Source: Bacillota bacterium (GTDB lineage Bacteria > Bacillota > Limnochordia > Darwinibacteriales > DTU012). Taken from it: a stretch of DNA of 64,000 nucleotides. The translations under genes were made by a program, and so were the position numbers. The stretch spans positions 62,001 through 126,000 of the forward strand of contig DURM01000064.1 of NCBI GenBank assembly GCA_012837335.1. The letters are read 5' to 3'. The notes beneath the pieces were generated by a model. The model worked only from the letters and a program-made list of their open reading frames with translations. It was not told the DNA's origin and made no database searches. Of this stretch, positions 1-64,000 are shown piece by piece; the first letter of the stretch is position 1; the number at the start of each line of letters is the position of its first letter.

Positions 1-411
1 GCCCTTAAGAACGCCGAGTTTGTGCGATACGGCGTAATGCACCGCAATACCTTTGTCAACGCACCGAAGATTTTAGAGCGCACCTATCAGCTGCGTTCCC
101 ATCCGCAGATATTCCTGGCTGGTCAAATTACAGGTGTAGAAGGATATGTGGAAAGTGTTTCATCCGGTCTAACCGCGGGAATCAACGCTGCCCGTTTAGC
201 AAACGGTCAGCCTCCAATTGCGTTTCCCGAAGAAACTATGATCGGAGCGCTGGCGAAGTATATCACCACTGCGGGTGAGGATTTTCAGCCTATGAATGCC
301 AATTTTGGTATTCTGCCGCCGCTTGAAGAAAAAGTTAAAAACAAGCTTGCCCGCAAGCAGGCCTATGCCGACCGCGCTCTGGCCTATTTTACAGAGGGTA
401 GGTTATTTTAA
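1..411 (+). CDS. trmFO: TrmFO, tRNA (uracil-54-C5) methyltransferase, C-terminal part
   Basis: This is the 3' end of a gene that begins before the window; the reading frame is open from base 1. About 136 residues remain. The piece FAGQ-like [13 protein letters not shown] followed by AGINAAR is the C-terminal nucleotide-binding signature of the folate- and FAD-dependent TrmFO (Gid) family, which makes ribothymidine at position 54 of tRNA. It lies directly ahead of xerC, hslV, hslU and codY, as gid does in Bacillus subtilis, and its stop overlaps the xerC start by one base (TAATG), which implies co-transcription. The upstream neighbour would be expected to be topA but is not visible. Confidence 0.93.
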
Positions 412-1295
412 TGGATCAGGTGCTCAGCGATTACTTGCAGTATCTGCGGGTTCAGCGGAATTTGTCTGAGAATACACTCAAGGCGTACGAACGCGATTTG
501 AGTGCGTTTTTGGATTTCGTGACAGAATTCTGGCAGCTCGATTTCAGGGAAGTAGACCGCCATCTGATTCGCGACTATCTGGCTGCACTGCGCCGCAGAG
601 GTTATAAAAGCAGCAGCGCTGCCCAACAGCTGGCGGCACTGCGCAGTTTTTATCAATACTTGACGCAGTTCGGACATATCAAATCTAATCCAACCCTGGC
701 GGTCAAGGTTCCTAAGCAGGAGAAAAGGCTGCCCCAAGTATTAAGCGTGGGCGAAGCCCATGTCCTCTTGGAAAGCATCGACCCATCCACTCCGCTCGGA
801 CTGCGGGATAGGGCGGTTTTTGAGCTGCTGTATGCCGCGGGAATACGCTTGTCAGAGTTAACAGCTTTGGATGTAGATAAAGTTGATCTGAAATTCCAGT
901 ATGTGCGGGTTTTTGGCAAGGGACGCAAGGAGCGGATTGTGCCGATCGGCGAGTATGCTGTGGAGGCTCTTTCCGCTTATCTGAAGGATGGCCGTCCCCA
1001 ATTGGCCAAGCCCGATGAAACTGCTCTCTTTGTCAACTACCGCGGCGAACGCTTAAGCCAGCGGGGTGTTCAATACCTGTTAGATAAGCACATTGAAAAA
1101 ACAGCGATAGCTAAAAATATTTCACCCCACAGTCTGCGCCACAGCTTTGCTACTCATCTGCTGGATGCTGGTGCAGATCTGCGGGTGGTGCAGGAACTGT
1201 TAGGACATGTGAGTCTATCAACGACACAGGTTTATACGCGCATCAGCCAAAGCAAACTTAAGTCCGTGTACAACAAAGCTCACCCTCGCGCATAA
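411..1295 (+). CDS. xerC: Tyrosine recombinase XerC
   Basis: A 294-residue site-specific recombinase of normal Xer length. An N-terminal core-binding SAM-like domain (about 1-90) is followed by the catalytic domain. The full active-site set is visible: R146 (AAGIRLSEL), K170 (FGKGRKER), H240 and R243 ([13 protein letters not shown]), H266 (LLGHVSLS) and nucleophile Y275 (TTQVYT). The position between trmFO and hslV matches codV (xerC) of Bacillus subtilis. It would act with the XerD at 55014-55931 to resolve chromosome dimers at dif. Its place in a conserved housekeeping operon argues against a phage or transposon integrase. Confidence 0.95.
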   Translation: MDQVLSDYLQYLRVQRNLSENTLKAYERDLSAFLDFVTEFWQLDFREVDRHLIRDYLAALRRRGYKSSSAAQQLAALRSFYQYLTQFGHIKSNPTLAVKVPKQEKRLPQVLSVGEAHVLLESIDPSTPLGLRDRAVFELLYAAGIRLSELTALDVDKVDLKFQYVRVFGKGRKERIVPIGEYAVEALSAYLKDGRPQLAKPDETALFVNYRGERLSQRGVQYLLDKHIEKTAIAKNISPHSLRHSFATHLLDAGADLRVVQELLGHVSLSTTQVYTRISQSKLKSVYNKAHPRA

Positions 1296-1323
1296 ATACT
1301 AGATAGTTTAAAGGAGGGTCTAT

Positions 1324-1881
1324 ATGAAACAGATTAGGTCCACAACCATAGCAGCGGTACGCAGAGATGGGAAAATCGCTATGGCTGGCGATGGGCAGGT
1401 AACCTTTGGGGAAAATATGATTATGAAGCATGGGGCCAACAAAATTCGCAAGCTCCACAACAATACGGTCCTAGTTGGATTTGCAGGAGCCGCTGCAGAT
1501 GCCTTTACTTTGTTTGAAAGATTTGAACGCAAATTGGAAGAATACCGGGGTAATCTAGAGCGTGCAGCCGTAGAGCTGGTCAAAGAATGGCGGACCGATC
1601 GGGCAATCCGCAATTTAGAAGCCCTGATTATTGCCGCTAATGCGGAGAAAATGCTTTTAATTTCCGGCTCAGGAGATATCATTGAGCCGGATCAAGACGT
1701 TATGGCCATTGGCTCAGGCGGAGCCTACGCTCTTGCGGCAGCCAAAGCCCTTCTTGCGCACACACAGCTTTCGGCTCGTGAGATCGCTCTGGAAGCATTG
1801 AAAATTGCTGCGGATATCTGCGTATACACTAATGATCAGGTCAACGTGGCAGAATTACCAGATGCAGAAGGGAGGCGGTGA
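1324..1881 (+). CDS. hslV: HslV (ClpQ) peptidase subunit of the HslUV protease
   Basis: Proteasome-like N-terminal-nucleophile peptidase of 185 residues. The TTIAAVRR start of the mature chain, [27 protein letters not shown] and [11 protein letters not shown] match HslV along its whole length. The first catalytic threonine would be Thr7, so six residues (MKQIRS) must be removed first. Bacillus CodW instead carries serine right after Met and is reported to work as an N-terminal serine protease, so this protein looks like the ordinary threonine type. The start is ATG 1324 after AAAGGAGGG. HslV rings dock on the HslU encoded next, with the genes touching at the stop codon. Confidence 0.96.
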
Positions 1882-1883
1882 GA

Positions 1884-3275
1884 GTGGAACTTACTCCAAA
1901 AGAAATAGTAGCCGAACTTGACAAGTACATCGTGGGACAGCAATCAGCCAAAAAGGCGGTAGCAATCGCACTGCGCAACCGCTACCGCCGCAGCAAGTTG
2001 CCGCTGGAGATTCGGGATGAAGTAATGCCGAAAAATATTCTAATGATCGGACCGACGGGTGTCGGAAAAACTGAGATCGCCAGGAGATTGGCCAAACTCG
2101 CCAACGCGCCTTTTATCAAGGTGGAAGCGACCAAGTTTACCGAAGTCGGCTATGTCGGCCGTGACGTGGAATCAATCATCCGGGACTTAGTTGACTCAGC
2201 AGTTCGCATGGTGAAAGCTGAGCGGATTAAAGCGGTTGAAGAAAAAGCAATGCGGGCTGCCGATGAGCGGATCTTAGATATCCTGGTACCACGGCCCGGC
2301 GGCAAAAAGCAGGCTAATCCTTTTGGAATAATGTTTGGATTTGGCAGTACAGCTCAAACAGAAACTAAACCCGAACCGTCAGAAGTGACATCCGAGGAAC
2401 TCAACGCTGAAAGAGAACGCTATCGCAAACTGCTAGAACTGGGCGAATTAGAGAATAATATCATTGAAATCGAAGTTGAGGATCAAGCCCCTCAGCTTTT
2501 CGAAGTTTTCGCTGGCACAGGTATGGAAGATGTCAGTTCATCGCTTCAGGATGCATTAGGTGGACTGATGCCGAAACGGACCCGCAAACGCCGCACCACG
2601 ATCAGGGAAGCGAGGAAAATTTTGACTCAAGAAGAAGCTGACAAGCTGATTGACATGGATTCGATTACCTCCGAAGCTGTTGAGCGGTGCGAGCAGTCTG
2701 GAATTGTTTTCCTTGATGAGATCGATAAAATCGCAGGCAAATTCCAGTCCGGACCTGATGTTTCTCGGGAAGGTGTGCAGAGAGATATACTGCCTATCGT
2801 TGAAGGCAGTACAGTCATGACTAAATATGGCCCTGTGAAAACCGATCATATTCTCTTTATTGCTGCGGGGGCATTTCACACCGCAAAACCATCTGACCTC
2901 ATTCCTGAGCTCCAGGGACGTTTTCCGATCAGAGTAGAATTATCCAGTCTGAAACGGGAAGACTTTAAACGAATCTTAACTGAGCCAAAAAATGCATTAA
3001 TTAAACAATACTGTGAGTTAATGAAAACAGAGAATATCAAAGTCGAGTTTACCCCCGATGGAATCGACGCAATTGCCGCTATCGCAGAGGAAGTTAACCA
3101 GAATACAGAAGATATCGGAGCACGCAGGCTTCACACCGTTTTAGAGCGCCTGCTGGAAAACTTGATGTTTGAAGCTGATCAAGAAGAAATGCATGTTGCC
3201 ATAAACAGAGCTTATGTTGAAAAAGAGTTAAGTTCAATCGTCGCTGATCGCGATTTAAGCAGGTATATTTTATAG
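1884..3275 (+). CDS. hslU: HslU (ClpY) ATPase subunit of the HslUV protease
   Basis: AAA+ unfoldase of about 463 residues that feeds substrates to HslV. Walker A GPTGVGKT is near residue 56, the pore loop GYVGRDVE near 89, Walker B FLDEID near 276, and the sensor/arginine part [14 protein letters not shown] lies in the C-terminal domain. The stretch between about 110 and 240 is the inserted I-domain that recognises substrates. I chose GTG 1884 because GGAGG at 1871-1875 gives 8-base spacing; a GTG at 1878 is also in frame but sits too close to that site. The C-terminus DLSRYIL is the conserved tail that opens HslV. Confidence 0.95.
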
Positions 3276-3311
3276 CAGGATATTACTTACGAATTGGAGG
3301 CATTTAGAGAT

Positions 3312-4094
3312 ATGAAAACATTATTGGAAAAGACTAGACGAATCAATCGAACAATCCAACAATCCGTTGGATACCAAGTAGATTTTAATGAAATGGCTAA
3401 GTTAGTTTCCGAAGTGATGGAAGCGACAGTCTATGTATTCAGCAGAAAAGGCAAACTTTTGGGATCTGCGGTCCATGCAGCATTCGGGACCAGTGTAATG
3501 GAGGATGAAGTTTTAACCCAGGGCAGCTTATCTGCTGACTTTAACCAGGAGCTTTTAAAAATCGATATTACCAGCGCCAACCAAAAAGGGTCAGACCAAA
3601 CAATCTACAACCCGGATGTAGTCAGTCCCTTTGCTGACAAAAACATCACTATCGTACCTTTAGCAGGTGGGGGAGAGCGGCTTGGCACTCTGATTATCGC
3701 CAAAACCGATCAGGAGTTTACCGACGCTGACTTGATTTTAGCGGAGTACGCTGCCACCGTAGTCGGCATGGAAATTGTCAGATCCAGATCTGACAAGCTT
3801 GACGATGAGGTCCGCAAAAAAGCAGCCTGTCAAATTGCCATCAGCACGCTCTCATTTTCAGAGCAGGAAGCAGTTGAGCACATCTTTGACGAACTTGATG
3901 GTGAAGAAGGTCTGCTGGTTGCCAGTAAAATCGCGGACAGTGTGGGCATTACCCGCTCCGTAATCGTTAATGCGCTGCGGAAACTAGAGAGCGCCGGTGT
4001 AATTGAGTCCCGCTCTCTGGGTATGAAAGGTACTTACATTCGTGTCCTGAACGATTTTTTCTTAGAAGAACTGGCCAAGCACCGCACCCGCTGA
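3312..4094 (+). CDS. codY: CodY, GTP- and branched-chain-amino-acid-sensing global repressor
   Basis: About 260 residues, the family norm. The N-terminal GAF-type ligand domain contains IVPLAGGGERLGTLI and LAEYAATVVGMEI, and the C-terminal winged helix (about 200-245) contains VGITRSVIVNALRKLESAG and SLGMKGTYI, almost as in Bacillus. CodY represses nutrient-acquisition, motility and sporulation genes when GTP and isoleucine/valine are plentiful. The start is ATG 3312, eleven bases after GGAGG; an upstream in-frame TTG at 3294 overlaps that ribosome site and is not favoured. It is the last gene of the trmFO-xerC-hslVU-codY unit, and a terminator follows. Confidence 0.97.
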   Translation: MKTLLEKTRRINRTIQQSVGYQVDFNEMAKLVSEVMEATVYVFSRKGKLLGSAVHAAFGTSVMEDEVLTQGSLSADFNQELLKIDITSANQKGSDQTIYNPDVVSPFADKNITIVPLAGGGERLGTLIIAKTDQEFTDADLILAEYAATVVGMEIVRSRSDKLDDEVRKKAACQIAISTLSFSEQEAVEHIFDELDGEEGLLVASKIADSVGITRSVIVNALRKLESAGVIESRSLGMKGTYIRVLNDFFLEELAKHRTR

Positions 4095-4122
4095 GTCGTT
4101 AAATAGAGAGCATTTTCGAGAT

Positions 4123-4155
4123 GAGCAGTCAAATTGGGACTGCTCTATTTTATTT
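4123..4155 (+). terminator. Intrinsic terminator after codY
   Basis: A perfect 8-base stem, GAGCAGTC (4123-4130) and GACTGCTC (4138-4145), with a 7-base loop, is followed by a T-rich tail TATTTTATTT. It separates the codY operon from the flagellar operon. The remaining bases up to flgB (4156-4247) must hold the flagellar promoter if the stop is efficient, but I could not pick a convincing sigma-A or sigma-D promoter by eye. Confidence 0.8.
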
Positions 4156-4247
4156 CCTATGAAATCTTCGTGTTTTGGAGGATTCTTACAGCAAATTGTA
4201 GAAATGTATGCCATAAATAAGCAAAAGTTATGTTGGAGGGTATGGCT

Positions 4248-4625
4248 ATGTTTAAATTGGTCGATTTGATGTCCCAGGGGCTTGACGCAGCCAACCTGCG
4301 CCATAAGGTGCTGAGCAACAACCTTGCCAACGCCAACACACCAAATTTTCGCCGCTCTGATGTAGATTTTTCTGCTATTTTCCAGCAGACAACCACAATT
4401 CCTATCACCACAACTCACAAAAGCCATTTACCCAGTATCCGCAAACGCGGTTCCATCCAGATAGTTCAAGATCGCACCACCTCGATGCGCAATGATGGCA
4501 GCAATGTCGATATGGATCGGGAAATGGTACTTATACTTGAAAATCAACTGCATTACCAAGCCATGACTGATGTAATAACGCGCCGGCTCAGCTTACTGCG
4601 TTCAGTAATTGGAGAAGGGAGATAA
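4248..4625 (+). CDS. flgB: FlgB, proximal rod protein
   Basis: About 125 residues. The N-terminal rod/hook signature (LSNNLANANTPNFRRSDVDF) and the C-terminal part (DMDREMVLILENQLHYQAMTD) are those of FlgB. FlgB forms the membrane-proximal rod with FlgC on the FliE/FliF base. ATG 4248 is preferred because GGAGGG at 4235-4240 is 7 bases ahead; ATGs at 4230 and 4242 are in frame but lie before or against this site. It is the first gene of the flagellar operon, as in Bacillus subtilis. Confidence 0.94.
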   Translation: MFKLVDLMSQGLDAANLRHKVLSNNLANANTPNFRRSDVDFSAIFQQTTTIPITTTHKSHLPSIRKRGSIQIVQDRTTSMRNDGSNVDMDREMVLILENQLHYQAMTDVITRRLSLLRSVIGEGR

Positions 4626-4630
4626 GCTCA

Positions 4631-5056
4631 ATGGGTATGTTTGATTCTTTTCGAATCAGCGGTTCCGGATTAACTGCCGAACGGGTGCGGATGGATACTA
4701 TTGCCAATAATCTGGCCAATGCCAACACTACCAGAACTGAAGATGGGGGTCCGTATCGGAGACAGATGGCAGTTTTCGAAGCGGTTCAAACTGACAGCCG
4801 CAAAGGACAAGCTAAAAAAGTGGGCCATGGAGTGAGGGTAGTGGGTATTGTTGATGATCCTTCTCCTCCTCGGTTAGTTTATGATCCGCAGCATCCCGAT
4901 GCAAACGCCGATGGATATGTGGAAATGCCCAATATCAATGTTGTCACGGAAATGGTAGATTTAATCAGCGCAACCCGGGCATATGAAGCAAACATTACCG
5001 CAATCAACGCAGCTAAATCAATGGCATTGAAAGCGTTGGACATAGGACGCGGATAG
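4631..5056 (+). CDS. flgC: FlgC, proximal rod protein
   Basis: A 141-residue rod protein. The N-terminus has the shared axial-protein motif IANNLANANTTRTEDGGPYRR and the C-terminus has MPNINVVTEMVDLISATRAYEANITA, the coiled-coil signature of FlgC. It stacks on FlgB in the proximal rod and is exported by the flagellar type III system encoded downstream. It starts five bases after flgB, with GGGAGA as the ribosome site. Confidence 0.96.
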   Translation: MGMFDSFRISGSGLTAERVRMDTIANNLANANTTRTEDGGPYRRQMAVFEAVQTDSRKGQAKKVGHGVRVVGIVDDPSPPRLVYDPQHPDANADGYVEMPNINVVTEMVDLISATRAYEANITAINAAKSMALKALDIGRG

Positions 5057-5069
5057 GAGCGATGAATAG

Positions 5070-5360
5070 ATGAAGATTCATGGTGAGATAGCGAGTATTA
5101 ATCAGCATCAGCTGCCTCGTTCTGGGAATGAGGTTAGGAATCAGACAGATTTCAGCGACCTGCTGAAATCCGCGCTGTCATCCGTAAATGATCACATCTG
5201 GCAGGCTGACGAAGCCGCTGTTATGCTGGCTTCAGGCCAGATGGAGATTCATGACGCGCTTATTATAGCTGAGAAGGCGAATCTTGCGCTGCAGCTGACT
5301 ATGGCAATCAGAAACAAAATAATCGAAGCATATCAAGAAATAATGCGGATGCAAGTTTAG
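5070..5360 (+). CDS. fliE: FliE, hook-basal body adaptor
   Basis: A small 96-residue protein with the FliE pattern: DFSDLLKSALSSVN near residue 28, then QADEAAVMLASGQMEIHDAL and a C-terminal helix LALQLTMAIRNKIIEAYQEIMRMQV-like end. FliE joins the MS ring (FliF) to the rod and is the first export substrate. It lies between flgC and fliF as in all Bacillota operons. The start follows AGGAG with ten bases of spacing. Confidence 0.94.
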   Translation: MKIHGEIASINQHQLPRSGNEVRNQTDFSDLLKSALSSVNDHIWQADEAAVMLASGQMEIHDALIIAEKANLALQLTMAIRNKIIEAYQEIMRMQV

Positions 5361-5379
5361 GTAGATTAAGGAGAATAAA

Positions 5380-6891
5380 ATGGAGACACTAATATCTTCG
5401 TTAAAAAACACTTGGAACAATCTATCTCTGCCTACCAGAATAGCCGGTGGCGTAATCGTTTTGGCTGCTTTTATATCCTTGATTCTAATAGCAGTGCTGT
5501 CCGGACCGGATTATCAACCCCTGTATACCGGCTTGTCCCTGTCCGATGCTGCCGAAATAACAAGTACCCTAGCAGAGAACGGAATTGATTACAGTCTCAG
5601 CGACAACGGCAGTACCATTCTGGTCCCATCTGATTTAGTCTATCAGACTCGAATCACCTTAGCAGCCAAAGGACTGCCGAGCGGTGGAGTTGTCGGATTT
5701 GAAACATTTAACACCACTCGACTGGGTGAAACAGAAGCGGATCGACAGCTGCGCTATCGTGTCGCCTTAGAAGGAGAGCTTACGCGCACGATCCGTTCTT
5801 TAGATGAAATTGAGGATGCGCGAGTCCATTTAGTAATTCCGCCCAGCAGCTTATTTGTTCGCGATACACAACCTTCGACAGCCTCAGTATTACTGCGTTT
5901 AAAACCAGGAACATCCCTCTCTCAACAGCAGATTCGTGGTATTGCTCATTTGCTGGCAACCAGTGTTGAACGGCTGGCTCCCGAAAACATCACCATTGTT
6001 GATACCCGCGGTAATGTTCTTAATGACTTTTCCAGTGCAAATGGAATTAATAGCAGCGCTGTCAGCCAGCGTCTGGAAATGAAATCCGCTTACGAGCAGC
6101 AGCTAGCGGCTAATATCCGGGCAATGCTGGAGCGGGTTTACGGTTACGGCAAAGTAGTGGCCCTGGTTAGTGTGGATTTTGATTTTGATGTTATTGAGCA
6201 GTATCAGGAGATTTATTCTGCTCCCACTCGCGATGGCGGTTTAATTCGCAGTGAACAGCGATTCAATGAGTATTACTTTGATGATCTGCTTGCCTCGGGA
6301 GTTCCCGGGGTTGAGACTAATATCCCCGGCTATGTCCAAGTCGATCCTGAGCAGGGCGGGGTTATGCGGCTGGAGTCAATCATTAACTATGAGCTCAACC
6401 GCACTGAAATCCACCAATCAACGCCTGCCGGAAGCATAAGAAATATGAGTGTTTCCATTTGGATCGATGGTGAGCTGTCTCAAGCAGATATAGATGCGAT
6501 TGAAGCATCGGTGGCAGGAGCCTTAGGAATGAAAACAGACCGGGGTGACTATGTCTCGGTGGCCGCAGTGCCGTTTCAGTCTGATTTCAGTTTTGTCTCC
6601 AGCGAGGAAGTTATTGCTTTGAGCAGCGAGTCATCTTGGCTGTATCTAGTGATTATTGGCGTATTGGTGGCGTTTTTGGTAATTGTGATCTTGCGTCAAA
6701 TCCGAATTCAAAAATCTCAAAGCCAACTAGAGCAGGGCATCGAGATTGCTGCTGCTGTTGATGAACCAGACGAGGAACTCTCGTTGGAAGAAAAAGAAAA
6801 AGTCGATGTAATGCGGCGTTTGCGGCAGTATTCCAACGAACGTCCAAAAGAGTTTGCTCAGATGATCAGAAGTTGGCTGTTAGATGATTAA
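5380..6891 (+). CDS. fliF: FliF, flagellar MS-ring protein
   Basis: A 503-residue membrane ring protein. There is a first membrane segment at about residues 20-42, ring-building motifs after it (PLYTGLSLSDAAEI, DRQLRYRVALEGELTRTI, ARVHLVIPP), a second membrane segment at about 425-445, and a short cytoplasmic tail ending in PKEFAQMIRSWLLDD. That tail is the FliG-binding peptide. FliF is the base on which rod, switch and export gate assemble. The start follows AAGGAGAATAAA, 19 bases after fliE. Confidence 0.97.
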   Translation: METLISSLKNTWNNLSLPTRIAGGVIVLAAFISLILIAVLSGPDYQPLYTGLSLSDAAEITSTLAENGIDYSLSDNGSTILVPSDLVYQTRITLAAKGLPSGGVVGFETFNTTRLGETEADRQLRYRVALEGELTRTIRSLDEIEDARVHLVIPPSSLFVRDTQPSTASVLLRLKPGTSLSQQQIRGIAHLLATSVERLAPENITIVDTRGNVLNDFSSANGINSSAVSQRLEMKSAYEQQLAANIRAMLERVYGYGKVVALVSVDFDFDVIEQYQEIYSAPTRDGGLIRSEQRFNEYYFDDLLASGVPGVETNIPGYVQVDPEQGGVMRLESIINYELNRTEIHQSTPAGSIRNMSVSIWIDGELSQADIDAIEASVAGALGMKTDRGDYVSVAAVPFQSDFSFVSSEEVIALSSESSWLYLVIIGVLVAFLVIVILRQIRIQKSQSQLEQGIEIAAAVDEPDEELSLEEKEKVDVMRRLRQYSNERPKEFAQMIRSWLLDD

Positions 6892-6902
6892 GGAGATGTA
6901 CA

Positions 6903-7907
6903 ATGAGAGGAAAATTATCTGGAAGAGAAAAAGCAGCTATCTTACTGATCTCCTTAGGGCCCGAGGCATCTGCAGAGGTCTTTAAGCACTTGTCTGATGA
7001 AGAGATTGAAGATTTGACTCTGCAGATCGCCAGCATGCGCAGAGTAGACCCGGAGATTCGCCAGCGGGTCTTAAGTGAGTTCAGTGAAATGATGCAGGCG
7101 CAGGAATATGTGGAGCAGGGTGGCATTAATTATGCCAAGGAAGTATTGGAAGCGGCCCTTGGTAAAGAGAAAGCGCGTCAAATTATTGAAAGATTGACTG
7201 CTACCCTTCAGGTTCGACCTTTTGATTTTGCCCGTAAGACTGAACCCACGCAAATTTTAAGTTTTATCCAAAATGAGCATCCACAGACAATAGCGCTGGT
7301 ACTGGCTTATTTACGGCCGGAGCAGGCTAGTTTGATTCTATCTGCGCTTCCCCCGGAAAAACAGGTAGACGTGGCTAGAAGGTTAGCCACCCTGGACCGC
7401 ACAACTCCAGAGGTCCTGGAAGATATTGAGAGTACATTAGAACAGCGTTTATCCGCTTACGAGATTCACGATTACACAGCTGCCGGCGGCATTGATGCTG
7501 CAGTTGATATCCTCAATCAGGTTGACCGGGCTACTGAGAAAACCATTATGGAAGCCTTGGAGGAAGATGATCCTGAGCTGGCTGAGGAAATCCGCAAGCG
7601 GATGTTTGTATTTGAAGACATTGTTACCCTGGACGATCGGGCAATTCAGCTGATTATCCGTGAAGTGGATGCGAGAGATTTGGCTTTAGCGCTTAAAACA
7701 GCTTCCGAAGAAGTGGCTGATCGGATTTTCCGCAATATGTCCAAACGCGCAGCCAATCTCCTCAAAGAGGATATCGAGTTTATGGGACCAGTGCGTCTGC
7801 GGGATATCGAAGAAGCCCAAACCCGCGTAGTATCAGTTGTGCGGCGCCTGGAGGATTCGGGAGATTTGATTATCTCGCGCGGTGGGGAGGATGAACTGAT
7901 TGTCTAA
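6903..7907 (+). CDS. fliG: FliG, rotor switch protein
   Basis: A 334-residue switch protein. The N-terminal FliF-binding part (KAAILLISLGPEASAEVFK) is followed by the middle ARM domain containing the EHPQ motif (IQNEHPQTIALVLAYL) and a C-terminal domain with the charged torque helix (IQLIIREVDARDLALALK). In the usual motor FliG is carried on FliM, yet no fliM is present in this operon (see the entry at 16907). The last eight bases overlap the start of fliH. Confidence 0.97.
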   Translation: MRGKLSGREKAAILLISLGPEASAEVFKHLSDEEIEDLTLQIASMRRVDPEIRQRVLSEFSEMMQAQEYVEQGGINYAKEVLEAALGKEKARQIIERLTATLQVRPFDFARKTEPTQILSFIQNEHPQTIALVLAYLRPEQASLILSALPPEKQVDVARRLATLDRTTPEVLEDIESTLEQRLSAYEIHDYTAAGGIDAAVDILNQVDRATEKTIMEALEEDDPELAEEIRKRMFVFEDIVTLDDRAIQLIIREVDARDLALALKTASEEVADRIFRNMSKRAANLLKEDIEFMGPVRLRDIEEAQTRVVSVVRRLEDSGDLIISRGGEDELIV

Positions 7908-8670
7908 GATCATTAAAGCTGCTCAACTGCAGATCTTAGTTCCGGACAAAAGTGACCAAATTTTTCGCCCGGAAGCCGTGATTTCTGCTGACAGCAGTGA
8001 AATGACCCAGCAATCTGAAGGAACAATTCTCCAAGCAGCAAACCTGCTTGACGATGCTAAAAAGAAAGCCGCCGATATTATTGAGATGGCTGAGCAGCAG
8101 GCTGAAGAGATCATTGCGAAAGCTGAAGCGGAGAAGGCTAAACTCGAAAATGAGCTGGATCAGCTGATCCAGCAAGCCCAGCAGGATGGGTACGCCGCTG
8201 GCTACCAGGAAGGGCTGGATGATGCGTACCAAGATGTGAACAAGAAAACCGAACAGTTTTTGGCTGAGTTGGAAGTTATTATCGAGGCTGCAGTCAAAGA
8301 GCGGAGCGCAGCTTTGAACCGGCTGGAAGAAGATTTTCTAAAGCTTGGGGTCCTTGTAGCCGAAAAATTAATCAAGAGGGAAATTGAATCAGACCCTGCT
8401 TGGCTGGTTCCAACCCTTCGCGCTGGTCTGGAACAGCTGACTAATCATGAGTATGTTACAATCCGAGTCAATCCCGATACATATGAGATCCTTGCCGAAT
8501 CAACCTCATTTGCTGATATTTTCAGCGGCAAAATATCCTGGGAAAGCGATCCTGCCCTAGCCAGACAAGACTGTATCATCGAAACAGAATTTGGAGCCGT
8601 GGACGCCAGTCTTGATACCCGCTTTGCGAAACTGAGCGCTGCCCTAAAGGAGCAGATCTATGCTGAATAA
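7900..8670 (+). CDS. fliH: FliH, negative regulator/stator of the export ATPase
   Basis: A 256-residue coiled-coil protein. The middle has a long alanine/glutamate-rich helix (about 50-115) and the C-terminus has the FliH/V-ATPase-E-like part (LEEDFLKLGVLVAEKLIKREI onward). It links the ATPase FliI to the switch and delivers export substrates. The start is TTG 7900 inside the fliG stop region, with GGGGAGG about nine bases ahead. It overlaps fliI by eleven bases, consistent with coupled translation. Confidence 0.9.
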   Translation: MSKIIKAAQLQILVPDKSDQIFRPEAVISADSSEMTQQSEGTILQAANLLDDAKKKAADIIEMAEQQAEEIIAKAEAEKAKLENELDQLIQQAQQDGYAAGYQEGLDDAYQDVNKKTEQFLAELEVIIEAAVKERSAALNRLEEDFLKLGVLVAEKLIKREIESDPAWLVPTLRAGLEQLTNHEYVTIRVNPDTYEILAESTSFADIFSGKISWESDPALARQDCIIETEFGAVDASLDTRFAKLSAALKEQIYAE

Positions 8671-9979
8671 TGCACGCTTAGGGCACTACAGCAGCGTTCT
8701 GAACAGTTTCAATGATTTGGAGCAGATCGGCAGAGTAACCAAAATTGTTGGCTTGACGATTGAATCCCAGGGACCGGCGGCGAATGTGGGTGAAGTATGT
8801 GCGATTTCTACCCATGACGGCAGTGAGATTTATGGCGAAGTAGTGGGGTTTCGCGATCAAACGATTATCCTAATGCCGCTGTCAGATATGACCGGCATTG
8901 GACCGGGATGCTTTGTTCGCAGCTTAGGCCATCCTTTAAGGGTTGGAGTCGGGCCAAAGCTGCTCGGCAGAGTTCTGGATGCCTTTGGCAATCCAATCGA
9001 TGGATTGGGGCCGATTGAATTTGAAGAATACCGTCCTTTAACCAACAGCACGGTTCAGCCCTTAGAAAGGCAGATGATCCGCGAACCTTTATCAGTTGGT
9101 GTGCGAGCCATAGACGGCCTGCTTACCGCCGGTAAAGGACAGCGTCTGGGTATTTTTGCCGGCAGTGGTGTCGGTAAAAGTACGCTGTTGGGCATGATGG
9201 CCCGCAATACCACAGCCGAGATCAATGTGATTGGACTGATCGGAGAGCGGGGCAGAGAAGTTAGAGAGTTTATTGAGAAAGATTTAGGTCCAGAAGGCTT
9301 GGCCCGCTCAGTAGTGGTAGTTGCCACATCAGATCAATTGGCGATGATCAGACTGAACGGAGCGTTAACAGCTACCACGATTGCTGAGTATTTTCGGGAC
9401 TGCGGACGTGATGTGCTGTTTATGATGGACTCGGTGACTCGCTATGCTATGGCTCAGCGGGAGGTAGGTTTGGCATCCGGAGAACCCCCGGCTACCAGAG
9501 GTTATACGCCTTCAGTATTTGCCAATCTTCCCAAGCTTTTGGAGCGGACCGGACCAGGCAAAAACGGCACTATTACAGCCTTTTACACAGTTCTAGTTGA
9601 TGGCGACGACCACAACGAACCAATCGCCGATGCGGTTCGCAGTATTTTAGATGGACACATTGTTCTGTCGCGAAAACTAGCTCAGCTTCAGCACTATCCA
9701 GCCATCGATGTTTTAGCCAGTGTGAGCAGGGTGATGACTGATGTCGTTGATTCCCGCCATCTGGAGCTAGCCGGCTTGTTTAAAGCCCGATTAGCAACCT
9801 ATCGCGAAGCGGAGGATCTGATTAATATTGGTGCCTATTCCCAAGGTGCCAATCCGAGAATTGACGACGCGATTCACCATATTGACCGCATCAATCAGTA
9901 TCTGCAGCAGCCCGCTGATAAAGGTTCCAGCTGGGAAGAAGCTTTAGAAATGCTGCAGTATGCTATGGAAAGCCGTTAA
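8660..9979 (+). CDS. fliI: FliI, flagellar export ATPase
   Basis: A 439-residue F1-beta-like ATPase. Walker A is GSGVGKST near residue 168, Walker B is VLFMMDSVTRYA, and the type III ATPase signature PPATRGYTPSVFANLPKLLERTG follows. It forms a hexamer under the export gate (FlhA/FlhB) and works with FliH and FliJ encoded on each side. The start is ATG 8660 after AAAGGAG, overlapping fliH. Confidence 0.98.
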   Translation: MLNNARLGHYSSVLNSFNDLEQIGRVTKIVGLTIESQGPAANVGEVCAISTHDGSEIYGEVVGFRDQTIILMPLSDMTGIGPGCFVRSLGHPLRVGVGPKLLGRVLDAFGNPIDGLGPIEFEEYRPLTNSTVQPLERQMIREPLSVGVRAIDGLLTAGKGQRLGIFAGSGVGKSTLLGMMARNTTAEINVIGLIGERGREVREFIEKDLGPEGLARSVVVVATSDQLAMIRLNGALTATTIAEYFRDCGRDVLFMMDSVTRYAMAQREVGLASGEPPATRGYTPSVFANLPKLLERTGPGKNGTITAFYTVLVDGDDHNEPIADAVRSILDGHIVLSRKLAQLQHYPAIDVLASVSRVMTDVVDSRHLELAGLFKARLATYREAEDLINIGAYSQGANPRIDDAIHHIDRINQYLQQPADKGSSWEEALEMLQYAMESR

Positions 9980-9993
9980 AGTAGGGATAGATC

Positions 9994-10419
9994 ATGGCTA
10001 GATTTATATTTCGCCTCGAAAAAGTAAAGCGGGTTAGAACTATTCAAGAAAGCCAGAAAAAGTCGCTTTGGGCCCAAGCTCAAAATGCTTTAAATCTGGA
10101 AAAGCAGAAATTAACCAATTTGAAAGCCGTCAAGACAGAAACACTTAATTATGGTTACAATCAGGTAGATTTGAGTTTGAGAACAGCAGTGTACAATTAT
10201 TTAGCAAAGCTTGACCGCCTGATTGAAGCTCAAGAATTGGCAGTTCAAAAAGCTGCTCAAGCCGAAACCAAAGCGCGGCAGATCTGGTTGTTGGCACGCC
10301 AGGAGAAGGAGAAACTGGAGCGACTGGAAGAGAAACACTATGAAGAGTATGTGCAAGAGGAACTGCGCGCAGAACAAAAACTACTAGATGACATGAAAAA
10401 CAACGCAGCTCAAATTTAA
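9994..10419 (+). CDS. fliJ: FliJ, export chaperone/ATPase central stalk
   Basis: A 141-residue, almost wholly helical protein rich in lysine, glutamate and glutamine, starting MARFIFRLEKVKRVRTIQE, the usual FliJ opening (F-x-F-x-L-x-x-V). Family identity rests on this N-terminus, the coiled-coil character and its place right after fliI. FliJ sits in the centre of the FliI ring and activates the export gate. Confidence 0.88.
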   Translation: MARFIFRLEKVKRVRTIQESQKKSLWAQAQNALNLEKQKLTNLKAVKTETLNYGYNQVDLSLRTAVYNYLAKLDRLIEAQELAVQKAAQAETKARQIWLLARQEKEKLERLEEKHYEEYVQEELRAEQKLLDDMKNNAAQI

Positions 10420-10431
10420 GGAGGATGGATT

Positions 10432-10950
10432 GTGGTTAAATGGCTGACTGCAATTTATACGCTGATTATTTCCGTACTGATAGCGCTGGTAATTCTTACT
10501 TTTACCGGCACCATCCATCCCCAAGACACCTTAATTCGCTACGCCCAATCTGTACCGGCGTTAGCGCCATATGTTGAAACCTATTATATTGGGGCGGATT
10601 GGGAGAAATGGCACGGTCAGCGCCAAGCAGAGCTGGAAGCGGAGAAACTGGAGCTTGAACAAATCCGGACCGAGCTTGAACTTAAACAGCGCCAGCTCGA
10701 GGAACTCAGCGACCGCCTCGACCGCCAGGAAGAAGCTCTGGCAGCCGCTAGAGAAAAACAGCTGAATACAGCCAATTTAGCTCAGCTGTATACTCAAATG
10801 CGTCCCCAAGAAGCTGTGGCGATCCTGCAGCTGATGGAGCAGGATTTAGTTTTAGATATTCTGACTGCAATGGATCATGAAACCGCAGCTGTAATCTTAG
10901 CTGCCCTTCCTCCGGATATGGCAGCGCAGTTAAGTGCTAAATTTCGTTAA
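10432..10950 (+). CDS. motE: MotE-family (YlxF-like) flagellar protein
   Basis: A 172-residue protein with one N-terminal membrane segment (about 5-27), a charged coiled coil (about 60-112) and a C-terminal MgtE-N-like helical domain (LYTQMRPQEAVAILQLMEQ to ALPPDMAAQLSAKF). This layout and the location between fliJ and fliK match YlxF/MotE, proposed as a periplasmic or extracytoplasmic partner of motor proteins. The start is GTG 10432 after AAGGAGG. The function is inferred from family and position; the symbol is tentative. Confidence 0.82.
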   Translation: MVKWLTAIYTLIISVLIALVILTFTGTIHPQDTLIRYAQSVPALAPYVETYYIGADWEKWHGQRQAELEAEKLELEQIRTELELKQRQLEELSDRLDRQEEALAAAREKQLNTANLAQLYTQMRPQEAVAILQLMEQDLVLDILTAMDHETAAVILAALPPDMAAQLSAKFR

Positions 10951-10962
10951 CAGGGAAAGGGG

Positions 10963-12678
10963 GTGAAGGATATACGGGTAGATGCATTAAATCTGCTTCA
11001 GCTGGGCACCACCCAGCCAACTGACACCGCAGCGCTTGACAGCAATGCGTTCCATGAGCTGCTGTCAAAGCTGGTCAATTCAGAGGAGACTCTCCAACTG
11101 CAGGAAACCCTGTCTCAATTAACTAACAAGGGAGAGCATCAAAACGCCAAACTGCTGAAGTTACTTTTGTCGCTCGCGGATTCTGAGCAGATTGAACTCG
11201 ATGAGAATCTTGACCTTGACTTAAACTTTGACCTTGAGCTTGAGCCGGAGGAAAATCTCCTGCTGCAGCTTACTGCCGCAGCATCCTTGTTCCAGAATCA
11301 GGTTGAGCCAGTACCAACTGCTCTTAACAGCGAACAAGGAAGTGAAGCTGCCGAAATAAGGTCAAATACCCAAGCAGTAACCGCTCCAAGCGTCAAGATT
11401 AGACCAGAAACAGCAGTTTTGGAAGCCAGCCGCTCGGAACCAGAACACCGGATTGCGTTTCAAACATCCCAAGAAAAACCGCTTTTGGAAACGGATGAAC
11501 TTAAGGCAGCAGGGGTGCAGATCGAATTTGAGCCGATGGAACTAGCTGCGGATGCTGAAGTTTTGCCGCAGCCTATACCAGAGCAGGATCCTGAGCCGAG
11601 ATTAGCACAACAGAACAGGTCTCAAACTGCAAGGGAGTCACTAGTCGAATATGAAACCGATTCAGCTTCCCAAACAGACTATCAATTAGATACTCCGATT
11701 CAAGCTGTGTCAGAATCTGCTCCGGTTGAACTCGAGAGTGCACCATTATTAACTGAAATTGAAACCATTCCGGAAAAACAACCAGCGGCAGCGTTGGAAC
11801 AGCATCGCTCAGCTGAGCACAGCAGCGAATCTGAGCAGCTAACAGCTGTTTCTGCTCCCACAGAGCCTGCACAGCTGGTGGAAAGCGCACCTGTTCTTAG
11901 TGAAGTTCAGACTCTTGCTGGTCCAGAGGAATCAGCAAGTGCTGCCGAAACTCAAGAGCAGCTGAAATCACCAATCGAGAGACGGGATATCTCTGCTGAG
12001 CCTCAAAATCCAGCTGAAGAGCTAGAGTTGCCAGCTATTTCCGGTAACTTGGAAACAGCAGAAGAACAAATGCAGACGTCCCACGAGTCTTCTCAAGAAC
12101 TTTTGACAGCTTCAGCTGTGAGAGCAGCAAGACAACCTCAGCCTGCAGAACCCATGACTTATGAACCGAAGGCAGCTGAGCCAGTGGAAATAAGCTTTAA
12201 TCCAGCGGTAAACGACGCAGTAGTCAGTGACGCGCAGTCTGTGGATAATACTGGCGCAGAAATGATTCAAAATGCTGAACCCATTATTTCACAGATTGTT
12301 GAACGGCTCTCATTTCGAGTCAATAACGGTGGCCATGAAGTCCAAATTCAGCTTAAGCCGGATTACTTGGGCAGTTTAAACATTAAGCTGACCTTGGAGA
12401 GCGGAGTGGTAACAGCTGAATTTACCGCGGAGAACCCAATGGTCGGTGAGCTGATTCAGGCAGCTTTGCCGCAGCTTAGGCTGAGCCTGCAGCAGTTGGG
12501 AATGAATTTGGGGGAAGTGAATGTGGGATTCAATTTCAATGATAACTCACGCCAGTTCAGCGACGGCAGGCAGCAGCATTCCCAGAGCAGACGCAGCAGG
12601 TATTACTCCGAACTAAATCTCGGGTTTGAGCCTGAGGCAGACCATGACAGTCTGCTGCAGATTAATCTGCGAGCGTAG
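10963..12678 (+). CDS. fliK: FliK, hook-length control protein
   Basis: A 571-residue protein. Residues from about 60 to 430 are an acidic low-complexity region rich in Glu, Ala, Gln, Pro and Ser, with little pattern, as expected for the exported ruler. The C-terminal Flg_hook domain (about 440-525) contains VQIQLKPDYLGSLNIKL and LRLSLQQLGMNLGEVNV, the typical FliK end that switches FlhB specificity. The start is GTG 10963 next to a GGAAAGGGG site. It lies between motE and flgD as in Bacillus. The linker diverges fast, so length comparison says little. Confidence 0.9.
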   Translation: MKDIRVDALNLLQLGTTQPTDTAALDSNAFHELLSKLVNSEETLQLQETLSQLTNKGEHQNAKLLKLLLSLADSEQIELDENLDLDLNFDLELEPEENLLLQLTAAASLFQNQVEPVPTALNSEQGSEAAEIRSNTQAVTAPSVKIRPETAVLEASRSEPEHRIAFQTSQEKPLLETDELKAAGVQIEFEPMELAADAEVLPQPIPEQDPEPRLAQQNRSQTARESLVEYETDSASQTDYQLDTPIQAVSESAPVELESAPLLTEIETIPEKQPAAALEQHRSAEHSSESEQLTAVSAPTEPAQLVESAPVLSEVQTLAGPEESASAAETQEQLKSPIERRDISAEPQNPAEELELPAISGNLETAEEQMQTSHESSQELLTASAVRAARQPQPAEPMTYEPKAAEPVEISFNPAVNDAVVSDAQSVDNTGAEMIQNAEPIISQIVERLSFRVNNGGHEVQIQLKPDYLGSLNIKLTLESGVVTAEFTAENPMVGELIQAALPQLRLSLQQLGMNLGEVNVGFNFNDNSRQFSDGRQQHSQSRRSRYYSELNLGFEPEADHDSLLQINLRA

Positions 12679-12692
12679 AAGGAGGTGAATAG

Positions 12693-13142
12693 ATGCAGGT
12701 AGGAACTAATTATACTAACTCCGCAACAGAGACTCAGAAAACAAACACCAACCAGTCCATGTTTAATGTTAACAGTCTGGGTAAAGATGATTTTCTACAG
12801 CTGTTGATCACCCAGCTTCGCTACCAAGACCCAACCAGTCCGGTGGATGATAAAGAGTTTATTGCTCAGCTGGCCCAGTTCAGCAGTCTCGAGCAGATGC
12901 AGAACCTCAACCAGACTATGCAGACGATGATGGAGTCGCAGCAGAAACTGACAGCCCTTGCCCAAGCAACAACGATGATTGGCAAAATGGTTGAGATTTA
13001 CGCTGAGAATGGTGAAAGTCTCTTTGGTAAGGTGACTGGTGTCCAGTTCAAGAATGGCTGGCCGGAAGTTGTTGTTGATGGTAAGCTGTACAGCTTCACC
13101 GAAATCGTCTCCATCATGGAGGAGGGGACAGAGATTGGATAA
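12693..13142 (+). CDS. flgD: FlgD, hook-capping protein (short form)
   Basis: A 149-residue hook cap/assembly factor. The N-terminal FlgD signature is clear: [28 protein letters not shown] (about 29-56), then [16 protein letters not shown]. The C-terminus is short, ending after a small beta part ([20 protein letters not shown]), and lacks the larger FlgD tudor/Fn3 unit of Proteobacteria, which is usual in Bacillota. GGAGG and spacing support ATG 12693. It overlaps the next gene by eight bases. Confidence 0.94.
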
Positions 13143-13524
13143 CAGATTTCAAATACCGAACGGAATGCACATCAGACCGGTTGGACGCCCCGCGCCACAG
13201 CGGTCGCAGCAGGCACCCGGTCAGCAGACCACGAGCTTTAACCAAGTTTTGCAGCAAAAACTGACAGAGCCTTCGCTGAAGTTTTCCGCGCATGCTCAAA
13301 AGCGGATGGCAGCTAACGGTATTAGGTTGAGTGAATCAGACATGAAACAATTAGAAGACGCCGTAGCTAAGGTTGAAGCTAAAGGCGGCAGAGAATCCTT
13401 GATTCTTATGCGTGATCTAGCTTTCGTGGTTAGTGTAGCCAATAAAACTGTAATTACGGCGATCAATCATGAACGCTTAAAAGACAATGTTTTTACCAAC
13501 ATTGACAGTGCAGTAATATCATAG
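13135..13524 (+). CDS. Flagellar operon protein of the TIGR02530 type
   Basis: A 129-residue protein starting at TTG 13135, with GGAGGAGGGG ending about six bases upstream; an open frame reaching back to 13039 only runs over flgD. The conserved part is [38 protein letters not shown] followed by [22 protein letters not shown], the pattern of the small protein that sits between flgD and flgE in many Bacillota. The biochemical role is not established; a part in hook assembly is inferred from position only. Confidence 0.85.
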
Positions 13525-13545
13525 GGCTGGACCTGAAAAGGGGGC

Positions 13546-13574
13546 CCTTACCTTACTAAACGACAGCGGTAAGG
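13546..13574 (+). repeat. Inverted repeat in the flgE leader
   Basis: CCTTACC (13546-13552) and GGTAAGG (13568-13574) form a 7-base stem with a 15-base loop, just ahead of the flgE ribosome site (GGGAGG near 13580). There is no T-tract, so it is not a terminator. It may be an mRNA structure that sets flgE expression or protects an mRNA end. No partner protein is suggested by the sequence. Confidence 0.45.
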
Positions 13575-13596
13575 ATAAAGGGAGGTAGATTTATTT

Positions 13597-14856
13597 ATGA
13601 TGCGTTCGTTATTTGCAGGTGTTTCCGGACTGCAGAGCCATCAAGTGAAGATGGATGTAATCGGAAACAACATTGCAAATGTCAATACAGTCGGGTATAA
13701 AACATCCCGTGCTACTTTTAAGGAAGCCCTCAGCCAAACACTGCTGAATGCCACCGCACCTCAAGGTAACCGCGGAGGTACCAATGCCCAGCAGGTTGGA
13801 CTCGGGGCAGGATTAGGTTCAATCGATGTAATTCACACTCAGGGCGGAACTCAAGCCTCCAGCAGCGACACTGACCTGGCAATTGAAGGTACCGGATTCT
13901 TTATTGTTACCGACGGTGAGCAGCAGTTCTATACTCGAGCCGGTATGTTTGAGTTTGACGGCACCGGAACCTTAATTTCCAAGCTAAACGGATTTGCGCT
14001 GATGGGCTATCTTCCCGGTCCTGACGGCAAGATTTCCAGCAACACTAGTGACCTGAGCAAACTGCAGATTACTGAGCAGATGCGCTCGCTGCCGCCAACC
14101 GCAACAGACAAGGTAGCGTTGTCCGGCAATGTCGCTTCAACCACAGAGGCCAACGAGTCAATAGTTCGTGTAGCCACTGTTTATGATGCCAACGGCGATA
14201 CGCACCGGGTTATTATCAGCTTTACCAAAACAGACGTCAATAATTGGACCTGGAGTGCAGTTCTGGAAGGAGATGGAACCAATACTGAGCTGGGTCCGGC
14301 AGATCCAAATGAGCGAACCATTGTCTTTAATGATAATGGAACCATTTCATCCGGAGAGACCGGCACAGTAACTATTCCCGCTTCACTGCTTGCATTAGTG
14401 GAGAACACTGATGTTGAGTTCACATTGGACTTAACTGGAGTGCGCCAATACGCTGATGAGACAAGCGTTGCCGTAACTATGCAGACTGGCATTCCCAAAG
14501 GTGACCTTGACAGCATCTCAATTGATGAGAATGGCATTTTGATCGGCAGTTACTCCAACGGTTTAATCAGAGAGCTGGGTCAAATCGCGCTGGCGCGTTT
14601 TGAGAATCCACCGGGACTGCTCAAAGTCGGGAGTACCATGTTTGCAAAATCAGTTAACTCCGGTGATCCTGTAATTAGAACAGCTAACACCGGTGGAATG
14701 GGTGGAGTGCGATCCAATACGCTGGAAATGTCCAACGTGGATTTAAGTCAGGAATTCACCGAGATGATTATTACGCAAAGGGGTTTTCAGGCTAACTCCA
14801 GGATTATTACTTCGGCAGATGAAATGCTGCAGGAGTTAGTTAATCTCAAACGGTAA
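13597..14856 (+). CDS. flgE: FlgE, flagellar hook protein
   Basis: A 419-residue hook subunit. The N-terminus MMRSLFAGVSGLQSHQVKMD with IGNNIANVNTVGYKTSR is the axial-protein signature, and the C-terminus has LEMSNVDLSQEFTEMIITQRGFQANSRIITSADEML, typical of FlgE. The central part (about 90-330) is the surface-exposed D1/D2 region. It is exported and polymerises about 55 nm under FliK control. The usual small gene after flgE in Bacillus (swrD/ylzI) is not present; motA follows instead. Confidence 0.96.
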   Translation: MMRSLFAGVSGLQSHQVKMDVIGNNIANVNTVGYKTSRATFKEALSQTLLNATAPQGNRGGTNAQQVGLGAGLGSIDVIHTQGGTQASSSDTDLAIEGTGFFIVTDGEQQFYTRAGMFEFDGTGTLISKLNGFALMGYLPGPDGKISSNTSDLSKLQITEQMRSLPPTATDKVALSGNVASTTEANESIVRVATVYDANGDTHRVIISFTKTDVNNWTWSAVLEGDGTNTELGPADPNERTIVFNDNGTISSGETGTVTIPASLLALVENTDVEFTLDLTGVRQYADETSVAVTMQTGIPKGDLDSISIDENGILIGSYSNGLIRELGQIALARFENPPGLLKVGSTMFAKSVNSGDPVIRTANTGGMGGVRSNTLEMSNVDLSQEFTEMIITQRGFQANSRIITSADEMLQELVNLKR

Positions 14857-14860
14857 GTAT

Positions 14861-14886
14861 GGATAGGGGCTTTACAGCCCCTATCC
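14861..14886 (+). repeat. Perfect hairpin between flgE and motA
   Basis: GGATAGGGGC (14861-14870) pairs perfectly with GCCCCTATCC (14877-14886) around a TTTACA loop. The stem is 10 bases and GC-rich, but the bases after it (GATAAGAAATGG) contain no T-tract, so it should not terminate well. In a long flagellar mRNA such a structure can act as a 3' end stabiliser that sets the hook-to-stator ratio; that role is inferred. Confidence 0.65.
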
Positions 14887-14907
14887 GATAAGAAATGGGG
14901 ATTCAAC

Positions 14908-15711
14908 ATGGATATATCATTATTTCTTGGTTTAATCATCGGAACCGCCCTAATGATTGGATCAATTGTTTTAAGCGGCCCTTTAAGTGCTTTTTGGAGT
15001 CTATCAAGTGTCATGATTACAATTGGCGGATCCTTTGCTGCGCTGCTTGTGCACTTTCCTATGGAAGAATTAGCCAGGCTCGGATCAATCCTTAAGGTAG
15101 CCATCATGAATCCGGAACACGATCCGCATACAATTATCGAGACTTTAGTACGCTTTGCGGAAGTGTCCCGCCGCGAAGGACTGCTGGCATTAGAAGAGCG
15201 AGCCCAAGAACTTGACGATCCATTTCTTCAAAAAGGCATTCAGCTTGTTGTAGATGGTACTGATCCAGATCTGGTCCGCAGTATTCTTGAAATTGAACTG
15301 ACTTATATGGAAGAGCGGCATGAGGTCGGTCAAGATATGTTCTCGCAGCTCGGCGCCTACAGCCCAGCATTCGGAATGATCGGAACTTTAATTGGATTGA
15401 TCATCATGCTTCAGGAACTTAACGATCCGGGCAATCTGGGCACGGGTATGGCAGTTGCCCTGATTACAACCCTCTACGGAGCGGTATTGGCTAACCTGGT
15501 TTTCCTGCCTATTGCCGGCAAATTGAAGCTGAAACATGATAAGGAAATCTTGATCAGAGAAATCATGATTGAAGGCATTCTTTCTATCCGCGCAGGAGAA
15601 AACCCGCGCATTGTTGAGGAAAAATTAAACGCGTTCCTGCCGAGATACAGTAAAGTCGCACGCGGTGAAGCTTTAGAAAGCGTAGTAGAGGAAGTGAGAA
15701 CCAGTGCGTAA
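14908..15711 (+). CDS. motA: MotA, flagellar motor stator subunit A
   Basis: A 267-residue membrane protein with four membrane segments: about 1-24, 33-50, 150-170 and 183-205. The motifs GAYSPAFGMIGTLIGLI and GTGMAVALITTLYGAVLAN are the conserved stator channel helices. The charged cytoplasmic loop between segments 2 and 3 would contact FliG. Together with MotB it conducts ions to drive rotation. In Bacillus motAB is elsewhere; here it is in the flagellar operon between flgE and fliL, as in many Clostridia. Whether it uses protons or sodium cannot be told safely. Confidence 0.95.
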   Translation: MDISLFLGLIIGTALMIGSIVLSGPLSAFWSLSSVMITIGGSFAALLVHFPMEELARLGSILKVAIMNPEHDPHTIIETLVRFAEVSRREGLLALEERAQELDDPFLQKGIQLVVDGTDPDLVRSILEIELTYMEERHEVGQDMFSQLGAYSPAFGMIGTLIGLIIMLQELNDPGNLGTGMAVALITTLYGAVLANLVFLPIAGKLKLKHDKEILIREIMIEGILSIRAGENPRIVEEKLNAFLPRYSKVARGEALESVVEEVRTSA

Positions 15712-16429
15712 GCGTAAGATTAAGCAGCCTAAGCAGGTTGGCTCACCGCTGTGGATGACAACCTACGCTGATATGGTTACACTGCTGTTATGTTTTTTTG
15801 TCCTGCTGTACGGAATTTCTAATGTTGATGCCGAGAAGTTTCGCGGACTGATGTCCTCGCTGCGAGGTGGATTTGGCATCTTGGACGGTACTGTCGTCAG
15901 CGATGAGACTGGAATTTTTTCATCTTCATCCAATATTGCTGTTGAGCAGCTGCAGGGAATCGAGAAGCAGTTAAGCGAGTTTATTGAGTTTGAAGGGTTG
16001 AGCGGAACAGTCTATATTGAGCATGAGGATCGGGGATTGGTTGTTCGCTTTGCGGACCAAGTGTTTTTTGACTTGGGTAAAGCGGACTTAAAACCGGAAG
16101 CAATTGAGATTCTTACCCGTCTAGGACCACTATTAAAAGACATCCCCAATCCAATTCGCATTGAGGGTCATACCGACAATCTGCCGATTAGTACCGCTCG
16201 TTTCCCATCTAACTGGGAACTGTCTACCCATCGCGCTACAAGCGTAATTCGATATTTAGTTGAAGAGTTAGGTTTCAGTCCGGACAAGCTTTCCGCAGCT
16301 GGATACGGTGAGTATCGACCGATTGCCGATAATGAGACCCCAGCAGGACGAGCGCTGAACCGCCGCGTTGATATTGTGATTATCAGCATGGATCACTGGG
16401 CTGAGGAACCAAAATCAGAGATGGAGTGA
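15704..16429 (+). CDS. motB: MotB, flagellar motor stator subunit B
   Basis: A 241-residue protein: a basic cytoplasmic N-terminus, one membrane helix (about 18-40) with the plug-side aspartate in WMTTYADMVTLLLCFFVLL, and a C-terminal OmpA-like peptidoglycan-binding domain (about 120-230) with IRIEGHTDNLPI and LNRRVDIVI. The aspartate is the ion-carrying residue of the stator. The start is GTG 15704, overlapping the motA stop by eight bases. Confidence 0.96.
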   Translation: MRKRKIKQPKQVGSPLWMTTYADMVTLLLCFFVLLYGISNVDAEKFRGLMSSLRGGFGILDGTVVSDETGIFSSSSNIAVEQLQGIEKQLSEFIEFEGLSGTVYIEHEDRGLVVRFADQVFFDLGKADLKPEAIEILTRLGPLLKDIPNPIRIEGHTDNLPISTARFPSNWELSTHRATSVIRYLVEELGFSPDKLSAAGYGEYRPIADNETPAGRALNRRVDIVIISMDHWAEEPKSEME

Positions 16430-16435
16430 TAGCTG

Positions 16436-16894
16436 GTGAGTAGAAAAGTAGAGATTGATCTGAAGTTTATAATTATTGCCCTGGCTTTCATGATTATAGC
16501 GTCGGTTGGCAGCGCCTTTACCGCCTATTTGATGCTCGCGCCCGAGCGGCAGGCTGCCAATGCTGCTAAAGCAGATCAAACTGCCAAGGATATCGGCCCT
16601 ACTTATCAGGTTGGTGATTTTACCGTCAACCTGGCAGAAACTTCATCAATCAGATTCATCCGCACCGGTTTAGTGCTTGAACTGGAAAAAGAAGGCGATC
16701 TTAAAGAGGCCGAAAAACGTGAGCCGCAGATTCGCGATCGAGTTATTTCGGTGCTGCGCACCCGTACCTTGGCTGATTTGAAGGCCCCTGATGGATTAGA
16801 TAAGCTGAGAACAGATCTTATTGAATCCATTAATGAGCTGTTTGTCTCCAGCACAGTTACAGACATATTTTTCGTTGATCTGGTTTTCCAATAA
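16436..16894 (+). CDS. fliL: FliL, basal-body-associated protein
   Basis: A 152-residue single-pass protein. The membrane helix is at about 9-32 and the extracytoplasmic domain contains YQVGDFTVNLAE, IRTGLVLELE and the C-terminal DIFFVDLVFQ, the usual FliL end. FliL surrounds the stator and improves torque. The start is GTG 16436, six bases after the motB stop. Confidence 0.92.
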   Translation: MSRKVEIDLKFIIIALAFMIIASVGSAFTAYLMLAPERQAANAAKADQTAKDIGPTYQVGDFTVNLAETSSIRFIRTGLVLELEKEGDLKEAEKREPQIRDRVISVLRTRTLADLKAPDGLDKLRTDLIESINELFVSSTVTDIFFVDLVFQ

Positions 16895-16906
16895 GGGGAG
16901 ATCACT

Positions 16907-17854
16907 ATGAATGAATTCTTTCTGACCAAGGCTGAAATAGACGCACTACTGGAACAAAACCGCCGTTTGCACTCTTTGTTTGATCAGGAATTAACCGACA
17001 TTCTGCAAGGTGCTGTTTATCTCCTCGAGAAACACTTATCCTACTTTTTAAGCGCCGGTGTATCCATCGATGGATTTTATGTAGAACGTACAACCGGAAT
17101 GATGGGGACTCCGATTAAGTCCAGTGATGCGGTCATCTTTCCGGTTGAGTTCCCGCTCGGGGAAACATATGTAATTATCCGCCGAAGCGATGCACAGCAT
17201 TTAGCCGCTTTCCTCAACACTTCTCTCAACCGTTCTCTGGATCTCCTGGTCGAAGAATTTACCAATGCTCAATCTGAGTTTCTTACTGAACAAACCGGCT
17301 ACTGGCAGCAGGGAAGAATCAGTCATCCCATAGAACTGCGGGATTTTGAGCTGAAAACACCGATCGCAGAACTCAGTCATTTTGCTCGCTATAATATCAA
17401 CTTCAATTCTTCCAGCCTGGAGCTATTTTGGTTGATGCCAGGAGAGCGAACTCGACAAAAGATTAGGTTACAGCGGAGCAGTTCTGGTGCAAAAAGGAGA
17501 GTAGAGGGTCAAAAAATCATGAATGTAAAGAAGCCCAAAATCGTAAATATAGAGCCATTTGAATTTGATTCCCTTGCCGTGGATCATCCGGAAAAAGGGA
17601 ATAACGCTATTGAGATCGTAAATGATGTCACCATCCAGATCACCGCTGAGCTGGGCAGTACTCAGATGCGTCTGGAGGATATCATGAAACTAAAGATTGG
17701 TGACGTTATCTCCCTGGAAAAAGCAGCTGGAGATCCGGCTGATGTGTATGTAAGCGACCTAAATATTGCTAAGGCTGAGATTACCGTGGTCGATGATCAT
17801 CTTGGTTTGAGGATTTTGGCCATGGATAACCTAGAAAATCGAATAAAATACTAG
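16907..17854 (+). CDS. FliY/FliN-like rotor switch protein (no separate fliM)
   Basis: A 315-residue protein with three parts. The N-terminus (residues 6-15) reads LTKAEIDALL, the CheY-binding motif shared by FliM and FliY. The middle (about 30-190) is diverged but has a CheC/FliY-like piece (IIRRSDAQHLAAFL, then VEEFTNAQSEFL). The C-terminal SpoA domain (about 235-312; VTIQITAELGSTQMRLEDI) is that of FliN. Total length is near Bacillus FliY (378) but with one short middle. It stands where Bacillus has fliM and fliY together, and no fliM precedes it. It could combine both roles, or FliM may lie outside this window. Confidence 0.85.
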   Translation: MNEFFLTKAEIDALLEQNRRLHSLFDQELTDILQGAVYLLEKHLSYFLSAGVSIDGFYVERTTGMMGTPIKSSDAVIFPVEFPLGETYVIIRRSDAQHLAAFLNTSLNRSLDLLVEEFTNAQSEFLTEQTGYWQQGRISHPIELRDFELKTPIAELSHFARYNINFNSSSLELFWLMPGERTRQKIRLQRSSSGAKRRVEGQKIMNVKKPKIVNIEPFEFDSLAVDHPEKGNNAIEIVNDVTIQITAELGSTQMRLEDIMKLKIGDVISLEKAAGDPADVYVSDLNIAKAEITVVDDHLGLRILAMDNLENRIKY

Positions 17855-17917
17855 ATTATGCAGGAATAATCCGGATAAACAGCGAAAGGGTCACAAGATA
17901 CTGCGAGGTGGCATCGG

Positions 17918-18205
17918 GTGAGTTTACTTGATATGGAAATGGTGTGGAGTTTGATCAAAGTTGTGGTTGTACTGGCGTGTCTAACACCTTTAATATACTT
18001 TACAACCCGATGGTACGGCAGAGTTCAAAAGTTCAATCAAAGCGTAATTGTTAAGGAAAGAACGCCCCTGGGCACCAACAGGACGCTGTTAGTGGTGGAA
18101 TGGGAAGGAAACCAGTATCTTTTGGCAGTAACCAACCAGCAGATTATAATAATTGATAAAAAGGCAAAGCCGGTTGAGAAAGGTGGGGAGCAGCCATCTC
18201 CATAA
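17918..18205 (+). CDS. fliO: FliO (FliZ-like), export-gate assembly protein
   Basis: A 95-residue protein with one membrane helix (about 8-30) and a short cytoplasmic domain with QSVIVKERTPLGTNRTLLVVEWEGNQYLLAV, the FliO pattern. FliO helps assemble the FliP-FliQ-FliR core encoded next. The start is GTG 17918 with GAGGTGG ahead. The 63-base gap after the switch gene holds nothing I recognise; cheY normally sits here in Bacillus. Confidence 0.88.
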   Translation: MSLLDMEMVWSLIKVVVVLACLTPLIYFTTRWYGRVQKFNQSVIVKERTPLGTNRTLLVVEWEGNQYLLAVTNQQIIIIDKKAKPVEKGGEQPSP

Positions 18206-18867
18206 CAGAATTTGGCTTAAATTTAATGGAGAATCCCGGGGAAATGGCAGCGGCTCTGCAGATATTGATCTTATTGACAATCCTAACCCTTGCCCCAGCG
18301 ATTCTCATTTTAATGACATCGTTTACACGCATAGTAGTTTCACTCTCTTTTGTCCGCAACGCAATAGCTACCAATCAGATGCCTCCGAACCAAGTGCTGA
18401 TCGGTCTGGCGCTTTTCTTAACGTTTTTCATTATGGCGCCGGTCTTTACCGAAGCGTACACTACGGGGGTCGCTCCTTATTTAGCTGGTGAAACTGATTT
18501 CAACACTGCCTTAACTGCAACTATGGAACCGATCCGGGAGTTTATGTTCGCCCACACCAGAGAGAAAGATCTAGCACTTTTCCTAGAGATCCGAGGCGAA
18601 GAACTGCCGGAAACAAGAGCGGATGTCAGTACCTTTACCCTGATTCCCGCATTTGTAATCTCGGAGTTAAAGACCGCATTTCAAATTGGATTTATGATTT
18701 TTATCCCTTTCTTAGTAATTGATATGATTGTAGCAAGCATCTTAATGGCCATGGGTATGATGATGCTTCCACCAGTCATGATCTCGCTGCCGTTTAAGAT
18801 TCTCTTGTTTGTACTGGTGGACGGTTGGAATTTAGTTGTGAAATCGCTTTTGGCCAGTTTTCTTTAG
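18175..18867 (+). CDS. fliP: FliP, flagellar export-gate protein
   Basis: Export-gate protein with four membrane segments; LQILILLTILTLAPAILILMTSFTRI, QMPPNQVLIGLALFLTFFIMAP and MGMMMLPPVMISLPFKILLFVLVDGWNL (each part of longer conserved blocks) are diagnostic. The first ATG (18226) has no ribosome site and would cut into conserved N-terminal sequence (ISITEFGLNL aligns with the start of FliP proteins). TTG 18175 has AAAAAGG nine bases upstream and gives a basic RR N-terminus, so I use it. An ATA at 18202 overlapping the fliO stop, behind GGTGGGGAG, is another possibility. Confidence 0.92.
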
Positions 18868-18878
18868 GGGATGATTAA

Positions 18879-19148
18879 ATGAGTGAAGTAGAAATCATCG
18901 CTTTGGGCAAGGAAGCGGTCAAGACTGTTCTGCTGGTTTCTGGTCCAACTTTAGGCTTAGGACTCTTAGTCGGCCTGCTCGTCAGTATTTTTCAGGCAAC
19001 TACCCAGATTCAGGAGCAGACTCTGACTTTTATTCCGAAAATCATTGCGGTTTTATTATCGCTTGTGCTGTTTGGACCATGGATGCTGAGGGTTTTGATC
19101 AGCTTTGGCCGTCAGATCCTGGAGAATATCCATACATATATTGCTTAA
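18879..19148 (+). CDS. fliQ: FliQ, flagellar export-gate protein
   Basis: An 89-residue protein of two membrane hairpin helices. SGPTLGLGLLVGLLVSIFQATTQIQEQTLTF followed by FIPKIIAV is the FliQ family signature. Four copies join FliP and FliR in the export channel. It follows fliP by eleven bases with GGGGATG as a weak ribosome site. Confidence 0.95.
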   Translation: MSEVEIIALGKEAVKTVLLVSGPTLGLGLLVGLLVSIFQATTQIQEQTLTFIPKIIAVLLSLVLFGPWMLRVLISFGRQILENIHTYIA

Positions 19149-19161
19149 ATGGGGTTTAACC

Positions 19162-19908
19162 ATGTTTGGTTTAGAAGCTTATATATTAGCTTTTATTAGG
19201 TTTTCAACATTTATTGCAGCTGCTCCGATCTTCAGCCAGCGGGGAATACCACCTCAGCTGAAAATTGGTTTGGCAGCGCTGCTGTCTTTAGCAACTGCAC
19301 CGCAGGTTTCCCTGGAAGGTTATAACTGGGTGCTGCTGATTGTGCAGGAAATTGGGATTGGATTGATTCTGGCATTTGCAGTAATGCTTGTCTTTGCCAT
19401 TATCTATTTTGCCGGACAGTTGGTGGATGTGCCGATGGGGTTCGGTATGGCCACAATCTTCGATCCTCAAACTGGAATCCAGATGCCGATTTTTTCGCAG
19501 TTTTATTATTTTTTAGCGGTGGCCGTACTGCTGGCAGTAGACGGTCATTTGTGGATCATTAGAGCTTTAGCCCAGAGTTTCGAATTTGTGCCGGTCAGCA
19601 CCTTTTTTGACCGAGAGTTTAGTCTTGGTGCACTGCTGGAGCTCAGCAAAAACATTTTTGGAGTGGGACTGCAGATTGCCGCACCAATTATGGGCACCAT
19701 GGTTTTAGTCGACGTTGCCCTGGGAGTGATCACTCGAGTAGTTCCCCAGTTGAATGTCTTTGTTTTGGGTTTTCCCATCAAAATTCTCATGGGTATGCTG
19801 ATTGTGATCTTAGCCGTTCCAGTTTTTATTTCAATAGCTGCCAAACTGTTTGGTTTTGACGGTCTGCTGATGGAAGTGATTATGGGTTTGATTACTTCCG
19901 GCAGTTAG
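19162..19908 (+). CDS. fliR: FliR, flagellar export-gate protein
   Basis: A 248-residue integral membrane protein with about six hydrophobic segments. RFSTFIAAAPIFSQRGIPPQLKIGLA, PMGFGMATIFDPQTG and VPQLNVFVLGFPIKI are FliR motifs. The start is ATG 19162 after AAATGGGG; a TTG at 19105 is in frame but lies in fliQ and adds unrelated residues. FliR caps the FliP ring of the export gate. Confidence 0.95.
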   Translation: MFGLEAYILAFIRFSTFIAAAPIFSQRGIPPQLKIGLAALLSLATAPQVSLEGYNWVLLIVQEIGIGLILAFAVMLVFAIIYFAGQLVDVPMGFGMATIFDPQTGIQMPIFSQFYYFLAVAVLLAVDGHLWIIRALAQSFEFVPVSTFFDREFSLGALLELSKNIFGVGLQIAAPIMGTMVLVDVALGVITRVVPQLNVFVLGFPIKILMGMLIVILAVPVFISIAAKLFGFDGLLMEVIMGLITSGS

Positions 19909-19917
19909 GAGATGAAA

Positions 19918-21021
19918 ATGGATACAGATCTCGCTTTAACCACAGTAAAACTGAATCTGCAGCTTTTTGCCGAGGAAAAAACTGAAGCCGCTACTCCTCA
20001 TAAAAGGGAAGAGGTACGCAAGGAAGGCCAGGTTGCAAAAAGTGGTGAAATCGGTACAACTCTGATTATTTTGGTAGGTTTCTATGTAATAAAAGCAGCA
20101 CTGACCTTTGCGATTGAACGCATTTATAACTTGGCGCGCCACATTCTGTCTCAAGCTGCAGCTTGGAACGGCACCGCAGACTACGTGTACTCCTTATATC
20201 TGCTGGTGCTGAAAGAAGCGTTGATTGTTGTGCTGCCTGTCTTTGCCGCCTTATTTGTAGTTGGATTTGCTGCCCAAGCTGTACAGGTAGGCTTTATGTT
20301 TAACTTAAATCTGATCAAACCACAATTTAACCGGATCAACCCGCTGGAGGGATTTAAACGGCTTTTCTCAAAGCGGGCGCTGGTTGAATTCTTAAAATCT
20401 GTGCTTAAAATTGCAGTAGTAGGCTGGATTGTATATTCCCAGGTCAGGCAGCGCATACCCTGGCTGGCCAATTTAGCATCAGTCGACATAACCCATTCGT
20501 TTCTGCTGATCAGCAATTCCGTTTTCAGCGTTGTGCAGATGATTGGCATGACTCTCTTAATCCTTGCTGTTACCGACTATTTCTACCAGCGCTGGGAATT
20601 CGAAAAAAATATCCGCATGACTAAGCAGGAAATCAAGGAAGAATTTAAGCAGACTGAAGGAGATCCCCTGATCCGCTCCCGCATCCGCCAAAAACAGCGA
20701 GAAATTGCCTCCAGACGCATGATGCAGGCGGTTCCCACTGCGGATGTTGTCATCACAAATCCGACGCACTACGCAGTCGCTCTGCTGTATCAGGCTGATA
20801 AAATGGCAGCGCCGGAAGTTGTTGCCAAAGGCGCGGGACTGATAGCTTTAAAGATTCGTGAAACAGCGGAAGAACATGGGGTACCTACAGTCGAAAATCC
20901 GCCTCTGGCACGGTCGCTGTATAAATCAGTTGAAATCGGGCAGCAGATTCCCGCTGAGCTTTATCCCGCTGTTGCAGAAGTACTGGCGTTTGTATATCGG
21001 CTTAAGAATCGGGCTCTATAA
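19918..21021 (+). CDS. flhB: FlhB, export substrate-specificity switch protein
   Basis: About 367 residues with four membrane segments in the first half and a cytoplasmic domain carrying the self-cleavage site NPTH at about residues 281-284 (VVITNPTHYAVAL). Cleavage after that asparagine lets FliK switch export from hook to filament proteins. The export start ERTEKATPHK-like motif is here EEKTEAATPHKREEVRKEGQV. I use ATG 19918, six bases after TTAGGAG; an ATG at 19912 overlaps that site. Confidence 0.96.
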   Translation: MDTDLALTTVKLNLQLFAEEKTEAATPHKREEVRKEGQVAKSGEIGTTLIILVGFYVIKAALTFAIERIYNLARHILSQAAAWNGTADYVYSLYLLVLKEALIVVLPVFAALFVVGFAAQAVQVGFMFNLNLIKPQFNRINPLEGFKRLFSKRALVEFLKSVLKIAVVGWIVYSQVRQRIPWLANLASVDITHSFLLISNSVFSVVQMIGMTLLILAVTDYFYQRWEFEKNIRMTKQEIKEEFKQTEGDPLIRSRIRQKQREIASRRMMQAVPTADVVITNPTHYAVALLYQADKMAAPEVVAKGAGLIALKIRETAEEHGVPTVENPPLARSLYKSVEIGQQIPAELYPAVAEVLAFVYRLKNRAL

Positions 21022-21042
21022 TCCGCTCTTGGAGGGTAAAAG

Positions 21043-23127
21043 TTGATTAACGGTTTAGCACCACTGCAAAAATTAAATCAATATCGGGACCTCTATGTCG
21101 TAATCGCCGTAATTTTAGTTATTCTCATGATGATCATGCCGGTACCGGCCTTTTTGCTTGATATCCTACTGGCGTGCAACATCAGTCTTTCCCTTTTAAT
21201 TCTGCTGCTGTCAATGAACATCCGGGAGCCTCTGGAGCTGTCTGCTTTTCCGACCTTATTGTTATTATCGACACTGTTCCGCTTGTCTTTAAGTGTTTCT
21301 TCTACCCGCTTGATCCTGCTTGAGGCTAATGCAGGAAACATTATTCGGGCGTTCGGCAACTTTGTTGTCGGCGGAAACTATATTGTGGGCTTTATTATCT
21401 TTTTAATTCTGGTTATAGTCCAGTTTATTGTTATTACCAAGGGTTCTGAGCGGGTTGCTGAAGTTGCCGCCCGGTTTACCCTGGACGCTATGCCGGGAAA
21501 ACAGATGAGCATTGACGCTGATCTCAACGCTGGATTAATATCGGAGGCTGAAGCCCGACAGAAGCGGATTATGATTCAGCGGGAAGCTGATTTTTATGGA
21601 TCCATGGACGGTGCTTCGAAGTTTATTAAAGGCGATGCTATTGCTGGAATCTTGATTGTAGTAATCGACTTTATCGGCGGCCTTTTAATAGGTATGTTCC
21701 AGCGCAATCTTGATTTCCAGCAGGCAATGAACTTATACACACTGTTAACAGTAGGGGACGGACTGGTTTCCCAGATTCCGGCACTGCTGATCAGTACTGC
21801 CACCGGAATCGTGGTCACCCGAGCGGCATCTGAAAATAATCTCGGCCATGACCTAAACGAACAACTCTTGAACAATCCTAAAGTGCTGGCTGTAACCAGT
21901 GGGGTGCTGCTGCTGTTTGCCATTGTTCCAGGCCTGCCTTTTGTGCCCTTTTTCATTCTGAGTGGATTGTTTGGCACAATTGCCTATCTGCTCTGGCGGG
22001 AGCAGGCTGCTGCGGAAACTACTACAGCCCAAACCCAATTGATTCAGGAGCAGGAGGAAAAACGCCAGCCGGAAAGTGTGCTCTCGCTGCTGCAGGTGGA
22101 TCAGATTGAGCTGGAAATCGGCTACAGCCTAATTCCCCTGGTGGATACCGATCAGGGCGGAGATATGCTTGAACGAATTACCATGATCAGACGGCAGTGC
22201 GCTCTGGAATTAGGGATGATTGTCCCGGTGATCCGGATTAGGGATAATCTCCAGCTGCAGCCTGATGGATATGTAATTAAAATTAAGGGGATTGAAGTAG
22301 GCAGCGGTCAGCTGCTGCTGAGTCATTACCTCGCGATGGATGCTGGAAATGTAGTAGAAACCGTTCCAGGAGAGCCCACTAAGGAACCGGCCTTTGGACT
22401 GGATGCTCTTTGGATCAGTGAAGAAAATCGAGAACGGGCGGAGATTGCCGGTTATACAGTGGTGGATGCGCCCAGCGTTTTAGCTACCCACCTGACTGAA
22501 GTCATTAAAAGTCATGCCCACGAGCTTTTAGGACGCCAGGAAGTTCAGACGCTGCTGGACAGCCTGCGAAACGAATACTCAGCTGTAATCAATGAGCTGG
22601 TTCCAAATCTGATGAGCGTCGGCGAAATTCAAAAAGTGCTTCAAAATCTGCTCAGAGAGCAGGTACCAATCCGCAATTTGGTGACTATCTTAGAGGCATT
22701 AGCAGATGCTGCTCCCATCAGCAAAGATATCGATTATTTAACCGAATATGTCCGTGAAGCACTAGCCCGTCAGATTTCACGGCAGTATTTGGAGAATGAC
22801 ATTTTGTCCGTTCTTACTTTAGATCAAAATTGGGAGACCGTGATCGCGGAGGGGATTGAGCATACAGAACGAGGCAGCATTATTTCTGTTGGACCACGTT
22901 TACTGCAGAGTTTATTCGTACAGCTGAAAGCTGCTTTAGAAAGCACAGCCCTGCCTTATCCGGTCATTTTAGTCTCTCCAAGTATCAGATTAGCATTTAA
23001 GCGCTTGACCGAAAGGAACTTCCCGGGACTGATAGTCTTGTCTTTCGGTGAAATTGTTCCGGAAATCCAGGTTCAGGCGGCGGGGATGGTGAAATGGCCA
23101 TATGAAAATCAAGAAATTCCAGGCTGA
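21043..23127 (+). CDS. flhA: FlhA, main export-gate protein
   Basis: A 694-residue protein. The N-terminal half has about eight membrane segments and the FHIPEP region, including RFTLDAMPGKQMSIDADLNAG, which is highly conserved. The cytoplasmic half (about 345-690) binds chaperone-substrate pairs; YTVVDAPSVLATHLTEVI is typical. The start is TTG 21043 with GGAGGG about seven bases ahead. Its last 26 bases overlap flhF in another frame. Confidence 0.97.
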   Translation: MINGLAPLQKLNQYRDLYVVIAVILVILMMIMPVPAFLLDILLACNISLSLLILLLSMNIREPLELSAFPTLLLLSTLFRLSLSVSSTRLILLEANAGNIIRAFGNFVVGGNYIVGFIIFLILVIVQFIVITKGSERVAEVAARFTLDAMPGKQMSIDADLNAGLISEAEARQKRIMIQREADFYGSMDGASKFIKGDAIAGILIVVIDFIGGLLIGMFQRNLDFQQAMNLYTLLTVGDGLVSQIPALLISTATGIVVTRAASENNLGHDLNEQLLNNPKVLAVTSGVLLLFAIVPGLPFVPFFILSGLFGTIAYLLWREQAAAETTTAQTQLIQEQEEKRQPESVLSLLQVDQIELEIGYSLIPLVDTDQGGDMLERITMIRRQCALELGMIVPVIRIRDNLQLQPDGYVIKIKGIEVGSGQLLLSHYLAMDAGNVVETVPGEPTKEPAFGLDALWISEENRERAEIAGYTVVDAPSVLATHLTEVIKSHAHELLGRQEVQTLLDSLRNEYSAVINELVPNLMSVGEIQKVLQNLLREQVPIRNLVTILEALADAAPISKDIDYLTEYVREALARQISRQYLENDILSVLTLDQNWETVIAEGIEHTERGSIISVGPRLLQSLFVQLKAALESTALPYPVILVSPSIRLAFKRLTERNFPGLIVLSFGEIVPEIQVQAAGMVKWPYENQEIPG

Positions 23128-24148
23128 TACGCTGCCTGAAGCAGTAGCAATGATGAAAGCTGAATTTGGAGAAGAAGCGGTAATTTTACACACGAAAGTT
23201 GTGAAAAAAGACCGGTTTTTTGGCCTTTTTGGCAAGAAATGCTATGAAGTGCTGGGCGCTGTTGACCCAAACCGTCAAGCAGCCAAAAACAGTTCAAAGA
23301 AAACTGCTGTAAACACAAATCCACCCAACACTGCTGCCGACGAGGAAGAATTAGTCGATATTGAAGAGCGCGCCAGCAGTGTGCAGGAATTATTTCAGCT
23401 GCTGCTTCGCCAAGATATCTCCCAAAAACTTGCAGTGGAGATTTTGAAGCCCGTTTTACAGCAGGTACCAAAGCGGGAGTGGACTAATTTGGTTCTGCTC
23501 AAACAGCACCTGCGCACTGCAGTCAGCGCCAAAATCCTGGTGGATCCTCCCTGGGATCTGATGGGAGAACAGAAAACTGTAGTGTTTTTAGGGCCTACTG
23601 GGGTAGGCAAAACCACGACCATAGCGAAAATTGCTGCTAATTATCATTTAATAGCGCAAAAAAAAGTGGGACTGATAACTTTAGATACATACCGCATTGC
23701 TGCCGTGGAACAGCTGAAAACCTACGCAGACATTATCAATGTGCCGCTTAAGGTTGTCTATTCAGGAGCCGAACTTGAGGAGGCGGTGGCTTCATATCAA
23801 GACCGAGATCTAATCTTGATTGATACTGCAGGTCGCAGCCATCAAAATGAGAAACAGATGGCAGAATTGGAGGCAGCTTTGGCGGGAATCAGCGCTGAAA
23901 AATACCTAGTTTTAAGTGCTACCACTAAGGGCTATGACCTAATGGCAATCATCGACGCATATCGTCCGATTGAAATTGATAATTTGATCATTACCAAACT
24001 CGATGAGACTCAAAGTTTCGGCATTCTAGTACAGGCTCCGTCATACGCCCAGGTTCCGATTGCGTTTATCACGAATGGACAGAGTGTGCCTGATGACATA
24101 GAAGTAGCCGATATTGATCAACTGACAAATTTGATTCTGGGGGACTAG
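23102..24148 (+). CDS. flhF: FlhF, SRP-type GTPase for flagellar placement
   Basis: A 348-residue GTPase. The N-terminal B domain starts MKIKKFQADTLPEAVAMMK, the usual FlhF opening, so the 26-base overlap with flhA is real. The NG domain has G1 [10 protein letters not shown] near 164, DTYRIAAVEQL, DTAGRSH and TKLDET. FlhF dimers recruit early flagellar parts to the assembly site; FlhG encoded next activates its GTPase. Confidence 0.96.
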   Translation: MKIKKFQADTLPEAVAMMKAEFGEEAVILHTKVVKKDRFFGLFGKKCYEVLGAVDPNRQAAKNSSKKTAVNTNPPNTAADEEELVDIEERASSVQELFQLLLRQDISQKLAVEILKPVLQQVPKREWTNLVLLKQHLRTAVSAKILVDPPWDLMGEQKTVVFLGPTGVGKTTTIAKIAANYHLIAQKKVGLITLDTYRIAAVEQLKTYADIINVPLKVVYSGAELEEAVASYQDRDLILIDTAGRSHQNEKQMAELEAALAGISAEKYLVLSATTKGYDLMAIIDAYRPIEIDNLIITKLDETQSFGILVQAPSYAQVPIAFITNGQSVPDDIEVADIDQLTNLILGD

Positions 24149-24150
24149 CT

Positions 24151-24987
24151 ATGAGTGATCAAGCCCAAGGACTACGAGATCTTGTCAAGCAAAATTCGGT
24201 CACGATTCCCCGCATACTTGCCGTAGCCAGCGGCAAAGGTGGAGTTGGCAAAACTAATCTCTCCATTAATTTGGCTTTGACACTGATAAAACAAGGTCAA
24301 AATGTGGCACTGCTTGACGCAGATCTAGGTCTAGCTAACGCTGACCTTGTTTTAGGAGTATATCCGCAGTACACTCTCTTAGACATTCTTAAGGGAGATA
24401 AACAGCTGAACGATATTATTGTATCCGGACCGCTAGGTCTCAAGATAATTGCCGGAAGTTCAGGCGTATATGAGCTTGCCAATATGGGTCAGATCACATT
24501 GAACCGGTTTATCCAGTCTGCAACCCATTTGAATCACAACCTGGATTTCCTGTTTATTGATACCAGCGCAGGGTTATCCCGCAATGTAATTCTGCTGACT
24601 ATGGCTGCAGACGAAGTTTTGGTGGTTGCTACCTCTGAACCGAGCAGCATCGCAGATGCATATGGTTTAATTAAAACAATTCTGCAGCGTGATCGAGCCA
24701 AGGAGATTATTGTGATTGGCAATATGGTGCGCTCTCCCAACGAGGGGATTCTGATTTGGCAGAAAATCAATACTATGACAGCCCGATTCCTGCAGAGAGA
24801 GGTGAAATACGCGGGCAGTGTTCTGTATGATCGGAAGGTTGCTGCTGCAGTCCAAAAACAAAAAGCTCTGGTCCTAGCTTATCCAGGCTGCAGTGCGAGT
24901 AGATCTATTCGGAAAGTGGCTCTGAACTTGCTGAATCGCAAATATCTTGCTGCAAGATCCCCGAATGAAATCACACCAATGGCCTAA
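24151..24987 (+). CDS. flhG: FlhG (YlxH), MinD-like ATPase regulating flagellar number
   Basis: A 278-residue ParA/MinD-type ATPase. The N-terminal DQAQGLRDLV is the DQAxxLR motif that stimulates FlhF. The deviant Walker A SGKGGVGKTNLSINLA (about 27-42), DADLGLANADLVLG and FIDTSAGLS follow. In Bacillus the cheB-cheA-cheW-cheC-cheD genes come after this one; here a PilZ gene follows at once. Confidence 0.96.
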   Translation: MSDQAQGLRDLVKQNSVTIPRILAVASGKGGVGKTNLSINLALTLIKQGQNVALLDADLGLANADLVLGVYPQYTLLDILKGDKQLNDIIVSGPLGLKIIAGSSGVYELANMGQITLNRFIQSATHLNHNLDFLFIDTSAGLSRNVILLTMAADEVLVVATSEPSSIADAYGLIKTILQRDRAKEIIVIGNMVRSPNEGILIWQKINTMTARFLQREVKYAGSVLYDRKVAAAVQKQKALVLAYPGCSASRSIRKVALNLLNRKYLAARSPNEITPMA

Positions 24988-25003
24988 CAGGAGGGATAGT
25001 TTG

Positions 25004-25624
25004 GTGCCTACCCCTAATCAAAATATTGAATTAATTATTGCCAACGAAGCTGATAAGGTATACCTAAGCCGCATCGAAGACATCGACGACGATCACTTGG
25101 TTGTGGCAGCTCCAATGGAAAATGGAGTGCTGGTAGCGGTACGTCCAGAAACCTCTGTACTTATTTCCTATAAAAGGGTGGGTCCGGTGGCAGAAGGCCG
25201 ATACCAAGCTTCCGGAATTATAAAGCGTCGATTCAGGCAGGAGAATGTGCCTGTGCTGTTAATTAGACTGACCAGTGACTGGAAAAAAAACCAGCAGAGG
25301 GATTTTGTACGCGTCAATGTTTTGTTAGAGGGTATCTATAACGGTCTTAACGAGTGTATAGTAAAAGATTTGAGTGGCGGGGGTCTGCTTTTCGCCGCAG
25401 AAGAAGAGCTTGAAGTTGGTTCAGTTGTGTTTATTGACCTTAAACTCGATCAAAACGTGATTCGTTTGCACGGTAATATCGTAAGAGCTGTACCTAAAGA
25501 GTCAGGTTATGAATACGGCATGAGCTTTATAAATCTTGACGAACAAACGCGACAGCTGATCATTCAATTCGTCTATAAACGCCAAATCGAAATACATCGC
25601 AAGGTCAAAAACCAAAATTCGTAG
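25004..25624 (+). CDS. PilZ-domain protein (YcgR/YpfA-like), probable c-di-GMP receptor
   Basis: About 206 residues. An N-terminal YcgR-like beta domain (about 1-90) precedes a PilZ domain with the first motif RDFVRVN (about 97-103) and the second motif DLSGGG (about 122-127). These are the arginine and D/NxSxxG parts that wrap around a c-di-GMP dimer. Such proteins slow or stop the motor when c-di-GMP is high. GTG 25004 is eight bases after AGGAGGG; TTG 25001 is equally possible. Its presence between flhG and sigD suggests second-messenger control of motility. Confidence 0.88.
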   Translation: MPTPNQNIELIIANEADKVYLSRIEDIDDDHLVVAAPMENGVLVAVRPETSVLISYKRVGPVAEGRYQASGIIKRRFRQENVPVLLIRLTSDWKKNQQRDFVRVNVLLEGIYNGLNECIVKDLSGGGLLFAAEEELEVGSVVFIDLKLDQNVIRLHGNIVRAVPKESGYEYGMSFINLDEQTRQLIIQFVYKRQIEIHRKVKNQNS

Positions 25625-25637
25625 GAAGTTGATTAAG

Positions 25638-26399
25638 ATGAATAGAGAGACTGTTGATCTAGCAGAACTGTGGCAGCAGTACAAATTAAATAATGATCTG
25701 ACTGCAAGGGAGAAGATTATTGAGGAGTATATTCCACTGGTGCAGTATATTGCGGGTCGAATCGCGATTCATCTGCCTGACAGTGTGGATTATCATGATC
25801 TGATCAGCTACGGGGTCTTTGGATTAATGGACGCAGTCGATAAGTTCGATCTTGAACGAGATATCAAGTTTGAAACCTATGCCAGCCTGCGCATCAGGGG
25901 TGGGATTATGGATGGCTTGCGGTCCACCGATTGGATTCCCCGCAGTGTGCGCAGTAAGGCGAAGCAGGTCGACCAAGCGATTATGAATTTAGAGCATCAG
26001 TTAGGCAGACGTCCTAGTGATCAGGAAGTGGCTGCTGCGCTGGAAATGCCCTTAGATAAATACTATGAAACAGTTGACCAAGTCAGAAGCATCGCTCTTT
26101 TGTCCCTGGATGACCAGATCAGCAGCGATCCCGATTCTGATTCCCTGACTTTGATGGATACGCTTGACGATCCAGCTGCCGCGGTGGATCAAGAGCTTGT
26201 AGACCAAGAAACCCTGCAGGAATTAGCTGCCGCGGTCGATCAATTGGAGGAAAGAGAAAGACTTGTAGTGTCCCTGTATTACCACGAAGGGCTGACATTA
26301 AAGGAAATAGGGCATGTGCTGGACGTATCAGAGTCGAGAATCAGTCAAATTCACAGCAAAGCGATTCGGACACTGCGGAGTAAACTCAAATTTGCTTAA
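25638..26399 (+). CDS. sigD: SigD (FliA-type) RNA polymerase sigma factor for motility
   Basis: A 253-residue sigma-28 factor. Region 2 holds YIPLVQYIAGRIAIHLP, YHDLISYGVFGLMDAVDKFD and FETYASLRIRGGIMDGLRSTDWIPRSVR; region 4 holds LEERERLVVSLYYHEGLTLKEIG with SESRISQIHSKA. The RIRGGIMDGLR stretch is typical of SigD/FliA rather than SigF or SigG. ATG 25638 fits GTAGGAAG better than TTG 25629. It transcribes late flagellar genes; an anti-sigma FlgM gene is not in the window. Confidence 0.95.
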   Translation: MNRETVDLAELWQQYKLNNDLTAREKIIEEYIPLVQYIAGRIAIHLPDSVDYHDLISYGVFGLMDAVDKFDLERDIKFETYASLRIRGGIMDGLRSTDWIPRSVRSKAKQVDQAIMNLEHQLGRRPSDQEVAAALEMPLDKYYETVDQVRSIALLSLDDQISSDPDSDSLTLMDTLDDPAAAVDQELVDQETLQELAAAVDQLEERERLVVSLYYHEGLTLKEIGHVLDVSESRISQIHSKAIRTLRSKLKFA

Positions 26400-26421
26400 C
26401 CCAATCTAGGAGGTTTTGAGC

Positions 26422-26679
26422 ATGTCGATTAAGTTTCCTGATATGCAGGTATTGGTAGGCAGAATCGATCAAATACCGAAGATTCTGCGGGAAGGAGATC
26501 CGACCGGCGCTGGAAAAGTCGCTCCCGCTGTTGTCCAGGAACATGCCGAAAAACCTAAAAAAGTAAATGACAGTCCAAAAACAGCCCGCCTGCGCAATCA
26601 AAAGCGCCATAAAAAAGAAAGCAATTCCGGCGGCAAGCAGCGCCGAACAACCGGCAGCAAATTAGATATCAGAATCTAG
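26422..26679 (+). CDS. Small basic hypothetical protein in the sigD tail
   Basis: An 85-residue protein, start ATG 26422 eight bases after AGGAGG. The N-terminus (FPDMQVLVGRIDQIPKI) is the only ordered-looking part; the rest is rich in Lys, Arg, Asn and Ser and probably disordered. Small genes with a similar D-x-Q-x-L-x-x-R opening occur after sigD in other Bacillota, as far as I recall. The good ribosome site and tight position (22 bases after sigD) support expression. I do not know its function. Confidence 0.7.
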   Translation: MSIKFPDMQVLVGRIDQIPKILREGDPTGAGKVAPAVVQEHAEKPKKVNDSPKTARLRNQKRHKKESNSGGKQRRTTGSKLDIRI

Positions 26680-26693
26680 TTGGGAGGATTTCG

Positions 26694-27071
26694 ATGAGTC
26701 AGTCCTTGATCTTCTTAATTGGTTTAGCAATCGGGTTTATCGGCGGCTTTGTAGTTAAATCTAATCTCGGCGCCGATTCAAAAACAGTAAGCTATCCAAC
26801 AGATATGGATACTTTTGAAGCAGTTTTAGAGCAGTATTTAAACGAATTAGAGAGCAAACAGCAGGAAATTTTGCACGAGTTTAACCAATCGAAAGCCTCC
26901 CAACCCAGTCCTAATCAAGCCTTAGGACGAGCTTACCATGATAAAGCCGAGCAGGTAATCCACCTTTTGAGCCAAGGGTATAATTATACCGAAGTTGCTC
27001 AAAAACTAGGCTTAGGAACAGGAGAAGTCGAGCTGATTTATCAATTGAAAAATAATGAAATTACTCATTGA
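26694..27071 (+). CDS. SwrB-like membrane-anchored protein with HTH-like tail
   Basis: A 125-residue protein with one N-terminal membrane helix (about 5-22), a charged linker, and a C-terminal helix-turn-helix-like segment (about 85-118: VIHLLSQGYNYTEVAQKLGLGTGEVELI). Bacillus SwrB (YlxL), which promotes basal-body completion, has the same layout and the same position between sigD and rpsB. Sequence likeness is limited to this plan, so the name is by analogy. The start follows GGGAGG. Confidence 0.75.
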   Translation: MSQSLIFLIGLAIGFIGGFVVKSNLGADSKTVSYPTDMDTFEAVLEQYLNELESKQQEILHEFNQSKASQPSPNQALGRAYHDKAEQVIHLLSQGYNYTEVAQKLGLGTGEVELIYQLKNNEITH

Positions 27072-27096
27072 TTAAGCTCGTCAACTGTGTTATAAT
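27068..27096 (+). promoter_or_regulatory. Sigma-A promoter for rpsB-tsf
   Basis: TTGATT (27068-27073), a 17-base spacer and a perfect TATAAT (27091-27096) preceded by TGT, an extended -10 element. The -35 lies over the stop of the SwrB-like gene. Transcription would begin near 27103 and give a leader of about 108 bases before rpsB. Confidence 0.8.
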
Positions 27097-27161
27097 CTGC
27101 ATTGGTGTTTAAAACACACGCAGTTTGATGTGGAGCAAGGTGTGCCTTAATGGTCTTGTTC
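27097..27161 (+). promoter_or_regulatory. Structured rpsB leader
   Basis: Two hairpins can form in the rpsB leader. The first has CTGC/GCAG outside and GTGTT/AACAC inside (27097-27123). The second pairs GAGCAAG (27133-27139) with CTTGTTC (27155-27161), with one G-U pair, and AGG/CCT inside. There is no T-tract, so control would be at translation or stability. Feedback by ribosomal protein S2 on its own leader is known in other bacteria; here it is only inferred. Confidence 0.4.
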
Positions 27162-27210
27162 ACAGATGATGCTGCGGAGGAATAAACAAAAAAGGGAGGA
27201 GGTGAGCGAC

Positions 27211-27969
27211 TTGGCCGTTATCACCATGAAACAGCTGTTGGAGGCCGGCGTTCACTTTGGTCATCAAACCAGACGTTGGAATCCAAAAATGGCACCTTAT
27301 ATCTTCACAGAGCGCAATGGTATTTATATCATTGACCTGCAGAAAACTGTGAAGAAAGTTGAAGATGCTTATAACTTTGTCCGTGAAGTCGTTGCCGATG
27401 GCAAATCAATTTTGTTTGTCGGTACTAAAAAGCAAGCTCAGGAAACCATCAGAGAAGAAGCCGAACGCTGCGGCATGTACTATGTTAATCAGCGCTGGCT
27501 GGGCGGAATGCTGACCAACTTTAAGACAATTAACCGCAGTATCGCGCGTTTGCATGAACTGGAAAAGATGCGCGAAGATGGTTCTTTTGATCTGCTTCCC
27601 AAGAAGGAAGTCCTGCAGTTAGAAAAAGAACTGGTCAGACTCAACCGTTTCCTCGGCGGTATCCGCGAAATGAGAAAACTGCCTGGTGCTTTGTTTGTAG
27701 TAGATCCTCGCAAAGAGCGCATTGCTGTAGCAGAGGCTCGCAAGTTAGGTATTCCGATTGTAGCAATTGTGGATACTAACTGTGATCCTGATGAGATTGA
27801 TTACGTAATCCCCGGCAATGATGATGCGATTAGAGCTGTCAAATTATTGACTTCCACAATCGCAGACGCTGTTATCGAAGCAAAAGAAGGTAATGTTGAC
27901 ACAGAATCGACTGCTGGCGAGACAGAAGACGAGGTCTTAGTTACTGTTTCTGAAGAAACAGAAGAGTAA
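27211..27969 (+). CDS. rpsB: Ribosomal protein S2
   Basis: About 252 residues. [27 protein letters not shown] is the standard N-terminus, which fixes the start at TTG 27211 behind GGGAGGAGGTGA; the open frame reaches ATG 27166 but that adds non-homologous residues. [12 protein letters not shown] and [29 protein letters not shown] are diagnostic. An acidic tail of about 25 residues follows the S2 core. It heads the rpsB-tsf unit. Confidence 0.97.
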
Positions 27970-27978
27970 AGAAATAAC

Positions 27979-28029
27979 ACGAGGGGAGCTGGTTTGAGGG
28001 TGTACACTCTCGTGATGCTCCCTTTTTTT
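27979..28029 (+). promoter_or_regulatory. Terminator/anti-terminator-like element between rpsB and tsf
   Basis: GGGAGC (27984-27989) pairs with GCTCCC (28017-28022) followed by seven T, an intrinsic terminator shape with an inner hairpin GAGGGTG/CACTCTC. CACGAG (27979-27984) can instead pair with CTCGTG (28009-28014). The two long-range pairings cross, so they exclude each other as simple folds. This looks like an attenuator or a partial terminator that sets S2 against EF-Ts levels. Confidence 0.6.
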
Positions 28030-28055
28030 ATGAAAACGCAGAAGGAGGGATTTTG

Positions 28056-28709
28056 GTGGCAAATATTAGTGCTCAGATGGTTAAAGAGCTGCGCCAGAGA
28101 TCCGGTGCAGGTATGATGGACTGTAAAAAGGCCTTAGTTGAGACTAATGGTGATATGGAAGCTGCCCTTAAATATCTGAAGGAAAAAGGTTTAGCTGCAG
28201 CGGCAAAAAAAGCTGGTAGAATTGCAGCCGAAGGTTTGGTTGACGCATACATCCACGCTGGTGGCCGCATCGGCGTATTAGTAGAGATAAACTGCGAAAC
28301 AGACTTTGTCGCTAAAACTGATGAGTTCCAAGAATTTGTAAGAGACATCGCAATGCATATCGCGGCAGCTAATCCGCAGTATGTATCCCGGGAGGAAGTT
28401 CCGGAAAGCATTATTAATCAGGAAAAAGAGATTTTCAAAGCAGCTGCACTTAATGAAGGCAAGCCGGAACATATCGTTGACAAGATTGTTGAAGGCAGAA
28501 TTGACAAATACTTATCTGAGATCTGCTTGCTGGAGCAGCCTTTTGTGAAAGACCCGGATTTAACTGTACAACAGGTACTCCACGATAAGATCGCGAAGAT
28601 TGGGGAGAATATTTCCATCCGGCGGTTTACTCGCTTCGAACGCGGTGAGGGAATTGAGAAACGCCAAGAAGACTTCGCTGCAGAAGTAATGTCTCAGATC
28701 AAGCAGTAA
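28056..28709 (+). CDS. tsf: Elongation factor Ts
   Basis: A 217-residue guanine-nucleotide exchange factor for EF-Tu. The N-terminal UBA-like domain [20 protein letters not shown] and the core motif [18 protein letters not shown] are clear, with [13 protein letters not shown] near the end. It is the short EF-Ts form common in Clostridia, lacking the second half-repeat of the 290-residue Bacillus protein. I use GTG 28056, six bases after AAGGAGGG; TTG 28053 is close to that site. Confidence 0.96.
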
Positions 28710-28736
28710 GGAGCACCTTTTTGGTGTTCCTTTTTT
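28710..28736 (+). terminator. Intrinsic terminator after tsf
   Basis: GGAGCACC (28710-28717) pairs with GGTGTTCC (28723-28730), one G-U pair, around a five-T loop, followed by TTTTTTC. It lies right after the tsf stop and ends the rpsB-tsf unit. The 67 bases up to pyrH show no clear promoter by eye. Confidence 0.85.
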
Positions 28737-28788
28737 CTTATACCGCAGGAAATAAAAGGGAAATCAGTCTCAACGCAGAATATTTTAG

Positions 28789-30081
<1,293 letters not shown>

Positions 30082-30085
<4 letters not shown>

Positions 30086-30306
30086 GCAGTATCGATTGGA
30101 CACTAATTATCGGGTATCCGCTGCACGAAGCTGTAGAATACCTGCGCGAGGAACAGCAGGATTACCGCGTGATTATGACCGCGCCGCCGAAGAAGCGTGA
30201 TGCAGTTCCTGAGGATGCTGAGGACAGCGTACGCATCATTGGAATTCGCTCGGTTTCTGACTGCCTTGAACTTATCTGCGCAGCCTGCGATTGGTCAGTT
30301 AGGTAG
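30082..30306 (+). CDS. Small conserved-looking hypothetical protein between frr and uppS
   Basis: A 74-residue protein, TTG start at 30082 overlapping the frr stop, with AAGGAG about twelve bases upstream. The pattern [17 protein letters not shown], then VIMTAPPKK, then VRIIGIRSV resembles short unnamed proteins in the same position in some Clostridia and Negativicutes, from memory. No catalytic motif or membrane segment is seen. Overlap with frr and an uninterrupted frame support a real gene; the function is unknown. Confidence 0.65.
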
Positions 30307-30332
30307 CGGTTCGGGGCACTAGGAGGATGGGT

Positions 30333-31037
30333 ATGAGCATTCCAGAGCATGTTGCAATAATTATGGACGGAAATGGGAGATGGGCAAAGCAGAGAATGAT
30401 GCCCCGTTACTTTGGACACCGGGAAGGAGTTAAATCTTTAAAGCGCATCGTTAGGTACAGCGGCGACATTGGTGTTAAGATTCTTACAGTCTATGCGTTC
30501 AGTACCGAAAACTGGAGCCGCCCGGCAGGAGAAGTGCAGTACTTGATGGGACTGATGGAACGAACGTTCAGCGCTGAACTCGATGAATTGATCGATAATG
30601 GAGTTAAGATCCGCATCATTGGTGATATCAGCTCTGTTTCTGTTAAACAGCAGAAGATCTGGCGGGCCGCTGAAGAGCGGACCAAGGATAACAACCGCCT
30701 GCATTTAAATGTTGCCTTTAATTATGGCGGTCGAATGGAGATCACCGCAGCGATTCGAACCATAGCCGCAGATGTCTTGGCCGGCAGGCTCAACGCGGAT
30801 CAAATCACTGAAGAGGTTGTCAGCCGATATTTATACACAGGCGATTTGGTTGACCCCGATCTGATCATCCGAACCGGCGGAGAGCTGAGAATGAGTAATT
30901 TTCTGCTGTGGCAGGCTGCTTATTCTGAGTGGTATTTCACGGAAACGCTTTGGCCGGATTTCAGCGTCGAAGAATTTCAGAAAGCCCTGGACAGTTTTAA
31001 ACAGCGGGAACGCAGATTTGGCCGCGTTACTGAATAA
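30333..31037 (+). CDS. uppS: Isoprenyl (undecaprenyl diphosphate) transferase
   Basis: About 234 residues. HVAIIMDGNGRWAKQRMMPR with catalytic D12, GHREGVKSLKRIV, TVYAFSTENWSRP and the C-terminal IRTGGELRMSNFLLWQAAYSE are the cis-prenyltransferase motifs. It makes the C55 carrier for peptidoglycan. In-frame ATG 30327 touches the AGGAGG site, so ATG 30333 is preferred. It precedes cdsA, dxr and rseP as in Bacillus. Confidence 0.96.
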   Translation: MSIPEHVAIIMDGNGRWAKQRMMPRYFGHREGVKSLKRIVRYSGDIGVKILTVYAFSTENWSRPAGEVQYLMGLMERTFSAELDELIDNGVKIRIIGDISSVSVKQQKIWRAAEERTKDNNRLHLNVAFNYGGRMEITAAIRTIAADVLAGRLNADQITEEVVSRYLYTGDLVDPDLIIRTGGELRMSNFLLWQAAYSEWYFTETLWPDFSVEEFQKALDSFKQRERRFGRVTE

Positions 31038-31047
31038 AGGCTGGTAG

Positions 31048-31830
31048 GTGACAGTTTTGGTAACAAGGATTTTGACAGCAATCATAGGAATTCCGGTTTT
31101 TCTGGCAGCAGTTTATTTCGGTGGGCTTTATCTGCAGATCGGAACCGCACTACTTGTTTTAGTAGGATTGTATGAGCTTAACAGAATGCATGGAGGACAG
31201 GGATATTGGGACTACCTAATTCTCGCTGGACTATCACTGTTGATTCTGGCATATACTGGAGTGGATCCCTCTTTCCTGGCAGTGTGGTTTGCAGCGCAGT
31301 TAGTTTATCTCTTGGTTAGAGCAACCTTTACCACGGGCAGGCCGTTGATGCAGATGTGGCAGATGGCTGCAGTATTTTACGCTGCTGGTTTATTCAGCTT
31401 CTTGTGGTTGGTCAACGCTGAATTTGGCTTTATTTGGAGCTTATTCGGAATCGTAACTACATGGGCAACTGATACCGGTGCTTATTTTGCTGGTTCAGCT
31501 TTCGGAAAAACCAAATTGGCACCGGCTATCAGCCCCAATAAGACTAGGGAAGGTTCCCTTGGCGGAATTGCAGCTGCAGCTATGGCAGCGGTAATTTTTG
31601 CAGTAGCTGCCGACCAGCCCGTATTTTACCTGATCCTTACCGCGGTATTTTTATCGATCATCGGTCAAGTTGGAGATTTGGTTGAATCTGCCATGAAACG
31701 GGAAAGGGAGGTTAAAGACTCAGGAACAATCTTTCCGGGCCATGGCGGAGTACTCGACCGCTTTGATTCACTGCTGTTTGTAATGCCTGCGCTTTATTTT
31801 ATTTTGAAATACATCCCAGTGTTTGTGTAA
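31048..31830 (+). CDS. cdsA: Phosphatidate cytidylyltransferase
   Basis: A 260-residue membrane enzyme with about seven hydrophobic segments. The C-terminal CDP-DAG synthase signature is complete: SAMKREREVKDSGTIFPGHGGVLDRFDSL, here starting ESAMKRE near residue 216; GAYFAGSAFGKTKLAPAISPNKTREG also fits. It makes CDP-diacylglycerol for phospholipids. The start is GTG 31048 after AAAGG; a TTG at 31057 is also possible. Confidence 0.94.
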   Translation: MTVLVTRILTAIIGIPVFLAAVYFGGLYLQIGTALLVLVGLYELNRMHGGQGYWDYLILAGLSLLILAYTGVDPSFLAVWFAAQLVYLLVRATFTTGRPLMQMWQMAAVFYAAGLFSFLWLVNAEFGFIWSLFGIVTTWATDTGAYFAGSAFGKTKLAPAISPNKTREGSLGGIAAAAMAAVIFAVAADQPVFYLILTAVFLSIIGQVGDLVESAMKREREVKDSGTIFPGHGGVLDRFDSLLFVMPALYFILKYIPVFV

Positions 31831-31855
31831 TGGCCCTCGACCGGGAGGGTAGCGT

Positions 31856-32791
31856 GTGTTCCCATATATCACTCCATTTTTGATGGGAATCCTGATCGCA
31901 GCAGTAATTCATCCTGCTGTTGATTACTGTGAGTTAAAAGGCTGTCCAAGAGGACTCGTTTCACTGATACTTGTCTTAATTATATTTGGCAGCCTTTTGT
32001 TTTTAATCGGGTTTGCGGTTGTGGGGCTGTGGAACGAGGTTGATCAGCTGATCCAGTTGTTTCAAACACTGTACAGCGGTGGTTATCGCGCTTTTGAAGA
32101 CATCAATCAATTTGTGCAGACCCTTCCGGAACCGATCCGGAACATGGTTCCCGCCATCACCGAAAATTTAAATCAATTTGTCATCGGACTGCTGATCGAG
32201 GTATTGAATTTTGTCAAACAAATTCCTAATACATTCTTTACTTGGATCCTAGCGGCGATGACTGCTTTTTTTGTATGCAGAGATAAAAGAGAAATAGCCA
32301 GATTTATCACTGGTCTTATGCCGAAAAGCTGGCACACCAAGTTCTTCGTCCTAAAACATCAGGTGGTGCAGGGATTATTTGCCTATTTAAAAGCTCAGTT
32401 GATTCTGATGTGGATTTCTGCCTGTATTGCGATCAGCGGGTTTTTACTTGTGAATCAGGCGTATGCCTGGGTTTTAGGAATTTTGGTCGGATTGTTCGAC
32501 TTAATACCCGTGCTGGGGCCCGCAGCAGTTTTTCTTCCGGTCATTATATTTAATCTTTTTTCCGGGCTTACTGCAAAAGGTATTTTTATTGGTCTTGTAT
32601 GGCTGATCCTGATGGTCATCAGGCAGATCTGGGAGCCTCAGATTATGGGCAGTCAAGTCGGCCTGCATCCCCTTTCCGCAACAGCTGCCCTTTACCTGGG
32701 AGTAAAAGCGATGGGAGCGGCCGGTTTCATCTTCGGCCCGATTATTGCTATCTTTGGAAAGGCCATTTACTTCATTCTCAGAGATGACTAA
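31856..32791 (+). CDS. AI-2E family (YtvI/PerM-like) permease, short N-terminus
   Basis: A 311-residue protein with about seven membrane segments. PYITPFLMGILIAAVIHPAVDY at the start and FDLIPVLGPAAVFLPVIIFNL plus LHPLSATAALYLGVKAMG near the end are PerM/YtvI family blocks. The substrate is unknown; family members include sporulation permease YtvI and AI-2 exporter TqsA. The frame is closed by a TAG just before GTG 31856, so the usual first membrane helix is missing or very short. It is inserted between cdsA and dxr, where Bacillus has none. Confidence 0.82.
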   Translation: MFPYITPFLMGILIAAVIHPAVDYCELKGCPRGLVSLILVLIIFGSLLFLIGFAVVGLWNEVDQLIQLFQTLYSGGYRAFEDINQFVQTLPEPIRNMVPAITENLNQFVIGLLIEVLNFVKQIPNTFFTWILAAMTAFFVCRDKREIARFITGLMPKSWHTKFFVLKHQVVQGLFAYLKAQLILMWISACIAISGFLLVNQAYAWVLGILVGLFDLIPVLGPAAVFLPVIIFNLFSGLTAKGIFIGLVWLILMVIRQIWEPQIMGSQVGLHPLSATAALYLGVKAMGAAGFIFGPIIAIFGKAIYFILRDD

Positions 32792-32827
32792 CAGGAGACT
32801 TGATTAGGAACAGGAAGGAATATATTA

Positions 32828-33967
32828 ATGATAAATGTTGCTATACTAGGTTCAACGGGTTCAATCGGAACTCAGACCCTTGATGTGCTGAAAAACTTAC
32901 CAGGATTTCGAGTATATGGTTTAAGCGCATATCGAAGCATTGAGAAGTTAAGCGAGCAGATCAGCGAGTATATACCTCAGAAAGTGGTGGTCAATGATCC
33001 TGAGGCTGCCAAGCAGCTGAAACAGAAATACAATATCGAGACGGCTTCCGGCAGGGAGGGTCTGATAGAATTGGCCAGCGATCCTGAGGTAGATGTGGTT
33101 GTGATGGCTTTAGTGGGATTTGCCGGCCTAGAGCCGACGATAGCAGCTCTCGAAGCGGGAAAAAAAGTCGCTTTAGCCAACAAAGAAACACTGGTTGTCG
33201 GTGGCCATCTGGTAATGGAGCATCGTTCCCAGATTATTCCCATCGACTCGGAGCACAGCGCAATCTGGCAGATTATGGATGGAAAAAACCCTCAAGATAT
33301 AGATGCAGTGATCCTTACTGCTTCAGGCGGACCGTTTTTATCAGAACCGGAGGACTTGTCTCAAGTTACAGTTGATCAAGCCCTCAAGCATCCAACCTGG
33401 AACATGGGCGGTAAGATTACCATTGACTCGGCCACTCTGATGAACAAGGGTCTGGAAGTAATTGAAGCCCATTGGCTGTTTAATCTTGACTATGATAAAA
33501 TTGAAGTAATTATTCATCCCCAAAGCATCATCCATTCGATGGTGCGGTTCAGGGATGGATCGGTTTTGGCACAGTTGGGACCGGCGGATATGCGGATGCC
33601 GATTCAATACGCTCTCACTTATCCCCGGACTGTAGAGTCCCAAGTGTCTGCATTAGATTTTTCTAAGCTTACGGCACTAACCTTTAGTGACTGTGATTCT
33701 CAGCGCTTCCCATGCTTGGAATTAGCCTACCAAGCGGGAAGAATTGGCGGTACTATGACGACGGTTTTAAATGCAGCCAATGAAGTTGCGGTTAACTTGT
33801 TTTTGAAGAATAAGATCTGCTTTACTCATATTCCGGAAATTGTTCAATCCGCAATGAACAAACACAGTCCTGTAATGCAGCCGAGTTTGGCAGAACTGAT
33901 TGCAGTTGATCGGGAAGCGAGAGCACATGCACTCAGGATCAGTGAAATTTTAGGAAGGATGGGGTAG
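32828..33967 (+). CDS. dxr: 1-deoxy-D-xylulose 5-phosphate reductoisomerase
   Basis: A 379-residue MEP-pathway enzyme. The NADPH-binding GSTGSIGTQTLDVL lies at residues 8-21; ALANKETLVVGG, PIDSEHSAIWQ and ITIDSATLMNKGLEVIEAHWLF hold metal and substrate residues. It works with IspG encoded nearby (35002) to make isoprenoid units that UppS uses. The order uppS-cdsA-dxr-rseP-ispG is common in Clostridia. Confidence 0.97.
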   Translation: MINVAILGSTGSIGTQTLDVLKNLPGFRVYGLSAYRSIEKLSEQISEYIPQKVVVNDPEAAKQLKQKYNIETASGREGLIELASDPEVDVVVMALVGFAGLEPTIAALEAGKKVALANKETLVVGGHLVMEHRSQIIPIDSEHSAIWQIMDGKNPQDIDAVILTASGGPFLSEPEDLSQVTVDQALKHPTWNMGGKITIDSATLMNKGLEVIEAHWLFNLDYDKIEVIIHPQSIIHSMVRFRDGSVLAQLGPADMRMPIQYALTYPRTVESQVSALDFSKLTALTFSDCDSQRFPCLELAYQAGRIGGTMTTVLNAANEVAVNLFLKNKICFTHIPEIVQSAMNKHSPVMQPSLAELIAVDREARAHALRISEILGRMG

Positions 33968-33968
33968 T

Positions 33969-34991
33969 GTGCCTACTATAGTAGCTTTTATCCTTGTTTT
34001 TGGGACCATTGTTTTCTTTCATGAGCTGGGACATTTTATCGTAGCTAAACTGGCAGGAGTAATGGTATATGAGTTTGCGCTTGGGTTTGGACCGCGTTTA
34101 CTGCACACCAAAAAAGGTGATACGGTGTATTCTGTCAGGCTGCTGCCTCTTGGCGGATTCGTCAAGCTGGCAGGGATGGATGAACCGGAAACGGGTCTGG
34201 ACTCCGTTGATGAGCAGCATCCCGGCAATTTTAACAACAAGCCGCTGTTCGTTAGGTTAGCAACAATAGCAGCCGGACCATTCATGAACTTTGTTTTAGC
34301 TGCGCTGATTCTGACTTTGTACGCAGCATTAATCTTTATTCCGCCAACAATTGTTTCTCTCTCTCCCGGTATGCCGGCAGAGCAGGTGGGACTAGAACTA
34401 GGTGATCAAGTTATTAGGGTGAACAATTCCCCGGTGCGGGATCTAGACCATCTGATTAACGCAATCGAAGAGTCGGCTGGTCAGGAACTGCACTTAACAG
34501 TCAAACGTGATGATCAAACATTTGATGTGACAGTTATGCCTGAAGTTGAAGATGGCAGAGGCATTATTGGAGTTGGTTTAAATGCCAAGATGAAAACGCC
34601 GTTCTTCACCGCTATCGGCAACGGCATATCGCAAACTTGGATGTTTACAAAAGAGACAGTCCTTGCCCTTGGCGGCATGTTTACCGGTAAAGTAGAGCCT
34701 GAGCTTGCGGGTCCAATCGGAATCTATCAGATGGTCGGTGCATTTGCCGCGCAGGGAATTGCCAGCTTAATGATTTTAGCTGCTGTCCTTAATGTTAACC
34801 TGGGGCTGTTAAACCTGCTGCCCATTCCGGTACTTGATGGCGGCTGGATCTTGATTTTTATTGTGGAAGCACTGCGGGGCAGACCGTTGAAAGAAGAGCA
34901 CCGGGGAGTGGCGCAGTTTGTCGGCGTGGCTCTCCTGCTTATGCTGATGGTTCTTGCAACCTACAGTGATATTTCAAAACTATTATCCTAA
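33969..34991 (+). CDS. rseP: RseP/RasP-type site-2 membrane metalloprotease
   Basis: A 340-residue intramembrane zinc protease. HELGH lies at residues 18-22 in the first membrane segment; a PDZ domain covers about 115-185 (GMPAEQVGLELGDQVIRVN); the third zinc ligand is in LLPIPVLDGGW near 285-291. It cleaves anti-sigma factors and leftover signal peptides. The start is GTG 33969, two bases after the dxr stop. Confidence 0.95.
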   Translation: MPTIVAFILVFGTIVFFHELGHFIVAKLAGVMVYEFALGFGPRLLHTKKGDTVYSVRLLPLGGFVKLAGMDEPETGLDSVDEQHPGNFNNKPLFVRLATIAAGPFMNFVLAALILTLYAALIFIPPTIVSLSPGMPAEQVGLELGDQVIRVNNSPVRDLDHLINAIEESAGQELHLTVKRDDQTFDVTVMPEVEDGRGIIGVGLNAKMKTPFFTAIGNGISQTWMFTKETVLALGGMFTGKVEPELAGPIGIYQMVGAFAAQGIASLMILAAVLNVNLGLLNLLPIPVLDGGWILIFIVEALRGRPLKEEHRGVAQFVGVALLLMLMVLATYSDISKLLS

Positions 34992-35001
34992 GGAGTAAAT
35001 A

Positions 35002-36060
35002 ATGGGAAGCAGTACACGAAGAGTTAGGATCGGCTCTACCGCAATCGGAGGTGGAGCTCCAATTGCAGTGCAGAGTATGACTAATACAGATACGCGGGAT
35101 GTGGACGCAACTGTGGCTCAAATCACAGCCCTCGCTGATGCAGGCTGTGACATTGTCCGGGCAGCAGTGGTCGATCAGGAAGCGGCCCTTGCTTTAGGCA
35201 AGATCAAGGAAAAGATCCAAATCCCGCTTGTCGCTGATATTCATTTTGACTACCGCCTGGCACTGATCGCAATTGAGCAGGGCATCGACAAGCTTAGGAT
35301 TAATCCCGGCAATATCGGTTCCCGCCCTAAGGTTGAGGCTGTGGTCAAAGCTGCCGAAGCTAATCAGGTGCCAATTCGGATTGGCGTCAACTCCGGATCG
35401 TTGGCCGACTGGGCAGTCGAGAAGTACGGCCACACGCCAAAAGCCATGGTAGAGAGTGCGCTGGAACACGTCAAGATTTTAGAGGACTTTGGCTTTACAG
35501 ACATTGTCATCTCCTTGAAAGCTACCGGTGTTCCCTTTACCATTGAAGCTTACGAGCTGATTTCAAAGCTGGTTGATTATCCACTGCATGTAGGTATTAC
35601 CGAAGCGGGGACCAAGTGGTTTGGCAGCATCAAGTCGGCTGTAGGGATCGGCGCACTGCTGGCAGCAGGAATTGGCGACACAATCCGTGTTTCTTTAAGC
35701 GGAGACCCGATAGAAGAGGTCAAAGTAGGGTGGGCGATTCTCCAGGCGTTAGAGCTGCGTTTTCGCGGTCCCGTCTTTATTTCGTGCCCAACCTGCGGCC
35801 GCACCAAAATCAATCTAGAGAAAATAGCTGAAGAAGTTGAGGAGAAACTGAGCAATCTTACCAAACCGCTGAAAATTGCTGTTATGGGCTGTGAAGTTAA
35901 TGGTCCGGGAGAGGCCAAGCAAGCAGATCTGGGCATTGCCGGCGGCAATGGTGTAGGATTGATCTTTCGCAAAGGTAAGGTAATCCGTAAAGTTGCTGAG
36001 GAAGAGCTGGTCAACGCCTTAGTAGCTGAAGCGCTAAAACTAGAACAGGAAGTTCAGTAG
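35002..36060 (+). CDS. ispG: 4-hydroxy-3-methylbut-2-enyl diphosphate synthase
   Basis: A 352-residue iron-sulfur enzyme of the MEP pathway. The TIM-barrel half has PIAVQSMTNTDTRDVDATVAQ and VADIHFDYRLA; the C-terminal 4Fe-4S ligands are C262 and C265 (CPTCGR) and C297 (MGCEVNGPGEA). It is the bacterial two-domain form without the extra plant domain. It starts eleven bases after rseP with AAGGAG. Confidence 0.97.
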   Translation: MGSSTRRVRIGSTAIGGGAPIAVQSMTNTDTRDVDATVAQITALADAGCDIVRAAVVDQEAALALGKIKEKIQIPLVADIHFDYRLALIAIEQGIDKLRINPGNIGSRPKVEAVVKAAEANQVPIRIGVNSGSLADWAVEKYGHTPKAMVESALEHVKILEDFGFTDIVISLKATGVPFTIEAYELISKLVDYPLHVGITEAGTKWFGSIKSAVGIGALLAAGIGDTIRVSLSGDPIEEVKVGWAILQALELRFRGPVFISCPTCGRTKINLEKIAEEVEEKLSNLTKPLKIAVMGCEVNGPGEAKQADLGIAGGNGVGLIFRKGKVIRKVAEEELVNALVAEALKLEQEVQ

Positions 36061-36069
36061 GGGGTTCGT

Positions 36070-37773
36070 TTGGACATGCGTGTTACTCAAATATATGCTC
36101 CAACACTTAGAGAAGTGCCTGCAGAAGCAGAATTAATCAGCCACCAGTTTATGCTGCGCGCCGGACTGATGCGCAGAGCAGCATCGGGAGTCTATACCTA
36201 TCTGCCGCTTGGTGTGCGGGTGCTGCAGAAAATTATGAGTATTATTCGGGAAGAGTTGAATAAAGCAGGCGGACAGGAAGTTATGCTGCCGATTATCCAG
36301 CCTGCCGAGCTGTGGCAGGAGTCAGGCCGGTGGAATGACTATGGTGATGAAATGTTTCGTCTCAAGGATCGCCACGACCGGGAATTTTGTCTTGGTCCCA
36401 CCCATGAAGAAATCGTTACTGCCTTAGTTCGGGCTGATGTGCGTTCCTATAAACAACTGCCGCTGATGCTTTACCAGATTCAAAACAAGTATCGCGATGA
36501 AATTAGACCGCGCTTCGGAGTGATCCGCAGCCGCGAGTTTATTATGAAGGACCTCTACTCCTTTGATCGGGATGAGGAAGGGCTCGATCAGAGCTATCAG
36601 GCAATGTACGATGCATATACCCGCATTTTCACCCGCTGCGGATTAGAAACTCGACCGGTAGAAGCTGATACCGGTGCAATCGGCGGCGATAATTCCCATG
36701 AATTTATGGTATTAGGCGATGCGGGCGAAGATTTGGTTGTCTACTGTCAGGACTGCGATTACGCCGCCAATGTGGAGCAAGCAGAATGCGCTCCTTATGA
36801 AGCTGAGTCCGGCGAGATGCTGTCTTTAGAGGAGATTGCTACTCCCAATGTGACTACCATTGATAAACTGGTTGAGCTGTTAGGAATTGAAGGCAGCCGT
36901 TTGATCAAAACCATGATCTACCTTGCAGATGACCAACCGATAGCGGTCCTAGTAAGCGGCGATAATAACATTAACGAAATCAAACTTAAAAAAGTACTTA
37001 AATGCGAGAATCTAGTCCTAGCAGACAGTAGAACTATTGAAGAGGTGACTGGAGCTCCTGTGGGTTTTGCCGGACCAATCGGCCTGGAAATTCCCATTGT
37101 CGCTGACTATTCCGTAATCGGGCTGGTAAATGCGGTCGCAGGAGCAAATAAAAAAGATACCCATATTGCTAACGTTAACATCAACCGCGACTACAAAGCA
37201 GCTGTAACTGCAGATATTAGAGAAGCGCGCGAAGGAGATAAGTGCGTCCGGTGTGGAGGAACGCTCACCAGTGCCCGGGGGACCGAAGTAGGGCAGGTAT
37301 TCAAGTTGGGAACCAGGTATTCCCAGACTTTGAAAGCCAACTTTGTTGATGAGAACGGAAAAGAGCAGCCGATCATTATGGGCTGCTATGGCATTGGTGT
37401 AAGCCGGACCATGGCAGCCATTATTGAACAGCACCATGATGAGGACGGCATCTGCTGGCCAGTCAGTGTGGCGCCATATCACGTGATCATAGTTCCGGTC
37501 AGCTATAAAGATACAGAACAAAGAGAGGCTGCGGAAAAACTCTACAATGAGTTGACTCAAGCAGGGGTTGAAGTAATTCTGGATGACCGCGATGAGCGTC
37601 CGGGTGTTAAATTTAAAGACGCAGATTTGATCGGATATCCAGTCAGAATTACCGTCGGTCCCAGACAGCTAAAGGAAGGCAATGTTGAGCTGTATATCCG
37701 CAGTTCGAAAACTCAGGTTGTGATTCCCATATCCGAAGTTGAGCAGCAGGTAAAATCCATATTGAACCGTTAG
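36070..37773 (+). CDS. proS: Prolyl-tRNA synthetase, bacterial type
   Basis: A 567-residue class II enzyme. Motif 1 and 2 regions (MLRAGLMRRAASGVYTYLPLG, then RDEIRPRFGVIRSREFIMKDLYSFD) precede an inserted editing (INS) domain at about 225-385, and the anticodon-binding domain fills the end (PYHVIIVPVSY onward). GCYGIGVSRTMAAIIEQ is motif 3. TTG 36070 fits AGGGGG spacing; ATG 36076 is the alternative. It charges tRNA-Pro and precedes polC as in Bacillus. Confidence 0.97.
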   Translation: MDMRVTQIYAPTLREVPAEAELISHQFMLRAGLMRRAASGVYTYLPLGVRVLQKIMSIIREELNKAGGQEVMLPIIQPAELWQESGRWNDYGDEMFRLKDRHDREFCLGPTHEEIVTALVRADVRSYKQLPLMLYQIQNKYRDEIRPRFGVIRSREFIMKDLYSFDRDEEGLDQSYQAMYDAYTRIFTRCGLETRPVEADTGAIGGDNSHEFMVLGDAGEDLVVYCQDCDYAANVEQAECAPYEAESGEMLSLEEIATPNVTTIDKLVELLGIEGSRLIKTMIYLADDQPIAVLVSGDNNINEIKLKKVLKCENLVLADSRTIEEVTGAPVGFAGPIGLEIPIVADYSVIGLVNAVAGANKKDTHIANVNINRDYKAAVTADIREAREGDKCVRCGGTLTSARGTEVGQVFKLGTRYSQTLKANFVDENGKEQPIIMGCYGIGVSRTMAAIIEQHHDEDGICWPVSVAPYHVIIVPVSYKDTEQREAAEKLYNELTQAGVEVILDDRDERPGVKFKDADLIGYPVRITVGPRQLKEGNVELYIRSSKTQVVIPISEVEQQVKSILNR

Positions 37774-37783
37774 GAGAATGATT

Positions 37784-38410
37784 ATGAAAGTTGCTGCAAT
37801 TGTACCAGCTTACAATGAAGAGCGGACTGTTGGTACGGTTGTTTCAGCACTGTTAAGTTCACCGCTGATTGATGAAATAATTGTGGTCAGCGATGGTTCG
37901 CAGGATCGCACTGCTGAAGCTGCGCGAAAAGCAGGAGCAAAAGTATTAGAGCTGGAAGAAAATGTTGGCAAAGGTGGAGCGATGCTGGCTGGTACCAAAA
38001 ATACTGATGCAGATGTGTTTTTGTTTATCGATGCCGACCTAGTCGGTTTAAATAAAAAGCACATTGCCGGTCTGCTGGGCCCCATCATTCATCAGAGGGC
38101 GGAAATGACGGTCGGGGTATTTGACCATGGTCGACTAGCTACTGATTTAGCCCAAAAAATCACTCCATTTTTATCGGGGCAGAGGGCTGTAACCAGAAGT
38201 TTCTTCCTGCAGATACCTGAATTGGAAAACAGCCGCTACGGGGTTGAGATGGCTCTATCTCGCTATGCTCGCCACCAGCATGCTAGAGTTGAAACGGTTC
38301 CGCTTCCGGATCTTTCCCAGGTAATGAAAGAAGAGAAGCGGGGCTTAATGCGGGGGTTTGCCCAGCGTCTAAAGATGTATTGGGAGATATTACGGGCGGT
38401 TAAGCTTTAA
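37784..38410 (+). CDS. Family 2 glycosyltransferase
   Basis: About 208 residues. AAIVPAYNEERTVGTVV, VVSDGSQDRTAEAARKAGA and FLFIDADLVGL give the GT-A fold with the metal-binding DAD motif. The enzyme resembles polyprenyl-phosphate or GPGS-type sugar transferases, but it has no membrane tail and the sugar cannot be told. Start ATG 37784 lies six bases after AGGAGA. It is inserted between proS and polC, which are adjacent in Bacillus. Confidence 0.85.
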   Translation: MKVAAIVPAYNEERTVGTVVSALLSSPLIDEIIVVSDGSQDRTAEAARKAGAKVLELEENVGKGGAMLAGTKNTDADVFLFIDADLVGLNKKHIAGLLGPIIHQRAEMTVGVFDHGRLATDLAQKITPFLSGQRAVTRSFFLQIPELENSRYGVEMALSRYARHQHARVETVPLPDLSQVMKEEKRGLMRGFAQRLKMYWEILRAVKL

Positions 38411-38433
38411 CTTCCGATATAGGAGGAATAGGA

Positions 38434-41400
38434 TTGGGATCAGTTTATGTGATTAAACCGGATCGCAGAGATTTCCTAGCGAATTTTTCTCCGGATCCTA
38501 TCACTGAATCCGTTGAGATCAAGCAGATTGAAGTTGATCCGGTCAACCACAGTTGGAAATTCCTGCTTGTTGGCAGGCGGCAGGGAACTGCAGAGTTTTG
38601 GGATCAATTAGCCAAAGAACTGCAGGCTAAAATCCCCCAGGTAAAACAGGTCGAATTCGTTTGGGAAGAACCGGATCCAACCGACGATCTCAGTTATATG
38701 GATCATGTAATTAAAAACTTCACCCCGCCAGTAATCACTGTTGAAGATCAGCCTGACAAACCGGCCAATGGACGGAGAAGATGGGGGAGAAGACGGGCTA
38801 ATCTTGAAGCCGAGATTAATCAGCCGCATATTCCTATTAGAGAGATTGAGATTGAGGAGAACAACATTGCTATTCAAGGTGAGGTTGTCGCTTTTGATAA
38901 ACGCAATCTCCGCAGCGGCAAGGTTTTAGTAACTTTCGATGTTTGGGATCACACCGACTCCATAACCTGCAAATTGTTCTTAGATCCTGAAGATGATGTG
39001 CCCGAAATCCATGTCGGCGAGTGGCTGAAAGTGAAAGGCAATGTCCAGTTTCAAAGTTTTGAACAGGAACTGGCGCTGATGGTTAACCAGTTTAGCCGCG
39101 CTGAGCCACCTGCGCCGCTGATGGATAATGCGTCGAAGAAGCGGGTTGAACTCCATCTGCATACAAAAATGAGCGGATTAGACGGAGTACTGGATGTGGA
39201 GGATGCGGTACGGCAGGCGGCTGCATGGGGCCATGCAGCAGTAGCAATTACTGATCATGGTGTTGTGCAGGCCTTTCCATCAGCCTATTTTGCCGGTAAA
39301 AAACACGGCATCAAGATTATCTACGGCCTTGAAGGTTATCTGATTGACCAAGAAAATGATCGGCCTTATCATATTGTGATATTGGCTAAAAACCAGGCCG
39401 GCTTAAAGAATCTTTATAAGCTGGTTTCTTTTTCGCATATAGATTACTTTTACCGCAGGCCGCGCATCCCCCGCAAAGTGCTGGAGGAGCATCGGGAAGG
39501 ATTGATTATCGGAGCAGCCTGCGAGCAGGGCGAAGTTTATCAAGCCTGTTTAAATCGGGATCCCCGCCTGCGGGAGATTGCCAGTTTCTATGATTATCTT
39601 GAAATTCAACCTTTAGGAAACAATGAGTTTTTAATTGGCACAAGCCGCGTAAGCACCACCGAAGATTTGAAAGAAATCAATCGCTTAATCTGCCGAATTG
39701 GGGCAGAGCTCAATATACCGGTTGTGGCTACATGTGACGTGCACTTCCTGCGTCCGGAGGATGCGGTATACCGCACAATCTTACTGCGGGGTCAAGGTTT
39801 TGAGGACGCAGAACGGCAGGCTCCGCTCTATTTCCGGACAACAGAAGAGATGCTGGATGAGTTCAGCTATCTGAGCGAAGAATTGGCGTACGAAGTAGTT
39901 GTGGAGAACTCCAACCGGATTGCCGAGCAAATTGAGGACATTACGCCGATACCCCAAGGTCTGCACCCACCCCATATTCCCGATGCGGAAGAAAAACTGG
40001 AGCAGCTGTGTTACGATACAGCTCGCAAGCTGTATGGTGATCCCCTGCCCCAGCTGGTGGAGGAGCGGCTGAAAAAGGAACTGAAAGCAATTATCGGCAA
40101 TGGTTATGCTGCGCTGTACTGGACAGCTCGTCAGCTGGTGCAGAAATCCGAGTCAGATGGCTACATGGTGGGCTCTCGGGGTTCGGTGGGCTCATCGTTT
40201 GCAGCCTGTATGAGCGGTATTACCGAGGTAAATCCGCTGCCGCCCCATTATCTGTGCCTTGACTGCCACCACCACGAGTTTTTCACTGGCGGTGAAGTGG
40301 GCTCAGGTATCGACCTGCCGCGGAAAGACTGTCCAAACTGCGGCAAGCCGCTGCACAGAGACGGATTTGATATTCCGTTCGAAGTATTTCTTGGATTTGA
40401 TGGTGATAAAGTTCCTGATATCGACTTGAATTTCAGCGGTGAATACCAGGCAACTATTCAGAAGTACACTGAAGAGCTGTTCGGTGAAGACTATGTGTTC
40501 CGGGCAGGAACAGTCGGCACCCTGGCTGATAAAACAGCTTTCGGCTTTGTAAAAAATTACCTGGATGAAACCAACCAAGTTAAACGCAAAGCGGAAATTA
40601 ACCGCATGCTGAAAAAACTTGTGGGAGTCAAGCGCACTACTGGTCAGCATCCAGGTGGAATGATTGTCGTGCCGGATGATATGGAGATTTACGATTTTAC
40701 TCCAATCCAGTACCCAGCCAATGACCCGAAGAGCGGGGTAGTGACAACTCACTTCGAGTTCAGCTACATTCACGACAGCCTTGTCAAACTGGACAACCTC
40801 GGCCACAAAGGACCAACCATGATGCGGATGTTTGAGGAATTTACCGATACACGAGTTACCGAAATCCCCATGGATGATCCGGCCACAATGGCAATCTTTA
40901 GGGGTTTAGAATCCTTAGGCGTTACTGAAGAGCAGATCGGCACTCCCATCGGAACTTTGGGAATTCCCGAGTTCGGCACCGACTTTACCCGCCAGGTTCT
41001 AGAGGATATTCTGCCGACAACTTTTGCCGATTTGGTAGCAATCATGGGATTAACCCACGGAACCGATGTATGGCTGAACAATGCCCAGAATCTGATCCGG
41101 GAGAAAGTCACTGACTTTAAGAATGTTATTGCCTGTCGCGACGATATTATGGTCTATCTGATGCATAAAGGCTTATCTGCAAGCGATGCGTTTCGCATCA
41201 TGGAGCAGGTTCGCAAAGGCAGGGGTCTAAGCGAGGATGACATCCAGCTGATGAAGCAGTTTGATGTGCCTGATTGGTATATCGATTCTTGTTTTAAGAT
41301 TAAGTACATGTTCCCGAAGGCCCACGCTGTTGCCTATGCGTTTACGGCTTATCGCGCGGCATACTATAAGGTGCATCATCCGGCTGCCTTCTACGCTACC

Positions 41401-41841
41401 TTCCTAAGCGTGGAAATCGATTCGGTTAACGCGGATATAATTGTTCAAGGCGAACAGCATATCCGGGATGAGATTGCCGGTATCGAAGCTAAAGGTAATG
41501 ATGCGACCGCAAAAGACGCTGACACAGTCACAATCCTTAAGGCGGTCTTAGAAGCAATCTCAAGAGGGATAGAGTTTCTGCCGGTGGATCTCTACAAGTC
41601 CGATGCTGTGCGGGTGCTTCCGGTCGACGGCAATAAACTGCTTCTACCCCTAGTATCCCTTGACGGGGTAGGTATGAACGCAGCCGCTGCTATTGCTGAA
41701 GCCAGACAAGAGGGAGAGTTTATCTCCATTGAAGATCTGCGCCAGAGAGCCAAAGTGAGCCGCACTGTAATCGAGGCGCTGTCCAATCATGGCTGCTTGG
41801 AAGGGATGTCTGAAACAAACCAATTGAGTTTATTCGGTTAA
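38434..41841 (+). CDS. polC: PolC, DNA polymerase III alpha subunit, lacking the exonuclease domain
   Basis: Replicative polymerase of 1135 residues, about 300 shorter than Bacillus PolC (1437). Order: short N-terminal domain (1-130), OB fold (about 137-222), PHP domain (about 237-440), then the PolC palm, fingers and zinc site (C608, C611, C633, C636). Palm residues are in PDIDLNFSGE (661-670) and GVKRTTGQHPGG is present. In other PolCs a DEDDh proofreading exonuclease interrupts PHP after the YGLE motif; here YGLEGYLIDQ (297-306) runs straight into RPYHIVILAKN (310-320). PHP metal ligands H241, H243, D274, H275, E300, H313, C363, D435, H437 are all present. Start TTG 38434 after AGGAGG. Confidence 0.95.
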   Translation: MGSVYVIKPDRRDFLANFSPDPITESVEIKQIEVDPVNHSWKFLLVGRRQGTAEFWDQLAKELQAKIPQVKQVEFVWEEPDPTDDLSYMDHVIKNFTPPVITVEDQPDKPANGRRRWGRRRANLEAEINQPHIPIREIEIEENNIAIQGEVVAFDKRNLRSGKVLVTFDVWDHTDSITCKLFLDPEDDVPEIHVGEWLKVKGNVQFQSFEQELALMVNQFSRAEPPAPLMDNASKKRVELHLHTKMSGLDGVLDVEDAVRQAAAWGHAAVAITDHGVVQAFPSAYFAGKKHGIKIIYGLEGYLIDQENDRPYHIVILAKNQAGLKNLYKLVSFSHIDYFYRRPRIPRKVLEEHREGLIIGAACEQGEVYQACLNRDPRLREIASFYDYLEIQPLGNNEFLIGTSRVSTTEDLKEINRLICRIGAELNIPVVATCDVHFLRPEDAVYRTILLRGQGFEDAERQAPLYFRTTEEMLDEFSYLSEELAYEVVVENSNRIAEQIEDITPIPQGLHPPHIPDAEEKLEQLCYDTARKLYGDPLPQLVEERLKKELKAIIGNGYAALYWTARQLVQKSESDGYMVGSRGSVGSSFAACMSGITEVNPLPPHYLCLDCHHHEFFTGGEVGSGIDLPRKDCPNCGKPLHRDGFDIPFEVFLGFDGDKVPDIDLNFSGEYQATIQKYTEELFGEDYVFRAGTVGTLADKTAFGFVKNYLDETNQVKRKAEINRMLKKLVGVKRTTGQHPGGMIVVPDDMEIYDFTPIQYPANDPKSGVVTTHFEFSYIHDSLVKLDNLGHKGPTMMRMFEEFTDTRVTEIPMDDPATMAIFRGLESLGVTEEQIGTPIGTLGIPEFGTDFTRQVLEDILPTTFADLVAIMGLTHGTDVWLNNAQNLIREKVTDFKNVIACRDDIMVYLMHKGLSASDAFRIMEQVRKGRGLSEDDIQLMKQFDVPDWYIDSCFKIKYMFPKAHAVAYAFTAYRAAYYKVHHPAAFYATFLSVEIDSVNADIIVQGEQHIRDEIAGIEAKGNDATAKDADTVTILKAVLEAISRGIEFLPVDLYKSDAVRVLPVDGNKLLLPLVSLDGVGMNAAAAIAEARQEGEFISIEDLRQRAKVSRTVIEALSNHGCLEGMSETNQLSLFG

Positions 41842-41860
41842 GGCAGCCGGAAAACAGCAG

Positions 41861-41889
41861 TTGCTTCAATGTTTTGATTATGCTATAAT
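41861..41889 (+). promoter_or_regulatory. Sigma-A promoter for the rimP-nusA-infB operon
   Basis: TTGCTT (41861-41866), a 17-base spacer and TATAAT (41884-41889) with TGC in front, an extended -10. It lies 20 bases after the polC stop. Transcription would start near 41896 and run through the hairpin at 41921. A second TATAAT at 41983-41988 lacks a good -35. Confidence 0.78.
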
Positions 41890-41920
41890 AGGGGTGCCGC
41901 AAGAATATTGTCTTTGAAGG

Positions 41921-41945
41921 AGAGTGGGTTTTACCCACTCTTTTA
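41921..41945 (+). terminator. Attenuator-type hairpin in the rimP leader
   Basis: AGAGTGGG (41921-41928) pairs with CCCACTCT (41934-41941) around a TTTTA loop and is followed by TTTTACATATTTTAC. It sits about 25 bases after the likely transcription start and 110 bases before rimP, so it can only act on rimP-operon transcripts or on polC read-through. NusA, encoded in this operon, affects termination at such hairpins, which makes autoregulation plausible. Confidence 0.6.
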
Positions 41946-42052
41946 CATATTTTACAGCCTGATTCACAGCGATTTACCAAAGTATAATTGCGAAAGTGCA
42001 GGTAAAGATTAACCATACAAGCGTAATATAAATCGTGCGGGAGTGAATTTTA

Positions 42053-42514
42053 ATGAAAAAAGGCGATCTCCTTAAACTGGTATCCGATTGGATGGACGAG
42101 ATTATCGAGGGAACGGATCTGGAAGTCGTGGATATCGAGTATGTTAAGGAAGGCGGAACTTACTTCTTGCGGGTATATATAGATAAACCCGGCGGAGTAA
42201 ATGTTGATGACTGCCGCGATGTAACATTAAAGCTCAGCGATCTGCTTGACGAAGCGGATCCGATCAGTCATGCGTATACCCTGGAAGTATCCTCACCGGG
42301 TATTGAGCGTCCACTGAAAAAACCTGAGGATTATGCCCGCTTTATCGGCAGAAAAATAAATGTAAGAACCTATCAAGCAATTGACGGCAGAAAACAGTTT
42401 GAAGGTAAGCTGACTGCTTTTGACTCTGGTATTGTTACCTTGGACATTCAGGGAAAGCAATATGAAATTCCCCATGATCAGATAGCAAAAGCTCATTTAG
42501 CTGTTGAGTTTTAA
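42053..42514 (+). CDS. rimP: RimP, 30S ribosome maturation factor
   Basis: A 153-residue factor (YlxS in Bacillus). VDIEYVKEGGTYFLRVYIDKPGGVNVDDC and YTLEVSSPGIERPLKKPEDYARFIGRKI are the typical blocks of the N-terminal domain; an SH3-like domain follows. It helps build the S12 region of the 30S subunit. It heads the rimP-nusA-ylxR-ylxQ-infB-rbfA cluster. The 211-base gap before it holds the promoter and hairpin listed above. Confidence 0.94.
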   Translation: MKKGDLLKLVSDWMDEIIEGTDLEVVDIEYVKEGGTYFLRVYIDKPGGVNVDDCRDVTLKLSDLLDEADPISHAYTLEVSSPGIERPLKKPEDYARFIGRKINVRTYQAIDGRKQFEGKLTAFDSGIVTLDIQGKQYEIPHDQIAKAHLAVEF

Positions 42515-42533
42515 TACGGGAGGCAAGTTAGAG

Positions 42534-43982
42534 ATGAATCTGGAGTTAATTGGGGCACTCGAAGAATTAGAAAAGGAGCGAGGGATCGCAAAGGATGTCT
42601 TAATTGATGCAATCGAGACAGCCATAGTTTCAGCCTACAAGCGCAATTTTAATCTAAGTTCCAGCGCCAGCGTCAGGGTTGATCTGGACGAAACTACCGG
42701 TGCAATCCATGTATATTCCCGCCGCAGAGTAGTTGATGAAGTCACGGACGACAAACAGGAAATCACACTAGAAGATGCCCAAGAAATCGATCCCAACTAC
42801 GAAGTCGGCGACATTGTAGAAGAGGAAGTAACACCAAAAGATTTTGGACGGATTGCTGCCCAAACAGCTAAGCAGGTAGTTATCCAGCGAATTCGGGAAG
42901 CAGAGCGCTCAATTGTTTTCAATGAATACGCAAACCGCGCCGGGGATGTTGTAAATGGAATTATTCAGCGTATTGATCACCGAAATGTTATAATTGATTT
43001 AGGTAAAGTTGAAGCAGTGCTTCCGGTCAGTGAGCAGATACCCGGGGAAAGATATGAGCCGAACCAGCGTATGAAGTTTTACATTAATGAGGTCAAGCAG
43101 TCCAGCCGCGGACCACAAATTTTTCTGTCTCGCACTCATCCCGGTCTGCTGAAATACTTATTTGAGCTTGAAGTTCCTGAAATTCAAGCTGGCGTGGTTG
43201 AAATTAAATCTGTTGCCCGAGAAGCAGGCTTCCGGTCCAAGCTGGCGGTTTTCAGCAGGGATGAAAATGTTGATCCGGTGGGTGCTTGTGTTGGCAGCAG
43301 AGGTATGCGCGTACAGGCTGTAGTGTCCCAACTAAACGGCGAAAAAATTGATATTGTTGCTTGGGTACCAGACGAAGTTCAATTTATCGGCAACGCTCTC
43401 AGTCCGGCAGCAGTTACCAATGTGCTGCTTGATGAAGAAACCAAAACTGCTCGGGTTATTGTTCCGGATGATCAGCTGTCTCTGGCAATCGGCAAAGAGG
43501 GGCAAAATGCTCGTCTAGCAGCGCGATTGACTGGATGGAAAATTGATATCAAGAGCGAGACTCAAGCCGCAGATGAACCGCTGTTCCAGCCGGAAGCATA
43601 TGAAAAGACTGCGGAAGTAGAAGAAGCTGATGAGCTGGCCGATTCAGTTTTAGATCCAGATCTGGATCTAGATGCTGCTCCTGTTGAAGAGATTGATGCT
43701 GAGCCAGAGGTGGAAATTGAACAAACTGAGGCGGAATCCGCGGAAACAGTTGAGGATGAACCAAGTCCGGATGAGGTAGCGGCTCTGCTTGCTAAAATTG
43801 GTACTTCTGCTAAACGCAAGAGCTGGGAAGAACGATTTGGTTCTGTTAGCACAGAAGAAACTGCCCAAGAAAAATCTGACTCCGAGTCGGAGAAACCGAA
43901 GCAGAAGAAGAAAAAGGAAAAAGTTATCAAAGACTTTTCCATGCTGACCTTAGAAGATTTTCAATTTGACGAAGAAGATTAA
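42534..43982 (+). CDS. nusA: NusA, transcription elongation/termination factor
   Basis: About 482 residues. An N-terminal RNA polymerase-binding domain (1-130), an S1 domain (GDVVNGIIQRIDHRNVIIDLG), then KH1 (FRSKLAVFSRDENVDPVGACVGSRGMR) and KH2 (LSLAIGKEGQNARLAARLTGWKIDI). After about residue 350 there is an acidic tail of some 130 residues rich in Glu, Asp and Lys, longer than in Bacillus NusA, which ends near the KH2 domain. Start ATG 42534 follows GGGAGG. Confidence 0.96.
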   Translation: MNLELIGALEELEKERGIAKDVLIDAIETAIVSAYKRNFNLSSSASVRVDLDETTGAIHVYSRRRVVDEVTDDKQEITLEDAQEIDPNYEVGDIVEEEVTPKDFGRIAAQTAKQVVIQRIREAERSIVFNEYANRAGDVVNGIIQRIDHRNVIIDLGKVEAVLPVSEQIPGERYEPNQRMKFYINEVKQSSRGPQIFLSRTHPGLLKYLFELEVPEIQAGVVEIKSVAREAGFRSKLAVFSRDENVDPVGACVGSRGMRVQAVVSQLNGEKIDIVAWVPDEVQFIGNALSPAAVTNVLLDEETKTARVIVPDDQLSLAIGKEGQNARLAARLTGWKIDIKSETQAADEPLFQPEAYEKTAEVEEADELADSVLDPDLDLDAAPVEEIDAEPEVEIEQTEAESAETVEDEPSPDEVAALLAKIGTSAKRKSWEERFGSVSTEETAQEKSDSESEKPKQKKKKEKVIKDFSMLTLEDFQFDEED

Positions 43983-43991
43983 GGTGATAGT

Positions 43992-44255
43992 ATGAAGCCT
44001 AAACATGTTCCGATGCGCACCTGTGTAGGCTGTAGAGTTTCACGGCCGAAAAAAGAGCTAATTCGCGTGGTTAGAACACCGGAAGCTAGGGTTGAACTTG
44101 ATTTCACGGGCAAGAAATCAGGACGCGGTGCTTATTTATGTCCATCTAAGGAATGTTTGCATAAGGCTGTTAAAGCCGCTCAGCTGGAGCGGGCTTTAAA
44201 AACAAAAATAAGTGATGAAGTAAAAGAGTTATTGGAGCAGCAGTTGGATGGATAA
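43992..44255 (+). CDS. ylxR: YlxR/RnpM, RNA-binding RNase P modulator family
   Basis: An 87-residue DUF448 protein. PMRTCVGCRVSRPKKELIRVVR and GRGAYLCPSKECLHKA are the family blocks, with four cysteines spaced like a metal or structural site. Bacillus YlxR (RnpM) binds RNase P RNA and lowers its activity. It lies between nusA and ylxQ as usual and overlaps ylxQ by eight bases. Confidence 0.93.
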   Translation: MKPKHVPMRTCVGCRVSRPKKELIRVVRTPEARVELDFTGKKSGRGAYLCPSKECLHKAVKAAQLERALKTKISDEVKELLEQQLDG

Positions 44256-44571
44256 GGTCTTTAGTTTGTTAGGTTTTGCACAGCGTTCCGGCAAAGCAGT
44301 ATCCGGTGAGCAGGGCGTGATGACAGCACTGCACAGAGGTAAGGTTCACTGCTTGATTGTGGCAAAGGACAGCTCCCAGAACACGCTGCGTAAATTTAGT
44401 GCTAAAGCTGCAGCTCAAAATGTTCCTGTCTATGTCTGCGGAACAAAACTAGAATTGGGACTCGCCATAGGCAAAGCACAGCGCTCATTGATTGCAGTCA
44501 TCGATTCTGGTTTTGCTCGCGCGATTGCATCAGAGTTGGGGGGACAGAATTTATCTTGGGAGAAAGATTAG
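44248..44571 (+). CDS. ylxQ: YlxQ, L7Ae-family RNA-binding protein
   Basis: A 107-residue L7Ae/L30e-fold protein. [32 protein letters not shown] and [23 protein letters not shown] match YlxQ/RplGA, which binds kink-turn RNA. It is always found between ylxR and infB. The start overlaps the ylxR end (ATGGATAA). Confidence 0.92.
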
Positions 44572-44582
44572 GAGTGATGTTT

Positions 44583-46679
44583 GTGAAGAAAGTAAGGGTG
44601 TATGAGCTGGCCAAAGAGCTCGATCTGGAGAGTAAGGCCTTGGTTGATTTTTTGGTTGAACTTGGTGCTGATATTAAAAACCACATGAGCACAGTTGAAG
44701 CTGATATTGCGGAAATGGTTAGAGAGCACTTCGCTGGCAGCGAAGCGATCGAAGACGATGATGACGATCTGGAAGCTGCTAAAGTCAAGAAGCGCAAAAA
44801 ACATTCCAAGGAAGAAGACGATCCCGAGTTTGAAGACAAAAAGATCGTGAAGATTGCCAAAAACGGTAAGGGTAAGAGCAAAGGAAAGGTTAAGGGCAAG
44901 AAAGGCCATCCAAGCGAAGCCGATAAGAAGGACAAAAGCTTGGAGCTTCCCGATTCAATAACTGTCAAAGAACTGGGACAAAAAATTGGGGTTTCAGTGG
45001 CTGAGCTCATTAAGAAGCTGATGATGACAGGAGCCATGGTTACTGCAAATCAGTCCATCGACTATGAAACGGCTGCAGTTCTCTGCGCTGAATTTGGCAT
45101 CGAAGTCAAGCAGGCTAAAGCTTTAGATGAAGCCATTTTTGAAGATGTCCAAGATGATCCTGATCAGTTGGAACTTCGTCCTCCAATCGTTACCATTATG
45201 GGCCACGTGGACCATGGAAAAACTACTCTGCTGGACGGAATTCGCAAATCCAGAGTAGCAGCAAGTGAAGCTGGCGGTATTACCCAGCATATCGGTGCTT
45301 ACCAGGTTGAGCATGAGGGTAAGAAGATTACTTTCATTGACACACCGGGCCACGAAGCGTTTACCGCTATTCGCTCGCGTGGTGCCCAAGTAACAGATAT
45401 CGCAATTTTAGTAGTTGCCGCCGATGATGGCGTTATGCCTCAGACTGTTGAAGCGATTAACCACGCTAAAGCAGCCAATGTACCGATCATCGTTGCGATT
45501 AATAAAATGGATCTGCCCGATGCTAATCCGGACCGCGTTAAACAGGGCCTGTCCGAACACGGTTTGATACCGGAAGCATGGGGTGGAGAAACTATCATGG
45601 TAGAACTCTCCGCGCTGACATTTGAAGGTGTGGATGAGCTGTTGGAAATGATTCTGTTAGTAGCCGAAATGGAAGAGCTGAAAGCTAATCCAAACCGCAG
45701 AGCGCGGGGAATCGTGATTGAAGCAGAACTCGACAAAGGCCGCGGACCTGTTGCTACTGTATTGATTACAGCGGGAACCCTGAGAGTCGGTGACGACTTT
45801 GTAGTAGGCAGCGTCTACGGACGCGTCCGGGCCATTGTTAATGACCGGGGTGAGAACATTAAGGAAGCAGTTCCGTCACAGCCGGTTGAAATCATCGGTA
45901 TTTCCGATGTTCCGGAAGCGGGAGATCTTTTGGTTGTCACCAAAGATGAGCAGACAGCCCGCCAGGTTGCCGAAATAAGACAAGAAAAGCAGCGCGAGCA
46001 GGAACTGCGGGGACCGGCGCGAGCCAACTTAGAAGATTTGTTCGCCCAGATCCAGCAGGGAGAGGTTCAAGAACTGAATATCGTCATCAAAGCTGATGTT
46101 CAGGGTTCATTGGAAGCCTTGAGAGCTTCCTTAGAGAAACTATCCACTGACGAGGTGCGTTTAAATGTGATTCACCAAGGAGTAGGCGGCGTATCGGAAT
46201 CGGATGTTCAGTTAGCCGCCGCATCCAACGCAGTTATTATTGCATTTAACGTTCGTCCCGATCCTAACGCTCTTCGGGCAGCCGAAAGAGAAAAAGTGGA
46301 TATCCGTGGATACCGTATTATCTACGATGCAATTGAAGAAGTAAAAGCAGCCATGAGTGGTCTTCTGGAACCAGAGTACAAAGAAGAAGCGATCGGCCGA
46401 GCCGAAGTCCGCCAGACCTTCAGAGTTCCCGGTGCCGGAACAGTGGCCGGATGCTATGTTGTGGATGGTAAAATCACCAGAAGTGCCTTCGTCCGCATTC
46501 TCCGGGATAACGTAATTATCCATGAAGGCAAGATCAGCTCCTTGAAACGCTTCAAAGATGACGTAAGAGAAGTAATGCATGGATACGAATGTGGTATCGG
46601 TATCGAACGGTTTAACGATATTAAAGATGGCGACTTTATTGAAGCCTATATTATTAAAGAAATTGCCCGCACTTTGTAG
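44583..46679 (+). CDS. infB: Translation initiation factor IF-2
   Basis: About 698 residues. The N-terminus [20 protein letters not shown] is the IF2N domain and fixes GTG 44583, eight bases after TTAGGAG. A short lysine-rich linker (about 65-120) is followed by a second IF2N and the G domain: [30 protein letters not shown] and NKMDLP. Domains II-IV carry the ribosome and fMet-tRNA sites. The linker is shorter than in Escherichia coli, as usual in Bacillota. Confidence 0.97.
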
Positions 46680-46698
46680 TGCATAGTGGGGTGAGAGC

Positions 46699-47058
46699 AT
46701 GAGTGAACGTTTAAAGAGATTACAGGAAGAAATAAAAAAAGAAGTTAGTTTTATTATCCAGCAGCGGGTCAAAGACCCAAGACTTGGCTTTGTAAGCATC
46801 ACTGATGTAGAGCTGTCGCGGGACTACGCTTACTGCAAAATCTTCATCAGCGTGCTGGGCGATGAAACAGAGCGGGAACAGACAATGGAAGGTCTCACTA
46901 AGGCTACTGGGTTTATCCGTTCGGAGCTCGCTAAAAAAGTGAGATTCAGAACTGTGCCTAAGCTCAGCTTCCATTATGATCAATCCCTGGAATATGGTTC
47001 AAAAATTAACGCTATCTTAAAAGAGCTTAATCTTGACGGAGGCAGTGAAGGTGAATAG
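46699..47058 (+). CDS. rbfA: RbfA, ribosome-binding factor A
   Basis: A 119-residue KH-fold factor for 16S rRNA 5' processing. RLQEEIKKEVSFIIQQRVKDPRLGFVSITDVELSRD and RTVPKLSFHYDQSLEYGSKI are the family marks. In Bacillus ylxP (DUF503) lies between infB and rbfA; it is absent here. The end overlaps nrnA by eight bases. Confidence 0.95.
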   Translation: MSERLKRLQEEIKKEVSFIIQQRVKDPRLGFVSITDVELSRDYAYCKIFISVLGDETEREQTMEGLTKATGFIRSELAKKVRFRTVPKLSFHYDQSLEYGSKINAILKELNLDGGSEGE

Positions 47059-48007
47059 TCAAGCCGAGATTCTGGCTGCACTGGCAGAATACGATAACTA
47101 CTTGATCTGCGGGCATGAAAATCCCGACCCTGACAGCATCGGGTCAATGTTGGCCATGTATCAATACCTGACAAGTATCGGCAAAAGAGCTTGGATGATG
47201 AGCGCCGATCCGATCCCGAATTATCCGTGGCCAAACATTGACCGGATTCTGCCTGTACAGGAGCTGGATTTCCAAGCTGTAGTGATCGTAGACTGTGAAC
47301 CGGAGCGTACCGGACGGCTTCTGCCATTAGTTGAAAAGGCAGAGGTTACAATCAACATTGATCATCATAAGGGCAATCCCGGCAGCTGCACTTATAACTA
47401 CATCGATACCAGCCAGGCTGCTACCTGCATGATTTTATACCAGCTGTTCCAGACTGGTGGTGTAGAGTTTGATTATCGTTTTGCTCAACCACTGTACGCC
47501 GGCATAATTGGCGATACAGGTGGTTTTCGCCACGCTAATACCACTAAAGAAGTGTTTTTAGCAGCGGCTGAGCTCACCGGTCATGGGGCGGTTCCAGATC
47601 AGACTGCACATGTGATCTATGGATCAAAGCCCTTGGAATTAATGCGCTTTCTAGGCTATGCTCTAGCAAAACTAGACACCCGCCATAACCGTCGACTGGT
47701 TTGGCTGGCTCTATCTAATCAGGACTTTGTCAATTTTGAAGTAGATCCGAGGCAGTGTGATCAGCTGATCGAGTATGTGCGGATGGTGGAAGGTTCAGAA
47801 ATCGCCATCTTATTTAGGGAAATATCACCTGGGGTGGTAAGAATCGGCTTCCGCTCCCGCGGTATTGATATCCACCAACTCGCAGTTCATTTTGGTGGAG
47901 GCGGCCATCTCCTGGCAGCCGGTGCCCAGCTGGAAGGAAAACTTCCTGAGATCGTATCTGAAGTAATTGACACTGCATCTAGACTACTCGAGGGTGAAGC
48001 ACTATGA
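47051..48007 (+). CDS. nrnA: NrnA-type DHH phosphoesterase (oligoribonuclease/pAp phosphatase)
   Basis: About 318 residues. DHH motifs: CGHENPDPDSIGSMLAM, VVIVDCEPERTGRL, INIDHHKGNPG (the DHH) and GIIGDTGGFRHANTT; the DHHA1 domain ends with HFGGGGHLLAAGAQLEG. It degrades short RNAs and 3'-phosphoadenosine 5'-phosphate. GTG 47051 is eight bases after GGAGG; earlier TTG 47033 and GTG 47045 are less likely. It lies between rbfA and truB, typical of Clostridia. Confidence 0.94.
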   Translation: MNSQAEILAALAEYDNYLICGHENPDPDSIGSMLAMYQYLTSIGKRAWMMSADPIPNYPWPNIDRILPVQELDFQAVVIVDCEPERTGRLLPLVEKAEVTINIDHHKGNPGSCTYNYIDTSQAATCMILYQLFQTGGVEFDYRFAQPLYAGIIGDTGGFRHANTTKEVFLAAAELTGHGAVPDQTAHVIYGSKPLELMRFLGYALAKLDTRHNRRLVWLALSNQDFVNFEVDPRQCDQLIEYVRMVEGSEIAILFREISPGVVRIGFRSRGIDIHQLAVHFGGGGHLLAAGAQLEGKLPEIVSEVIDTASRLLEGEAL

Positions 48008-48939
48008 ATGGAATCATCAATGTAATTAAACCTCCGGGTATGAGTTCCCATCAGGTCGTTTCTCATGTCAGACGGACTCTGAAGATGAAGCGAATCGGGC
48101 ATACAGGTACTTTAGATCCGGGGGCAGGTGGACTTCTGCCGCTGTGCGTAGGCAGGGCTACTAAACTGGTACCGTTTATGACGGAATATGATAAATCCTA
48201 TGTTGCAGAAATGACCCTAGGTATCAGCACATCAACCCAAGACGCCGATGGTGAAACAGTGGAGATTGATACCGAGTTAGAAATCTCTCCGAATGAGCTG
48301 GGAACCGTTTTCAGCCAGTTTCTTGGTAAGATTGAGCAGATCCCGCCAATGGCCTCAGCTGTCAGAGTTGGGGGGGTACGCTTATATGAATTAGGGCGGC
48401 AGGGCATCAGTGTGGAGCGTAAACCGAGACAGGTTACTATAAAGGAACTTCACATCAATAAGATTTGGCCAGAAACGCAGCATTCGCTCCGGTTTGGCAG
48501 CCGCATACTATTCTTTGTTTGCTGTTCAAAAGGCACGTATATCCGAACCTTATGTCATGATTTAGGCCAAGCCTTGGGCACATACGCCCACATGTCCTTT
48601 TTAACTAGAGTCGGTGTGGGACCATTTTCGATCGAAACAGGCATTACCTTAGAGGAACTTGAGGCGAAGGTTAGTCAGGATAACTATGATTTTATTCTGC
48701 CGATGGAAAAAGCTCTTCCTGATTTTCCTCAGGTTAAAGTCGCGCCTACGATGGAGCGGCGCATTCTCAATGGCAATGCCATCACACCTGATTACTTGGT
48801 AGATGTGCCGCAGCAGCTTATGGTTGGCGATCAAGTCTTAATCACCGCAATCGACGGAGAGCTTTTAGCGATCGGCGAGATTAAGTATAGAGGACAGCCT
48901 GTCTGTCAGCCGGTCCGCGTTCTGAAGGAGGGAAACTAA
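48004..48939 (+). CDS. truB: TruB, tRNA pseudouridine-55 synthase
   Basis: A 311-residue enzyme. INVIKPPGMSSHQVVSHVRR and GHTGTLDPGAGGLLPLCVGRATKL with catalytic D38 are diagnostic; GTYIRTLCHDLGQALGTYAHM is the third motif. It modifies U55 in the T-loop. The start overlaps the nrnA stop (ATGA). The stop TAA is followed in the same frame by ribF. Confidence 0.96.
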   Translation: MNGIINVIKPPGMSSHQVVSHVRRTLKMKRIGHTGTLDPGAGGLLPLCVGRATKLVPFMTEYDKSYVAEMTLGISTSTQDADGETVEIDTELEISPNELGTVFSQFLGKIEQIPPMASAVRVGGVRLYELGRQGISVERKPRQVTIKELHINKIWPETQHSLRFGSRILFFVCCSKGTYIRTLCHDLGQALGTYAHMSFLTRVGVGPFSIETGITLEELEAKVSQDNYDFILPMEKALPDFPQVKVAPTMERRILNGNAITPDYLVDVPQQLMVGDQVLITAIDGELLAIGEIKYRGQPVCQPVRVLKEGN

Positions 48940-49866
48940 CTGAAGCTGCATTGGACAAACTCTCGCAAGAATAAAAAAGCAGTTGTTGCTCTTGGTACCT
49001 TCGACGGGGTACACCTAGGACACCAACAGCTTCTCAGCCGGGCGGTTGAAATCAAAAATACCTTCCATTACACCTGTTTGGTGTTTACTTTCGATTATCC
49101 TCCGGAACAGATGTTTAAAAACAATCTGAAGCTGGTAACGGATTTTGATACCAAAAAGAAGCTGCTGTTAGATTTCGGTGCCGACAGCGTGGTTTGGACG
49201 GAGTTCACTCCTGATTTTGCTTCCATACCTGCGGAGCAGTTTGTCAAAGAAATCCTGGTAGATGAACTTCAGGCTGCGGCTGTTGTCTGCGGATTTAACT
49301 ACCGCTTTGGGTACAGAGCTGAGGGAAACATAGAGCTGCTGCAGAGGCTCGGACAAAAATTTGGATTTATAACTACTGTTATTCCACCCTTTTTACATAA
49401 TAATGAACCGGTCTCCAGCAGCCGCATCAGACGCGTAATTGCAGCAGGAGACGTTAGGTTGGCTGCAGAGCTGTTAGGTCGCTACCATTCTTACCACGGC
49501 ACTGTTGTCCACGGCAAAAAGCTGGGACGAGAACTTGGGTTTCCGACCGCCAATATCGAACTAAACAAAAATCTAATTCTGCCAAAAGCTGGAGCCTATC
49601 TTACTTGGTGTTTTCTTGCTGACGGTTCAAATTATCCATCAATGACATCGGTCAGTCCCAACGGCACTGTGGAATCGCATCTGTTTGGTTTTGACGGCAA
49701 TCTCTATGGTCAGACTATCGAAGTCTGCTTTTTAATGACAATGCGCTTATGGCGTGAGTTTTCTTCCATCGAAAATCTGCGCGAACAGCTTGGCAGAGAC
49801 CGTGATCATGCCCTCGCCAACATCGATAATTTTCGTTTACAAGGGCACAGAATTGTGTTAGAATAG
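48940..49866 (+). CDS. ribF: RibF, riboflavin kinase/FAD synthetase, CTG start
   Basis: About 308 residues, the family size. FMN adenylyltransferase motif GTFDGVHLGH (about 19-28) lies upstream of any ATG, GTG or TTG in this frame, and the frame is closed by the truB TAA at 48937. The only reasonable start is CTG 48940, seven bases after AAGGAGGG (CTG 48946 is second). The nucleotidyltransferase end ISSSRIR-like SSSRIRR is present. The kinase domain keeps LGFPTANIELN, but the usual NxGxxPT block is replaced by a shorter TSVSPNG stretch before VESHLFGFDGNLYG. It makes FMN and FAD. Confidence 0.92.
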   Translation: MKLHWTNSRKNKKAVVALGTFDGVHLGHQQLLSRAVEIKNTFHYTCLVFTFDYPPEQMFKNNLKLVTDFDTKKKLLLDFGADSVVWTEFTPDFASIPAEQFVKEILVDELQAAAVVCGFNYRFGYRAEGNIELLQRLGQKFGFITTVIPPFLHNNEPVSSSRIRRVIAAGDVRLAAELLGRYHSYHGTVVHGKKLGRELGFPTANIELNKNLILPKAGAYLTWCFLADGSNYPSMTSVSPNGTVESHLFGFDGNLYGQTIEVCFLMTMRLWREFSSIENLREQLGRDRDHALANIDNFRLQGHRIVLE

Positions 49867-49953
49867 GTGGGGAATAACCATATTCTAGGGAGAAATGCAG
49901 CACCGGCGTTCTGCTTGGATTATGGAGATCTTGATGATATGGAGGTGAATGTT
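49867..49953 (+). promoter_or_regulatory. rpsO leader region
   Basis: 87 bases between ribF and rpsO with no gene. A short hairpin AGCA...TGCT (around 49898-49916) is possible. S15 controls its own leader in several bacterial groups by different folds, so this leader may do so; I cannot assign a known architecture. The ribosome site GGAGGTGA is at 49941-49948. Confidence 0.3.
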
Positions 49954-50220
49954 ATGATCGCCAAAGATCGCAAAGATGAACTGATTAAGAAATATCAGCG
50001 TCATGATAACGACACTGGTTCTCCTGAAGTTCAGATTGCTATTTTGTCTCAAAGAATCAGTGAGCTGACAGACCATCTGCGCGTGCACAAGAATGACCAT
50101 CACTCACGCAGAGGACTGTATAAGATGATTGGACAGCGTCGCGGTTTGTTGAATTATTTAATGAAGAAGGATATCGATCGTTACCGTGCAATCATCGAAG
50201 AGCTCGGCTTACGTCGATAA
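49954..50220 (+). CDS. rpsO: Ribosomal protein S15
   Basis: An 88-residue protein matching S15 in full: [50 protein letters not shown] and IEELGLRR. The start ATG 49954 follows GGAGGTGA; the open frame extends back to 49867 without homology. It sits between ribF and pnp as in Bacillus and is followed by a strong terminator. Confidence 0.97.
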
Positions 50221-50224
50221 AGAT

Positions 50225-50248
50225 GAGCGGGGAGTCCCGCTCTTTTTT
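50225..50248 (+). terminator. Intrinsic terminator after rpsO
   Basis: GAGCGGG (50225-50231) and CCCGCTC (50236-50242) form a perfect 7-base stem with GAGT loop, followed by TTTTTT. A second small palindrome, ACCATT/AATGGT (50252-50267), lies just after and could be part of the pnp leader; it has no T-tract. Confidence 0.9.
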
Positions 50249-50305
50249 GCAACCATTACAGAATGGTAAAATGGGGAATACTAAAATGAAAAAGGAGGTA
50301 TGTCG

Positions 50306-52402
50306 ATGCCCGATAATTTTACAATAGAATTAGGTCATCGTACCCTATCCTTGGAGTTTGGCGAGCTGGCCAAGCAGGCTAACGGCTCTGTGCTTGTCCG
50401 TTACGGCGACACAGTGGTCCTAGTTACTGCTACCATGGCAAAACAGCCTCGTCCCGACATTGATTTCTTCCCACTGGTGGTGGATTATGAAGAAAAAATG
50501 TACTCCGTGGGGAAAATCCCTGGAGGATGGGGAAGAAGAGAGGGCAGACCGGGAGAAGAAGCAGTCTTAGCAGCTAGAATGATTGACAGACCGCTGCGTC
50601 CGCTGTTCCCGGAAGGTTTCCGCAACGATGTTCAGATTATTGCATCAGTACTGTCGGTTGACCAGAATAACTCGCCGTCAATTGCTGCAATGATCGGAGC
50701 AAGTGCCGCACTGACTGTTTCCGATATTCCCTTCGAGGGACCAATCGGAGGAGTGAAAGTGGGTCGGGTTGATGGCAAATATGTGATCAATCCAAATCAA
50801 GTCGAAGAAGAAAAATCAGATCTGGACCTGGTTGTTGCCGGAACAGCTGATGCAATTATGATGGTGGAAGCCGGAGCCAACGAAGTTGATGAAGAAGCAA
50901 TGCTGCAGGCGATCTTGTTTGGTCATGAGGAAATCAAGAAAATCTGCGCGCTGCAGGAAGATATTCGTGCTCAAATTGGCAAACCCAAAATCGAAGTTGA
51001 ACTGTTCCAGCCAGATCATGACGTCACCCAGTGGATTTCAGACTTCGCAACCGATAAATTGAAAGAAGCTTTATACAATCAAGATAAGCTCGAACGGGAA
51101 GATGACGTCAGCAAGGTGCGGGAGCTGGTTCACGAAACCTATCTCCAAGAATTTGGGGAAGAGAAGCATCTAGAAAATCAAAAAGCGATCAACACCGTCC
51201 TGGATGATCTTACTAAAACAATCGTGCGCAGCATGATAATCAAGGGGATCAGACCTGATGGCCGCAAGCTCGATGAAATTCGACCAATAACTGTCAACGT
51301 CGGTAAACTGCCGCGAACCCATGGTTCGGGACTGTTTACTCGGGGACAAACTCAGGTTTTAACAGTCTGCACTTTGGGCCTCAAGTCCGATGAACAGCTG
51401 CTGGACAACCTCACCGAGGAAGACCGGAAGCGCTATATCCATCACTACAACTTCCCGCCGTTCAGTGTCGGTGAAGTACGGCCTCTGCGCAGTCCTGGTC
51501 GAAGAGAGATTGGTCACGGTGCGTTAGCAGAAAGAGCTCTGCTGCCCATGATTCCGGGTGAGGAAGAGTTCCCATACACAATCAGGCTGGTATCAGAAGT
51601 TCTTGAATCTAACGGCTCAAGCTCAATGGCCAGTGTCTGCGGCAGTACTCTAGCGCTGATGGATGCAGGTGTGCCCATCAAGAGTCCGGTAGCCGGTATT
51701 GCCATGGGATTAGTCAAGTATGAAGACCAAGTCGCAATCCTCACCGACATTCAGGGACTAGAAGATGCTTTGGGCGACATGGACTTTAAAGTAGCAGGAA
51801 CCGAACAAGGAATCACTGCTCTGCAGATGGATATCAAAGTCGGTGGAGTCAGCGAAGCTATTCTTAGAGAAGCACTGGCTCAAGCCCGCGAAGGACGTCT
51901 CTTCATTCTCGGCAAAATGCTGGGGGTAATAGATAAACCCCGCGAAGATCTGTCACCTTACGCACCAAGAATTATCACAATGGAGATCCCTGTCGACCGA
52001 ATCCGGGATGTAATCGGTCCAGGCGGCAAGACCATCCGCAAGATTATTGAAGAAACCAATGTAGCCATCGACATTGATGATGACGGCCGCGTTTACATCG
52101 CTTCAACAGCCGATGGCGATGGCGAAAAAGCATCGAAGATGATTGAAAGCTACACTAAAGATGTAGAGGTCGGAGCTTCGTATCTGGGAGTTGTTAAACG
52201 GATTATGAAGTTCGGTGCGTTTGTAGAGATCCTGCCGGGTAAAGAAGGATTAGTCCATATTTCCCAATTGGCAAACGAACGCGTTAACAAAGTGGAAGAC
52301 GTCCTCAATATAGGAGATGAAGTCTTGGTCAAAGTTACAGAAATTGACCGTCAGGGCAGAATCAATCTATCAAGAAAAGCTGTGCTTGCACAGACAGAGT
52401 AA
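50306..52402 (+). CDS. pnp: Polynucleotide phosphorylase
   Basis: About 698 residues. Two RNase PH domains (about 10-135 and 305-530) flank a helical domain, then KH ([23 protein letters not shown]) and S1 ([28 protein letters not shown]). It degrades RNA with phosphate. The first-core loop reads [12 protein letters not shown], where most enzymes have a GxFFRREGRPSE-like sequence; the arginines are kept. ATG 50306 is seven bases after AAAGGAGG; ATG 50300 is too close. Confidence 0.97.
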
Positions 52403-52406
52403 ACTT

Positions 52407-52431
52407 AAGCAGGTAATTGCCTGCTTTTTTT
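52407..52431 (+). terminator. Intrinsic terminator after pnp
   Basis: AAGCAGG (52407-52413) pairs with CCTGCTT (52420-52426) around TAATTG, followed by a run of T. It lies five bases after the pnp stop and ends the rimP-to-pnp expression block. No clear promoter is seen in the 29 bases before the next gene. Confidence 0.88.
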
Positions 52432-52460
52432 ATTCCAATTTTTACCGAAGGTGGGTCGAA

Positions 52461-53555
52461 ATGGATTGCTGGGTTAATCAAGGAACAGTAACTGAAATTA
52501 TTAACGCAGGAGCTGAAAAGCAGGAATTGCGGATAAAAATTGGAAACAAAGAAGAAATGGCTGTAAATTTTCCTGATTTAACCGGAACCTGTCAAATTGG
52601 TGACCGGGTAATCTTAAACACTACAGCCATAACTTTAGGTCTAGGTACCGGCGGCAGTCATTTTGTGATGGGAGTTATTGGCAAAACGCACCAGCCCGAG
52701 CTAAATCAAGGTCATATTATCAAGGTGCGCTACACTCCCAGCCAAGGACGAGTTTTAAGTGTAGAAGAACCGGATAGTCCCTACCATGAGATTATGGCTT
52801 CCCAGTCCTCTATCAGCGGCATGCCAGTTATGGTCGGCTCCCTGCACAGCATGCTGGCCCCTGTGTGCATTGGGTTTAAGCATCTGTTTCCTGAGGGCAG
52901 AATAGTATACTTAATGAGCGATGGCGCTGCGCTGCCGCTGGCATTGAGCAAGCAAGTGACCGCTCTGCTCGAGCATGAGCTGTTGGATGATACCATCACT
53001 TTTAACCACGCCTTTGGAGGTCGATATGAAGCTGTCAATGTATACAGCGCACTCATCGCAGCGAGACATGTCTGTCGAGCTGATGCTGCGGTGATCTTGA
53101 TGGGTCCTGGAGTAGTGGGCACAGGAACACCCTGGGGTACCACAGCTTTAGAGCAGGGAATCTATTTAAATGCGGTTAATACTCTAGGTGGGTATAGGAT
53201 TGGAATAGCACGAATCAGCACCGCAGATCCAAGACCCCGCCACCAAGGAATCAGCCACCATACGCTTACAGCATTGACCAGAATCTGCGAGCATTCATGC
53301 GTGATTCCTCTTCCTGAGGTGCTGCAGGATAATCCGATCATTAAAGAGCAGCTGAAGCAGCTCACAAGCCATAAAATCAAATGGATAGCTACGCAGCGCT
53401 ATCGGCAGCTGTTAGCAGAAGCTCCAGTAACTCTCAAAACAATGGGCAGGGATTTTAATGCAGATCCATTTTTCTTTGAATCAGCACTGGCGGCCGGCTT
53501 GTATGCCGGCAGTTTGTTAAATGACGGTGCCACTGGCCCAGATTCTCAAATCTAG
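52461..53555 (+). CDS. DUF3866 family protein
   Basis: A 364-residue protein of unknown function. The pattern GHIIKVRYTPSQGRVLSVEE, then MVGSLHSMLAPV, YLMSDGAALPLALS, FNHAFGGRYEAVNVYSALIAA and ILMGPGVVGTGTPWG matches DUF3866, found widely in Bacillota and Actinobacteria. A phosphate-type glycine-rich site (GPGVVGTGTPWG) is suggestive but unproven. Start ATG 52461 with GGTGGG ahead; the frame is open further upstream into pnp without homology. No membrane segment or signal peptide. Confidence 0.85.
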   Translation: MDCWVNQGTVTEIINAGAEKQELRIKIGNKEEMAVNFPDLTGTCQIGDRVILNTTAITLGLGTGGSHFVMGVIGKTHQPELNQGHIIKVRYTPSQGRVLSVEEPDSPYHEIMASQSSISGMPVMVGSLHSMLAPVCIGFKHLFPEGRIVYLMSDGAALPLALSKQVTALLEHELLDDTITFNHAFGGRYEAVNVYSALIAARHVCRADAAVILMGPGVVGTGTPWGTTALEQGIYLNAVNTLGGYRIGIARISTADPRPRHQGISHHTLTALTRICEHSCVIPLPEVLQDNPIIKEQLKQLTSHKIKWIATQRYRQLLAEAPVTLKTMGRDFNADPFFFESALAAGLYAGSLLNDGATGPDSQI

Positions 53556-53604
53556 CCGCCGCCTGGCGAAGCTGCTTTAAAACCCAGTCCCGTTTACCGA
53601 TTAT

Positions 53605-53645
53605 TACTATCACAAGCAAGTCCCCCTTTCGATCCAGTGATAGTA
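53605..53645 (+). repeat. Inverted repeat between the DUF3866 gene and the phosphatase gene
   Basis: TACTATCAC (53605-53613) and GTGATAGTA (53637-53645) form a perfect 9-base inverted repeat with a 23-base spacer, in the 148-base gap 53556-53703. No T-tract follows. It could be an operator or leader hairpin for the downstream gene. Apart from this and the ribosome site AAGGAGGTAG (53692-53701) I see nothing in the gap. Confidence 0.5.
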
Positions 53646-53703
53646 TATGCACTTTCTGGCAGTAAATTCCAAATTTTGCAGTCTTTGGGTAAGGAGGTAG
53701 TCC

Positions 53704-54321
53704 GTGGGTTTATTAGTGTTGGTCCGCCATGGAGAAACGGAGTGGAATACAGCAAGCAGGTACCAGGGGCAGCAGGACATTCCCCTTTCGCCACAGGGGA
53801 GAGAGCAGGTGGAAGTCTTAGCAGAGTTTTTCAGAGACTGGCCATTAGATGCTGTCTATGCAAGTGATCTTAAGCGGGCATATGATACCGCGGCAGCGAT
53901 TGCTCAAGTTCACCAGCTTCCAGTTAAAGCTGATATTCGCCTGCGGGAATACGCCTTTGGAGTTTGGGAAGGATTAACCCGCTCAGAAATCAAAATAAAG
54001 TACCCAGAGCTGTATTACGGACGCAGGCAGAATATCGATATTCAGATTCCCGGAGGTGAAACCGGGTCTCAAGTGCAGATAAGAGCCTTTCAGTGGCTTA
54101 AAGAAGTGGCAGCTTCTAATTTAGAAACAGTTATAGCAGTAAGCCACGGCGGAACCATCAGAACGTTAATTGCCAAAATTCTAGACGTTGACATCATTAA
54201 GTGCCACCGGCTGAGACTTGATAACTGTGGATTTACCATCATTACTTGGGAAAAGGGAGAGGAAGACCCGGAGTTTTTTGTTCACTCCTTAAACAGCAGG
54301 GTGAGTCCAAACTGGTTCTGA
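53704..54321 (+). CDS. Histidine phosphatase family protein (CobC/GpmB-like)
   Basis: A 205-residue phosphoglycerate-mutase-like phosphatase. LVLVRHGETEWNTASRYQGQQDIPLS carries the phosphorylated histidine (RHG); VYASDLKRAYDTA, LREYAFGVWEGLT and VIAVSHGGTIRTL carry the remaining active-site residues. Such enzymes act as alpha-ribazole phosphatase, phosphoserine phosphatase or broad phosphatases; the substrate cannot be told. Start GTG 53704 after AAGGAGGTAG. Confidence 0.88.
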   Translation: MGLLVLVRHGETEWNTASRYQGQQDIPLSPQGREQVEVLAEFFRDWPLDAVYASDLKRAYDTAAAIAQVHQLPVKADIRLREYAFGVWEGLTRSEIKIKYPELYYGRRQNIDIQIPGGETGSQVQIRAFQWLKEVAASNLETVIAVSHGGTIRTLIAKILDVDIIKCHRLRLDNCGFTIITWEKGEEDPEFFVHSLNSRVSPNWF

Positions 54322-54349
54322 CATATCTCACTCCATCCTGTCATATGAT
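54321..54349 (+). promoter_or_regulatory. Candidate sigma-E promoter for spoIIM
   Basis: ACATATC (54321-54327), 14 bases, then CATATGAT (54342-54349) resembles the mother-cell sigma-E pattern (-35 TCATATT, -10 CATACAAT). It is placed about 32 bases before the spoIIM start, and spoIIM is sigma-E controlled in Bacillus subtilis. Two mismatches at least, so moderate support only. Confidence 0.4.
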
Positions 54350-54380
54350 CCGATAGACAGGCAAGGGGGAGGGATTTGGG

Positions 54381-54998
54381 TTGTTGTACTACTTTCAACA
54401 GCGCCTGCCGATTCTGATCGGTGTTGTGCTCCTGTTTCTAATGGGAATTGCGTTTGGCTCAGCCGCGGTCAATACGCTGTCTCCAGCTCAGATTTCTGAT
54501 TTAAATAACTATCTGAAAGATTTTTATCTCACTCTTCCGCAGGAATTGGCGGCAGTTAACCGGCACACTCTGGCAGCTAAAGCTGCTGCCGACAACATTC
54601 TGAAGCTCAGCGGCTTGATCTGGGTGTTGGGATTGACCATCATCGGGGTGCCTGTGATTCTTGGCCTCATCTTTGTGCGCGGCTTTGTTTTGGGATTTAC
54701 CGTTGGCTTTATGATTTCTGAATTGCATTTAAACGGCGTACTGATGGCTGCTGCCTCGCTGCTTCCCCATAATTTGTTTTTGATTCCCGCTTTAATACTA
54801 GCCGCTACCACAGCTATCTCTTTTGCTGGATCTGCTGTCAAAACTCTCATTGGAACATCACATAAAAGTATTGTTGTGCACTTTTTAGCCACTACGATTA
54901 TCATTCTTTTCAGCAGTGGGCTTTTAGCAGTCGCTTCGCTTGTGGAAATGTACATCACACCCATTTTGATGCAGCTTTCGATGCGCTTGATAGCCTGA
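54381..54998 (+). CDS. spoIIM: SpoIIM, stage II sporulation protein M
   Basis: A 205-residue membrane protein with about five hydrophobic segments. LPILIGVVLLFLMGIAFGSAAVNTLS at the start, VILGLIFVRGFVLGFTVGFMI in the middle and AASLLPHNLFLIPALILAATTAI are typical of SpoIIM. With SpoIID and SpoIIP it degrades septal peptidoglycan for engulfment. Start TTG 54381 with GGGAGGG seven bases ahead. It precedes xerD as in Bacillus. Confidence 0.92.
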   Translation: MLYYFQQRLPILIGVVLLFLMGIAFGSAAVNTLSPAQISDLNNYLKDFYLTLPQELAAVNRHTLAAKAAADNILKLSGLIWVLGLTIIGVPVILGLIFVRGFVLGFTVGFMISELHLNGVLMAAASLLPHNLFLIPALILAATTAISFAGSAVKTLIGTSHKSIVVHFLATTIIILFSSGLLAVASLVEMYITPILMQLSMRLIA

Positions 54999-55013
54999 TC
55001 TGGAGGTGAGAAA

Positions 55014-55931
55014 TTGGAACAAGAATTAAGCTACATCAGCGATTACCTCAATCATCTCTTAATCGAAAGGGGATTGAGTGATAATACGATCGCAGCTTAC
55101 GAAACTGACTTAAACCAGTTTTATACATATCTAAGGGACAGAGACTTATCCCTATTTGAGGTAAGCCCAACCATTGTAATCGATTTCTTAGCAGTAATCG
55201 AAGCGGAACTGCAGGGCAAACCAGCCACTTTGGCTAGGAAGACAGCTGCTCTCAGAGGTTTTTATCAGTACTTGTTGATTGAAGATCTGATCGATGAGAA
55301 TCCACTTAGTGTTTTGGAAGCAGCAAAATCAGAGACCAAGCTTCCCGAATTTCTAACTATCGAAGAAGTGGACAAGCTTTTGAGCGCACCCGATTTGACC
55401 AGTAGAACCGGTTATCGGGACTTAGCAATGCTTGAAGTGCTGTACGGCACTGGCTTAAGGGTAAGTGAACTAATCTGTTTAAATATGGGTGATATCGATC
55501 CCCTTGGTTTTGTTCGGTGTTTTGGTAAAGGAGCCAAGGAACGGATTGTCCCCATCGGCAGCAAGGCCCTTAAAGCTGTGGAACACTATATCCAGCGCTG
55601 CCGCAGTAAATTGGTTAAAGACCGGAGTGAGCAGGCACTGTTTGTTAATGCTAGAGGCAGGCGCATGACCCGCCAAGGCTTTTGGAAAATCCTCAAGCAG
55701 TACGGCAAGAAGTGCGAGATCGAAAAAACGCTCAGCCCCCATGTTCTGCGCCACTCGTTCGCGACTCATTTAATTGCCAATGGAGCGGATCTCCGCTCGG
55801 TACAGCAGATGCTTGGACATGCTGACATTGCCACTACCCAGATCTATACTCATTTAACCCGAGAGCATCTGCGCAGTGTCTATCAAACAACTCATCCCCG
55901 CGCGCAGGTTAGCTCTAATAGAAAGGATTAA
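55014..55931 (+). CDS. xerD: Tyrosine recombinase XerD
   Basis: A 305-residue recombinase. Catalytic residues are R149 ([12 protein letters not shown]), K172 (GKGAKER), H243 and R246 ([13 protein letters not shown]), H269 (MLGHADI) and Y278 (TTQIYTHL). Location between spoIIM and deoB matches ripX/xerD of Bacillus. Start TTG 55014 after GGAGGTGAG. It pairs with XerC at 411-1295; the two are about 55 kb apart. Confidence 0.95.
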
Positions 55932-55936
55932 TGCTT

Positions 55937-57103
55937 ATGGCTAGATTTGTTTTGATAGTCCTTGATAGTGTAGGAATTGGCGAGCTTCCTGATGCCTGGA
56001 AGTACAATGACCAGGGCAGTAACACCCTGGCCAATACCGCCGAGGCAGTTGGCGGCCTAGAACTGCCAAATTTGGAGCGATTTGGTTTGGGGAACATTCA
56101 TCCTATTCAAGGTGTAAATCCTCACCAAGAACCGCTGGCAGCTTGGGGTAAAATGGCAGAGCAGTCTCCGGGAAAAGATACTACCACCGGCCACTGGGAA
56201 TTAGCCGGAGTTGTTCTTGAGCATCCATTTCCAACCTATCCTGATGGTTTTCCCGATGACATTATTGACGCCTTTTCCCGAGCGATCGGCAGGCCAATCC
56301 TGGGCAATTATGCCGCTTCCGGTACAGAGATCATTAAGGATTTGGGAGCTGAGCATATGAAGGATGGAGCTCCAATCGTATATACTTCAGCTGACAGCGT
56401 CTTTCAAATCGCTGCCCATGAAAAAATTGTGCCTCTACCGCAGCTTTATGAGTGGTGCCAAATCGCCCGCCAAATATTAGTAGGTGAGCATGGGGTAGGC
56501 AGAGTGATTGCCCGCCCATTTCTTGGTGAACCAGGCAGTTTTTGGCGGACTGAAAACCGCAAAGATTTCAGCTTATCCCCGGTAAAGCCAACCGTTCTTG
56601 ACTACTTAACAGCAAACCAGATTCCCACTACAGCCATAGGCAAAATCAAGGACATTTTTGCAGGAAGAGGAATCCGAAATCATCTTCCGTCCGGGAACAA
56701 TCGGGAAACAGTATCCGCCGTGGTCCATGCCCTGCAGAGCCAAGCATCCGGCTTGATTTTTGCCAACTGTGTGGATTTTGACAGCTTATATGGTCACCGC
56801 AATAATCCCCACGGATATGCCGAAGCCCTGCGGGAGTTTGATAACAACCTGCCGGAAATCCTGGATAATCTTGCGGCTGATGATGTGCTCTGCATCACTG
56901 CAGATCACGGCTGCGATCCCACTACGCCAAGCACGGATCACTCGCGGGAGTACGTGCCTCTTCTGGTCTACGGTTCCCAAGTGCAGCCGGTGGAATTGGG
57001 CATTAGAGCCACCTTTAGTGATATTGCTCAAACCATCTGTGAGTTTTTCGGCCTGCAGCCGATATTTGCGGGCGAGAGTTTTCTTGGCAAACTGTGGAGG
57101 TGA
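55937..57103 (+). CDS. deoB: Phosphopentomutase
   Basis: About 388 residues, alkaline-phosphatase superfamily. [27 protein letters not shown] holds metal ligand D10; [12 protein letters not shown] near 80-91 holds the phosphorylated threonine; [12 protein letters not shown] is the second metal site. It interconverts ribose or deoxyribose 1- and 5-phosphates, working with the phosphorylase encoded next. ATG 55937 is preferred over ATG 55931, which is too close to AAAGGA. Confidence 0.97.
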
Positions 57104-57108
57104 AAGCG

Positions 57109-58419
57109 ATGAGAGCTTATGATCTGATCTTAAAAAAGCGCAGTGGGGGAGAACTGAGCACCGCTGAAATTAAGTATTTAATCAGCGCGTACAATGCCGG
57201 CGAGATTGCCGACTACCAAATGGCCGCCTTCTGCATGGCAGTTTATTTCCAAGGCATGTCCCATCGAGAAACCGCCGATTTGACTTTGGCTATGGCTCAG
57301 TCTGGAGCGATTAATGATCTGAGCGGTATTGAAGGAAGCGTTATCGACAAGCATTCCACTGGGGGAGTGGGGGATACAACAACCTTAATCGTGGCACCCT
57401 TAGTCGCCAGCTGTGGTGTGCCGATCGCAAAAATGAGCGGCAGAGCACTGGGGCACACCGGCGGCACTATTGATAAGCTGGAAAGCATCCCCGGTTTTAA
57501 GGTTGAGCTGTCCCAGGCTGAGTTTATCCGTCAAGTGAACGAGATTAAAGTCAGCCTCATCAGCCAGACCGAAACAATTGCTCCAGCAGATAAAAAACTC
57601 TATGCTCTCCGGGATGTCACGGCAACAGTTGATTCGCTGCCGCTGATTGCAGCGTCCATCATGAGTAAAAAAATTGCCTCCGGTGCCGATGGATTTGTGT
57701 TAGACGTTAAAACCGGCAGCGGTGCCTTTATGCAGAAATTAGAAGACGCAGTAGAGCTTGCGAAGACAATGGTGGCAATCGGTAAGTTGGCTGGAAAACC
57801 GACCATCGCTCTGGTTACCGATATGGATCAGCCTCTTGGAACTGCCATTGGCAATGCTTTAGAAGTCAAAGAAGCAATCGCTGTCTTATCAGGAAATGGA
57901 GCTTGGGACTTAACTGAACTATGCCTGCGGTTAGGGGCAGAAATGCTGGTTCTGGCCGAGCATTCATCGGATTATCAGGCTGCTTATGACACCCTTTTGG
58001 AAAAGCTGCAGACAAAGGCAGGACTGGAGAAGCTCCGTGAACTGATCGCTAACCAAGGCGGCAATCCCGACGTAATTGACAATCCCTCCCTGCTGCCAGC
58101 TGCCGATTACCAAACGGTGGTAACATCCAGCCAATCCGGCTTCATTAAAAGCATTGATGCGCTGAAACTTGGCAGCTTAGTAATGCAGCTTGGCGCAGGC
58201 CGCATAGATAAAGCCAGCAGCATTGATTACAGTGTCGGCATCGAATTGAAAGTTAAAGCGGGAACCTATGTCGGTATTAATCAGCCTTTAGCAGTTGTTC
58301 ACAGCAGCCAACCACTAAAGAATGAACCTGAAGCAGTAAGGGATTGTTTCGGCTTCAGCCAATCGCCGCCACCGTTTCGCCGCTTGATTTGGCGCAAAAT
58401 AACCGGTGGTGATGTATAA
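57109..58419 (+). CDS. pdp: Pyrimidine-nucleoside phosphorylase
   Basis: About 436 residues. The family signature SGRALGHTGGTIDKLESIPGF is near residues 111-131; KHSTGGVGDTTTL binds phosphate; DGFVLDVKTGSGAFM and VTDMDQPLGTAIGNALEV follow. It splits uridine and thymidine with phosphate, giving sugar 1-phosphate to DeoB. In Bacillus this slot holds pupG (a purine enzyme), while pdp lies elsewhere. ATG 57109 follows GGAGGTGA. Confidence 0.95.
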   Translation: MRAYDLILKKRSGGELSTAEIKYLISAYNAGEIADYQMAAFCMAVYFQGMSHRETADLTLAMAQSGAINDLSGIEGSVIDKHSTGGVGDTTTLIVAPLVASCGVPIAKMSGRALGHTGGTIDKLESIPGFKVELSQAEFIRQVNEIKVSLISQTETIAPADKKLYALRDVTATVDSLPLIAASIMSKKIASGADGFVLDVKTGSGAFMQKLEDAVELAKTMVAIGKLAGKPTIALVTDMDQPLGTAIGNALEVKEAIAVLSGNGAWDLTELCLRLGAEMLVLAEHSSDYQAAYDTLLEKLQTKAGLEKLRELIANQGGNPDVIDNPSLLPAADYQTVVTSSQSGFIKSIDALKLGSLVMQLGAGRIDKASSIDYSVGIELKVKAGTYVGINQPLAVVHSSQPLKNEPEAVRDCFGFSQSPPPFRRLIWRKITGGDV

Positions 58420-58465
58420 TAGAGCGCCAAGCCCCATATGCATTTAAAGAAGGGGGGCGGTGTTC

Positions 58466-59647
58466 ATGCGTCAAATCCGCTGTAAATCTTGGCTTTTAGC
58501 AGCTGTCATCATTATCTGTATGGGAGCGGTGGGATCAGCTGCCGAACTAGACCTGACAGCTAAAGCAGCTCTATTGATGGATGCTGACAGCGGACAGATT
58601 TTTTATGAATTAAACATTGATGAACCGCTGCCAGTCGCCAGCATCTCGAAGCTGATGACTCTAGTGCTGGTTTTGGAAGCACTTAATGACGGAAAAGTAG
58701 CCCTTGCAGATCTGGTTACAACCAGCGAATACGCAGCTTCAATGGGCGGCTCGCAGGTATGGCTTGAACCCGGTGAACAGCTTACACTAGAAGAAATGCT
58801 TTATGCGATTGCTGTCGGCTCAGCAAACGATGCGGCGGTTGCTGCAGCAGAATATCTCGCCGGTTCGGAATCAGCTTTTGCATCTCTGATGAATCAAAGA
58901 GCTCGCGAGCTTGGATTAATCCATAGCGAGTACAGCAATGCCAGCGGCCTGCCGCCAACTCTATTGGGGTTGGGAGGCAGACAGGTCATGAGTGCAAGAG
59001 ACGTGGCTGAGCTGGCCCGCCATGCATTAACAGTGCCGCGATTATTAGAATTTGTCTCAACGTATGAATATACTATGAGGTCAAATTCAACCAAAAAACC
59101 GGTCTTATGGAATAATAATAAACTACTTCGCCGCTACCAAGGGGTTGATGGTTTAAAAACCGGATTTACAACCGAAGCGGGATACTGTATCGCTGCCACA
59201 GCCAAGCGCGACGAGCTGAGGTTGATCGCGGTTGTGCTCGGAAGCAGCAGTGAAGCCAGCCGCGAGAGCGACATTACTAAACTATTGGACTATGGTTTTC
59301 GGGAGTATACAACCCATTTGGTTATACCCAAACAGACTGCTGTCGGAGAGATTATGATTCCGAAAGGTATTCCAGAAAAAGTAAATGTGGTTGTGAGCAG
59401 AGATTTTTATGTTACCGTAAAAAGGGGAGAGCAGGCGCAGATTACTACCGAGGTCAGCATTGATGATTCACTGCCGGTGCCTCTTACCACCGATATTTCG
59501 GTAGGGAAGATTACTGCCTATCTCAAAGATCAGCCTGTGGCTGAGATGGAACTAAAACCTGAGGTAGCCATAGAGAGGGCCAGCATCCCCGATTTGCTAA
59601 TTCGCATTTACCAAAAAATGCTGCTCCTGTTAACTGAAGGAAGCTGA
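58466..59647 (+). CDS. dacF: DacF-type D-alanyl-D-alanine carboxypeptidase
   Basis: About 393 residues with a signal peptide (about 1-25). Penicillin-binding motifs: SISK at 59-62 (catalytic Ser59), SAN at 119-121 and KTG at 231-233 (DGLKTGF), then a beta-rich C-terminal domain with a short helical tail. It trims peptide side chains of peptidoglycan, in Bacillus within the forespore. ATG 58466 is eight bases after AAGGGGGG; GTG 58460 is too near. It lies ahead of spoIIAA as in Bacillus. Confidence 0.94.
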   Translation: MRQIRCKSWLLAAVIIICMGAVGSAAELDLTAKAALLMDADSGQIFYELNIDEPLPVASISKLMTLVLVLEALNDGKVALADLVTTSEYAASMGGSQVWLEPGEQLTLEEMLYAIAVGSANDAAVAAAEYLAGSESAFASLMNQRARELGLIHSEYSNASGLPPTLLGLGGRQVMSARDVAELARHALTVPRLLEFVSTYEYTMRSNSTKKPVLWNNNKLLRRYQGVDGLKTGFTTEAGYCIAATAKRDELRLIAVVLGSSSEASRESDITKLLDYGFREYTTHLVIPKQTAVGEIMIPKGIPEKVNVVVSRDFYVTVKRGEQAQITTEVSIDDSLPVPLTTDISVGKITAYLKDQPVAEMELKPEVAIERASIPDLLIRIYQKMLLLLTEGS

Positions 59648-59663
59648 TGAAGCTTCCTTTTTT
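59639..59663 (+). terminator. Intrinsic terminator at the end of dacF
   Basis: GGAAGCT (59639-59645) pairs with AGCTTCC (59651-59657) around GATGA, followed by TTTTTT. The dacF stop lies inside the hairpin. It separates dacF from the spoIIA genes, so these are probably transcribed from their own promoter at 59675. Confidence 0.88.
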
Positions 59664-59674
59664 CATTTCTGAGC

Positions 59675-59699
59675 AGGAATTATCACATTAAGGATGAAT
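59675..59699 (+). promoter_or_regulatory. Sigma-H promoter for spoIIAA-spoIIAB-sigF
   Basis: AGGAATT (59675-59681), 14 bases, then GAAT (59696-59699; full -10 GATGAAT) matches the sigma-H consensus (RnAGGAwWW, RnnGAAT). The spoIIA operon is transcribed by sigma-H with Spo0A-P in Bacillus subtilis. It lies directly after the dacF terminator and about 55 bases before spoIIAA. I see no clear Spo0A box (TGTCGAA) beside it. Confidence 0.75.
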
Positions 59700-59755
59700 A
59701 AATACAAAATAGTGAACTTTTAAAAAACCGAAACACCAGAGGGGAGGAACAACAA

Positions 59756-60088
59756 TTGCTGTCGGCAGAAACGGTGAACAACGCTCTGATCATTACGCTC
59801 GAGGGCGAACTCGACATGCATACCGCGCCGCCTTTTAAGCAGTACATCGACAACCAGTTAGCTACAAACCAGGTGATCAAGGATTTGGTGCTGCGCATGG
59901 ATAAAATAAAGTTTATCGACAGCTCTGGATTGGGAGTGATTTTAGGCCGGTATAAGCAGATTCAAAAGCGCGGCGGTAGATTGATTTTTGTTGCCTGCAG
60001 CCCTCATGTCCACCGCATCCTCAAACTTTCGGGCATGCAGAAGATTGCTTACTTTACTGATTCGGTAAAAGAAGCACTATCTTTATAA
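59756..60088 (+). CDS. spoIIAA: SpoIIAA, anti-anti-sigma factor
   Basis: A 110-residue STAS protein. FIDSSGLGVILGRYKQI (about 53-69) holds the phosphorylated serine, probably Ser57. When not phosphorylated it binds SpoIIAB and frees sigma-F in the forespore. Start TTG 59756 after GGGGAGG. It is the first gene of the three-gene spoIIA operon. Confidence 0.96.
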   Translation: MLSAETVNNALIITLEGELDMHTAPPFKQYIDNQLATNQVIKDLVLRMDKIKFIDSSGLGVILGRYKQIQKRGGRLIFVACSPHVHRILKLSGMQKIAYFTDSVKEALSL

Positions 60089-60104
60089 CGGGGAGGAGTA
60101 AGAA

Positions 60105-60536
60105 ATGGAGGTCAAAAACTGGATTAGAATCGAGTTTCCGAGTGAATCAGTAAATGTGATGTTTGCTCGGACAGCAATTGCCTTGTTCGCATCCCAATTA
60201 GATTTGACGTTAGAAGAAATCGAAGATATTAAAGTTGCGGTTTCAGAAGCAGTCTCCAACTGCGTAATTCATGCCTACCGCAAAAGTTACGGCAATATAG
60301 TTTTGGCAGCGCAGTTCTCTGAAAATGAGCTGAGAGTAACGGTTGAAGATTTTGGCTGCGGTATCCCCGATATTACTAAAGCATCGGAAGCAAGCTACAC
60401 AACCATACCGGAAGAAAGAATGGGACTGGGTTTGGTATTTATCCATGAACTGATGGATCATGTTGTAATCGAGTCCGAAGTTGATCAAGGCACCAAAGTA
60501 ATGATGACCAAAAAAATTCCGGAAAATAGAGGCTAG
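60105..60536 (+). CDS. spoIIAB: SpoIIAB, anti-sigma-F factor and serine kinase
   Basis: A 143-residue GHKL kinase. N box VAVSEAVSNCVIHAY, G1 box VEDFGCGIPDI and G2 box ERMGLGLVFIHELMD form the ATP site. It holds sigma-F inactive and phosphorylates SpoIIAA. It begins 16 bases after spoIIAA with GGGGAGG. Confidence 0.96.
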   Translation: MEVKNWIRIEFPSESVNVMFARTAIALFASQLDLTLEEIEDIKVAVSEAVSNCVIHAYRKSYGNIVLAAQFSENELRVTVEDFGCGIPDITKASEASYTTIPEERMGLGLVFIHELMDHVVIESEVDQGTKVMMTKKIPENRG

Positions 60537-60541
60537 GTTCG

Positions 60542-61282
60542 ATGGATTTCGGTGGCTATCCGCTTTTGTCCAGTGACGAAACACGAGTTCTGCTTGAGAC
60601 AGCGAAATTAGGGGATAATGAAGCTAGGCAGCGATTAATTGAATGCAATCTGCGCCTAGTCCGCAGTATTGTCGCTCGCTTTGCAAACCGCGGCGTCGAG
60701 ATGGATGATTTGTTTCAGATTGGATGTATAGGGCTGGTTAAAGCAATCGATGATTTTGATCTCAGTTTTGATGTTAAGTTTTCCACATACGCTGTGCCAA
60801 AAATTATTGGCGAAGTTAAGCGCTATATCCGCGAGTCATCGCCATTAAAAGTATCCCGCTCTCTGAGGGAACTAGCGGCCAAGGCACTGACTGCTAAAGA
60901 AGAGTTAAGCAGAAAATTGGGGAGAGACCCAGTGATCAGCGAAATTGCAGCAGAAATTGGAGCAGCCAAGGAAGATTTGATTGCAGCTTTAGAAGCGGCA
61001 GCTCCGGTGCTTTCACTTCAGCAGGTGGTTCATGAAGATGAAGGCGATCCAATCCTCCTAGAAGACCAGGTCGCTGTTGAGCCGGAAGTATCCGGATTAT
61101 ACCTAAAAGATGCTGTGCGGCGGTTAGATGAAACTGAGCGCCGTCTGCTGCTGCTCCGCTACATTGCCGAGAAAAGCCAGATGGAGGTGGCTGCCGATAT
61201 CGGCATTTCGCAAGCTCAGGTATCAAGAATTGAGAAAAGGATACTCCAGCAGCTTCGCAGTCAACTACAGGCGAAAGGATGA
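60542..61282 (+). CDS. sigF: RNA polymerase sigma-F, early forespore sigma factor
   Basis: A 246-residue sigma-70 factor. Region 2: LIECNLRLVRSIVARFANRG, MDDLFQIGCIGLVKAIDDFD and FSTYAVPKIIGEVKRYIRES; region 4: LDETERRLLLLRYIAEKSQMEVAADIGISQAQVSRIEKRIL. The GEVKRYIR pattern and operon position after spoIIAB set it as SigF rather than SigG or SigB. It starts five bases after spoIIAB. Confidence 0.96.
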   Translation: MDFGGYPLLSSDETRVLLETAKLGDNEARQRLIECNLRLVRSIVARFANRGVEMDDLFQIGCIGLVKAIDDFDLSFDVKFSTYAVPKIIGEVKRYIRESSPLKVSRSLRELAAKALTAKEELSRKLGRDPVISEIAAEIGAAKEDLIAALEAAAPVLSLQQVVHEDEGDPILLEDQVAVEPEVSGLYLKDAVRRLDETERRLLLLRYIAEKSQMEVAADIGISQAQVSRIEKRILQQLRSQLQAKG

Positions 61283-61288
61283 GCATAA

Positions 61289-62107
61289 GTGCCAGCAGAT
61301 CTACACCTACACACAACAGCTTCCGATGGAAGCTGGGCTCCTGTCCAAGTAATCACCAAAGCAATAGAGCTGGGGTTATCAGCAATTGCAATTACCGACC
61401 ATGATACGATTGATGGTATTGCTTCAGTAGACCGCAGTCGCTTCCCGCAGCTGGACATATTTACCGGTATTGAGTTCAGCACCGAGTACCAGGGCAGCGA
61501 AGTGCATATCCTCGGTTATGGAATTAATCTAGACAACACTGAGCTCCTGCAGATTCTTAAACAGCTAGAAGCAGAGCGCTGGGAGCGAGCCTATGCCATG
61601 GTGGAGAAGCTTAATCAGCTCGGCTGTTTTATCGACTTTGAGCAGGTACAGAAACTTGCCGGTACCGGAGTGATCGGCCGGGTGCATCTAGCACAAGCTC
61701 TGATGGAATCAGGATACACTGCAAGTATTCAGGAAAGCTTCCGCAGATTTCTGGCCTTTGGAGCTCCTGCCTATGTTTCCCGCAAAAAATTGAGCTGCGG
61801 ACAAGCTGTAGAGCTGATCCGCGCAGCCGGAGGCGCGGCGGTGCTGGCACATCCGGGGCTGATTAGGAACCGTGACGTGGTGTTAGATGTGATCGGCATC
61901 GGTATAGACGGCTTAGAGGTAATCCATTCCAACCACAATTCCGACCAGGTCCGGGAGTTTTCTCAAATCGCTGAGCGGTTTAATTTATTATCGACCGGCG
62001 GATCCGACTGCCACGGTCCCAAAGGCAAGGACGAAGTGCTGATCGGCCGCTGTTTGATTCCAAATCAGTGGGTGGAAAGCTTAAGGGCCCATCTGTCAAA
62101 ATCATGA
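61289..62107 (+). CDS. PHP-domain phosphoesterase (RNase AM/TrpH-like)
   Basis: A 272-residue PHP enzyme. ADLHLHTTASDGSWAP (HxH), AITDHDTIDG, FTGIEFSTEYQGSEVHILGYG, VLAHPGLIRN and GGSDCHGPKG supply the metal ligands for a trinuclear centre. The family includes RNase AM (YciV), which degrades short RNAs and 3',5'-bisphosphates. It follows sigF by six bases, which places it in the spoIIA transcript, though that need not mean a sporulation role. Start GTG 61289. Confidence 0.88.
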   Translation: MPADLHLHTTASDGSWAPVQVITKAIELGLSAIAITDHDTIDGIASVDRSRFPQLDIFTGIEFSTEYQGSEVHILGYGINLDNTELLQILKQLEAERWERAYAMVEKLNQLGCFIDFEQVQKLAGTGVIGRVHLAQALMESGYTASIQESFRRFLAFGAPAYVSRKKLSCGQAVELIRAAGGAAVLAHPGLIRNRDVVLDVIGIGIDGLEVIHSNHNSDQVREFSQIAERFNLLSTGGSDCHGPKGKDEVLIGRCLIPNQWVESLRAHLSKS

Positions 62108-62225
62108 TTTATTCCCGCTTTTTACTTAAAGGTTAACATTCGGCGGGCAGCGAATAGAGCTAACATACACCAAACCATCCGAAATAGTTATTCAACCAAT
62201 TTTCATAAAAGGAGTGGGGGGTTTC

Positions 62226-62768
62226 ATGGAGCTTTATGGCGAAAAAGTTATGCTGCGGCCGATTCAACCGGCGGATTATCAGCGCATTATCAGCTGGAGC
62301 AATAATGATGAAATAGAGTATTTCAGCGATGGCAGTTATCCTAAAACAGTGCAGGAGTGCGAAGCTTGGGTAAAACGAACCGAAAGCAACCGGTATCAGA
62401 TCAGATTTGGCATCATTCTTAACGGTATAATTATCGGTGATATCGAACTGGATCAGATTACCTGGCGCAGCGGGGATGCGGAACTGCGAGTGCGCATTGG
62501 TGAAAAAAATCTGTGGGATCGGGGTTATGGTACCGACGCGGTAACCGTTTTATTAAAACACGGCTTTAATCACTTAAATCTATCCCGCATTTATCTGAAA
62601 GTTTATAGCGATAATCTTCGGGCAATAAGATGCTATCATAAGGCAGGCTTTAAAAAAGAAGGCCGTTTAACCCGGGGAAGTGGAGCTGAGCAGAGGGAGA
62701 TATATCTGATGCGGGTTCGTAAAACCGAATATGAGCGGAGACAGGCTCGGCTCAGCAGCGCAGGCTGA
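62226..62768 (+). CDS. GNAT family N-acetyltransferase (RimJ/RimL-like)
   Basis: About 180 residues. VMLRPIQPADYQRIISW opens the fold; LRVRIGEKNLWDRGYGTDAVTVLL carries the acetyl-CoA motif A (RGYGT); YSDNLRAIRCYHKAGFKKEG is motif B. The target, a ribosomal protein, amine or drug, cannot be told. ATG 62226 lies eleven bases after AAAAGGAG. The gap 62108-62225 shows no gene or clear promoter. Confidence 0.85.
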   Translation: MELYGEKVMLRPIQPADYQRIISWSNNDEIEYFSDGSYPKTVQECEAWVKRTESNRYQIRFGIILNGIIIGDIELDQITWRSGDAELRVRIGEKNLWDRGYGTDAVTVLLKHGFNHLNLSRIYLKVYSDNLRAIRCYHKAGFKKEGRLTRGSGAEQREIYLMRVRKTEYERRQARLSSAG

Positions 62769-62776
62769 CTTTTAGA

Positions 62777-62806
62777 AACAAGCTGTTTAAGCGCAGCTTG
62801 TTTTTT
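62777..62806 (+). terminator. Intrinsic terminator after the GNAT gene
   Basis: AACAAGCTG (62777-62785) and CAGCTTGTT (62794-62802) form a perfect 9-base stem around TTTAAGCG, ending in a T-tract. The rest of the gap up to 62951 has a weak TTGTGG (62870) / AATAAT (62892) promoter-like pair and a TGTCGAA at 62900-62906 that equals a Spo0A box core. Confidence 0.88.
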
Positions 62807-62951
62807 CTTTCCTGCCGACAATAACTGCATGTCCACGTCGAAAACTGTATTTGTGACCACAGAGGATTTTGTGGGATGTACAAGGATTTAGAATAATTAT
62901 GTCGAACAGGTTTAATGTTACCTTTGTAGATGAACAATGGAGGGATAGTGA

Positions 62952-63575
62952 ATGGTAAACATCATTATCAGTGGCGGTCCTGTCATGATTCCTCTGCTGC
63001 TCTGTTCGGTAGTAGCAGTAGCCGTAGGACTCGAGAGATTGTGGTATTTGTTGAGATCAAGAGTTGACACAGAAGATTTAATGGAAGATATTGAACTGGC
63101 ATTGGGACAGGGCAAGGTCTTGGAAGCGATGCAGTTAGCCAGGAAATCGCGGGGACCAGTAGCTGCTATCCTTTCCGCTGGCATTGCGTTTTATGATCGT
63201 GATAAAGCGGAGATCAAAGAGCGCATGCACGAAATTGGCAACGCTGAAATCTACAAAATGGAAAAACGGATGAACATCCTCAATGTGATTATCAGTATTG
63301 CTCCTATGCTTGGTTTGTTAGGTACTGTAACCGGAGTTATCGATGCGTTTAACGTCATGGGAGCTATGCAGGGCATTCATCAACCGAGCGACTTAAGTTC
63401 TGGTATCGCAGAAGCTTTGATTACAACTGCAGCCGGACTGATTATAGCAGTTCCAACTATGGCAGTAACCGCTTATTTAAACAGCATTATTGAACGCAAC
63501 ATCGCGGAAATGTCGAGATGTTCCACCCAGCTGCTTGATATCTTAGGTGTCAGAGGTGACGATAATGGAGTTTAA
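62952..63575 (+). CDS. MotA/TolQ/ExbB proton channel family protein
   Basis: A 207-residue protein with three membrane segments (about 8-30, 110-135, 150-175). MIPLLLCSVVAVAVGLERLWYL at the start, NVIISIAPMLGLLGTVTGVIDAFNVMG and ALITTAAGLIIAVPTMAVTAYLN are ExbB/TolQ blocks. It uses the proton gradient to drive an outer-membrane or cell-envelope process with the ExbD-like partner encoded next. Start ATG 62952 with GGAGGG ahead. Uncommon in single-membrane Bacillota. Confidence 0.9.
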   Translation: MVNIIISGGPVMIPLLLCSVVAVAVGLERLWYLLRSRVDTEDLMEDIELALGQGKVLEAMQLARKSRGPVAAILSAGIAFYDRDKAEIKERMHEIGNAEIYKMEKRMNILNVIISIAPMLGLLGTVTGVIDAFNVMGAMQGIHQPSDLSSGIAEALITTAAGLIIAVPTMAVTAYLNSIIERNIAEMSRCSTQLLDILGVRGDDNGV

Positions 63576-63969
63576 ACGCAGACAGCGCAACCCCTTCGCT
63601 CAACCTGACATGACACCGATGATTGACGTGATCTTTCACCTGTTGATCTTTTTTATGGCATTTTCCGTACTGCATCAGACCCAAATGTCCATTCAGGTTG
63701 AACTTCCCAAAGCTGTAAGCGGTTCTGATGTTCAATCCCAGGTTTTTGAGATCAGTGTTTCGCAAGATGGAGTCATCTATCTTAATAATAAAATGGTTAC
63801 AGGTCCGGAGCTTGAACAAGCTTTAACGGAAGCACTTGCTGTGAATCCAAACCTCGCTGTTGTAGTCAGCAGCGACAGGCGCGCCACTGTTGAGCAGTGG
63901 GTCAGCGCGATGGATATCGTGTCCAAAGTAGGCATTGACACTATTCACATCGGTACACGGCAACCTTAA
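63565..63969 (+). CDS. ExbD/TolR family biopolymer transport protein
   Basis: About 134 residues with one membrane helix (about 18-37). PDMTPMIDVIFHLLIFFMAFSV contains the proton-carrying aspartate (MIDVIF). The extracytoplasmic domain has QDGVIYLNNKMV and VVVSSDRRATVEQWVSAMDI. Start ATG 63565 overlaps the exbB-like gene by eleven bases; an earlier GTG 63547 is less likely. Confidence 0.92.
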   Translation: MEFKRRQRNPFAQPDMTPMIDVIFHLLIFFMAFSVLHQTQMSIQVELPKAVSGSDVQSQVFEISVSQDGVIYLNNKMVTGPELEQALTEALAVNPNLAVVVSSDRRATVEQWVSAMDIVSKVGIDTIHIGTRQP

Positions 63970-63988
63970 AAAAGGTGGATCAAATACT

Positions 63989-64000
63989 ATGATGAATCTC
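63989..64000 (+). CDS. Start of a further gene cut by the window edge
   Basis: AAAAAGGTGG (63968-63977) is followed by ATGATG at 63989 and an open frame to the end, four codons. The third gene of such sets is often TonB-like, but nothing can be recognised in so few codons. Confidence 0.4.

Follow-up and report, generated by a model that had tools for sequence, protein, structure and literature searches.

What proofreads for a replicase that has lost its proofreading exonuclease? This question is raised by a polC gene in the window, by which we mean the whole stretch of 64,000 nucleotides of Bacillota DNA analyzed here. A sequence-only reading of the window had described the encoded PolC as lacking the DEDDh exonuclease that splits the PHP domain in known PolC proteins. 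It had named the PHP domain itself, or a separate exonuclease acting in trans, as candidate proofreaders; both remain the candidates. Here, we show that the exonuclease is absent, that its loss is old and has been repeated within the phylum, and that the PHP metal site is kept almost wherever the exonuclease is gone.

The window encodes an otherwise intact PolC

The window protein is a PolC by score and by layout. It exceeds the cut-offs of two PolC equivalog models (NF001688, 1494.9 bits against 873; TIGR01405, 1369.4 bits against 1043). It has Pfam matches to the OB, PHP, polymerase, finger, and HhH domains and follows the PolC layout: OB domain before the PHP domain, Pol3 core, C-terminal HhH domain, and clamp motif. 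The features of the gene, all on the + strand, are as follows.

38421..38426, +: Shine-Dalgarno-like AGGAGG ahead of the polC TTG start (read from sequence)
38434..41841, +: polC, complete PolC-type DNA polymerase III alpha without DEDDh domain, 1135 aa, TTG start
38869..39093, +: OB domain, residues 146-220, N-terminal to PHP as is the PolC arrangement (PF01336 match)
39148..39588, +: PHP domain, uninterrupted, residues 239-385 (Pfam match; one continuous fold in the model)
39154..39162, +: PHP ligands H241 and H243 (sequence/alignment)
39253..39258, +: PHP ligands D274 and H275 (sequence/alignment)
39331..39333, +: PHP ligand E300 (sequence/alignment)
39334..39369, +: 12-residue loop GYLIDQENDRPY, site of the DEDDh insert of about 213 residues in exonuclease-carrying PolCs (alignment)
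39370..39372, +: PHP ligand H313 (sequence/alignment)
39520..39522, +: PHP ligand C363 (sequence/alignment)
39736..39738, +: PHP ligand D435, Asn in 22 broken-site PolCs, all with the exonuclease (sequence/alignment)
39742..39744, +: PHP ligand H437 (sequence/alignment)
40255..40341, +: Cys4 cluster C608, C611, C633, C636 (sequence; invariant in the alignment)
40414..40434, +: polymerase catalytic motif PDIDLNF, residues 661-667 (sequence, alignment)
40792..40794, +: third polymerase aspartate D787, within KLDNLGH, residues 785-791 (sequence, alignment)
41821..41835, +: C-terminal sliding-clamp motif QLSLF, residues 1130-1134 (sequence)

The DEDDh domain is absent from this PolC, and the remainder of the enzyme is intact. 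As the sequence-only reading had claimed, the PHP domain is a single Pfam match, and E300 and H313 enclose 12 residues (GYLIDQENDRPY), against about 197-217 in exonuclease-carrying PolCs. No RNase_T/DEDDh domain is matched anywhere in the 1135 residues, even at E<=1. All nine PHP ligands (HHDHEHCDH) are filled at exactly the positions it gave, D435 and H437 falling past the end of the Pfam match. The polymerase aspartates, the Cys4 cluster, and the clamp motif are all present.

An AlphaFold model of the protein (mean pLDDT 88, from a 31-sequence alignment) has as its best match among solved structures 3F2B, a construct of Geobacillus kaustophilus PolC (TM 0.83/0.94; 52% identity over 1014 structural alignment columns). 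In both, the PHP domain is closed by a short linker. The exonuclease of 3F2B was removed in the laboratory for crystallization (PMC12592400), unlike the natural loss seen here, and 3F2B further differs from the window PolC in one mutated PHP residue (PMC5636811). That the construct crystallized shows that a PolC without the exonuclease folds.

The region ahead of the OB core is also short: about 145 residues (window:38434-38870), where the median of other PolCs is 239. This is common to the order of the window genome and several relatives, and suggests the possible loss of one of the two subdomains that make up the N-terminal domain of PolC.

The exonuclease is missing throughout the order

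The same architecture is found across the order. Among 37 genomes sampled from it, 28 have a PolC frame unbroken over the model, and all 28 of these proteins (1125-1190 residues) lack the exonuclease. TIGR01405 matches the PolCs of the order from model position ~376, past the exonuclease segment, and the replacing loop is 12-14 residues in every one read directly, the window's included. Four independent records (L009-L012), 69-77% identical, also lack the domain. The loss is thus clean, as the sequence-only reading had held, and the removal of some 540-600 bases by an assembly or sequencing artifact is refuted by this agreement and is practically impossible.

In one sister species (L008, contig C120 of G007), polC is broken by an in-frame TAA that leaves an open frame of 845 aa; this is either a sequencing error or a pseudogene. 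Within the genus of the window genome, synonymous sites are saturated for dN/dS.

PolCs without the exonuclease are common

PolCs of this kind were already known. Timinskas et al. (NAR, online October 2013) reported that 6% of PolCs lack the Exo insertion, that with the exception of a single Thermotogae copy these come exclusively from Clostridia and Negativicutes, and that such proteins make up 16% of PolC+DnaE1 systems (PMC3919608). They share the OB/PHP/Pol3/HhH layout of the window PolC, which belongs with this variant, as the DEDDh insert is a hallmark of typical PolCs. The premise that known PolCs all carry the exonuclease therefore does not hold, and the form cannot count as new: it has been on record since 2013, and it is largely true that many close PolCs without the domain had been described before, which the sequence-only reading had named as grounds for refutation.

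We find the form to be far commoner than reported. Our phylum sample comprised 250 genomes of >=90% completeness, spread over the group and not weighted by sequencing effort, of which 183 have a PolC. In 72 of the 183, the TIGR01405 match is unbroken and begins at position 1-12, and the exonuclease is present. Of the other 111, 78 are among the matches listed; in one of these, G276, the domain is dead, and another, G106, is located at the edge of a contig. Direct reading of 60 of the 78 showed 59 without the domain and one with a dead domain. The 33 beyond the matches listed include the genus of the window genome and at least one fragment that carries the exonuclease (G219). Thus, the exonuclease is missing from at least about 76, and possibly about 105, of the 183 PolC genomes (at least about 41%, possibly about 57%). 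The gap from the 6% reported in 2013 may be due to the spread of our sample over the group.

The form seen here also differs from the 2013 description in that the genomes are often free of any DEDDh domain, and in that, in the order of the window genome, the N-terminal region is short and the PHP site of the partner DnaE is broken (below). Within the literature we searched, coverage of which is incomplete, no later study on the function of exonuclease-less PolCs was found.

The loss is old and has been repeated

PolC trees were built from quick searches with the insert columns excluded; they are unrooted, and midpoint roots serve for drawing. Presence and absence of the exonuclease require 10 state changes on the 79-row tree and nine on the 96-row tree, and in each of two trees at least six changes are forced by well-supported branches. 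The sequence-only reading had raised the possibility that the exonuclease-less forms are one clade; these forced changes reject a single origin. On the tree, the order of the window genome is joined by its class relatives G052, G274, and G208; as all of these lack the exonuclease, the loss predates the order. It is common to the order and the class members examined, and has been repeated several times in the phylum. Close relatives can differ: of L015 and L085, both in Acutalibacteraceae, only one carries the insert. The exonucleases of L085 and L086 were judged live by reading the inserts, as a simple DEDDh regular expression misses both.

Decay of the exonuclease can be followed within one genus. 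Family f26 is represented by 16 genomes, 13 of which encode a PolC with a live exonuclease of 213 residues. In two genomes of genus g105 (G276, L190; G160, L272), the insert still spans 198 residues but lacks motif I, where LALGTTG or LALATTG replaces DIETTG, along with the other catalytic residues. In a third (G131, L271) the insert is down to 39 aa. All three PolCs keep HHDHEHCDH, and all three genomes have no RNase_T domain. Among them, the inserts are 56-71% identical, while the C-terminal part of the PHP domain and the polymerase are 92-93% identical. The dN/dS (NG86) of the insert is 0.30-0.51 in g105 against 0.08-0.11 in pairs with a live exonuclease, the comparisons over 39 codons being noisy; that of the PHP domain is 0.09-0.12 against 0.07-0.10. 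In g105, the exonuclease died, decayed, and was then deleted, and the PHP domain was under purifying selection throughout.

The reverse history, in which PolC originally had no exonuclease and gained it later, once or by exchange, is highly improbable: the unrooted tree and the short loop of many lineages (median 17 residues across exonuclease-less PolCs) would suit it, but all live inserts sit at one identical place, the two forms are interleaved on the tree, L015 and L085 differ as close relatives, and decay and deletion are directly visible in g105. The best explanation of the sequence data is that the window PolC is an ordinary, functional replicase, and that an ancestor of its Bacillota lineage lost the DEDDh exonuclease from the PHP loop.

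The PHP metal site is retained

Nearly all PolCs without the exonuclease retain the nine-ligand PHP site. It is full in 96 of 97 complete exonuclease-less PolCs, and the remaining one has D274E. The substitution D435N occurs in 22 PolCs, every one with a DEDDh domain. These 22 are mostly or all from Bacilli and are probably the product of one evolutionary event, so the association of D435N with the exonuclease is a consistent pattern rather than a statistical test. The ligands are also intact in most exonuclease-carrying PolCs outside Bacilli (66 of 88), and retention is therefore not specific to forms without the exonuclease.

A proofreading PHP domain is known from Mycobacterium tuberculosis. 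In DnaE1 of this species, nine residues form a metal site like that of PolC, and the enzyme proofreads without a DEDD domain in the polymerase; mutation of D23 or D226 abolishes its PHP exonuclease activity (PMC5636811). From the order of motifs, PolC D435 would correspond to D226. In Geobacillus PolC, a single residue of the PHP site is mutated, and the domain shows no exonuclease activity (PMC5636811). The comparison has its limits: M. tuberculosis DnaE1 is of the DnaE type with a measured activity, whereas the window protein is a PolC known from its sequence, and the loop lining the site is 29 residues in DnaE1 (PMC5636811) against 12 in the window PolC.

Many genomes lack any DEDDh domain

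We scored a genome as DEDDh-free when it had no RNase_T match at E<=1e-3. Among the 78 listed genomes, 28 are DEDDh-free: 27 without the PolC domain and G276 with its dead domain. Together with G131 and G160, at least 30 genomes with an exonuclease-less or dead-exonuclease PolC are thus DEDDh-free; of the 111, at most 34 are of this kind. Six are single-contig assemblies (G051, G055, G129, G157, G199, and G223). Two, G052 and G274, are class relatives of the window genome with an exonuclease-less PolC; in these and the other DEDDh-free genomes, the PHP site of DnaE1 is intact where readable.

In G184, a single-contig genome of the class of the window genome, there is no PolC match at E<=1e-200 and no RNase_T candidate; this bacterium seems to replicate by DnaE alone, without DEDDh.

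Other polymerases and exonucleases in the order

The window genome has three C-family polymerases. Besides PolC, a search recovered two DnaE genes. P0001 (L088; 1026 codons) ends after the OB domain and has all nine PHP ligands (HHDHEHCDH). It is close to the DnaE2 and DnaE1 models but below both cut-offs, and its relatives have Asn at the position matching PolC D435. P0002 (L089:2190-5156, contig C26 of G000) is a DnaE of 988 aa with the broken PHP site NHDHERFRS and no OB domain match. DnaE of this type is present throughout the order (30 loci; L304-L333), and each of the 29 members whose PHP site can be read has a broken one. The region near residue 400 is shortened in the window's P0002. 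P0002 resembles DnaE3 of Bacilli in its degraded PHP, its lack of an OB match, and this short region, but forms a long branch of its own.

As to an exonuclease that might act in trans, the window genome has two proteins with an RNase_T domain, one of them free. In the other (L001; L091:5833-7239), the DEDDh domain lies inside the C-terminal domain of a UvrD-type helicase; related helicase-embedded domains in the class (L137, L143, L146, and L157) form one clade. The free protein is as follows.

L090:7689-8360 (contig C2 of G000), +: P0003, free DEDDh exonuclease, 224 aa, C-terminal zinc-finger-like tail

P0003 has the DEDDh catalytic residues in alignment (PF00929, 100.3 bits) and falls below the dnaQ_proteo cut-off (TIGR01406, 89.5 against 222.7 bits). 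Its family is syntenic and conserved across the order (55-71% identity), is often the sole RNase_T protein of a genome, and is order-specific in the 250-genome sample, where order members match at 1e-114 or better and the next match at 1e-39. Its neighbors, named from sequence, are prenyl synthase and DUF2600-like genes, with a NUDIX/MutT-like gene nearby in 5 of 11 loci; no replication gene lies beside it in the loci examined.

The best match of P0003 outside the order is a PolC exonuclease, which prompted us to consider whether it is the excised PolC domain. The tree does not support this origin: it places P0003 with DinG-type helicase exonucleases (100/96), away from PolC exonucleases and E. 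coli DnaQ. Forcing P0003 to join the PolC exonucleases costs 10.3 log units (p-AU 0.067), which falls short of a firm rejection of excision.

The PHP domain as candidate proofreader

We consider it probable that the PHP domain of PolC proofreads. By analogy with M. tuberculosis DnaE1, it would carry the 3'-5' activity via a trinuclear metal center, which would make the DEDDh domain dispensable. In support of this are the near-universal retention of the ligands in exonuclease-less PolCs, the published effects of PHP mutations in M. tuberculosis DnaE1 and Geobacillus PolC, the natural elimination of every DEDDh domain from at least 30 genomes, the constraint on the PHP domain in g105 while the insert decays, and the folding of 3F2B without its exonuclease. 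Besides the PHP domain of PolC, the window genome has further possible proofreaders in a free DEDDh protein and in the DnaE P0001, whose PHP site is intact. In the order of the window genome, P0003 may supplement the PHP domain in trans.

The main rival, or partner, of PHP proofreading in this order is P0003 itself. It could have been recruited as an epsilon-like subunit that proofreads in trans, with the PHP domain of PolC being structural only. In C-family polymerases, the PHP domain also contributes to structure, and this could account for its constraint even if it has no catalytic function. P0003 is conserved, syntenic, order-specific, and often the only RNase_T protein available, and it occurs together with the broken DnaE PHP site. 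This co-occurrence is a single evolutionary event, so a link between the two is only a hypothesis. Moreover, P0003 groups with DinG-type exonucleases, scores far below the dnaQ_proteo cut-off, and has no replication genes alongside, and the class relatives G052 and G274 manage with an exonuclease-less PolC and no DEDDh domain. We therefore regard proofreading by P0003 in place of the PHP domain as rather unlikely.

A PolC that does not proofread at all, fidelity being left to polymerase selectivity, mismatch repair, and another polymerase, is very unlikely. MutL is present in the window genome, and P0001, with its nine ligands, could be that other polymerase; but the relatives of P0001 have Asn at the D435-equivalent residue, and both the near-universal ligand retention and the strong constraint on the PHP domain after the death of the exonuclease would be difficult to account for if the domain had no role that depends on metal.

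If, as we favor, the PHP domain of PolC proofreads, the order might have rebuilt its proofreading as a whole, with PolC relying on its PHP domain, the partner DnaE losing its PHP site, and a DEDDh protein related to DinG-type exonucleases recruited in the manner of epsilon. This would be a second, independent origin of the E. coli-type layout, here inside a PolC replisome, and we think it quite unlikely. In E. coli Pol III, a DnaE with a dead PHP domain likewise works with a separate DEDDh protein, epsilon. P0003, however, is only a distant homologue of DnaQ, has a zinc-finger-like tail, and is a putative partner only, and the order has PolC in addition.

Over the 2013 report, our analysis adds the frequency of PolCs without the exonuclease, a decay series, and DEDDh-free genomes in which proofreading by PHP can be put to the test. 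In nearly every PolC studied, a DEDDh domain is present that would mask PHP activity. Species that combine an exonuclease-less PolC with a DEDDh-free genome, and genus g105, allow a direct test of PHP proofreading.
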